From NCBI RefSeq assembly GCF_000949255.1, contig NZ_JXUW01000030.1, forward strand, positions 1-33,176: 33,176 nt of DNA. Reading direction: 5' to 3'. The notes beneath the pieces were generated by a model, which was not told the DNA's origin, did no database searches, and saw nothing but the letters and a program-made list of their open reading frames with translations. Position numbers and translations under genes: made by a program. The stretch comes from Ferrimicrobium acidiphilum DSM 19497. GTDB taxonomy: Bacteria; Actinomycetota; Acidimicrobiia; Acidimicrobiales; Acidimicrobiaceae. Positions 1-33,176 of this stretch are shown piece after piece; the stretch's first letter is position 1; every line of letters starts with the position of its first letter.

Positions 1-210
1 TTCGACAATAACTTGAGTGAGCGTGACGTTCGTATGCTCAAGTTACAGAACAAGATCTCAGGTGGTTGGCGATCCGAGGAAGGGGCTCAAGCTTGGGTTC
101 GAGTACGCTCTTACCTCTCCACTGCGAGAAAGCAGGGCCACAACGCAACGGAGGTCCTAACCCAGCTCTTTGGGGGACACTGTTGGATGCCGACGCTTCC
201 CGGTCCGTGA
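1..210 (+). CDS. IS66-family transposase (TnpC), C-terminal fragment
   Basis: The reading frame is open from the first base (FDNNLSERDVRM...) and ends at TGA 208-210. It carries the IS66 transposase C-terminal signature: DNNLSERD, then KISGGWRSEEGAQAW, then RSYLSTARKQG. In IS66 transposases the N of 'NN.SERD' lies near the end of the DDE catalytic core, so only about the last 70 residues are present here; the rest lies upstream of the window or is lost. The next gene ends on the opposite strand only 5 bp downstream. That leaves little room for the usual non-coding right end, and I found no IS66-like terminal repeat, so this may be a truncated copy. Family assignment is strong; intactness cannot be judged. 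Confidence 0.85.
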   Translation, partial: FDNNLSERDVRMLKLQNKISGGWRSEEGAQAWVRVRSYLSTARKQGHNATEVLTQLFGGHCWMPTLPGP

Positions 211-214
211 ACGT

Positions 215-703
215 CTACGAGAGCGATGCCTGATAGTCGCGCACCGTGGCAACTAGGCATGCCCCGATCTGCAAGGTGGCCTGGGCGACCACTTCGAGGG
301 CCCTATTGCGTCGATCGAATGAGATCTTCGGCCCGAAGCGTTCAGAATGTAGCGCGGATGCGAGCTCCGTACAAAAGACGAGGACGTTAAAACCCATCCT
401 TTTGCGCTCGGGTGCCTCGAGAGGGGTGGTCCCCAGCAAATCATTGGCCAGTTTGGCCCAGATAAGCAGCACCTCAGCGTGGGCTTCGATCATCGAAGGG
501 TGCGAGGTCGATGCCTCCTCCTCGAGCGCCATGACCAAAGTGACCGGACCGTCTGCGAAATAGACGGGTCCTCTCCCGCGCAGCCAGGTCGGTGACTCAG
601 CCAACGCCTCTTCGGGTGGAGGCAGCATCAGGGCGTGGTGAGCACACCGAAGCATAACCGTGCCGCTAGCCTCTGGCCTCTTAGTCTTGCTCATTGCCAT
701 CAT
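215..703 (-). CDS. Hypothetical protein, 162 aa
   Basis: I do not recognise this protein. It is mostly helical in appearance and has no signal peptide or membrane segment. It has an HH pair near residues 22-23 and an acidic EEE run at about 61-63. The segment from HAEVLLIWAKLAND to FNVLVFCTELASAL looks like amphipathic helices. The start is uncertain: ATG codons occur at 703, 700 and 694, and none has a strong Shine-Dalgarno sequence. A TGGTACCA palindrome overlaps the start region. It converges on the IS66 fragment (5 bp between stops). It lies just downstream of the DUF5615/DUF433 pair on the same strand, so co-transcription is possible. It could be a normal orphan gene or cargo of a mobile region. 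Confidence 0.55.
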   Translation of the reverse strand: MMAMSKTKRPEASGTVMLRCAHHALMLPPPEEALAESPTWLRGRGPVYFADGPVTLVMALEEEASTSHPSMIEAHAEVLLIWAKLANDLLGTTPLEAPERKRMGFNVLVFCTELASALHSERFGPKISFDRRNRALEVVAQATLQIGACLVATVRDYQASLS

Positions 704-720
704 GGTACCATCACCAGCTG

Positions 721-1026
721 CTAAGTGGTTGAGGGACCTGAATGGTTACTATGCTTCTTAATGATTGGAGAGGCCATATCTCGCCAACGGCAATTTGATA
801 TCTGCAAGACAATCACCTTGGGTGGTGGACCATGCAATGCGGCAAGTTCGCTAAAATCGCTATCTCTCGTTACTATGACAAAATTACTTTCACCAGCGAA
901 CGACCAAATCTCAGTATCCTTTGCACCTTCGAGTCCTACGAAGCTAACGTGAGAACTTTCCGGAAAATAAGGCTCCAAAATTCCAAGCATGCGACGTGAT
1001 AGATTTTCATCTAGAAGAAGCTTCAA
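721..1026 (-). CDS. DUF5615 PIN-like toxin
   Basis: A 101-aa protein beginning KLLLDENLSRR. Acidic residues sit at positions 6, 7, 37, 55 and 57, the last two in VTRDSDF. This is the PIN-like fold of the DUF5615/Mut7-C type, predicted to be a Mg-dependent RNase and the usual partner of DUF433 antitoxins. The start is TTG at 1026-1024. It overlaps the antitoxin stop in the four bases TTGA, an arrangement that suggests translational coupling. The length is close to the family norm of roughly 105-120 aa, and the acidic residues look intact. Toxin activity is inferred from family and pairing only. Confidence 0.8.
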   Translation of the reverse strand: MKLLLDENLSRRMLGILEPYFPESSHVSFVGLEGAKDTEIWSFAGESNFVIVTRDSDFSELAALHGPPPKVIVLQISNCRWRDMASPIIKKHSNHSGPSTT

Positions 1027-1253
1027 GCAGTTACCCTCACGCTGCGATGCTCTCGTTCAGCAGCATATGCTAGGCAGGCCAGAATGTCTTCTTGCTCCAG
1101 TTCGGGATAGTCTTCAAGGATCTCCTCATGTGCCATACCTGAAGCCAACATGGACAAGACGTCGTAGACCGTAATACGTAGTCCGCGGACGCAGGGCTTC
1201 CCGCTCCGCTTCCCGGGTTCTATAGTGATGCGTCCGCAGGTATCGATTTCGAT
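1023..1253 (-). CDS. DUF433 antitoxin with a disrupted start
   Basis: On the minus strand the frame encodes 76 residues, IEIDTCGRITIEPG...RSVRVTA. It contains the DUF433 core GKPCVRGLRITVYDVL, then MAHEEILEDYPEL and ILACLAYAAERE. DUF433 proteins are small helix-turn-helix-like antitoxins paired with DUF5615/PIN toxins; the partner gene follows with a TTGA overlap. The oddity is at the 5' end. The codon immediately upstream in frame is GGA, preceded by a TGA stop at 1259-1257, and there is no ATG, GTG or TTG in frame before the core motif. The obvious ATG (1260-1258) is one base out of frame: ATG AGG A then ATC GAA. Removing one A would give M-R-I-E-I-D. It is either a frameshifted antitoxin, a rare ATC start, or a sequencing error. 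Confidence 0.8.
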   Translation of the reverse strand: MEIDTCGRITIEPGKRSGKPCVRGLRITVYDVLSMLASGMAHEEILEDYPELEQEDILACLAYAAEREHRSVRVTA

Positions 1254-1261
1254 TCCTCATT

Positions 1262-1275
1262 TCTCTGACTAGAGA
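1262..1275. promoter_or_regulatory. Inverted repeat just upstream of the antitoxin
   Basis: TCTCT-GACT-AGAGA is a perfect 5-bp inverted repeat that begins 2 bp upstream of the ATG at 1260. Type II antitoxins usually bind palindromes over their own promoter, so this is a candidate operator. It is short and could be chance. Confidence 0.3.
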
Positions 1276-1797
1276 TATTCCCCAACTACTACTGTATCTG
1301 CTTCACTTTCACTATGCGACACTTACCTCCAACTGACGCTACCCTCAGAATTAGCATCGCTTTTTTTCAACAAACCCAGCCTGCAATCAGGGATGTCGCG
1401 CCGATTATGTCGATCCCACGGCTCCTAGAAGTGTCGAACCGTCGTTGGGCTAAGATCACCCCAGCCATTTTCAAGCCTTGCCATGATCGCGTCATTGATA
1501 GTGGTTGAGGAGTTCCAAGCAAGCTCCGACTCGATCAGCGGTGCAGGCTTATCCTCCTACTCAGTCACGAACCTTGCAGGCTGGCTACCGCTCAGCTAAT
1601 CCCTCGTAGCTAGGAGGCAAACTTAGCGATGCTTGATTTTCCGAGGCTGTCTCGTCCAATGAAAACTCGGAGCTCCCAGGTGTCTGGCTGAGCCACACGA
1701 CGCGTGCTTCCTGCCATCAAATCCTCCAACTTCGAACCCCTTGTTGGGTTTTCCGGTGCGTATTAGTCTTGCTAGTTTTAGGAAACATGCTCTGACC
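1276..1797. other. Gene-free stretch downstream of tRNA-Val
   Basis: I see no supported gene here. Short open frames on both strands resemble nothing I know. Around 1732-1741 a TCGAACCCCT word repeats the T-arm sequence of the neighbouring tRNA-Val (10 nt), about 80 bp away. It could be a trace of an integration event, but it is too short to call an attachment site. A weak AACCC-CTTGTT-GGGTT hairpin sits at about 1735-1750. Confidence 0.4.
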
Positions 1798-1874
1798 TGG
1801 TGGGCGCTAAGGGACTCGAACCCCTGACCTGCTGGTTGTAAGCCAGCCGCTCTAACCAACTGAGCTAAGCGCCC
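1798..1874 (-). tRNA. tRNA-Val (anticodon UAC)
   Basis: The minus strand folds as a complete cloverleaf. The acceptor stem is GGGCGCT/AGCGCCC (7 bp). The D arm is GCTC-AGTTGGTTA-GAGC. The anticodon arm is GCTGG-CTTACAA-CCAGC, giving anticodon TAC at 34-36. The T arm is AGGGG-TTCGAGT-CCCTT (one G-U pair). Discriminator A is at 1801, and CCA (1800-1798) is encoded. The 5' end lies 16 nt downstream of the stop of the IMPase gene on the same strand, so it may be part of that transcript. The tRNA is intact. Confidence 0.95.
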
Positions 1875-1890
1875 GCACTGCTGCTCCAGT

Positions 1891-2658
1891 CTACCCGTGC
1901 AGGGAGGCATCACCGGGCTCGCTCATCAAAGCGTTTAAAATTTGGGAATTACAGGCTGCGACCACTTTACGTCGACCTCGGTCCAAGGTCGGAGCAAGCA
2001 GATCATCATTCTGCACGTCGACAACTCCACCAGCTTCGACCAGAATTAAGGCAGCTGCTAAATAGTCCCAGACTGCGAGCCCGTCTGAACAATCGATGAA
2101 GGCATCACCACTGCCCTTAGCCAACAATGAGATCTCTAACGCCGCTGACCCGAGGGCGCGCATCTGAGCCCAACCCAAATAATGCCGTGGGTAGCCGTTG
2201 ACAAAGACGACCGACTTCTTCAACAGGCTAGTTGAGGACGATACGACTTTTCGCCCATTAAAGGCAGCACCCTGGCCACGAATCGCTGTAAACACACCAG
2301 CCGAACCCGAAAGTCGAACTACTGCCGCTACTGGCTCACCCCGTTGCAGCAGGCAAATGGCACTAGTCCAATAGGGAATCTCTCGAGCCGCATTCGTCGA
2401 GCCATCAATTGGATCCAACACCGCGGTAACCGTTGAACCTTGATCAAGCAAGCCAGACTCCTCGGAGAACACGTTGACTCCGGCATCGACGAGATGTTGA
2501 AGACCGGCTTCATCAGCGACCACGTCTCCGAAATGTTGGCCTCGCAGTTCCCCGGTTGCCGACCAGTCCGAGGACTCATTCACTGTTGCGAGACAGGAAT
2601 CGGTTACCTGTAGCCCAAGGTCTAGCAGTTGTTTATGATTCCACTCCAAGATCCCCAT
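1891..2658 (-). CDS. Inositol monophosphatase family protein
   Basis: A 255-aa soluble member of the lithium-sensitive, Mg-dependent sugar-phosphatase superfamily (IMPase/SuhB/FBPase). The metal-binding motifs are all present: SEESG at 65-69, DPIDGSTN at 82-89 and WDYLAA at 197-202. It probably hydrolyses a small phosphomonoester such as myo-inositol-1-phosphate or histidinol phosphate; the exact substrate cannot be read from sequence. I chose ATG 2658 (MGILEWN) because the longer frame to 2730 would overlap the upstream membrane-protein gene by 44 nt and adds an Arg-rich, non-conserved extension. It sits 28 nt downstream of the membrane protein and 16 nt upstream of tRNA-Val. Confidence 0.85.
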   Translation of the reverse strand: MGILEWNHKQLLDLGLQVTDSCLATVNESSDWSATGELRGQHFGDVVADEAGLQHLVDAGVNVFSEESGLLDQGSTVTAVLDPIDGSTNAAREIPYWTSAICLLQRGEPVAAVVRLSGSAGVFTAIRGQGAAFNGRKVVSSSTSLLKKSVVFVNGYPRHYLGWAQMRALGSAALEISLLAKGSGDAFIDCSDGLAVWDYLAAALILVEAGGVVDVQNDDLLAPTLDRGRRKVVAACNSQILNALMSEPGDASLHG

Positions 2659-2686
2659 CCTAGCAAAAGTCGACCACCGTCTCCAG

Positions 2687-3349
2687 TTAGCGCGTTGGAT
2701 GCACCGAAAAGAAGCTCGACCAATGCGCAACTGCGGGGAAGATCGCCCAAGCGAGTAGGACTCCGATCACAGTAGCGAGCACGATACTAATTAGCCGCCC
2801 TTGTCGCCCGATCAAGGAGTGGTAACGGGTGTAGCGTAGATCATAACTTGAGGTACCTACCGCTCTACGGACATAAGCAAGTACATGTAGAGCCATCAAC
2901 GCAAACCAGGCAACGAAATCATCGCGGTGGATGTTAAGCCATAATGCTGCTGTTGGTGTGTTGGGTTTCGCATAGACCAAGATGATGCCGCTTGCCATCA
3001 GAATTACCGTGGTAAGTATTAGAAGTGGTCCAATAACTCTTAGCACTAGTTCAGGCGGGCCCGCATGCTTGAAGTCGGAGGCACCAAGATAATACATCGC
3101 AAACCGATAGCTCGCCACGATGATCTTGTACGCCATAATTGGGAGCAAAATCATCCCGAGGACGACGTGGACCGCGATGAGCTGGCCAATGAAGACGATG
3201 GTAACCCCTTCAATCGCCAGCCCAATAAAGAGTATCGAACCGAGCAGGGCTAAGAGCCGTGCGACCGCTCGTACCCGGCGCGAAGAGGAAAGCCCCTCTG
3301 CAGGCACAGTTTCTGTAAAGACTGTATCAAAAACACGTTGCAGCAACAA
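2687..3349 (-). CDS. Four-TM membrane protein with paired histidines, cytochrome b-like
   Basis: A 220-aa protein with four to five hydrophobic segments: about 31-52, 55-78, 101-125, 138-158 and 186-208. Histidines lie inside or at the edge of helices in IAVHVVLG, LNIHRDDF and ALHVLAYV. That spacing resembles small di-heme cytochrome b561/ferric-reductase-like or DUF4405 proteins, so haem binding in the membrane is plausible but unproven. The start used is TTG 3349, preceded by an AGAGG about 6 nt away. It is followed at 28 nt by the IMPase gene on the same strand. No close functional identity can be given. Confidence 0.6.
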   Translation of the reverse strand: MLLQRVFDTVFTETVPAEGLSSSRRVRAVARLLALLGSILFIGLAIEGVTIVFIGQLIAVHVVLGMILLPIMAYKIIVASYRFAMYYLGASDFKHAGPPELVLRVIGPLLILTTVILMASGIILVYAKPNTPTAALWLNIHRDDFVAWFALMALHVLAYVRRAVGTSSYDLRYTRYHSLIGRQGRLISIVLATVIGVLLAWAIFPAVAHWSSFFSVHPTR

Positions 3350-3556
3350 AGACCTCTATCTCCTCAGTTGCACCTGAAACTAGTATCACCATTGTACCGA
3401 GCACCTCAAACCAGGGGTCCGATCTTCCCCGATCCACACCATTCACACAGGCTGGTTCTCTCAAGGGGGTCTCAGGCTCGATGCGCTAGGAACGATCCCC
3501 TAACCACCGTTGTGTACCAACCGCAGATAGGACCCTCCGATAGCGGATACAACCGG

Positions 3557-4363
3557 CTAGGCACCTGCCGAAATGCCCATCCTGTCGACGAGCTCTCCAA
3601 CCCCACCCTCATCGTTCGATGCTACTGACTCCTCGACCATTGCGAGAACCGATGCGTGCGCATTCGCTACAGCAAACGGATGGCCGACGATGGCCAGCAT
3701 GGGAAGATCATTCAGATGGTCTCCGACAGCAACCACATCCTCAAGTTCGATCCCTAACAGCTCTGCCGCAAGACCAACGCCAAAACCCTTGCTGACCCCT
3801 TTCGCGACGATCTCGACCCAATCGGTGGAGCCACTGATCAGCTGCACTCCAGAGACTTCGTTGCTGAGGAGTGCAATCAACTCGCTGGCATGGTACTTCC
3901 TATGCCGACAGATAACCTTAACTACCGAATCGAGTTCAAACAATCCCTCTAGCTCGCATTCGAGTTGAGCCATTGTTGGCCTCTTCAGAAAATCACGTTG
4001 GGGTCGAAATTCGAACGGCGAGGAGGCGGCAAAGAACAATCCGGTGTCGAGCCGTAGAAGATCTTCAATAGTGGTACGTACAAACTCTCGAGACAGTTCC
4101 CTAATCCAGAGCAACGACTGACGCTCAAGGTCGTAGCCGACGGCACCGTTATGGCACACCGCGAGGGGCCCAAGCTCAGCCATGTCTGCTACACCAACAA
4201 CACCTCTTATACCGCGGGCAGTCGCCGGCACAACCACTACCCCGCGAGCACGCGCATTTCGCAACTGGCCCACCACCTTGGGGGCTATGGTCTCGGTTGT
4301 GGTAAGAAGAGTTCCATCAAGGTCCGTGAACAGCAAGGACGACTTACTGAGTGACGTCGGCAT
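3557..4363 (-). CDS. Cof-type HAD-IIB phosphatase
   Basis: A 268-aa hydrolase with HAD motif I FTDLDGTLL (nucleophile D14, acid/base D16). Motif II is PATARG, where Thr is the expected phosphate ligand. The cap region runs roughly 85-190. The motif III Lys is in SKGFGVGLAAELLG and motif IV is VAVGDHLNDLPML. This is the layout of the Cof/SPP sugar-phosphatase group; the natural substrate is unknown. ATG 4363 (MPTSLSK) was chosen because the longer frame to 4438 lies fully inside the upstream gene. Even so, the start overlaps the MpaB-like gene by 20 nt, so the two are probably translationally linked. Confidence 0.8.
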   Translation of the reverse strand: MPTSLSKSSLLFTDLDGTLLTTTETIAPKVVGQLRNARARGVVVVPATARGIRGVVGVADMAELGPLAVCHNGAVGYDLERQSLLWIRELSREFVRTTIEDLLRLDTGLFFAASSPFEFRPQRDFLKRPTMAQLECELEGLFELDSVVKVICRHRKYHASELIALLSNEVSGVQLISGSTDWVEIVAKGVSKGFGVGLAAELLGIELEDVVAVGDHLNDLPMLAIVGHPFAVANAHASVLAMVEESVASNDEGGVGELVDRMGISAGA

Positions 4364-5141
4364 CTCCCTGAGCGTACCGTGCCTCAGCGCGAATACGGCT
4401 GGGCGAAGGCTCTGCAACAATGTTCGATAGTTCCCCACCCACCTTCAGTGCCAACCAAGCCAACGCCGCTTGGGGCGTTGAGACCTGATGGCCAAGCTGA
4501 GCCGTCACCCAACTGGGTACTGAGGAATACAGCCATTGCATCACTAATGGATACACCTGACCAACGAACCCTTCGGGACGCAGTCGATCGAGTACCGCGA
4601 ATGCCTCTCGGGTCGCGTCGTTGACCACAAGCTTGGGCTGTCGCCAGATCCAATGGCTCACCTCCCCATACTGAAGTGGAACCTCATTCATGGCACAACC
4701 CATCATCTCTGCGAACCGAGACATCTCGGTCACATATCTATCACAAATCACGACATCAGTCTCCGGATGGAAGCTTCGATAGGCAAAACACACCGACTCA
4801 ACCATTGCATTGTGAACCCAAGCAAGCAGATAGGGGTCATTAGCGGCAAATGCGTCACCAGTTGTGGACTCCACACCTTCGACGGGTTCATGTAACTTAC
4901 GAACTGCCGCGATCGCCGTGCGGACCTCATCGATGTCACCGTAGGTGATAGTGTCTATGAAATCAATCGTCTCGCGAAGTCGGCGATCTGGGTGTTCCTG
5001 AAAGTGCGAGAACTGCTGGACACCAGAGAGGGCACGTGGCTCAAGCGACTGCACCGCTAGGGCACGAAGCCCTCCGACTAGTCCTGAGAAATCACTATGC
5101 AGCCGCCATACTGCCGAATCAGGGCCAAAGAGAGAATCCAT
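4344..5141 (-). CDS. MpaB/DUF2236-family oxygenase-like protein
   Basis: A 265-aa protein matching the oxygenase MpaB / latex-clearing-protein catalytic family (DUF2236). The N-terminal block is SDFSGLVGGLRALAVQSLEP, followed by HPDRRLRETIDFIDTITYGD, DPYLLAWVHNAMVES and WIWRQPKLVVNDATRE. Characterised relatives are haem b oxygenases; the His in WVHNAMVE is the expected conserved/haem-region residue. In most actinobacteria the substrate is unknown. The ATG at 5141 is preceded by an A/T-rich stretch without a Shine-Dalgarno sequence, so the mRNA could be leaderless. It precedes and overlaps the HAD phosphatase gene, suggesting a two-gene unit. It is transcribed divergently from the lipoprotein gene at 5187. 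Confidence 0.75.
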   Translation of the reverse strand: MDSLFGPDSAVWRLHSDFSGLVGGLRALAVQSLEPRALSGVQQFSHFQEHPDRRLRETIDFIDTITYGDIDEVRTAIAAVRKLHEPVEGVESTTGDAFAANDPYLLAWVHNAMVESVCFAYRSFHPETDVVICDRYVTEMSRFAEMMGCAMNEVPLQYGEVSHWIWRQPKLVVNDATREAFAVLDRLRPEGFVGQVYPLVMQWLYSSVPSWVTAQLGHQVSTPQAALAWLALKVGGELSNIVAEPSPSRIRAEARYAQGDADVTQ

Positions 5142-5147
5142 ATTTTT

Positions 5148-5160
5148 AGCTTACCAAGCT
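5148..5160. promoter_or_regulatory. Inverted repeat in divergent intergenic region
   Basis: AGCTT-ACC-AAGCT is a perfect 5-bp inverted repeat in the 45-bp gap between the divergent MpaB-like and lipoprotein genes. A shared operator is possible. It is short, so the call is tentative. Confidence 0.3.
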
Positions 5161-5186
5161 GGGTCCGTTACCAATAGCCTGGACAG

Positions 5187-5609
5187 ATGACAAAGCTGTG
5201 CCGCACAAAAAGGGCCACTCTACGCCGGTATTTTGGCACGACGTCGATGCTAACGGGCGTGGCGATTGCCGGCCTCTTGCTCGCCTCTTGCGGCACTAGC
5301 GCCTCTTCAGAGGCGAATCGAGCCTGCATGCTCGTCCATCGGTCGATCAAGCTTTATGATGCTTCGCATATCACTCACGGTTCACGAGCTCGCTCCGACC
5401 TGGCGCGAGCAGAATTACTATTGTCACAGGCTGTGGCTCCCGCCAATATTGCCGCGTCCACCGATTCGTACTGGCAGTCGCTTGCCGGGACGCTCGCCGA
5501 AACCGGACAACTACCGGAGTCGCGTCTAATCAACTCGTTACGAGCTCAATGCGCCCCTTCCGCTAACAACCAAGGCGAATACATCAAACCATTCAAACCG
5601 CAGGGATAG
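5187..5609 (+). CDS. Small predicted lipoprotein
   Basis: A 140-aa protein with a basic N-region, a hydrophobic segment at about 21-34 and a lipobox LLASC, with Cys35 as the predicted lipidation site. The mature part is short, helical and without a recognised domain; it has Cys47 and Cys124, which might pair. ATG 5187 is used; an internal ATG at 5247 would give a shorter, more typical signal peptide (MLTGVAIAGLLLASC). It is probably anchored on the outer face of the cytoplasmic membrane. No function can be proposed. Confidence 0.65.
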   Translation: MTKLCRTKRATLRRYFGTTSMLTGVAIAGLLLASCGTSASSEANRACMLVHRSIKLYDASHITHGSRARSDLARAELLLSQAVAPANIAASTDSYWQSLAGTLAETGQLPESRLINSLRAQCAPSANNQGEYIKPFKPQG

Positions 5610-5939
5610 TTAAGATCGGGAAAGGGATGCAGCTGTCGGCATCGAACGGACAGCGACGGATACGGTGCAATCTCTTGGCAGCAGAGCTTTCTAGTCGCCT
5701 ATCGGCTTAGCTAGGTCATCGACTGCCCCTGACTGGATGACAACATCGTCTGTTGTTAATGGCTCAAGGTGTCACTTTGCGCATCTCCGCTACACAGATC
5801 ACGTGACCGCCAAACTTGCTAGTGTGTCATCGGATCGAGGAGTTGTAATTACAGCTATAGCGATCATTCTGGCGCTACTCGATATCCGTTTGCCTGCCGC
5901 CCTTTAAAAATGAACGCCCTGCGGTTAGGCCATTAGCGG
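5610..5939. other. Gene-free stretch
   Basis: No gene is supported in this 330-bp gap between the lipoprotein stop and the stop of the YihY-family gene, which converge. A direct repeat GCGGTTAGGC occurs at 5921-5930 and 5936-5945, over the end of the YihY-family gene. A T5 run lies downstream of it on the minus strand, but I could not draw a convincing terminator. Confidence 0.4.
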
Positions 5940-6854
5940 TTAGGCAGGAGGTTCCTGATTCGTTCTCGACTGATGCTGCGACACAATCGCATGATCGACC
6001 TCCGCCCCAATCAGAACCATGATGAAGGTTAGATAGAGCCACAGCAATAGTACTGCCACACCTGCGAGCGGCCCATAGGTGGCCGACTCCCCAGCCGAGT
6101 GCGTCAGATATAGCGAATAGCCAAGCGATGCCAATATCCAACCTACCGTCGCGATTGTACTCCCCGGGGAGAGTGATCTCCAGTCTCGCCATGACCTCCC
6201 CTCAGCAGCTCCGTAGTGAAGTGATAGCAGCAGAATTATAGCCAACAAGGAACCAACGATACGGATGATCCATGTCACGACTACAACTACATCGTGTAGA
6301 GAGGTGGGCAGAAGGCCTGCTACGCTCCTCTCTATCGATGTACCAAAAACAAGCAGCGCAACTGCTGTCCCTGCGAGCACTATTGTGACTGCTAACAGTG
6401 GAACTGCTCGAAGACGGCGCAGTAAAAACCCGTGCGGCTTAGCCACCGCGAAAGCAACATCTAGAGCCTGTTGCAGCGCAGAGATTGCCTCGATTGACGA
6501 CCAACCGGCCACGGCCAGCCCTGCCACCACCGCGATCAGATCGGCTCGCCTTGAACCGTTGCTCCTGAGCGCATCAACCAAGATGGTGGCTACCGAGTGT
6601 GGGAGCACGACGGCGAGCTCGTGGACCAGCGCTGCCAGCTCCGCTGGAGTAAGCCCGACAAGTCGAGCTAGTCCAACCGCAGCTATCAGCGCAGGGAAGA
6701 TGGCCAAGAACCCATGAAACGCGAGGCCAGCAGCTGTCAACGTCAGTCGATTACGACCGGTAGTCTTGGCGATTTCCTCGACAACATCTACCGTCGAATC
6801 CCCTCCGAGATGTCGCGAAACTACAACCCTAAGCTTAACGACGCTTACCTTCAT
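5940..6854 (-). CDS. YihY/UPF0761 (BrkB-like) membrane protein
   Basis: An integral membrane protein of about 304 aa with six hydrophobic segments. Family hallmarks are an N-terminal amphipathic region, then LAFHGFLAIFPALIAAVGLARLVG, a GWSSIEAISALQQALD block, and the C-terminal YGPLAGVAVLLLWLYLTFIMVLIGAEVDH. The YihY/BrkB family is widespread; its molecular role is not settled and the name 'ribonuclease BN' is a historical error. ATG 6854 is preferred over GTG 6860; either overlaps the preceding small membrane-protein gene by 20-26 nt. It is the last gene of a likely five-gene minus-strand operon beginning with the DEAD-box helicase. Confidence 0.85.
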   Translation of the reverse strand: MKVSVVKLRVVVSRHLGGDSTVDVVEEIAKTTGRNRLTLTAAGLAFHGFLAIFPALIAAVGLARLVGLTPAELAALVHELAVVLPHSVATILVDALRSNGSRRADLIAVVAGLAVAGWSSIEAISALQQALDVAFAVAKPHGFLLRRLRAVPLLAVTIVLAGTAVALLVFGTSIERSVAGLLPTSLHDVVVVVTWIIRIVGSLLAIILLLSLHYGAAEGRSWRDWRSLSPGSTIATVGWILASLGYSLYLTHSAGESATYGPLAGVAVLLLWLYLTFIMVLIGAEVDHAIVSQHQSRTNQEPPA

Positions 6855-7068
6855 AGCCACGACGGAGTATAGGGTTAAGACCTAGACTTCGCCAGAGTGA
6901 AATCATAAGGATTATCGATACTACGATCGGCACCACTACCCATCCTCCAGTTAGATGACGGACGAGTAGGACCAGAACTCCAACACCCAGCACGCCAACG
7001 GCGAGCCAGGGTTGGTCACCAACGAAGAACTCCCAGAGAAACAGGAACGGAGCTGCAATCACACGCAT
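6835..7068 (-). CDS. Small two-TM membrane protein, 77 aa
   Basis: This short protein has two hydrophobic segments (about 20-38 and 43-60) and a basic tail RRGYEGKRR, giving an N-in/C-in hairpin prediction. It lies 13 nt after the COG4280-like gene. Its end overlaps the start of the YihY-family gene, which supports it being translated. No family is recognised. It could be an accessory subunit of either membrane neighbour. Confidence 0.6.
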   Translation of the reverse strand: MRVIAAPFLFLWEFFVGDQPWLAVGVLGVGVLVLLVRHLTGGWVVVPIVVSIILMISLWRSLGLNPILRRGYEGKRR

Positions 7069-7081
7069 CTAGCTACTACCT

Positions 7082-7795
7082 TCATCTAGCCGCCGACGCC
7101 CGGCGTTTCCCAAGAACGACCAACACAAGCACTGTAAGAGCGAACCATATCACCGTCGGAATAAGAAATACGGTTCCTCCCGGCCAACGAAGACCCAAGC
7201 CTTCAGCCATCCAAAACGTACCAAAGCTAGTCAACATAATCCCTACCACCATTTTCAGCTTGTTCTCGGGGACCTCTGTCAGCGCTCGCGATATGACCAG
7301 ACCACAAGCAGCCACAACCACTACCGCCGCCAGGGCCGCCAGTGAAGCTTGACCGAGCGCATGAGCGCTGCTGCCAAGTGAGATTACGATCACAGCAACC
7401 TCCAACCCCTCGAGCAGTACACCCTTGAAGGCAATTAGAAAACCCTGGCGATCAGCCTGCGTTTTTAACAACGCCACCTGGGACTCAAAAATAGCCGCCT
7501 CATCGTGGAGGGCTTTGAGCCCAGTGGAACGTAGCACAGCCTTGCGAAGCCACTGTAGACCAAAGATCAAAAGCACCAAACCAACCACGGTGCGCAACAC
7601 CGCGAGCGGGACATAGTGGACGATCGCAGTTCCTAAGACCGCCACGATCACGACCAGGATAGCGAGAGCGATAACAGCGCCGCGGAGTGCTACCCGCCAA
7701 CCACGAGTGAAGCCAACTGCCAAAACGATAGTGAGTGCCTCAACAGCCTCAACGGCACTGGCAAAGAAAACGGCGAGAACTAGCGCCCAATCCAC
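7082..7795 (-). CDS. COG4280/FTR1-like integral membrane protein
   Basis: A 237-aa polytopic protein with about seven hydrophobic segments. Two related acidic motifs sit in helices, EAVEALTIVLAVG near the N-terminus and EGLEVAVIVISLG in the middle. They resemble the REGxE repeats of FTR1-type iron permeases and occur in the uncharacterised COG4280 group. Metal transport is therefore possible, but the arginines of the REXXE motif are missing, so I do not call it an iron permease. The start is GTG 7795, 7 nt after the HAD-phosphatase stop. It is followed at 13 nt by the small membrane protein. Confidence 0.65.
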   Translation of the reverse strand: MDWALVLAVFFASAVEAVEALTIVLAVGFTRGWRVALRGAVIALAILVVIVAVLGTAIVHYVPLAVLRTVVGLVLLIFGLQWLRKAVLRSTGLKALHDEAAIFESQVALLKTQADRQGFLIAFKGVLLEGLEVAVIVISLGSSAHALGQASLAALAAVVVVAACGLVISRALTEVPENKLKMVVGIMLTSFGTFWMAEGLGLRWPGGTVFLIPTVIWFALTVLVLVVLGKRRASAAR

Positions 7796-7802
7796 GGAGT
7801 AC

Positions 7803-8558
7803 CTACCTTACAGAGACGAGCTTCTCAAGAAAGCCAACATCGATGATCCCACTGCCTTCGGCGCCCGATGCAAGTCGCCAACGCGCAAGCTGCCCCGGAT
7901 CTCCAAGCGATGACGCCACACAGGCAGCTTCGGAGAAGTCCTGATCTTTGCTATAGTCACTCGGGGTGATCAGGGTCGCAATACCAGCTCCCACGCTCGC
8001 TAGCAACCCTGCTCGAGTATCCTCGATAGTCACCACTGAGAGTGGATCAACCTGATGCTGTCCAAGGAGCCATCGATAGATAGCTGGATCGGGCTTTTTG
8101 ACCGGAACCACATCTCCAATACCAAGGAACTGGAAACGGTCCTGCCAGTTATCACCGAGATTCTTTCGAAGCAGCGCATCGAGACCCTCAAAGGTAATGG
8201 TCGACGCGATCGAGACTGGAACCTCTCGCGAGGCTAACTCATCGAGCAAGCGTCGCACCCCTATGCGAAGTCCGATACTGCCCTTTTCGACAAGATCGCT
8301 GAAGTGTCTAGCCTTCACATCATGAATCCGCTCGACATCTAACTCATCGAGCGACTTAAGTTCCGGATGCTCCGCCCAGTAATGGCGAATCCTCTCCTTG
8401 CCGCCCATGACAGCCAGAAGCTCTCCGTAAAGGTCAACATCCCAGGAGACCGGGTATCCGAGCTCCTTAAAGGCTGCATTATAGGCTACGCGATGGCCTT
8501 CACGCTCCGTCTCCGCCATCGTTCCATCGACATCAAAGAAAACCGCTCGAAGCACCAT
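7803..8558 (-). CDS. CbbY/Gph-type HAD phosphatase
   Basis: A 251-aa haloacid-dehalogenase-like hydrolase. Motif I is FFDVDGTMAETE (D9, D11), motif II is SIASTITF, the motif III Lys is in VKKPDPAIYRW and motif IV is VVTIEDTRAGLLASVGAG. The helical cap between about residues 18 and 90 marks it as subfamily IA, like the CbbY/phosphoglycolate or beta-phosphoglucomutase-type enzymes. In the family Asp9 forms the phospho-aspartate. The substrate is unknown. It starts at ATG 8558, 36 nt after the helicase stop, and precedes the COG4280-like gene by 7 nt. Confidence 0.8.
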   Translation of the reverse strand: MVLRAVFFDVDGTMAETEREGHRVAYNAAFKELGYPVSWDVDLYGELLAVMGGKERIRHYWAEHPELKSLDELDVERIHDVKARHFSDLVEKGSIGLRIGVRRLLDELASREVPVSIASTITFEGLDALLRKNLGDNWQDRFQFLGIGDVVPVKKPDPAIYRWLLGQHQVDPLSVVTIEDTRAGLLASVGAGIATLITPSDYSKDQDFSEAACVASSLGDPGQLARWRLASGAEGSGIIDVGFLEKLVSVR

Positions 8559-8594
8559 CGCTCACCATTCCTTACTTATTCATTCGCGCGAGGG

Positions 8595-9764
8595 CTAGCG
8601 CGACCTCCGCGAGTACTGTGCCGGACGGCGCGGTCGTCGCGACCCTCCTCCGCCTCCACGACTTCCACCATCGCTACCAGGCTCCCCTGTCTGCAACTGA
8701 TGTTCGATCGAACGAGCCTTGGAGCGATCTCGATCAGAGACCAACGAGATCACCACGCCGGTATTGCCAGCGCGACCGGTACGGCCCGAGCGATGCAGAT
8801 AATCGGTAAAGTTGTTTGGAAGATCGTAGTGCAACACGAGCGCAACCTCGTCCACATGGATACCACGAGCCGCAACATCAGTTGCAATCAGAACCTGCGT
8901 ACGCTTAGTCAAAAACTTCCGCAACGCCGCATCGCGCTGACGCTGTGTCAGGCCACCATGAACAGCCGACGCATCCATGCCAAGATCTGCGAGTTCATCG
9001 TCAAGACGATCTACCTGATCGCGTGTATTGCAAAAGACGATCGTAGGACCATGGCCAAGTGCGTAGTCGGAGACCAGACCTGCCTTCTCGTATCGACCAG
9101 CAGGCACAAAGCGATGCTCAAGTTTGGGTTCATCAGCCTCGATTGTGATAAAGGTCGGATCTGTCAGGTACCGCTGAACCAAAGAGCGGACCGGACCATC
9201 GAGGGTAGCTGAGAAAAACGCAGTCTGGCGGCGCGAGGTCAAGGACCCAAGAATCTCCGCCACTACTGGACCAAAGCCCATGTCAGCCATACGGTCAACC
9301 TCGTCAAGAACCACGTGGGTCACAGCATCGAGCGAAACCGCACGCCTATCAACGAGGTCCATCAGTCTTCCTGGAGTTGCAACAAGCACATCAACCCCAC
9401 GCTTGAGCTGCTGAATCTGTTTGCCGTATGGGGTTCCACCATACACCGCCATCACCCAGAAGTCACGAGGGGCCAAGCTAACGAGAGCCTTTTGAACCTG
9501 CTGAGCAAGTTCACGTGTCGGGACCAAAATGAGACCCAGTGGACCAGCCGAACGCCCACGCGCACCGCCAAGCAACGTCACCAAGGGGACCCCGAAAGCG
9601 AACGTCTTTCCAGAGCCCGTAGGGGCCTGGGCGATCAGATCATGACCAGCGAGTGACGCAGGAATAGCCTGCGCCTGGACCGCCGTAGGCTCGGTGATCC
9701 CGATGGCAGCCAATCGCTCTTGAATTTGGGCGTCAACGCCCAAGGTATCGAATATATTCGACAA
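8595..9764 (-). CDS. DEAD-box RNA helicase
   Basis: An ATP-dependent RNA helicase of about 389 aa with the full motif set: Q motif (GITEPTAVQAQAIP), motif I APTGSGKT (47-54), Ia PTRELAQQ, Ib TPGRLMD, motif II DEVD (154-157, a variant of DEAD), motif III SAT (185-187), motif V ATDVAARGIHV and motif VI HRSGRTGRAG. The C-terminus is a short Gly/Arg-rich tail (RGGGGGSRRPRR) typical of an RNA-binding extension. I chose TTG 9764 because AGGAG lies 6 nt upstream; the frame itself is open to 9824. It likely remodels mRNA or ribosomal RNA structure. It heads the run of genes down to 5940. Confidence 0.92.
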   Translation of the reverse strand: MSNIFDTLGVDAQIQERLAAIGITEPTAVQAQAIPASLAGHDLIAQAPTGSGKTFAFGVPLVTLLGGARGRSAGPLGLILVPTRELAQQVQKALVSLAPRDFWVMAVYGGTPYGKQIQQLKRGVDVLVATPGRLMDLVDRRAVSLDAVTHVVLDEVDRMADMGFGPVVAEILGSLTSRRQTAFFSATLDGPVRSLVQRYLTDPTFITIEADEPKLEHRFVPAGRYEKAGLVSDYALGHGPTIVFCNTRDQVDRLDDELADLGMDASAVHGGLTQRQRDAALRKFLTKRTQVLIATDVAARGIHVDEVALVLHYDLPNNFTDYLHRSGRTGRAGNTGVVISLVSDRDRSKARSIEHQLQTGEPGSDGGSRGGGGGSRRPRRPAQYSRRSR

Positions 9765-9823
9765 TGAAGTCTCCTCTACAAACACGCGGAACTCCCACGT
9801 GCGTAGAAACTCCACATTTTTCA

Positions 9824-9837
9824 TGCCCGTACGGGCA
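9824..9837. promoter_or_regulatory. 14-bp perfect palindrome upstream of the helicase
   Basis: TGCCCGTACGGGCA is a perfect 14-bp palindrome 60 bp upstream of the helicase start and about 90 bp downstream of the amidotransferase stop. As RNA it forms a TGCCC/GGGCA stem with a GTAC loop, but no T-tract follows on either strand. An operator or a leader hairpin fits better than an intrinsic terminator. Confidence 0.4.
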
Positions 9838-9928
9838 GGTACCTTTCGACAATCGAACAGGCTCTGGCCATCCTAGTGGGTGGTCCGGTTTATTCCGTTC
9901 ACTAATAACCGAACTCCCAAAAACGAAG

Positions 9929-10621
9929 CTAGCCCACCAACCAGCGGAACAAGTTCAGCTGAATCGGATCGAAATCGATCAATCGCTCAGGGTGCCACTG
10001 CACAGCGAGAAGACCGGAGCGCTCCACAGCCTCCACCACCCCATCCTCAGAGGTGGCGGTGACCACGAGGCCCACTCCGACCTTATCTACCGCCTGATGA
10101 TGGAGGGAGTTGGCTTGCGTAATCCCCGGCAGCAACCGCGCGAGCTCTGAATCCGGGGAGACGGTGATGGAGTGTGAGTACTCATACTCTTGATCGGTAA
10201 GCGAGTGATTACTCTTTCCAACAGTCTCAAGATCCTGTATCAAAGTCCCGCCAAAGAAAACGTTAACCACCTGTATTCCTCTACAGATGGCGAGAACCTT
10301 ACGCTCCTGCCGAAATGCCTCTTCAAGCAACGCCCGCTCGACCCTATCACGATTGGCCTCAATCCCATAGACCTTCTCAGAGCTTACGGTCTCACCGTAC
10401 ATGGCTGGGTCCACATCGCCACCTCCGGTCAACATCAGCGCATCGACAGAGGAGATGAGATCCTTCACGATAGTCTTCATCTCTAAATCGGGAAGGTCGC
10501 CCACCTGACCCGGGAGCATGATACCATAGGAACCCAAGCGAGATAAGGCATCGAGATAGCCTTCATGGACACCAGCGCGTCGCTTCGGCAGCTGTCCCGA
10601 ACTCACCAACACACGCGCCAC
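9929..10621 (-). CDS. Peptidase C26 / gamma-glutamyl-GABA hydrolase-like amidotransferase
   Basis: A 230-aa class I glutamine-amidotransferase fold. The nucleophile Cys113 is in AICRGIQVVN. The catalytic His210 and Glu212 are in QWHPE. The family motif TGGGDVDPAMYGE is at 65-77 and HHQAVD at 174-179. Members such as PuuD cleave gamma-glutamyl amides of polyamine or GABA derivatives; others have unknown substrates. The start is GTG 10621, with GAGGAGG about 7 nt upstream. It stands apart from puu-like genes here, so the pathway is not indicated by context. It is divergent from the DedA gene. Confidence 0.85.
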   Translation of the reverse strand: MARVLVSSGQLPKRRAGVHEGYLDALSRLGSYGIMLPGQVGDLPDLEMKTIVKDLISSVDALMLTGGGDVDPAMYGETVSSEKVYGIEANRDRVERALLEEAFRQERKVLAICRGIQVVNVFFGGTLIQDLETVGKSNHSLTDQEYEYSHSITVSPDSELARLLPGITQANSLHHQAVDKVGVGLVVTATSEDGVVEAVERSGLLAVQWHPERLIDFDPIQLNLFRWLVG

Positions 10622-10842
10622 CGGAGAACCTCCTCGTTCTATCGGGAATATATCCCTTTATACCTGCCCCAAGCTTATCGGCCCAAGAATCAGCCTCCCA
10701 TCACCGCGTCAACCTTGGTCGACTATCGACGATGATGCGCCATTGTTCGCCGTCCTCTTAATAGCAATCGCGTCCCCGGTGTGTGAATCGATGGGCTTGT
10801 TCGGCAGCAAAACTGAATCGAGAGACTAATCTCTTAGGAACT

Positions 10843-11649
10843 ATGGAGCACCTCATCTCGACATGGGGCTACCTGGCAATCTTTCTTCTTTCTATTGCTC
10901 AGTCAGCCTGCGTTCCCACCTCTTCCGAGCTCACTTTCGGCTTTGCCGGTTTCCTCGCCTACACCGGACACTTCAACATTGTTGAGGTTGTCATAGTTGG
11001 AGCTCTCGGCGAACTCATTGGTGCCTATATAGCCTGGGCCTTTGGCATCACGGGAGGACGTGCACTCGTTCTTCGTTACGGCAAGTACATCCGTGTCGAT
11101 CAACAGCAGCTAGATCGGCTTGAAGGATGGTATCAGCGACATCCCCGCTGGGGCGTATTTGCCAGCCGTCTGCTACCGGTCGTGCGTAACTTCGTCGCGC
11201 TCGCAGCCGGTCTGGCTGAGGTTCCACCTCTAGCTTTTGGCATCCTAACGTTCCTTGGTTCGTTGGTATGGGATGGCGGACTCACCTTGCTTGGATACTC
11301 CGTCGGATCTGCCTGGCAACACATGGTACATACCGTCTCTGATGCTGGATATGGCGCCGTCATTCTGGTGGTGATTGTTGCAGCGCTCCTATACTTGCTT
11401 CACCGCAAGGCCACGGGTCCGCGCGATGGCCGCGGTTCGCAGTCGGAGCGTTTACTCGACGCGCGTACCCAACAGCGTCGCGAGCCGCTGAACTCGGTGG
11501 CATCATCTGACCCAGAGGACGAGCTGATAATGACGCCTACCGTGACAACACTGTCAGTTCACGACGACCCTAGCGGCTATCTCACCGCGCTGTCTAAGCT
11601 GGCTCAGGCCAAAGCAGTCATCCGAGATCCTGACGAAACGACTCCCTAA
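10843..11649 (+). CDS. DedA/VTT-family membrane protein
   Basis: A 268-aa DedA (SNARE-associated/VTT) protein. Typical features are the re-entrant region with PTSSELTFGFAG (Glu29), then GALGELIGAYIAWAFG, and the FASRLLPVVRNFVALAAGL block with the conserved Arg pair at 109 and 115. Hydrophobic segments run at about 8-40, 47-68, 115-150 and 168-190. DedA proteins act in lipid flipping, including of undecaprenyl phosphate, and in envelope homeostasis. ATG 10843 follows TTAGGAA; the frame extends to 10783 but that extension is not family-like. The C-terminal ~75 residues after KATGPRDGRGSQ are a polar cytoplasmic tail not usual in DedA. Confidence 0.85.
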   Translation: MEHLISTWGYLAIFLLSIAQSACVPTSSELTFGFAGFLAYTGHFNIVEVVIVGALGELIGAYIAWAFGITGGRALVLRYGKYIRVDQQQLDRLEGWYQRHPRWGVFASRLLPVVRNFVALAAGLAEVPPLAFGILTFLGSLVWDGGLTLLGYSVGSAWQHMVHTVSDAGYGAVILVVIVAALLYLLHRKATGPRDGRGSQSERLLDARTQQRREPLNSVASSDPEDELIMTPTVTTLSVHDDPSGYLTALSKLAQAKAVIRDPDETTP

Positions 11650-12134
11650 GTAGTTCATCCCGAGCGGCTAGCAGCTAACCAACCTAATCCATCGGGTGAA
11701 CACTTCGCTAGCAAAGCTTCCAAGTACAACTATCGGCCGATCATCTAGCTGGCACAGCACAATCGTATCGACCGCATCGCGCATCTACGAGGCAAGTCTG
11801 GATTTATCGTCGTGACACAGCGAGCAATCAGCGCCAGTTATTTACGCGACAAGCATCAATGAAGGTTGCCCAAAGGACGAAACGGTCGATCTGTCCGTCT
11901 ACATGCCGCGAACGCGGTAAGGTATCGTCGATAATCCTGAATAACCAGCATGTACCGCTCCATAAGATCAAGGCCGTTGGCTCAAGGCAATTGTTACGCG
12001 AAGTGAAAGTCTCCAAAGCAAGGACGCTTACTTATGCTTCACCCATAGTGACTGCGATGATTTCGTATGCAGAGCCGAAGCTAAGAATCTAAAGTGAGCA
12101 TCTCGCATCCGACTAAGAGCACGAAGGAGAGGGG
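11650..12134. other. Gene-free stretch with one long-range hairpin
   Basis: I see no supported gene. Right after the DedA stop, TTCA-CCCGA (11654-11663, one bulged T) can pair with TCGGG-TGAA (11692-11700), enclosing a 28-nt loop. No T-tract follows, so a terminator is only possible. An 8-nt purine-rich Shine-Dalgarno region (GGAGAGGG) lies just before the next gene. Confidence 0.35.
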
Positions 12135-13763
12135 TTGAAGGCTCGCCATCAACGAGAAGCCGCCAGACGACGGGGCCTGCTCCTCATCGGCGTCATCGCT
12201 GTCGCGGTGATCTTGGTTGGCGCTTCGATCGCCATAAACAGCACGCCGTCATCGGCCAAACACCCCACTAAGACCTCCAGGTCCAAAAACAGAGGAGGAG
12301 GCAGATCGCTGCCAACAACCTTCCATGGACCTAACGGGGTAGAGGCACGTTGGGTTATCAACCAGAACAAGCTACCAGGGACCACGGCATGGAAGATCAC
12401 GGGAGCCCAGACCCCGAATGCGATCATGGGATATACCAACCGCCCCCAGGCACGCCGAGGACAGACGGTGAACGTCTACGTATCTACGGTTGCGCCAACC
12501 TTTCGGATCGAAGCCTTTCGTATGGGCTACTACCAAGGACTCGGGGCTCGTCTGATGTGGACCTCCAAAACTCTCACCGGGGTCGTCCAACCAAGCTGTC
12601 CAGCCTCAGCCCCGCTATATATGGTGCAGTGCAACTGGCAACGTTCCACCTCATTTACGATAAGCAAAGCTTTTGTACAGGGCGACTACCTACTCAAGCT
12701 GGTCGGTTCCGGAGGACAACAGAGCTACATCCCGTTAACTGTATGGGATCCGAACTCAACCGCTACTTATGTAGTCATGAACGCGGTCTTCACCTGGCAG
12801 GCCTTCAACCCATTCGGGGGCTACGACCTCTACCAGGGCGCGACACCAGAGCCAGGCTACCCACCTCCCAATCGGTCGCGCGTACTCTCATTTGACCGCC
12901 CCTACGGCTATGGCAACGGCGCCGCTAACTTTCTCACCAACGAATATCCGCTGATCCGGTACATGGAAAAACATGGACTGAACCTGACCTATTGGACCAA
13001 CATCACCCTCGCCATCCATGGGAACCTCCTGACTCACCACAAGGCGTTGCTCTCTCTTGGACACGACGAAGAATGGTCTACCCGTATGCGGTCCAACGCC
13101 GTAGCCGCTTCCGATCATGGAGTCAACCTTGTCTTCTTCGGTGCTAGTCCGATCCTGCGCAAGGTACGCCTCCAGGCATCCCCACTCGGCCCGAACCTCG
13201 AGGTAGTCAACTATCGCGATCCACAAGCAGACCCGCTCTATGGGGTCAATAACGCCAGGGTAACTCAGAACTGGTGGGGACAGCCCCCCGCAAATCTTCC
13301 TGCCTCCTCCTTGATTGGAGACACCTATATCGGCTACAACAACAACCTGAGCTTCCCTATGGTGGTGACTGATCCTCACTCTTGGCTATATGCAAGGACT
13401 GGACTCACTAGCGGTTCGACCATACCCGGACTCTTGAAGTACGATTTTGATGGCTACAATCCACAACGAGCAAATCCACCAGGAGTAGAGATTCTAAGTC
13501 ACTCTCCGGTCGTCATCGGGTTTGACAATCAGAAGATGTATGCCGACACCACCTATGTCACCAATAGTTCTAGCAAGGCTGGAATTTTTGAGAGTGGTAC
13601 CAACAACTGGATCGCAGCCATGCTTAACTGTGCGCCCGGAACTACTTCATGCCCGAGCCATCTTGTCCGCCTGATGACCGGTAACATCCTGAAGCTGTTT
13701 GGGAATGGGCCGACAGGGCTCACACAACCCTCAATCGCAAACTGGTCTAAGTTCTACGGCTAA
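12135..13763 (+). CDS. Membrane-anchored N,N-dimethylformamidase-beta-like protein
   Basis: A 542-aa protein starting at TTG 12135 behind GGAGAGG. An Arg-rich N-terminus leads into one membrane segment (14-34), then a Ser/Lys-rich linker (38-58). An Ig-like N-domain follows (about 65-205; TNRPQARRGQTVNVYVS, FRMGYYQGLGAR), then the DMFase-large-subunit-like C-domain (YVVMNAVFTWQAFNPFGGYDLY, RPYGYGNGAANFLTNEYP, LGHDEEWSTRMR). As I recall, the bacterial DMFase iron site uses two Tyr 41 residues apart plus a Glu. Tyr230 and Tyr271 here are also 41 apart, but the Glu is not certain. Predicted extracytoplasmic, with an amidase or carbohydrate role unproven. Substrate unknown; dimethylformamide hydrolysis should not be assumed. 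The usual small subunit gene is not adjacent. Confidence 0.75.
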   Translation: MKARHQREAARRRGLLLIGVIAVAVILVGASIAINSTPSSAKHPTKTSRSKNRGGGRSLPTTFHGPNGVEARWVINQNKLPGTTAWKITGAQTPNAIMGYTNRPQARRGQTVNVYVSTVAPTFRIEAFRMGYYQGLGARLMWTSKTLTGVVQPSCPASAPLYMVQCNWQRSTSFTISKAFVQGDYLLKLVGSGGQQSYIPLTVWDPNSTATYVVMNAVFTWQAFNPFGGYDLYQGATPEPGYPPPNRSRVLSFDRPYGYGNGAANFLTNEYPLIRYMEKHGLNLTYWTNITLAIHGNLLTHHKALLSLGHDEEWSTRMRSNAVAASDHGVNLVFFGASPILRKVRLQASPLGPNLEVVNYRDPQADPLYGVNNARVTQNWWGQPPANLPASSLIGDTYIGYNNNLSFPMVVTDPHSWLYARTGLTSGSTIPGLLKYDFDGYNPQRANPPGVEILSHSPVVIGFDNQKMYADTTYVTNSSSKAGIFESGTNNWIAAMLNCAPGTTSCPSHLVRLMTGNILKLFGNGPTGLTQPSIANWSKFYG

Positions 13764-14128
13764 CCTATCGCCATGAACAGTGGGCCCAACCAAGACTTTC
13801 CCGGAAAGCTCGACTCCTAAGCGCCTGGCGTCACCGCCCAGCCACATAAAGATTTGTCGACAGATGCCCGTGGGCGACTCGCAACCTCTTTTGAATTGCG
13901 CGCACCGAAACGGTCGGTTGAGAGATGCGACGATCATGATATAGCGACGGTTACTCCTAGCGGACAGATAAACTTTGCGCGATTTCCTCCCATTGAACCG
14001 GTGTCACGCGCAAGACGAGCGAAGAGCGATAGCGGTAATCGACTTGCGAATCGCTCCATTTTGCCTCGTCCCAGCCCATCACCTCTCAGTCCAATTAACG
14101 TAACTCAGTTTCCATAACCCTTAGCAAG
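13764..14128. other. Gene-free stretch before the c-di-GMP gene
   Basis: No gene is supported. I looked for a GEMM c-di-GMP riboswitch upstream of the GGDEF-EAL gene and did not find its conserved core. A small GCCC-GT-GGGC hairpin lies near 13867. The promoter of the downstream gene begins at 14129. Confidence 0.4.
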
Positions 14129-14157
14129 TTGCAAAGATGCCTTCGAAAGAGTACAAT
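14129..14157 (+). promoter_or_regulatory. Sigma-70/SigA-type promoter
   Basis: TTGCAA (14129-14134) and TACAAT (14152-14157) are separated by exactly 17 bp, close to the consensus housekeeping promoter. The predicted transcript starts near 14164, giving a leader of about 47 nt before GTG 14211 and including the GAGGAGGA Shine-Dalgarno sequence. Confidence 0.65.
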
Positions 14158-14210
14158 TAATATTATCACTCCAGAAACTCGGTGAGTACTCTCTACCGAG
14201 GAGGATCGCT

Positions 14211-16766
14211 GTGAGCAAAAAGGCAACATTTGACTCCAGTACCTCCCCCTTCGTAGCGCTACCAACCAGAAAACTGTTGTTTCGCCGTTTGGCAGATCCT
14301 CTGTGGCTAGACCGCCGATTCTGGTTAGCCTTGCTCCTGGTGGCAGGGATCTCCTCCATCCATATCGGACTCTCGCTTTCGTTCGGTGAGCGAATGACGA
14401 CATTCCCCAATTTTGTCTGGATTCTCCCGATCTTAGCTCCCATCGCCTACGCTGGTTTAGTCTTTGGACTGATAGGGTCCCTCAGCATCGCATTTGCCGC
14501 CATCATTGCAATCGTCCCTGGCGAGCTGCTGATCTCTCACACAGCCTCCGAACTCTGGGGTGCGGGAAGCATCTGCGCGATAGCTATCGTCATCGCGATT
14601 ATGGTAAGCTGCGACCTCGGTCGATCACGTTCAACAACCGATCCAGCCACAACCGTCGAAGTTCTGCCAGAAGAGGAGCAACGTTTTCGAATCGCATTTG
14701 AGGACACCATGGTGGCCATGGCGGTCGTCGGCCTCGATGGCCATCTCCTTCGCGTAAACCGGTCGTTGTCTACCATGCTTGGCTACTCGCCCAATGAGTT
14801 GATTGGCACTAACTTTCTTGACTATACGCATCCAGATGATCGCCAGCTAACGCTGGCGATGAACAATGAATTGGCCATAGGTAAGGCCGACCAGCTCAGC
14901 TATGTCAAGCGTCTGATCGACAGGAGCGGACGGACAATTACTGCAGAGGTTTCACGTTCTCTAGCCAAAGATAACCGGGGTGTTACGATCTACATCGTCG
15001 CATCACTGCGCGATCTCACCGCGGAACGAACCGCCGAGACCAGGATCGTCGAGAGCGAACAACGTTTTCGACTCGCCTTTGAAGACAACATGGCGGGCAT
15101 GGTTCTTCACGATCGGCAGGGGAATTTTGTCGATGCCAACGAAGCTTTCTGTACGATGGTTGGTTATAGCGTTAAGGAGCTATCCGAGCATACAACCGCC
15201 CCATTTCTTCACCCAGACGATAACGAACTCGCCACCCCACAGCATCGAAGGCTGCTTTCGGGCCAAGCCTCCTCGTCTCGGATAGTCACCCGGTATCTTC
15301 ACAAAAATGGTGACGTAATCCACGTCGAGGTAGCTCGATCGGTAGCTCGCGATGAGCACGGGGAGCCGATCTTCTTTGTGAGTTCAGTGCGGGATATTAC
15401 AGGAGAAAGGTCCCTGACCGAACAGCTATCTCATCAAGCGACGCATGACTCGCTTACCGGTCTTCCAAATCGACAATTTCTAAAGGATCGCGTAACGCAA
15501 GCCCACGACAAGCTGGAGCTCTCGGGTGGGTACAACGCCCTCTTGTTGTTAGATATAGACGACTTCAAAGGAGTGAATGATACCTTTGGTCACTACACCG
15601 GCGACCAACTCCTGGTCGGCTTAGCACGCCGTCTCGAGGCAGTGACGCGGGCCTCGGATACCTTGTCTCGATTCGCCGGTGACGAATTCGTCTATCTGGC
15701 CGAAGGGCTCGCTAGTAGCGCTGACGCCGAGGCCCTGGCCAGACGACTACTTTCGGTTTTGGACACGCCTTTCGTGCTCGATCAATCCACGATCCAGCGA
15801 AGTGCCACCGTAGGAACGGTGGTTTGGGATATCACAAGCGACAAGGGATATGACGAGCTCATTCAAGCCGCAGATACCGCTATGTACGAGGCCAAACGCC
15901 AAGGAAAAGCACGCAATGTTCTCTATACGCCCGACATGAGTGAGCGGGCATCCAATAGCTTTAAACTTGCCCAAGAACTTGGACTCGCTGTCACCAACAA
16001 CGAATTAGCGATGCATTACCAACCGCTGGTGGAGCTATCCTCGGGCAGGATCGTTGGCTTTGAGTCGCTGATGCGTTGGCACCATCCGACTCTGGGCACT
16101 GTGTCTCCAGAGATATTTATTCCCCTTGCCGAGCAGAACAACCTGATCTTGAAGCTCGACTCGTTTGCGATGAACCGAGCCTCGACAGTCGCCGCCAGCT
16201 GGGAAGCTGGCACACCCGATCGAGCTCCACCGTACGTGACAATAAACCTCTCGGCTCGCCACTTCCACGACCCAACCCTACTGCCGTTACTCGAGCAGAC
16301 ACTCGCGACGACGAACCTCGCTCCGGAGCGCCTGGTTCTCGAGATCACCGAAAGCGTGGCACTTCAAGATATCGACTCCGCCATACGTGTCATTAATCAC
16401 ATCAAGCACCTCGGCATGACACTCGCTCTCGACGACTTCGGTACCGGGTACTCATCACTCTCCTACCTCGCCAAACTGGAGCCAAACGTGATCAAAATAG
16501 ATAGGAGTTTCGTAAGTCCAGCGTCAAAAAGTAACTACGCACAACGGTCAGTGGAGGCGATAGTCTCTCTGTGTTGTGTCCTTGGCATCACCGTGCTCGC
16601 CGAAGGGATAGAGACATCCGTGCAACTCAAAGAGCTCCTACACCTCGGTTGTGACCTTGGTCAAGGGTTTCTGTTCTCACACGCAATACCGGCAGATCAA
16701 ATACAACCAGCAGAGGCGTTGGTGTTGAAAAACTGGCAAGAGGCAGCAGAACCCTCGTTGCGATGA
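14211..16766 (+). CDS. PAS-PAS-GGDEF-EAL c-di-GMP signalling protein
   Basis: An 851-aa membrane sensor starting at GTG 14211 after GAGGAGGAT. Hydrophobic segments lie at about 37-58, 67-104 and 115-133. Two PAS domains follow, roughly 155-270 and 283-395. GGDEF spans 405-572 with RASD (480-483), the product-inhibition I-site exactly five residues before AGDEF (489-493), and metal Asp in LDIDDFKGVNDTFGH. EAL spans 582-840 with ESLMRW (Glu618), NLSARHFHD, LEITES, LALDDFGTGYSS, VIKIDRSF, AEGIET and QGFLFS. Glycine 1 of GGDEF is Ala, a change tolerated in several active cyclases, and EAL reads ESL. Both halves retain metal ligands, so synthesis and hydrolysis are both possible. The two PAS repeats share QRFRxAFEDxM and look like a recent duplication. 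Confidence 0.92.
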   Translation: MSKKATFDSSTSPFVALPTRKLLFRRLADPLWLDRRFWLALLLVAGISSIHIGLSLSFGERMTTFPNFVWILPILAPIAYAGLVFGLIGSLSIAFAAIIAIVPGELLISHTASELWGAGSICAIAIVIAIMVSCDLGRSRSTTDPATTVEVLPEEEQRFRIAFEDTMVAMAVVGLDGHLLRVNRSLSTMLGYSPNELIGTNFLDYTHPDDRQLTLAMNNELAIGKADQLSYVKRLIDRSGRTITAEVSRSLAKDNRGVTIYIVASLRDLTAERTAETRIVESEQRFRLAFEDNMAGMVLHDRQGNFVDANEAFCTMVGYSVKELSEHTTAPFLHPDDNELATPQHRRLLSGQASSSRIVTRYLHKNGDVIHVEVARSVARDEHGEPIFFVSSVRDITGERSLTEQLSHQATHDSLTGLPNRQFLKDRVTQAHDKLELSGGYNALLLLDIDDFKGVNDTFGHYTGDQLLVGLARRLEAVTRASDTLSRFAGDEFVYLAEGLASSADAEALARRLLSVLDTPFVLDQSTIQRSATVGTVVWDITSDKGYDELIQAADTAMYEAKRQGKARNVLYTPDMSERASNSFKLAQELGLAVTNNELAMHYQPLVELSSGRIVGFESLMRWHHPTLGTVSPEIFIPLAEQNNLILKLDSFAMNRASTVAASWEAGTPDRAPPYVTINLSARHFHDPTLLPLLEQTLATTNLAPERLVLEITESVALQDIDSAIRVINHIKHLGMTLALDDFGTGYSSLSYLAKLEPNVIKIDRSFVSPASKSNYAQRSVEAIVSLCCVLGITVLAEGIETSVQLKELLHLGCDLGQGFLFSHAIPADQIQPAEALVLKNWQEAAEPSLR

Positions 16767-17101
16767 CTAGCCACCGCACGCCATGATAGCAACAGATGAA
16801 CACACTTGATTGAACTCGGATTCAGATCTAAATTGGTGGGGTCTCGAAAGGTGTGTGGAGCAGAGCTCAGGCGACACGACAAACATTGCATACTCTGGTC
16901 ATTAACCCAAAAGAGCGACTGGTTTCGTCATGGAGATCACCATCATCCAGATGGCTAAACGGGGAAGTGGATACACCTGCATCGTTGAGCGGACCCATGA
17001 GCTGGCGAACTAAGCCTGATCACGAATCCAAAAGATGCTTAAAAGGTACCCGGATATAACGATCGCTCTATACACTCCTACGGGTGGATAGGACGCAATA
17101 C
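16767..17101. other. Gene-free stretch
   Basis: No gene is supported on either strand between the GGDEF-EAL stop and the hairpin-rich leader of the methyltransferase gene. Short open frames here resemble nothing known to me. Confidence 0.4.
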
Positions 17102-17174
17102 GTGACACCCGCGTTCGCCGAAGCAGAGGCGTCACCAGCCGTCAACGGCTCACTCAATCGCGCTAGTTAACGCG
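17102..17174 (+). promoter_or_regulatory. Hairpin-rich leader upstream of a methyltransferase
   Basis: Three inverted repeats follow each other. GTGAC-A-CC (17102-17109) pairs with GG-C-GTCAC (17128-17135). AGCCGT-CA-ACGGCT is at 17137-17150. CGCG-CTAGTTAA-CGCG is at 17159-17174. The methyltransferase Shine-Dalgarno (AAAGGA) follows within about 10 nt. The array could be a cis-regulatory RNA, an attenuator or simply operators; it matches no riboswitch core I recognise. Confidence 0.4.
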
Positions 17175-17194
17175 TGTGCCAGAAAGGAATTTCA

Positions 17195-17974
17195 ATGGCC
17201 AATACTTATATTCATGGTCACGATTCAAGCGTACTCGCTTCACATCGCTGGCGAGGAGTCGACAACTCTGCTAATTATCTAATCTCTGTACTCCACGATG
17301 GGGATCGCTTGTTAGATGTTGGTTGCGGCCCGGGAACCATCACTCGCGACTTTGTAAGGTTTGTCCCTGGCGGGTACGTGGTCGCCCTCGATCGCACACC
17401 GACCATCATCGAAGAGGCCGTTGGCGGAGATACTCATGTCTTCGGCGTCGAAGGAGATGTCTACAATCTACCGTTTCAAGACCGTAGCTTCGATATCGTC
17501 CATGCCCATCAGGTTCTCCAACACCTTGGCGACCCACAACGTGCGATACGCGAGATGGCTCGAGTAGCTAAGCGTTTTGTCGCCTTCGCCGATGCTGACT
17601 ATGACAGAATGCTTTGGTGGCCGAGTTCACCATCGCTTGAGCGTTGGATGCAGCTCTATCAAGCAATCGCAGCACACAACCATGTCAACCCAAACATCGG
17701 CCGTGAGCTCTCCTCCTTAGCGCTCTACTGCGGTCTGTCCAACCATCAGGTTCACACTACCACCTGGACCTATGCTACCACCGAGCTGGTCCATTGGTGG
17801 GCCGACTCGTGGGCAGGAAGGGTCCTTCACTCAACCTATGCGAGCGAGGCACTCCGCCTGGGACTCAGTAGCCAAGAGGAGCTCACGACCTTGGCGCAAG
17901 GATGGCAAGAGTGGGCGACCAAACCCGGCGCAATATTTGTGATCACATCTATAGCAATCCTCGCCTCTCTATAG
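17195..17974 (+). CDS. SAM-dependent methyltransferase (type 11-like)
   Basis: A 259-aa class I methyltransferase with motif I LLDVGCGPGTIT (39-50), motif II acidic end VVALDRTP, motif III region VEGDVYNLPF and motif IV/V SFDIVHAHQVLQHLGDP...REMARV. These match the UbiE/Methyltransf_11 family. The C-terminal half is rich in Trp and has a WWADSWAGRVL stretch, probably part of the substrate pocket. ATG 17195 (MANTYIHG) was chosen because AAAGGA lies about 8 nt upstream; the frame extends to 17174 but without a better start. Substrate unknown. It stands alone behind a hairpin-rich leader and converges on the NAGPA-like gene. Confidence 0.8.
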   Translation: MANTYIHGHDSSVLASHRWRGVDNSANYLISVLHDGDRLLDVGCGPGTITRDFVRFVPGGYVVALDRTPTIIEEAVGGDTHVFGVEGDVYNLPFQDRSFDIVHAHQVLQHLGDPQRAIREMARVAKRFVAFADADYDRMLWWPSSPSLERWMQLYQAIAAHNHVNPNIGRELSSLALYCGLSNHQVHTTTWTYATTELVHWWADSWAGRVLHSTYASEALRLGLSSQEELTTLAQGWQEWATKPGAIFVITSIAILASL

Positions 17975-18049
17975 GCGGCACTGGTTCGCAACTCGCACGA
18001 CCACAACTCATCTCGATGCACGATATATGGCTAGGCCCGGGTAACGGCA

Positions 18050-19195
18050 TCATCGAGCAGACATGGTGATGAAGTCTCGGGCCCACCAGGGCTCAAAGAA
18101 GGTCCACGGACCCTGAACCGAAGTTTGCAGAAGCTTTGTGCCATTTGCAGGTGATGCGAGTCCGCCCGGTGTTGTTGGACTGTAGCTAGCAAAGATTGGC
18201 CAGTCGGGATTAATGTCAAGTTCCATGGCTCGCACCGCCCCCGCCCTCACTAGGAGATCAGCCAGCTGTAACGGATCAAGCGATGGACCTTGTACATATA
18301 CAAGAGCACCATTGCTGGTGATCCCAACTCCAGAACGCCATTGATTCTCGATTCCAGGCACCGTGGACGCACACGAAGTAAGGCCGCATGTCACCCCCCA
18401 AAGTTGCCAGTTGGAACTAGCCGCCGTCGGGGTAGGAGCACCATTGGCCACCAGTGGAACTAAATTTTGGCGAACACCGACTACGTTGGGCGCCATGCCT
18501 ACATCAGTTCCCCAGGCGCCAATATTCACATCTCCATTGGAGTAGATCACCAGGGACGCAGCGCCGGACACCAATGGAACTATCACCTTGCCCTGGGTAT
18601 AGTAGCCGCCGTGTGCTGAGCTCATAAAGAAACCACCGTTGAAGGCCGCAACGAGGGTGGCCGCCTGGGCTGGTTGGATAGGTGCGGTGTACTGATATGG
18701 TCCTCCGCCAGGACTACCTGACCCTGAATAGAGACGAGCTGAAAGCAGATTCTGATCCATCCATGCAATGCCAGCTGGTTGTGAACCACCAGGTGGGACC
18801 AGAGTGGTCTCGTAGACGGCAGCCGTTCCGTTCACCAGCCGTCCTGCTGGAGTCCATGTTGCTGGAGTTGAACCCGAAAATGGGGTTAGAGCGGCAGGGG
18901 TAGGTAATGGAGTCGGACCGGTCTGGGCATGCACCGGCGGCTTCGAAGGAGTTGTTGTGGTGGTCTGCGTACTCTTGCTGGCGGCGTCCGTGCTCTTGTT
19001 GGTGACCTTCGCACTCTTTCCTGTGGTCGGATGCACGGTAGAGACGATCGGTCTCTTCGCGTCGACCGCTGCGTGTCGGTGAGTCGGCACCCGAGCGACG
19101 CTAGTGGTCTTTTTCTGCCCCGTCTGCAGCTGTGAGCAAGAGGAGAGCAAAACGAGTGCGCCAACTACAACGAAAAACCTTTTGATAATCCTCAT
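18050..19195 (-). CDS. Phosphodiester glycosidase (NAGPA)-family lipoprotein
   Basis: A 381-aa predicted lipoprotein with signal peptide and lipobox LLSSC (Cys20). A 70-residue Thr/Ser/Lys/Pro-rich linker follows, then the NAGPA/DUF2233 domain from about 105 to 375. Family landmarks are AAFNGGFF (with the Asn-Gly-Gly), QWRSGVGIT, and AMELDINPDWP with acidic residues near the predicted active site. The family cleaves glycosyl phosphodiesters, such as N-acetylglucosamine-1-phosphodiesters; in bacteria the substrate is usually unknown but is thought to be envelope or exopolysaccharide material. Linker composition suggests it reaches into the cell wall. It follows the K+ channel gene by 61 nt. 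Confidence 0.8.
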   Translation of the reverse strand: MRIIKRFFVVVGALVLLSSCSQLQTGQKKTTSVARVPTHRHAAVDAKRPIVSTVHPTTGKSAKVTNKSTDAASKSTQTTTTTPSKPPVHAQTGPTPLPTPAALTPFSGSTPATWTPAGRLVNGTAAVYETTLVPPGGSQPAGIAWMDQNLLSARLYSGSGSPGGGPYQYTAPIQPAQAATLVAAFNGGFFMSSAHGGYYTQGKVIVPLVSGAASLVIYSNGDVNIGAWGTDVGMAPNVVGVRQNLVPLVANGAPTPTAASSNWQLWGVTCGLTSCASTVPGIENQWRSGVGITSNGALVYVQGPSLDPLQLADLLVRAGAVRAMELDINPDWPIFASYSPTTPGGLASPANGTKLLQTSVQGPWTFFEPWWARDFITMSAR

Positions 19196-19256
19196 CCGCA
19201 GCTATAGACAACAGTCAACATCCTACCTAGAGTAGTAGTGGTAGCTGAAATTTGGA

Positions 19257-20234
19257 CTAGATGCGCTCGTGGGTGTGCTCATCGATCCGTCGTCGAAGCA
19301 CAAGCAAAGTATCCCCAGCCTCGATAGTCGGATCTGCGGAGACCCCCATATGTATTTGTCCTTGCTTCACAACGCCTAGTAACAGCCCGTGCTCAAGCGA
19401 CCGAGCTTGGCTCAGAGTTCGCCCAATCAACTCTGGCGAGGCGCCAAACTCACGAAACACCATCTCTGGAGAACGAACCATCTCCAGTAAAAGATCTCCA
19501 GCATGGGGAGTCTCAATACTCTTGGCAAGAGTATGCCCCAAAAGATCCTCGACTGACACCGTAGTCTCAACTCCCAGATCAGTCAGCGCAGTCGCGATCC
19601 GTGACGAGTTCGCCACCGCAATCAGAGGAACCAACGGAGCGAGGTGACGGAGCATTACCGCAATGAGGAGGGCGTCCTTCTCATCCTCGACTGCGATCAG
19701 AAGGCGGGTGGCTCGCTCCGGTTCCGAGCGACGGAGCACGACTTCGAGAGTGGGATCTCCCTTGATAGTCTCTACAGTTGCAGGCAGACTCTCTAGGTTG
19801 CTCTCGGCGATAACCACTACTCGCTCCCCAGTAGCAGCCACCTCAGCCGCTATTTTGCGAACTGCGTCGTGCATACCGTAGATGGCGATAAAACTTCCCT
19901 TGGGCGGCCCTTCTCGCATGTGCAAGAGCTTAGCGAGTCGAGTAGCCGTCAACGATGCTGCCAGAAAGGCAAAGGCGGCGCCGAAGAGCGGGATTGTGGT
20001 TACCATCACAAGTATGGCTATCACACGACCGACCGTATTGTGCGGAGTGACATCCCCATAACCAACAGTGGTAGCGGTGGTGATAGCCCAATACAGCCCT
20101 ATACCAATGCTGACATGTTGGGTGACGGCAAAGGCAAGTGCACCGATCACTAAACAGACTAATGATGCGACCAGCAACGTGATGATCTGGCTTCGTTTTA
20201 CCTTGGTTAGCAGTATGGCAAACAGCGACGGCAT
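19257..20234 (-). CDS. Two-TM K+ channel with RCK (TrkA-N/TrkA-C) domains
   Basis: A 325-aa protein. TM1 is at about 17-38 and the pore helix and selectivity filter TVGYGD at 56-61. TM2 is at about 68-95, followed by a cytosolic RCK module: N-lobe about 113-235 and TrkA-C-like C-lobe about 240-322 (GASPELIGRTLSQARSLEHGLLLGVVKQG). The filter is canonical, so K+ conduction is expected, probably gated by ligand binding to RCK. The nucleotide loop reads IYGMHDA in place of GxGxxG, so NAD-type binding may be lost. The start is ATG 20234 with a weak Shine-Dalgarno sequence. A four-copy 28-bp repeat fills the region immediately upstream. Confidence 0.88.
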   Translation of the reverse strand: MPSLFAILLTKVKRSQIITLLVASLVCLVIGALAFAVTQHVSIGIGLYWAITTATTVGYGDVTPHNTVGRVIAILVMVTTIPLFGAAFAFLAASLTATRLAKLLHMREGPPKGSFIAIYGMHDAVRKIAAEVAATGERVVVIAESNLESLPATVETIKGDPTLEVVLRRSEPERATRLLIAVEDEKDALLIAVMLRHLAPLVPLIAVANSSRIATALTDLGVETTVSVEDLLGHTLAKSIETPHAGDLLLEMVRSPEMVFREFGASPELIGRTLSQARSLEHGLLLGVVKQGQIHMGVSADPTIEAGDTLLVLRRRIDEHTHERI

Positions 20235-20255
20235 TGCAGGGCAAGCCTACCAGGT

Positions 20256-20367
20256 TCATACTCGGTATCACTTGCCACCGGACTCACACTCGGTGTCACT
20301 AGCCACCAGACTCACACTCGGTGTCACTAGCCACCGGACTCACACTCGGTGTCACTTGCCACCAGGC
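20256..20367. repeat. 28-bp direct tandem repeat, four copies
   Basis: Four head-to-tail copies occur at 20256-20283, 20284-20311, 20312-20339 and 20340-20367. Copies share the core ACTCGGTGTCACT and a CCACC element; differences are limited to a few positions (T/C, A/G, A/T). Each unit contains ACAC-TCG-GTGT, a short inverted repeat. There are no spacers, so this is not a CRISPR array. The period is not a multiple of 3 and no gene is read through it. The array occupies nearly all of the 143 bp between the VirD4-like stop and the K+ channel start. Confidence 0.95.
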
Positions 20368-20377
20368 ATCAGACGAT

Positions 20378-21592
20378 CTATGCGAGAAAATCAGGTGTGA
20401 GTCGCACCTTCCCCGATCCGCCTCGTAGATCTAGTACCGCCGCTTCAAACGGACCGAGCTCACGCAGTTCACCCCGACTAAACAATGGTCTCTCAACCTT
20501 GTGAGTGCTTGTGGTGAGACGTAGGAACCCACCTCGTTGCCATCCAACCTCAGCATGATCTATGGTTCCAAAAAGCTCCTCCAGCATCCGCAGTGTCTCG
20601 ATATCTCCGATACCACCAAGTACTACGGTAGTGCCAAATAGGGTGAGTAAACCTCGCATCAACGCCGGCCAGCGCTCTCGTGCCTGGGAGAGATCTTGGA
20701 GGGCCCCAAGCAAATAAACTCCTTGGCTGACTCCCTCCGACAACAACGAACCGAGTGAGGGCAGTGGGGCTATATTAGCCATCTCGTCGAGTAGTAACGC
20801 GACTTTTGGCTCTGCGCCAATAGCCGTCGAACGATAGGCTGCTCGTCGGATCTCGTCTAAAAGCGCCACTACGACCGGAGCCACCACCGTCTGCACCAAC
20901 GACGGTGATACCACCAGAAGGAGATCTTGACTCACGACGAAGTTGGAGGGCACGAACTCCTCTCCATCTTGTTGATCCCGAAAGCGGTAGGCGGCCAAGG
21001 CTGCTGAGGTCGACGAGATGATCGCAGATCGCTCCCTCGCCTCGGTTCCCAATATCCCTTGAAGCACCTCTACGGCACGTTCCTCGCCCGAGAACTGCAG
21101 GGAATCGAGGGCCTCAGCAAAATCGCGTCGATCGATCCAGCTAGCAACGACGCTGGCCGATACCCCTGACAGTTGCGCCGCCAGCAAAAGCGGCGCTAGG
21201 AGTGCCTTAGCGCGGTCGATCCAGTGACGATCAGCCGATGATCCAGTACCTAATGCTACGGCGACGAAACCCTCTGCCACCAGTACCGCCTCTTCAAGAT
21301 TGACCGATGCCGCCACTGGTGACCAGCTCGCTCGGCACACACCATCGGGCAACGGGAACTCCCCACTCGGATCGAAAACCCAGACGGTACCAACTTCTCG
21401 ACGTCGAACCAAGATGGCGTCTAGGATGTCGTTCTTGGTGGAGGTGACGACGACAGCTCCTGGGAAAAGACGAGCGTTGGGGATCACCAACGACGACGTC
21501 TTACCCGACCTCGGGGGTCCAAGCACGAGTAGGTGCGATCTATCAGAGGTAAAGAACGGGGCACCACCCGCCTGTCGCCCCAGGTAGAACAT
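20378..21592 (-). CDS. VirD4/TraG-like ATPase, orphan and lacking TM helices
   Basis: A 404-aa P-loop ATPase of the type IV coupling-protein family. Walker A is GPPRSGKTSS (25-34) and Walker B VALLLDEMANIAP (264-276). A VVVTSTKNDI block and WVFDPSGEF stand where TraG has a TDPKGE element. GALQDLSQARERWP lies at about 296-309. T4CPs pump DNA substrates through conjugation systems. This copy is short, lacks the N-terminal membrane helices, and has no relaxase, VirB or integrase gene nearby. ATG 21592 lies 5 bp after the CoA-transferase stop; a longer start at 21625 would overlap it. It ends the tight train starting at ddl. It could be a remnant of an ICE or a repurposed ATPase. Confidence 0.75.
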   Translation of the reverse strand: MFYLGRQAGGAPFFTSDRSHLLVLGPPRSGKTSSLVIPNARLFPGAVVVTSTKNDILDAILVRRREVGTVWVFDPSGEFPLPDGVCRASWSPVAASVNLEEAVLVAEGFVAVALGTGSSADRHWIDRAKALLAPLLLAAQLSGVSASVVASWIDRRDFAEALDSLQFSGEERAVEVLQGILGTEARERSAIISSTSAALAAYRFRDQQDGEEFVPSNFVVSQDLLLVVSPSLVQTVVAPVVVALLDEIRRAAYRSTAIGAEPKVALLLDEMANIAPLPSLGSLLSEGVSQGVYLLGALQDLSQARERWPALMRGLLTLFGTTVVLGGIGDIETLRMLEELFGTIDHAEVGWQRGGFLRLTTSTHKVERPLFSRGELRELGPFEAAVLDLRGGSGKVRLTPDFLA

Positions 21593-21597
21593 GAGCC

Positions 21598-22728
21598 CTA
21601 CTCGATGACCAACCCTTGCGCGCACAGCGCATCGGCCTCATCTCGATCGACTCCTATCTCCTCTAGAATACCCCTCGAATCGTAGCTGAGCTCTGGTCGT
21701 GATCGTCGATCTTCGTCGGTTTGATGGCTGAATCTGGGAGCAGGAGCGGGCTGGGTAAAGCCACCTACCTTAACAAAACTTCCACGCTCCTGGTGAAAAG
21801 GGTGCTCAAGCGACTCGCCCATAGTTAAGACTGGAGTAACGCAGGCATCCGAGAACGCAAAGACCTCTTCCCAGTCTGAACGAGAACGACCAGCAAACTC
21901 CTTCTCGAAAGCAGCCTCCATCTCCGGCCACAGCTGATGATCGTACTGATTCTTGACGTTGAATCTATCACCCACACCTAACGTGGTGACGAGCTCGTTA
22001 AAGAACTGAGGCTCTAGCGCACCTACGGCCAACCAGCGATCATCCTTGGTGCGATAATTTCTATAGAATGGGGCACCGCCGTCGAGCAAGTTGCCTCCAG
22101 GAGCAGCCGACCACCCTCCATCTTGAAACATCGAGTAGATCATGGTCATCAACAACAAGGAACCATCGACCATAGCAGCATCAACCACCTGACCACGTCC
22201 GGTCCTATGAGATTCAATCAACGCGGCTAGCACACCAGCGACGAGTAGCATTCCTCCACCACCAAAGTCTCCAACTAGGTTGAGTGGAATGGTCGGGCCA
22301 TGCTCCGATCCGGCAATCGAGCCCAACACACCCGAGAGCGAGATGTAGTTGATATCGTGCCCAGAACGTGTGGCCTTCGACCCCTCTTGGCCCCAGCCAG
22401 TCATCCTTCCATAGATAAGTCGTGGATTCACCGCCATCAACTGCTCTGGTCCGAGGCCCAGGCGCTCCATAACACCTGGTCGGAAGCCTTCAATGAGAAT
22501 AGAGGAGCGGTCCACAATCCTCAAAATTAGCTCGGAAGCACCTGGTTTCTTCGCATCGATTGCGATGGCACGCTTACCTCTGCCCATCAGATCTGCGCCG
22601 ATTCCTGGACGCTTCGGCGGATCTATCCTGATCACGGTCGCCCCAAGATCAGCCAACATCATGCCCGCAAACGGTGCCGGTCCAATCCCCGCCATCTCAA
22701 CGACTCGAATCCCTTGCAGCGGTCCCAC
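21598..22728 (-). CDS. CaiB/BaiF CoA-transferase, alpha-methylacyl-CoA racemase-like
   Basis: A 376-aa member of the class III CoA-transferase family closest to AMACR: MAGIGPAPFAGMMLADLGA near the N-terminus. H124 and D125 lie in SGHDINYI, and D154 in NLVGDFGGGG. Their spacing matches the His/Asp catalytic pair of the mycobacterial racemase. It would be expected to epimerise 2-methylacyl-CoA esters, a step in branched-chain or sterol side-chain breakdown. GTG 22728 has a GGGGGAG Shine-Dalgarno sequence that overlaps the end of the upstream hydrolase gene, so translation is coupled. It is unusual that the next gene is VirD4-like. Confidence 0.88.
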   Translation of the reverse strand: MGPLQGIRVVEMAGIGPAPFAGMMLADLGATVIRIDPPKRPGIGADLMGRGKRAIAIDAKKPGASELILRIVDRSSILIEGFRPGVMERLGLGPEQLMAVNPRLIYGRMTGWGQEGSKATRSGHDINYISLSGVLGSIAGSEHGPTIPLNLVGDFGGGGMLLVAGVLAALIESHRTGRGQVVDAAMVDGSLLLMTMIYSMFQDGGWSAAPGGNLLDGGAPFYRNYRTKDDRWLAVGALEPQFFNELVTTLGVGDRFNVKNQYDHQLWPEMEAAFEKEFAGRSRSDWEEVFAFSDACVTPVLTMGESLEHPFHQERGSFVKVGGFTQPAPAPRFSHQTDEDRRSRPELSYDSRGILEEIGVDRDEADALCAQGLVIE

Positions 22729-22731
22729 AAT

Positions 22732-23592
22732 CTACTCCCCCGCCTCGCCAACCGTAGCTAGCATCTCTTTCGCCAGCCTATTCCAACACCAAGGCGGCAG
22801 GTCGTGGCCGAGCCCGGCAAAGATGAGCAGCCGCGACGACCTGAGTACCCGAAAGGTATCAACACCACCCGAGACGTTCACCAGTGGGTCGATCGCTCCA
22901 TGAACAACCAGCGACGGGAGCCCCTCTAAGGTCGACAGCGCCACCGAACGATCTGGAGAGGCCAGAATGGCGGCTAGCTGGCGAGCGCTCGAAAATGGAT
23001 CTTCAACTCCAGCCGATCTCAATCTAGCTCTACTCCTTGCGATCCGATCGACGATAGCCTGCCGCTCTAGATGTGAGCGTGGTTGGGCCACTACGATCTC
23101 CAACGGCTCCTCTGGATCTGGATTCAGCAGTGCCGCCAGCGCCAGCTCGCTCGGCTGCCCCACCCCTGCTCGTCCTGTAGATCCGAGCATACTGACGATC
23201 GAGAGGACACGTTCTGGCTCCTCGATCAGAAACTGCTGGGCGACCATCGCTCCCATCGAAACTCCGACTAGATGGACCCTGTCAATCTCAAGACGATCAA
23301 GAAGTTCCAGCAGATCATCAGCCATGTCGGCAAGGGTGTACGGTGCGAACTCACGACGCCCTAGGTAGATCGAGAGGAGATCCGGAACGCCGTCGCTCTC
23401 CATCCGAGTCGAGAGACCACTATCACGCTGATCGTAGGTCAGCACCCGATAGCCAGCCCCAAGAAAGAGTTCGATAGCCCACGTAGGCCAATCGGTCATC
23501 TGCCCGCCTAGGCCATGGACAAAGACCACGACCGGACGATCCGGAGGACCGATCAGTTCATACTCCAACCGCACCCGCGTGGGGTTAGCCAT
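22732..23592 (-). CDS. Alpha/beta hydrolase
   Basis: A 286-aa hydrolase. The oxyanion region is FVHGLGGQMTDW, the nucleophile elbow is GVSMGAM (Ser112), the acid is probably Asp in VHGAIDPLV and the His is in GLGHDLPP. The TYDQRDSGLST motif is typical of the family that includes haloperoxidase- and lipase-like esterases. A cap region lies between about 150 and 210. The substrate is unknown; an ester or thioester linked to the adjacent CoA-transferase is possible. ATG 23592 overlaps the methyltransferase stop in the sequence ATGGCTAA, giving an 8-nt overlap. It lies 3 bp upstream of the CoA-transferase start. Confidence 0.82.
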   Translation of the reverse strand: MANPTRVRLEYELIGPPDRPVVVFVHGLGGQMTDWPTWAIELFLGAGYRVLTYDQRDSGLSTRMESDGVPDLLSIYLGRREFAPYTLADMADDLLELLDRLEIDRVHLVGVSMGAMVAQQFLIEEPERVLSIVSMLGSTGRAGVGQPSELALAALLNPDPEEPLEIVVAQPRSHLERQAIVDRIARSRARLRSAGVEDPFSSARQLAAILASPDRSVALSTLEGLPSLVVHGAIDPLVNVSGGVDTFRVLRSSRLLIFAGLGHDLPPWCWNRLAKEMLATVGEAGE

Positions 23593-24391
23593 CAGCGAAC
23601 TCACAGACAAGAGTTACCGTTGGGTTCGGCAGCACGAGGCCCTGCTCAAGTGCAGACTGGATTGCAACGTCCTCACGCGGAGTTAGACAGAGACGTCTTC
23701 GAGTCGAGATCACCTGAGTTGCCGGGTCTGAGGCTCGACGCACTCCAGCACCAAGAGCCACCTTCGGGGTCATCCCCATCATGACAAGCGCCCCTATAAC
23801 CTCGACCGCGCTTGGGGCCGTGGGTCGCTCGAGTTGATGAAACTGCCTCCAAAGAAGATTGAGTCCATAATGGGGATGGTAGAGGGTCATCTCTAGGACC
23901 ACGCCCACCTTGGCATGGGCAATCAACCCGCCTAGAAATCCAAAAAGATCATCAACGTTATAGACGACGTTCTGGGAGGTCACCACGTCATAGAGCTCTA
24001 AGTCGGGCTCGAGCGCAAAAAAATCCCCCACTCTCGTCTCGACAAGCAGCTGAGGAATTGACTCGCTCTCAAGCGCAAGCATCTCTAGCATCGCCGCATC
24101 GCGGTCGACTGCGAGTAGAGACTGGATGAAAGAGCCGATTGGGAGTACGCAGGCTCCTGCACCTGCACCCACATCGAGAACACTCCGGGAGGGCGAACGA
24201 TCTAGCAAGTCAACGATCGCCTCCTGCGTGCGATTCAAGGGTCCATCGTAGAAAGGGCTGAACGCTCTCGGATCGAATGACCACGGAGAGTCCGGTGCCA
24301 CAGCGAGGAGATCATCGGGTATCGCCCACTCACGCAACTCTCTTGACCAACGACTGCCGAGCTCATCCCTGACCGCTTGATCTGCGTTCAT
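23585..24391 (-). CDS. Class I SAM-dependent methyltransferase
   Basis: A 268-aa protein with motif I VLDVGAGAGACVL (71-83), motif II LLAVDRDAAML, an acidic motif III block ETRVGDFFALE and motif IV YDVVTSQNVVYNV. An N-terminal extension of about 55 residues precedes the Rossmann core. The C-terminal part, from about 190, carries GALVMMGMTPKVALG and probably shapes the substrate site. No subfamily can be named. The ATGA at 24391-24388 is shared with the stop of the PH-domain gene, and the 3' end overlaps the hydrolase start. Confidence 0.75.
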   Translation of the reverse strand: MNADQAVRDELGSRWSRELREWAIPDDLLAVAPDSPWSFDPRAFSPFYDGPLNRTQEAIVDLLDRSPSRSVLDVGAGAGACVLPIGSFIQSLLAVDRDAAMLEMLALESESIPQLLVETRVGDFFALEPDLELYDVVTSQNVVYNVDDLFGFLGGLIAHAKVGVVLEMTLYHPHYGLNLLWRQFHQLERPTAPSAVEVIGALVMMGMTPKVALGAGVRRASDPATQVISTRRRLCLTPREDVAIQSALEQGLVLPNPTVTLVCEFADG

Positions 24392-25080
24392 TTACTCCCT
24401 CGCTGTTCACCATCGAGATCGCGCAGTAGTGACGCTTTGGCCTGTTCGAACTCTAAGTCGCTCAAGAAGCCACCTGCGCGTAAAATCGAGAGTCGCTCAA
24501 GTCGACTCAGCGAATCTGCGCCGGTATTGTTAGCGTCGGAGGTGGGCAGCTCCGGGTGATCTGCGTCGCCAAGGCTTGCGAGCAGCTGCCGGAGGCGTAC
24601 CGGGTTCGGCACGAACGTGACGAGTTCGTCGCCAAGCGCATTTCCAGAGTCGATATGAAGGCGACCAAAATGGAGGATCCTGCCGATGATTCCCTGCTCG
24701 GTGGTGATGTCATTGACGTGGCGCAATGGGATCTCACTCGTCCGACGCAGTAGCACACCTCGCGAAAACCGGACCCTTCGGTCGGTAACCACCAACATCT
24801 CGAAATACCACTGCAACCCCCTGAATATCAGGTTGATCGCCGCCAGTGCCAAGATTACAAGCCCAGCGAGACTCAACAAGGCGAGATTGAAGGTTGTCAA
24901 TACAATAGCGATGATGCATGCTGCCGCAAAGGTAGATACAGGTCCGAGCACCAGCCACCAATGCGGATGGATAACCGCTACCACCCTCTCACCTGGGTCA
25001 ACCATGGCGCCCACCATACGTTGCGTGCGCAAAGAGAGTTGACCTAGGCCTGATGTGATCGGCGGCTCGTGCTGGGTCAT
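24388..25080 (-). CDS. Bacterial PH-domain (bPH2/DUF304) membrane protein with SHOCT-like tail
   Basis: A 230-aa protein. Two adjacent hydrophobic helices lie at about 45-86. Then comes a bPH2/YdbS-like domain: WYFEMLVVTDRRVRFSRGVLLRRTSEIPLRHVNDITTEQG is the family signature, here in overlapping form. The C-terminus (LERLSILRAGGFLSDLEFEQAKASLL) is a SHOCT-like short helical motif. Such proteins sit in the inner leaflet; function is mostly unknown. ATG 25080 was chosen because the longer frame to 25188 overlaps the end of ddl and has an Arg-rich non-conserved start. The gap to ddl is 10 bp. Confidence 0.8.
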   Translation of the reverse strand: MTQHEPPITSGLGQLSLRTQRMVGAMVDPGERVVAVIHPHWWLVLGPVSTFAAACIIAIVLTTFNLALLSLAGLVILALAAINLIFRGLQWYFEMLVVTDRRVRFSRGVLLRRTSEIPLRHVNDITTEQGIIGRILHFGRLHIDSGNALGDELVTFVPNPVRLRQLLASLGDADHPELPTSDANNTGADSLSRLERLSILRAGGFLSDLEFEQAKASLLRDLDGEQRGSK

Positions 25081-25090
25081 GGACCGCAAC

Positions 25091-26200
25091 CTACGCGAGC
25101 TTCTGAGCGATCGTCGCAGCCGACTGCAGCACGCTTCCATCAGCGCCTTGGGTGACGGGAGCGTACGTTGGTCGCTCCATCGCCTCACGAATATCGCTAG
25201 CCAGCTGCTCGGCTAAAGTCTGCTTAGGTTCAAGGAAGAGGTAATGCGAGAGCGAACCAGGAATGGTATTTGCCTCATTCAGAAACAGTTCGCCGGCATC
25301 ATTGGCGAGGAAATCGATTCTCGTCACGCCGCGAGCCTGAATTAGAGTGGCCGTTCTCTCCGCGATCTGGCGAAGCTGCTCCTCCGTCTCCGGTTTCAGC
25401 AGAGCAGGTAGTTCGCGTGGCGCCGAGGCCATCCCGGTGCCTGGTTGATACTTGTCTGAGTAGGTCAAGATAGCCGCTGCCCCCGCTGTACGGGTTGGTC
25501 GTTCGATCGCGGAGAGTGTGAGCTCCGGATAGCTCCGGATAGCAATCTGAAGATCATAGAGATCGTCACGAAACGGTTCCACTACTGCGCCTGAGCGAAG
25601 ATGGACACTGCTACGGATTCGATCCCGAAGCGTAGCCTGATCGCGCACCACCTCAATACCAATCGACGAGCCACCAAAGCGCGGCTTCACGATATAGGGA
25701 CCCTCAAAGGGGATCGCGCCGTCGCCAGCCACCCGAGGAAGAACGGGCACTCCCGCAGCCGCCGCGAGCGCCGCAAAGCTAAGCTTATCCATGCCAATCG
25801 CAGCCGTCGCAGCGGATGGGCCAGTGTAACGCAGTCCGGCGAGGTCCATCGTGGCCTGTATGGATCCATCTTCGCCGGGGCCACCATGACAACAGTTGAC
25901 GACTACAGAGATAGCCAACATCTCCAACTTTGGCCGAAGACCCGAAGATAGGCTCCCAAATCCTGACCGACCTCCCACGATCAACATAAGCGGTTCAGCC
26001 TCGGCAGGGACTCCATGTGCAAATGCCGGAGCCTCCAGGGTCGGGGGCACGCGATAGAACTCACCAGTCTTAGACCAGTAAATTCCAACGACTGACCTCT
26101 CGGTGCGCAAGAGCGCATGCGCCGCCTGCAGCCCAGTCAGGATCGAGATATCGTGCTCCGGCGAGGGGCCCCCAAAGAGGACCGCAGTCATCATATCCAT
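25091..26200 (-). CDS. ddl: D-alanine--D-alanine ligase
   Basis: A 369-aa ATP-grasp enzyme making D-Ala-D-Ala for the peptidoglycan stem. It begins with the typical VLFGGPSPEHDISILTG. It has the NCCHGGPGEDGSIQ loop, the lysine loop in YIVKPRFGGSSIGIEVV, and TRIDFLAND..LFLNEANTIPG, where the Mg ligands Asp, Glu and Asn sit. All residues expected for catalysis are visible. Compared with Escherichia DdlB (about 306 aa) it is longer, with added residues in the central domain and a 40-residue C-terminal tail. ATG 26200 has GGTGGAG about 6 nt upstream; a TTG at 26218 is possible. The IS607 remnant lies directly upstream and a Mur ligase gene beyond that. Confidence 0.9.
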   Translation of the reverse strand: MDMMTAVLFGGPSPEHDISILTGLQAAHALLRTERSVVGIYWSKTGEFYRVPPTLEAPAFAHGVPAEAEPLMLIVGGRSGFGSLSSGLRPKLEMLAISVVVNCCHGGPGEDGSIQATMDLAGLRYTGPSAATAAIGMDKLSFAALAAAAGVPVLPRVAGDGAIPFEGPYIVKPRFGGSSIGIEVVRDQATLRDRIRSSVHLRSGAVVEPFRDDLYDLQIAIRSYPELTLSAIERPTRTAGAAAILTYSDKYQPGTGMASAPRELPALLKPETEEQLRQIAERTATLIQARGVTRIDFLANDAGELFLNEANTIPGSLSHYLFLEPKQTLAEQLASDIREAMERPTYAPVTQGADGSVLQSAATIAQKLA

Positions 26201-26291
26201 GTCAGCTCCACCACTCAACGACCTCCATGGTCTGAACCATCACGCGCTTGTCAAACGCTCTATTCAACTCACTCTACTGCTCCTAAAACCT

Positions 26292-26320
26292 GAGCATAAT
26301 TGCTCAAAGCCGTTAGGCTT
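26292..26320 (-). ncRNA. Tandem hairpins at the 3' end of a TnpB remnant (possible omega-RNA end)
   Basis: On the minus strand AAGCC-TAAC-GGCTT (26320-26307) and GAGCA-ATTA-TGCTC (26305-26292) are consecutive perfect 5-bp hairpins, the first overlapping the remnant's TAA stop. TnpB omega-RNAs end in such structures at the element's right end. The element is otherwise defective, so this would be a relic. Expression is untested. Confidence 0.4.
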
Positions 26321-26645
26321 ATCCGCACACGGTTGATAAGAGGTTTTGGTCTCTTGCAACTCGTGCCCCTTGACGCTCAGTTGCGCCGGATGAACGCGCT
26401 AGCAAGACACGCCGAACTTCCTTGTGAGGGGTATAGAGAGTAATCTCTTGGTCGGAGTATCTATGTAGCAGGTTCAAAGCAGCGTTGAAGTCAGCCTGGA
26501 GAACATCCCCGTTTGCACAGTAAAACTTATCCGCCTCACGCTTACCTTCCAGTAAATGTGTGTTGGAGTCCATCTGCGATGTATAGGCCGCATTCACGAG
26601 TACATGCCTCGCTTTACGCTGTTGCGTTATAGATTCTAGGGCATC
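26319..26645 (-). pseudogene. TnpB (IS607-type) C-terminal remnant
   Basis: From about 26645 to TAA 26321-26319 the frame encodes the last ~105 residues of a TnpB: ALESITQQRKARHVLVNAAYTSQMDSNT, then CANGDVLQADFNAALNLL. The final catalytic Asp of the RuvC domain (ADFNAA) is retained. This is the TnpB group in which the usual zinc-ribbon cysteines are replaced, MDSNT...FYCANG in place of CSxCG...CxxCG. Everything before this point is missing and the upstream neighbour sequence is TnpA, so a deletion has fused the two genes. No full enzyme can be made. Confidence 0.8.
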
Positions 26646-27102
26646 CGCCCTCTTCGGCAATGTGGGAGATGAGATCGAGTCCGAACCTAGCGAGCCTATC
26701 TTTGTGAGCAATTATTAGGCGTTCAACCTCTCCGTGTTGTATGCGATCTATAAGCGCCAGGAACTTCTTGCGTTCGAAGTTCATGCCTCCACCGATCTCT
26801 TCAATTCACTCGTCTACTGCTACACCAGCGTTTAGGCAGTAGGTCTCCATCGCCTTGACCTGTGATGCTAGGTCGTCTTTTTGACCAGCACCACTCACTC
26901 TGCAATAGACGACAGCGACTCGGCTAACTGGGGCACCTCCCAGCATGGATCGCAGATCAGACTCATCGAAGTAACGATGCCCGCTCGGAAGCCTTTTAGG
27001 TGTGATTTTGCCTTCTTGTTCCCAGCGCCGTACCGTACTCGGGCTACGCCCAATCCGTTTTGCGAACTCGCCAATGCCGTAGGTGTCAGCCATTGCAGTC
27101 AT
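26640..27102 (-). pseudogene. IS607-type TnpA with nonsense codon, truncated
   Basis: The first 98 codons are intact: a MerR-like helix-turn-helix (GEFAKRIGRSPSTVRRWEQEGKI), then the start of the serine recombinase domain with AVVYCRVSGAGQKDDLASQ, where the Ser is the expected nucleophile. TGA follows at 26808-26806 where related proteins have Trp. Beyond it the frame stays homologous (EEIGGGMNFERKKFLALIDR, then AHKDRLARFG) for about 55 codons until it meets TnpB sequence near 26640. A TGG to TGA change plus a deletion explain the present state. Non-functional. Confidence 0.85.
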
Positions 27103-27168
27103 TTAAAGCACAGGTTGGGTAGAAAAACATTATCTGTTGTTTGCTCCACCCAGACTAACTCAGGCCGT

Positions 27169-27209
27169 TGCATCTGAGTGATAAATGGTGAGTCACTCAC
27201 TTAGATGCA
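27169..27209 (-). ncRNA. Hairpin at the 3' end of the intact tnpB (omega-RNA candidate)
   Basis: TGCATCT (27209-27203) pairs perfectly with AGATGCA (27175-27169), and GAGTGA with TCACTC extends the stem inside; a nested GTGAG-TGA-CTCAC is an alternative. The stem straddles the tnpB stop codon. TnpB guide RNAs are transcribed from the 3' end of tnpB into the right end of the element, so this is the expected place for the scaffold's terminal hairpin. Boundaries of the RNA are not known. Confidence 0.5.
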
Positions 27210-28792
27210 CCTTTTACAAGGTTCTCGTCTCGGACTTCATGCTCACTCGTCCAAGAGTCGTTCTTGCCTCGCCAAGCACGGCCAGTATTGCTACCGGTCT
27301 TACATGCTCTCTCCAGGTGATGAGTCATCCCATCATCTGAACTGCCGCCTGTACCAAATGGCCTGGGAACGAACAGGGCGCTGGACTCAACTAGCCCACA
27401 ACTGATAACCGACCAGTCACGGATATTCAATGAAGCATTCTCATCGCGATCTACCTCAACGTGGCAGGTATCACAGGTCAGCCTTTTAGCGAGCTTTGCA
27501 CCCGTTAGTCTGCCTCCGCAGTTGTGGTGGATCTGTGATGACGGGAAGAAGCGATTTACAACGACTACCTTCACTCCCACACGTTCTGCCTTGTAGGTAA
27601 GCGTTGGTCGAAAGGCTCCGAGTCCGGCATCGGATACCGAACGGCGGAATGCCCGTCTTCCCATGCTCCGTTTCATGGCAGCGAGGTTAAGGTCTTCAAT
27701 CTTAACTTCGCTGTAGTTATCCACCAGATAACGAGTTAACTGGTGGATGCTTTCACGACGGATGTATACGGCTTTACGGTCTAACTTGACAAGCTTGGCT
27801 TTCGCTCGCCTGTGACCGTGTGATCCAGGTATCCGTCGTGAAAGAGTGCGCCCAACCCTGCGGCGCTCTGTGAGTGTAGCACGTAGTGGTGCTGGGTTGG
27901 GGAAAATTGTTATGCTGCCGTTACTGTCAGCCACGGTAGCTAGTGACCGTAGTCCTAGATCGACGCCAGCCTTGCCGGCTTTGGGTGACTGTCCCGATGG
28001 AGACACGATCTGTGTTCTTACGGCCATTTGGCAAGAGACGAACAACCTCCCCCATCTCTCCGATAAAGTGCAGTTGAGCAGTCGAGCGTTGTTCTTGGCT
28101 AAGTGACGCTGTATTCTGCGCGTGTTCTCTTTGGAGCGTAGAGCGCCTATGGTCGGCAACACGATTGTTCGATGATCATCTTCAAAGCGCATAGCGCCAG
28201 TTGTAAACCGTACTCTGTTCTGGTCTTTCCTCTTGGACTTGAACTTCGGGAACCCGACCTTCTTGCCCTTGCGACTTCCGTGTTTTGAGCTAGACCAGTT
28301 AGATAGCGCCTGCACTAAGTCGGCTATACCAGAGGCATACGCCTCTTTGGAGTTATCACCCCACCAGGGCGCGACCTCGTCCTTCTCTTGGTTCCACTGT
28401 TTACGAAGAGCCTCAAGAGTCCACGGCGTAGATGGGTAACTCGCGTCTCTCTTCTTAGCCTCCATGTCTGACTTTACTTTGGCTAGCGCCCAGTTGTAGG
28501 CGACTCTTCTAGCTCCGAAGTGAGATCGGATGAGAGAAGCCGACTTCGGATCTTTTGGCCACTCTAGCTCAAATGAAGCTCCTGTAACCGTCCATCCAGT
28601 CGGAGCCTTCTCTCCGGTATCGTCGCATAACCCGAAGAGTACACTGACCGACTCTAGAGCATCTCGATATTGCTCAAAATCTCCAGCTAGCGCGACTTTC
28701 CTGGTCGGTTTACCGTCATCGAGAAGAACTTTGCCTCCGGTGAGATCGGATACTTTCTGAGCCTGTACTTTTGTGCGCATCACTGCAATCAT
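27197..28792 (-). CDS. tnpB: TnpB, IS607-family RNA-guided nuclease
   Basis: A 531-aa OrfB/TnpB. RuvC Asp278 is in GVDLGL, Glu366 in VKIEDLNLAAM and the final Asp in VDRDENASLNI (448-450), so the catalytic triad looks complete. The zinc ribbon reads HHNCGG...TCDTC: the first Cys of the usual CxxC is His (422). The N-terminal part has the helix-rich WED/REC-like portion (FGARRVAYNWALAKVK). ATG 28792 overlaps the TnpA stop as ATGA; alternative starts lie a few codons either side. The C-terminal tail of about 65 residues after NIRDW is longer than usual and may double as guide-RNA sequence. Confidence 0.9.
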   Translation of the reverse strand: MIAVMRTKVQAQKVSDLTGGKVLLDDGKPTRKVALAGDFEQYRDALESVSVLFGLCDDTGEKAPTGWTVTGASFELEWPKDPKSASLIRSHFGARRVAYNWALAKVKSDMEAKKRDASYPSTPWTLEALRKQWNQEKDEVAPWWGDNSKEAYASGIADLVQALSNWSSSKHGSRKGKKVGFPKFKSKRKDQNRVRFTTGAMRFEDDHRTIVLPTIGALRSKENTRRIQRHLAKNNARLLNCTLSERWGRLFVSCQMAVRTQIVSPSGQSPKAGKAGVDLGLRSLATVADSNGSITIFPNPAPLRATLTERRRVGRTLSRRIPGSHGHRRAKAKLVKLDRKAVYIRRESIHQLTRYLVDNYSEVKIEDLNLAAMKRSMGRRAFRRSVSDAGLGAFRPTLTYKAERVGVKVVVVNRFFPSSQIHHNCGGRLTGAKLAKRLTCDTCHVEVDRDENASLNIRDWSVISCGLVESSALFVPRPFGTGGSSDDGMTHHLERACKTGSNTGRAWRGKNDSWTSEHEVRDENLVKGASK

Positions 28793-29355
28793 GAGCACAC
28801 CGCATCAATAGCACGCTGAGCTTTGTTAACAGCTAAACGACGACCATAGAGACGAGCGCATAGTGACGTGAGCAGTTCTGTGACATCTCGTACTAAGTCG
28901 TCATCTACCTCAGCAGGGTCTACAACGACGAGTTTCCTTGATTGAGCCTCAAGTGCGGCTTCTATGTATTCAACTCCAAACCGGCAGAAACGGTCTCGGT
29001 GCTCAACCAAAATTGTGCTTACTTTTGGATCTTTCAGTAGAGACAAGAACTTACGCCTATGCCCGCCAAAAGCTGAGCCGACTTCTGTTACCACACAGTC
29101 TATTGAGTATCCATGCTCTGTAGCCGAAGTAAGGACTCTGGCAACCTGGCGGTCTAGGTCTGGCTTTTGATCTGTAGAAGACACTCGCGCATATATCACG
29201 GCAGACTTAGGCACGGACAGCTGTGACTCTAAGTCTCGAACCAATATGAGTTGGCCAACTTTGCGGGCAGGTACAGGCAAAGTACCGGCACGATACCACC
29301 TATATGCCGTTTGGGGATGTATACCTTGGGAGAGTGCCCACTCACGCAGGTTCAT
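28789..29355 (-). CDS. tnpA: IS607-family serine transposase TnpA
   Basis: A 188-aa protein of full family length. An N-terminal MerR/Xis-like helix-turn-helix (LREWALSQGIHPQTAYRWYRAG, shown here in part) precedes the small serine-recombinase domain. The nucleophile is Ser59 in IYARVSS, followed by DQKPDLDRQ, EHRDRFCRFG and a C-terminal helix TELLTSLCARLYGRR. IS607 TnpA cuts and rejoins with a covalent Ser-DNA link at loose dinucleotide targets. ATG 29355 follows AGGATGTA. The 3' end overlaps tnpB by 4 nt, the standard IS607 layout. Confidence 0.92.
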   Translation of the reverse strand: MNLREWALSQGIHPQTAYRWYRAGTLPVPARKVGQLILVRDLESQLSVPKSAVIYARVSSTDQKPDLDRQVARVLTSATEHGYSIDCVVTEVGSAFGGHRRKFLSLLKDPKVSTILVEHRDRFCRFGVEYIEAALEAQSRKLVVVDPAEVDDDLVRDVTELLTSLCARLYGRRLAVNKAQRAIDAVCS

Positions 29356-29369
29356 TACATCCTATTGTA

Positions 29370-29381
29370 GTACATCTGTAC
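29370..29381. promoter_or_regulatory. Inverted repeat upstream of tnpA
   Basis: GTACA-TC-TGTAC lies 14 bp upstream of the tnpA start and directly next to a TACAAT box on the minus strand. It is a candidate binding site for the TnpA helix-turn-helix domain or part of the left end. Confidence 0.4.
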
Positions 29382-29513
29382 GTCAACTGTTGGAACCCCA
29401 ACCTCACTCCAGGCGCGCGAGACTCTTAGAACCAAACCGACGACAGAGAGGCAACTCCGCAACGAGGACCATTGGTGTCATCGCCAGTTGCCTAAAACAA
29501 TTGCCATCGCCTC

Positions 29514-31103
29514 CTACGGGTAATGGTCAGGGAGATCGTTCTCATAGAGTACGACATCGCCCGACTTGGCACTCCGTTTGATATAAGCAATTGCGCTGTC
29601 TCTGTCCTTCACGGATACCACAGCATCCAACCGGGTGCCCTCGGCTGTTGCCTGAGCTTCAGCAGCTCCCTCCATCAGCGCGATGCGGTTGGTCATACCG
29701 ACCACAACCAGTTGATTGGCGACCTGACCTACGGCCTTGCCTAGCGCGTAGTTCTCTGGATACTGACGTTTGCCAAGCTCTACCATCCCAGGCGTCACTA
29801 CGAACTTGGTGGCCGCCTCACCACCACGTCGTTGGAGTGCCGCCAACGCTCGCCTAGCTCCTGCGGGGTTAGAGTTGTAGGTATCATCGAGAACCTCAAC
29901 CCCGCTATCTGGCACCACTGCAGTCACTAGCCGATTGGCAGGAGACTTGACCAGCCCGAGACGGGACTGTAGTGCCTCAGGAGCTACACCGCACTCAAGA
30001 GCAGCCGCCACCGCGCAGGCGAGGTTTGTAGGAGCGATATCCCCGGCGTCGATCTTGGCTAGCTTTTGGCCATGTAGGTAGACGACAAGTTCGCCCTCCT
30101 CGTTCGGCTTAACGGTTACATCTGCATCGAGTTGGATCGCAGATACCTTCACAATTCGACGGTCGGTGGCGCTACCAGCAAGTGCCTTAGCCGCAAGCGC
30201 AAGCCGTGGATAGTCGATATTGATTATCACAACCGACGCCTGCTCTGTGATCTCCAGCTTCGCACGCAGAATCGACGCCTCTGAGCCAAAACGCTCGAGA
30301 TGAACCGGACCAAGCGCGGTCAACACCGCTATCTCGGGAGGGATCCATGAGCATAGCGCCGCAATCTCACCAGGGCCGAAGGTCCCCATCTCAGCTACGA
30401 AGACCTCGGTGCCAGGAACCAGCCGTTCATTGATCGATCGAGCTAGACCTCCTCGGTTGTTGAACGACGCCGGCGAGGCGATCGCTCGCACTGAACCTTC
30501 GAGCAGGGTCGCAAGGTAATTCTTCGTCGTCGTCTTTCCAAACGACCCGGTGATCCCAACCACTCGAGGGCGGACTCGCAATAATCGCTCGGTGGCATCA
30601 TCCACATAGCGTTGAAGGAGATGGTCCTCTAGCGGACGGGTCGCAATAAGCGCGAGTTCGACCACCGCGGGAGCAAAAAAACCGGCGAGAAGGGCAAAGG
30701 CGAGTGGCAGCCCTACCACCAGGCCTACAAGGGTGACGATAACGTCGATCAAACCAACTGCCACCAACAGCCGTCGCATCCTCGAGGTGAGAGCAAGCGG
30801 AGAAGTCCGCCCACGAAATCCCAGACCAAACGGAGTCAATAGCAGGCAGATGACCAGCAGGGCCGCAATAACGAGATGGACTTCGGTTCCAAAAGATTGG
30901 ACGAAACTTCCGACCAGGAGGACAAGACCGACAACAAGCAACGCCTGGTTCACGAACGAGGCCCGAAACCAAAGGGCAAAGAAAGGACCGATGCGACCAG
31001 GCAGGTAGTGCTCTCGTTGACCTACTCGAACCCACTTTAGTGCCGGGGTCTGAGCGACTATACCGATCAGAACGGCCACTACGACGGCAAGCTCATGCCC
31101 CAT
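29514..31103 (-). CDS. Membrane-embedded MurF-like Mur ligase
   Basis: A 529-aa protein. Four to five hydrophobic helices fill residues 5-155. A Mur ligase central domain follows: P-loop GITGSFGKTTTK (183-194), EMGTFGPGEIAAL, TALGPVHLERFGS and RAKLEI, which carries the lysine that is carbamylated in the family. The C-domain has DDTYNSNPAGA and PGMVELG. The central and C-domains are MurF-like, but the N-terminal UDP-MurNAc-peptide-binding domain is replaced by the membrane region. A lipid-linked or other membrane acceptor is therefore likely; D-Ala-D-Ala addition is suggested by the ddl gene downstream on the same strand. Start uncertain: ATG 31103, or TTG 31115 directly after GGGAGG. Confidence 0.78.
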   Translation of the reverse strand: MGHELAVVVAVLIGIVAQTPALKWVRVGQREHYLPGRIGPFFALWFRASFVNQALLVVGLVLLVGSFVQSFGTEVHLVIAALLVICLLLTPFGLGFRGRTSPLALTSRMRRLLVAVGLIDVIVTLVGLVVGLPLAFALLAGFFAPAVVELALIATRPLEDHLLQRYVDDATERLLRVRPRVVGITGSFGKTTTKNYLATLLEGSVRAIASPASFNNRGGLARSINERLVPGTEVFVAEMGTFGPGEIAALCSWIPPEIAVLTALGPVHLERFGSEASILRAKLEITEQASVVIINIDYPRLALAAKALAGSATDRRIVKVSAIQLDADVTVKPNEEGELVVYLHGQKLAKIDAGDIAPTNLACAVAAALECGVAPEALQSRLGLVKSPANRLVTAVVPDSGVEVLDDTYNSNPAGARRALAALQRRGGEAATKFVVTPGMVELGKRQYPENYALGKAVGQVANQLVVVGMTNRIALMEGAAEAQATAEGTRLDAVVSVKDRDSAIAYIKRSAKSGDVVLYENDLPDHYP

Positions 31104-31651
31104 TGCTTCGGCCAACCTCCCGGACTAGGACCCAACCACTATAGTAGCGGAGACCTCATCCCAGCGCCTACGCGACTAGCTTCTCGGAGCATTCGCCCGG
31201 CCCGGGCTGGTTGATGCTAGACCATGCAAGTTGACCTACGACACCTCCTCTGACTCTTTGGGGTGACGCAGTGTACGGTGGTGAATGATCTTCAGCTACG
31301 CACAAGCATGCGTCATTGGGGTCGGTCACTCGTGTGACCATTTGGCGACAGCAATCCAGTTTTGACTCACCACCACCGCTTGCGCAGGAGGCGAACCCGG
31401 TGCCGCCATCTTGGCGATACTCCTCTATTCGCGAGTGAAACGAATCCCTGCCCAACCTGACTGGGGCGGAGGCTGTCTCCACTTCGGGTTGAGTCGCCTT
31501 AAGTCTCCGACCGTCGGTTGGCGACCATACTAGATAGCTCGATTGCGAGTATGAGCAAACCGTCGGCGAGGATGTTGCCCTAGGTCTCAGTATCAGTGTG
31601 TGCGCGGATTGAAAAATAATTCAATGAGGGCGAGAAGGCAGAGATGTTGAG
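31104..31651. other. Gene-free stretch before the IS3-type element
   Basis: No gene is convincingly supported. A 104-codon open frame on the minus strand (31168-31482) is rich in Cys, Ser and Pro and resembles no protein I know. The left end of the IS3-type element should lie within the last ~100 bp, but I could not identify a terminal repeat. Confidence 0.4.
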
Positions 31652-32083
31652 ATGGCTACCTACGATGAGACGGTGGAGAACAAAACAACCCAAGAGGTGA
31701 TGGTCCCACCCAAAGCAACGAGACGGGTACTCTCCCCGAGTTACAAGGCGAGGATCTTAAAAGAGTACGACTCCTGTCCCCAGGGACAAAAGGGTGAGCT
31801 CTTGCGACGAGAGGGACTCTTCTCGTCTCAGATTACCGAGTGGAGGCGGGTGATTGACCAACAGAGTGCAAAGGCACTCTCGCGAAAACGTGGACCAAAG
31901 ACCAATCCAGAGAGAGCTCGGCTAAGAGAACTCGAACGTGAGAATGAGAGACTTCGCCTGGAGCTGGCTAAATCACGAAAGGTAATTGAAGTCCAGGGAA
32001 AATTATCGGCACTGCTAGAAGAGCTCTCGCAAGGGAGTGCCGAGGATCTACGAGAGCCAACGCCGCCATTGTCAAGGGAGTAG
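31652..32083 (+). CDS. IS3-family transposase OrfA
   Basis: A 143-aa HTH protein. The N-terminal part (VLSPSYKARILKEYDSCPQG, GELLRREGLFSSQITEWRR) is the IS3/IS911 OrfA-type helix-turn-helix. A leucine-zipper-like coiled coil follows (LRELERENERLRLELAKSRKVIEVQGKL, in parts). It is the DNA-binding half of the two-frame transposase. orfB continues in the -1 frame, the usual IS3 arrangement, so a programmed frameshift before the OrfA stop is expected; I could not pin the slip site. The element is defective because orfB is cut. Confidence 0.85.
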   Translation: MATYDETVENKTTQEVMVPPKATRRVLSPSYKARILKEYDSCPQGQKGELLRREGLFSSQITEWRRVIDQQSAKALSRKRGPKTNPERARLRELERENERLRLELAKSRKVIEVQGKLSALLEELSQGSAEDLREPTPPLSRE

Positions 32084-32433
32084 ATGAACTAAGGGAGACC
32101 ATTGGTCTAGAGAATGCCTGTGATTGTCTTGGTATTGCACGTTCAAGCTATTACTACCTGGTAGATCCCCCGGTGAGAGAACCAAAGCCAAGAAAGCCGA
32201 GCCCAAGGCGTCTAAGTGATGCCGAGCGCGCCCACATCTTGGAGGTGTGTCACTCGGAACGTTTCTGTGACTCCTCGGTTCGAGAGATCTATGCCACGCT
32301 CCTCGATGAGGGTATCTATCTCGCCTCAGTGGCCACCATCTATCGAATCTTGGCCGAGGCTGGTGAGACACGAGAGCGACGACGCCAAGCAACACATCCC
32401 ACCCGGGTAAAGCCAGAGCTCCTAGCGACGCAC
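32068..32433 (+). pseudogene. IS3-family OrfB, truncated
   Basis: In the -1 frame relative to orfA the sequence IVKGVDELRETIGLENACDCLGI..SSYYYLV, then LSDAERAHILEVCHSERFCDSSVREIYATLLDEGIYLASVATIYRIL, matches the N-terminal HTH region of IS3 OrfB. It stops matching after HPTRVKPELLATH (32433), just where related proteins enter the DDE integrase core (WSWDITKL). The next bases belong to an ISAs1 element. No ATG is in frame; entry is by frameshift. The catalytic core is absent, so it is inactive. Confidence 0.85.
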
Positions 32434-32435
32434 GG

Positions 32436-33176
32436 TCATTTGCAAAGTAGGGGTGGGATTCCAAGTAGATCAAGGGTAATGTCGGGTTGACGGGCAAGCT
32501 GGCGGGTTGCCGCTGCGATGTTGACCCTTAGGGGCGCGGCATAACGTATGATTCCGATAGCTAGATTGCGTAGTGTTGCAAGGATGCGAGGAAGTGTTCC
32601 GGTACGGACTTGTGAGCGGTCCTCGTCAAAGGTGTTGTCGCGGACCCAATGGAGGCTTTCGATCGACCAGTGGTCTCTCACGAGTCGAAGGAGATGCTCA
32701 GGGTCTGCGTCGTCTGCGGTAAGGTCTGTGACGTAGTAACGGGTCTCGATGCTGGTGCGAACGTCATTGAGGGTGGATGACTCGCGTTCGACGATGATGT
32801 AGAGATTCGCATGAGGAAACTCTGTCGAAGCAGGAACCGGGGCACTCCAGACCCGATGACGGTCGATGCGGCCATGACCGCGTGTGCATGTCTCGTACTC
32901 TGGGTGATCGCGATCGATCTCATCGCCTACGATGACTGCAGCATTGTGCAACCGTGGCTGATTACCCTTGACACCGAAGATGTAGTGAGCCTTCTTGGAT
33001 TCGACGATGAAGCTAGCAGCCTTTCTCTGGGCATGCAGTGCATCAGCGGTGATGACCGTGCCGACGATCTCGAGAGGTTCGAGCAATGGAGCAAAGGCGA
33101 GAATCTCGTTCGTCTTATCGTTTTCTACATTGCGTTGACCAATAACCATTCCAGTATCATGACGAAGCGCTGAGAA
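32436..33176 (-). CDS. ISAs1-family transposase, C-terminal part
   Basis: The minus-strand frame is open to the window edge (FSALRHDTGMVIGQRNV...) and ends at TGA 32438-32436. ISAs1 hallmarks are IGQRNVENDKTNEILAFAPL, then LEIVGTVITADALHAQR (catalytic Asp in TADA), FGVKGNQP, and DHWSIESLHWVRDNTFDEDRSQVRTG with the last catalytic Glu region. At least the N-terminal third lies beyond 33176. The stop codon falls 2 bp from the truncated OrfB sequence, so either the element ends almost at its stop or its right end has been lost. Confidence 0.9.
   Translation of the reverse strand, partial: FSALRHDTGMVIGQRNVENDKTNEILAFAPLLEPLEIVGTVITADALHAQRKAASFIVESKKAHYIFGVKGNQPRLHNAAVIVGDEIDRDHPEYETCTRGHGRIDRHRVWSAPVPASTEFPHANLYIIVERESSTLNDVRTSIETRYYVTDLTADDADPEHLLRLVRDHWSIESLHWVRDNTFDEDRSQVRTGTLPRILATLRNLAIGIIRYAAPLRVNIAAATRQLARQPDITLDLLGIPPLLCK

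Follow-up and report, generated by a model that had tools for sequence, protein, structure and literature searches.

A soluble TrwB-like ATPase at the end of an old gene train probably serves a resident conjugation-like system in Acidimicrobiales

Why should a DNA-pump-type ATPase close a train of genes that otherwise encodes a cell-wall ligase (ddl), a PH-domain protein, a methyltransferase (MT), an alpha/beta hydrolase (ABH) and a CoA-transferase (CoAT)? The question is raised by the window analysed here, a stretch of 33,176 nucleotides from Ferrimicrobium acidiphilum DSM 19497 (GCF_000949255.1, NZ_JXUW01000030.1, 1-33,176, forward strand; Table 1). The initial annotation described a tight six-gene train on the minus strand and proposed that, if conserved, it would serve a joint function such as envelope modification coupled to transport. 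The layout is as described. All starts and stops check out, the distances from ddl to the VirD4-like gene are 10, -4, -8, 3 and 5 nt, with overlaps of ATGA (PH/MT) and ATGGCTAA (MT/hydrolase), and each gene label is backed by a Pfam family match. For the CoA-transferase, no NCBIfam model reached its cut-off. As a Dala_Dala_lig_C match, the ddl product stands well above anything else in the genome (85.8 bits versus at most 28.6 for three others). By eye, the PH protein has a hydrophobic N-terminal part and a SHOCT-like tail.

Table 1. Positions of the features discussed, in window coordinates
Feature	Position	Strand	Basis
Gene following T4A, a potassium channel with TrkA domain	19257..20234	-	Pfam
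Four 28-bp tandem repeats, shortly 3' of the T4A stop codon	20249..20360	-	sequence scan
T4A, predicted soluble TrwB/VirD4-like coupling ATPase, 404 aa	20378..21592	-	Pfam T4SS-DNA_transf 1.1e-15, TraG-D_C
Family III CoA-transferase (CaiB/AMACR-like), GTG start, 376 aa	21598..22728	-	Pfam CoA_transf_3 6.9e-78
Alpha/beta hydrolase (ABH), 286 aa	22732..23592	-	Pfam Abhydrolase_1 5.2e-24
Class I SAM methyltransferase (MT), 268 aa	23585..24391	-	Pfam Methyltransf_11 3.7e-6, Methyltransf_25
Bacterial PH-domain protein, 230 aa	24388..25080	-	Pfam bPH_2 9e-14
ddl, D-alanine--D-alanine ligase, 369 aa	25091..26200	-	Pfam Dala_Dala_lig N/C
Remnants resembling a second IS607-type element (resolvase and TnpB fragments)	26319..27102	-	by eye
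TnpB-like ORF, 533 aa, same element as the resolvase	27197..28798	-	ORF
Serine resolvase of the element between murF and ddl	28789..29355	-	Pfam Resolvase 2.5e-14
murF-like Mur ligase	29514..31115	-	Pfam Mur_ligase_M/C

The train seems once to have been longer. Four other loci (L034, L035, L046, L052) carry murF immediately 5' of ddl, with 64 nt between the murF match and the start of the ddl match in L035. In the window the two genes stand about 3.3 kb apart, parted by IS607-type sequence, and comparison of the sequences suggests that murF originally headed the train and was probably split off by that insertion. We take the resolvase to be IS607 TnpA-like; the adjoining ORF is, by eye, presumably a TnpB. 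The remnants of a second element consist of short ORFs at 26319-26711 and 26806-27102. At the other end of the train, the potassium channel gene adjoins T4A elsewhere only in L035, L177 and L178. The 28-bp repeats were considered as an oriT and set aside, being confined to the window and L177 (two copies) among the scanned loci. Their core pattern occurs, at up to 2 mismatches, at no other place in the window's own genome. Promoter and terminator scans stayed close to the shuffled background (8 versus 6.3 expected and 12 versus 9.2 expected) and were set aside.

The train is no chance arrangement: its complete order recurs in another genus (G032) and another family (G049), at 31-62% protein identity. 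Among 121 T4A loci surveyed (111 distinct T4A sequences), the full murF-to-T4A order is kept in 9 (the window, L035, L046, L179, L183, L184, L186, L187, L208) and part of it in 19 more, so that 28/121 loci have train genes. Conservation, from which the initial annotation would have concluded joint function, is thus real; the joint function is not borne out. At 57 of the 121 loci a TrwC-type relaxase is found no more than 2 kb from T4A, with train genes absent from the neighbourhood; relaxase and train never occur together (0/28 train loci). Three of these 57 relaxases are of the ordinary kind with a Walker A motif, and two are cut at locus ends. Neither neighbour is near T4A in 30 loci, 5 of them close to contig ends. 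In a quick LG+G4 tree of 109 T4A rows and 4 outgroups, 20 of 24 train rows form one clade, with L046, L052, L056 and L058 outside; the relaxase and train contexts require 3 changes, and the deep forks are weak.

Could the train still be one unit, in which the synthesis of cell-wall precursors and the modification of lipids or peptides are coupled to a transporter ATPase? The 9 complete and 19 partial orders speak for it, as do the short gaps, which suggest a single transcript. They are outweighed by the 57 loci in which T4A sits beside a relaxase away from any train gene, by an ATPase whose fold is shared with TrwB, a DNA pump, and by trains from which genes are absent: MT finds no match in the Ferrithrix train (L034/L181) and is missing in L182 and L211, MT and ABH are both missing in L185 and L190, and ABH and CoAT in L052. 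We consider this reading highly improbable, and set the joint envelope function aside because T4A changes its neighbours while TrwC and VirB4 remain in the genome. The six genes do form a genuine operon of long standing, whose members would be transcribed together, and their order is the sign of an ancient chromosomal site, not of a single pathway. Probably murF, ddl and the PH, MT, hydrolase and CoA-transferase genes are housekeeping or lipid genes transcribed as one unit, next to which T4A has remained in Acidimicrobiaceae and certain relatives.

T4A itself has the RecA-like ATPase fold of type IV coupling proteins, with Walker A (GPPRSGKT) and Walker B (LLLDE). Its AF2 model (pLDDT 94) covers the cytosolic domain of TrwB end to end, matching TrwB-deltaN70 with a Z of 30.1 and an rmsd of 3.0 over 355-365 residues at about 18% identity, and the ATP-binding residues are kept in 41/41 aligned relatives. 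Scanned for hydropathy, the frames from 41 loci revealed no N-terminal transmembrane domain, and hydrophobic stretches upstream of the conserved start appeared only in the raw frame of L073. Relatives outside the order, for which 13 loci were tried, have two transmembrane segments in all four readable frames. The early label of a DNA-pump-type ATPase is supported, given the TrwB-like fold and the company of TrwC and VirB4 genes, and we file T4A as a protein that would work like a coupling protein in soluble form. An origin as a plasmid or phage gene was rejected: all 247 plasmid records are below 60% identity (33.5% for the top-ranked one), and the viral contig collection holds no T4A relative.

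Linkage of T4A to a relaxase is seen in 57/121 loci, though not in the window itself, and the association extends to whole genomes. Of 148 genomes of the order, mostly draft MAGs, 47 have T4A and 101 do not. VirB4 occurs in 46 of the 47 versus 21 of the 101, and TrwC in 46 of the 47 versus 34 of the 101. The exceptions among T4A genomes are G137, without a VirB4 match and with its T4B (see below) at a contig end, and G065, without a TrwC match. All eight genomes of further train loci have relaxase and VirB4 matches, the weakest relaxase being a fragment (E 7.5e-7). In three genomes (G015, G105 and G069) a resident-type relaxase gene stands next to, and points away from, a pilin-VirB6-VirB4N-VirB4 operon, which links the modules. 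The type IV secretion system (T4SS) is of the monoderm type, comprising a pilin, a VirB6-like channel, a VirB4 split in two and a second VirD4-like protein, T4B. Its operon matches DUF6112 above cut-off and TrbC and TrbL_4 below theirs, and VirB4 has an AAA_10/TraG P-loop match. The N half of VirB4 (c6) is hinted at by a low-confidence predicted fold (pLDDT 53), whose top 14 matches are all R388 TrwK/VirB4.

The resident relaxases belong to the MOB_F (TrwC) family, with Pfam TrwC matches in G000 and G032. In 60 aligned sequences, whose rows were chosen by the HxHxH motif, the His and Pro-His-x-His-x-His columns are present in 60/60 and the N-terminal Tyr in 59/60; the predicted nicking centre (Tyr and HUH) is thus kept. 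A C-terminal helicase Walker A is found in 0/60 of their ORFs versus 28/37 other TrwC rows, a set in which L112 itself adjoins T4A and many rows are truncated where the locus ends. Given relaxases of this kind, a host helicase would be needed. The idea of a separate helicase gene in the neighbourhood was rejected: a Walker A ORF lies within 3 kb of the relaxase in 2/57 loci, and one of the two (L195) is the relaxase itself.

These genes descend with their hosts. Distances correlate with those of rpoB (Mantel r 0.73 for T4A, 0.87 for VirB4, 0.70 for TrwC), and remain correlated with the window's family left out (0.71, 0.76 and 0.71). Mobile TrwC, too, shows a correlation with rpoB, but a weak one (r 0.41, p 0.012), versus 0.87 for T4A in the same 8 genomes. 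On the single contig of G032 (2,158,157 bases), T4A lies at 610 kb, the relaxase at 581 kb and VirB4 at 209 kb. Against the nearest relative, dN/dS is 0.057 for T4A, 0.11 for VirB4 and 0.26 for the relaxase. T4A, relaxase and VirB4 are thus chromosomal, vertically inherited and under purifying selection. This bears on whether they are scattered remnants of an old integrated conjugative element, decaying and of little effect. Such decay would account for the relaxases without a helicase Walker A, the lost membrane domain of the coupling protein, and the relaxase being the fastest-evolving of five genes compared. T4B points the same way: the second Walker A glycine is lost in 6/14 genomes checked, and in the window's own genome T4B appears, where contigs C34 and C9 end, to be broken by an ISL3-like insertion. 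However, T4A is retained in 47/148 genomes, ATP-binding motifs are intact in T4A (41/41) and VirB4 (10/10 checked), the nicking centre is kept, and dN/dS is 0.06-0.11 for T4A and VirB4, so that we think decay quite unlikely.

T4A is instead probably the coupling ATPase of a domesticated, conjugation-like system that resides on the chromosome of Acidimicrobiales and is inherited vertically. Relaxase and T4SS operon lie at other places on the chromosome. In the proposed working, the MOB_F-type relaxase, lacking a helicase motor, would nick the cell's own DNA and remain attached to the strand; T4A, probably hexameric and without membrane anchor, would engage the relaxase with its DNA in the cytosol, driving them to a membrane-anchored T4B/VirB4 channel, which would export single-stranded DNA or nucleoprotein. 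More tentatively, and with some doubt, Acidimicrobiales may own a native mating machine that nicks and donates their own chromosome, every cell being an Hfr-like donor.

A domesticated system might also move something else, such as protein effectors or DNA taken up from or released to the surroundings, or serve in defence. Chromosomal T4SSs of Patescibacteria mostly lack a relaxase and archaeal Ced imports DNA, both of which fit this reading, and PADLOC gave weak matches of T4A to mad8 (32 bits) and of MT to mad2 (37 bits). The MADS matches are partial, however, and VirB4 scores higher on mad8 (60 bits), so the mad8 matches reflect a common ATPase fold. The remaining MADS models matched none of the 8 proteins scanned, and a MADS-like defence, backed by weak matches, was set aside. 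The retained HUH relaxase speaks for DNA as the substrate. This alternative as a whole is unlikely.

Conjugation machines normally belong to plasmids or integrated elements and move themselves. In R388, TrwB shares its cytosolic fold with T4A and is partnered with TrwC, whose relaxase domain has the same Tyr and HUH centre; in contrast, the system described here is chromosomal and vertical, T4A lacks a membrane domain and is about 18% identical to TrwB, and the resident relaxases lack Walker A. Closer in ownership are archaeal Ced and Ted, chromosomal, host-owned T4SSs with VirB4-, VirB6- and VirB2-like parts, for which the authors knew of no archaeal relaxase homologue (PMC9905601). In Acidimicrobiales, a relaxase is found together with two VirD4-like ATPases. 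Ced takes up DNA (PMC9905601); the direction proposed here is export. To the knowledge of the same authors in 2023, no conjugative apparatus had been reported as domesticated for DNA transfer beyond the archaeal systems that they describe (PMC9905601). We found no report of such a system in Acidimicrobiales in the open-access texts available. If our reading is true, the native mating machine would be a bacterial counterpart of Ced, but with a relaxase, and such a host-owned system, with its relaxase retained, would allow a direct test of whether bacteria evolved programmed chromosome donation. An odd-looking operon would then be the way in to a conjugation-like system found in many acid-loving actinobacteria.

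Patescibacteria likewise have chromosomal, monoderm-type T4SSs with VirB4, VirB6 and pilin, and their VirD4-like genes are often distant from virB4; in contrast to the 46/47 T4A genomes with TrwC here, most of them lack a relaxase (PMC12102498). The gonococcal genetic island also combines a T4SS with a relaxase and is reported to secrete ssDNA, yet it is an island in a sub-population, unlike the order-wide scattered system here. Actinobacterial T4SS-type ICEs share the trio of VirD4, VirB4 and TrwC (MOB_F) and are mobile, whereas the Acidimicrobiales modules stand at separate, recurrent chromosomal sites (PMC3218068). Second T4A-like copies exist in G021, G109 and G124, and a few of them may be mobile, since about 2.3 kb separate the G109 copy from a TrwC of the ordinary type with Walker A.

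The initial annotation described a tight train of six minus-strand genes; all six were confirmed, with intergenic gaps of 10, -4, -8, 3 and 5 nt, and the gene labels agree with Pfam names. The conservation of their order, which it had left to a comparison of relatives, held when the window's proteins were searched by tblastn against 40 loci in other genomes of the Acidimicrobiales around T4A, the VirD4/TrwB-like coupling ATPase that ends the train. The order murF-ddl-PH-methyltransferase-alpha/beta hydrolase-CoA-transferase-T4A is found whole in G032, from a different genus of the window's family, and in G049, from another family; it lacks the methyltransferase in G082 and is partial in G117, G050, G092 and G125. 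Apart from T4A, the genes of this genuine and conserved operon-like cluster are ordinary. We take ddl to be the housekeeping enzyme, since it is by far the genome's best match to Dala_Dala_lig_C (85.8 bits; runner-up 28.6). The ancestral murF-ddl cell-wall operon looks to have been split by one or more resolvase/TnpB-type insertions, which by eye are of IS607 and TnpB type. The tandem repeat behind T4A occurs nowhere else in this genome and is present twice in L177, the nearest relative.

Features of the train and its flanks in the window
Feature	Position	Strand	Remark
Train, ddl to T4A	20378-26200	minus	
T4A	20378-21592	minus	last gene of the train
28-bp tandem repeats	20249-20360		four copies just past the T4A stop
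Resolvase/TnpB-type insertion(s)	26319-29355		one whole-looking pair, one decayed second copy
Serine resolvase gene	between murF and ddl		resolvase domain by Pfam
TnpB-like ORF	between murF and ddl		named by eye
Fragments resembling a second resolvase/TnpB-type element	between murF and ddl		by eye
murF-like Mur ligase gene	about 3.3 kb upstream of ddl		

T4A probably exposes a domesticated conjugation apparatus. With its AlphaFold2 model (pLDDT 94), the top five VIA rows of a fold search were all TrwB-deltaN70 (Z 29.8-30.1, rmsd 3.0-3.1 over 355-365 residues, 18-19% identity), followed by Cag-beta (26.3) and then DndH, the Legionella coupling complex, VirB4 and HerA; TrwB also came first in a profile search of PDB sequences. 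The Walker A and B residues are invariant across 41 aligned relatives, and a hydropathy scan of 41 loci gave no common N-terminal membrane segment, the one exception being the raw frame of L073. When 296 genomes of the phylum were searched, seven gave matches of at least 450 bits, and every one of the seven belongs to the window's order. Those next in rank, at up to 361 bits, carry two N-terminal transmembrane segments in all four readable frames (13 loci tried), and a Kineococcus relative (L254) carries one, so that loss of the membrane domain looks derived. That T4A works like a coupling protein stands; full membership of that family is held back because this domain is missing.

A second set, the best 80 of 464 confirmed T4A relatives among named contigs, includes the closest T4A (96%, a Ferrimicrobium sp. 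MAG); its profile search found train genes in 20 loci and a relaxase in 39. Together the sets give 121 scored loci (41 + 80), with some genomes in both (e.g. L034 and L181) and 111 distinct T4A frames. A relaxase lies within 2 kb of T4A in 57 loci, train genes adjoin it in 28, murF/ddl-like genes are distant within 9 kb in six, and 30 have neither relaxase nor train nearby, five of them near a contig end; relaxase and train together were found beside T4A in none of the 121. The adjacent relaxases show the HxHxH signature without Walker A in 54 of 57 loci, and 42 are at most 500 aa long. The remaining three (L053, L195, L230) are ordinary TrwC proteins with Walker A; there T4A lies directly downstream on the same strand, perhaps captured by, or exchanged with, mobile elements. 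In G049, G050 and the window's family, the relaxase lies away from T4A among partly common neighbours, including BipA-, LPG-synthase-, carboxyltransferase- and aminotransferase-like genes. One protein cluster recurs near T4A in L060, L064, L068, L071 and L072; its L060 member, the one scanned, is an HU protein whose tail resembles histone H1. L251, with T4A and relaxase, is titled Candidatus Saccharibacteria; its T4A groups with Acidimicrobiales rows in the tree, so the contig is probably mislabelled or mis-binned.

A separate T4SS operon encodes a pilin (DUF6112; weak TrbC), a VirB6-like protein, a VirB4 N half, a VirB4 ATPase and a second VirD4-like protein, T4B, with a histidine kinase gene divergent from it. 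It adjoins the same gene set in four genomes of the window's family; these neighbours were named flagellar or chemotaxis by eye from L081 sequences, and flagellar (FlgK/FlgL/FliW/CsrA-like) and chemotaxis-type genes recur by eye in L081, L082, L079, L075 and L329. In G015, G105 and G069 a resident-type relaxase lies divergently beside the operon, separated from the pilin frame by 59-122 nt; all three copies have PHLHTH and none has Walker A (the G105 copy is cut by a contig end); a T4B match stands beside VirB4 only in G069. The modules are thus connected through the relaxase, which neighbours T4A in many genomes and the T4SS in one family (f16). We consider it likely that the Acidimicrobiales carry a resident, chromosome-encoded, vertically inherited conjugation-like system, putatively transferring DNA, with T4A as coupling ATPase. 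The second Walker A glycine of T4B is replaced in 6 of 14 aligned proteins (L082, L084, L085, L176, L333, L334), whereas the T4A motif is invariant; this fits T4A as the working motor. The replacements may also reflect decay of T4B, and they make the resident-system reading slightly less likely and a decaying remnant of an integrated conjugative element more likely.

T4A is scored as present in 47 of the order's 148 genomes (our cut-off lying between E 1.9e-48 and 5.4e-39), with a second T4A-like copy in G021, G109 and G124; VirB4 and TrwC each occur in 46 of the 47, against 21 and 34 of the other 101 genomes, where resident and mobile TrwC matches are counted alike. Mantel tests against rpoB fragments had 28 (T4A), 19 (VirB4) and 17 (TrwC) genomes in common, the VirB4 and TrwC sets being convenience samples and the TrwC set containing one ordinary relaxase (G124, L053). 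Distances of mobile TrwC still correlated with rpoB (0.41, p 0.012; eight genomes, including G109, whose relaxase lies close to a T4A copy), so the test separates resident from mobile by degree only. Between the window's genome and that of L177, dN/dS is below 0.3 in all five genes compared (relaxase over 583 codons); against that of L178, the two genes computed gave 0.057 for ddl (94 codons) and 0.093 for VirB4.

In the window's own genome, T4A is accompanied by the resident relaxase on contig C1 and by T4SS genes on C34 and C9. There, an ISL3-like transposase seems to interrupt T4B at two contig ends: the starts of C34 (L173) and C9 (L075) each bear a transposase fragment, ISL3-like by eye, beside a T4B piece, and T4B is an uninterrupted single frame in relatives L316-L318. 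Ordinary Walker A relaxases lie on C10 and C44, and a second VirB4/VirD4 set, unlike the resident one, on C31 (L074).
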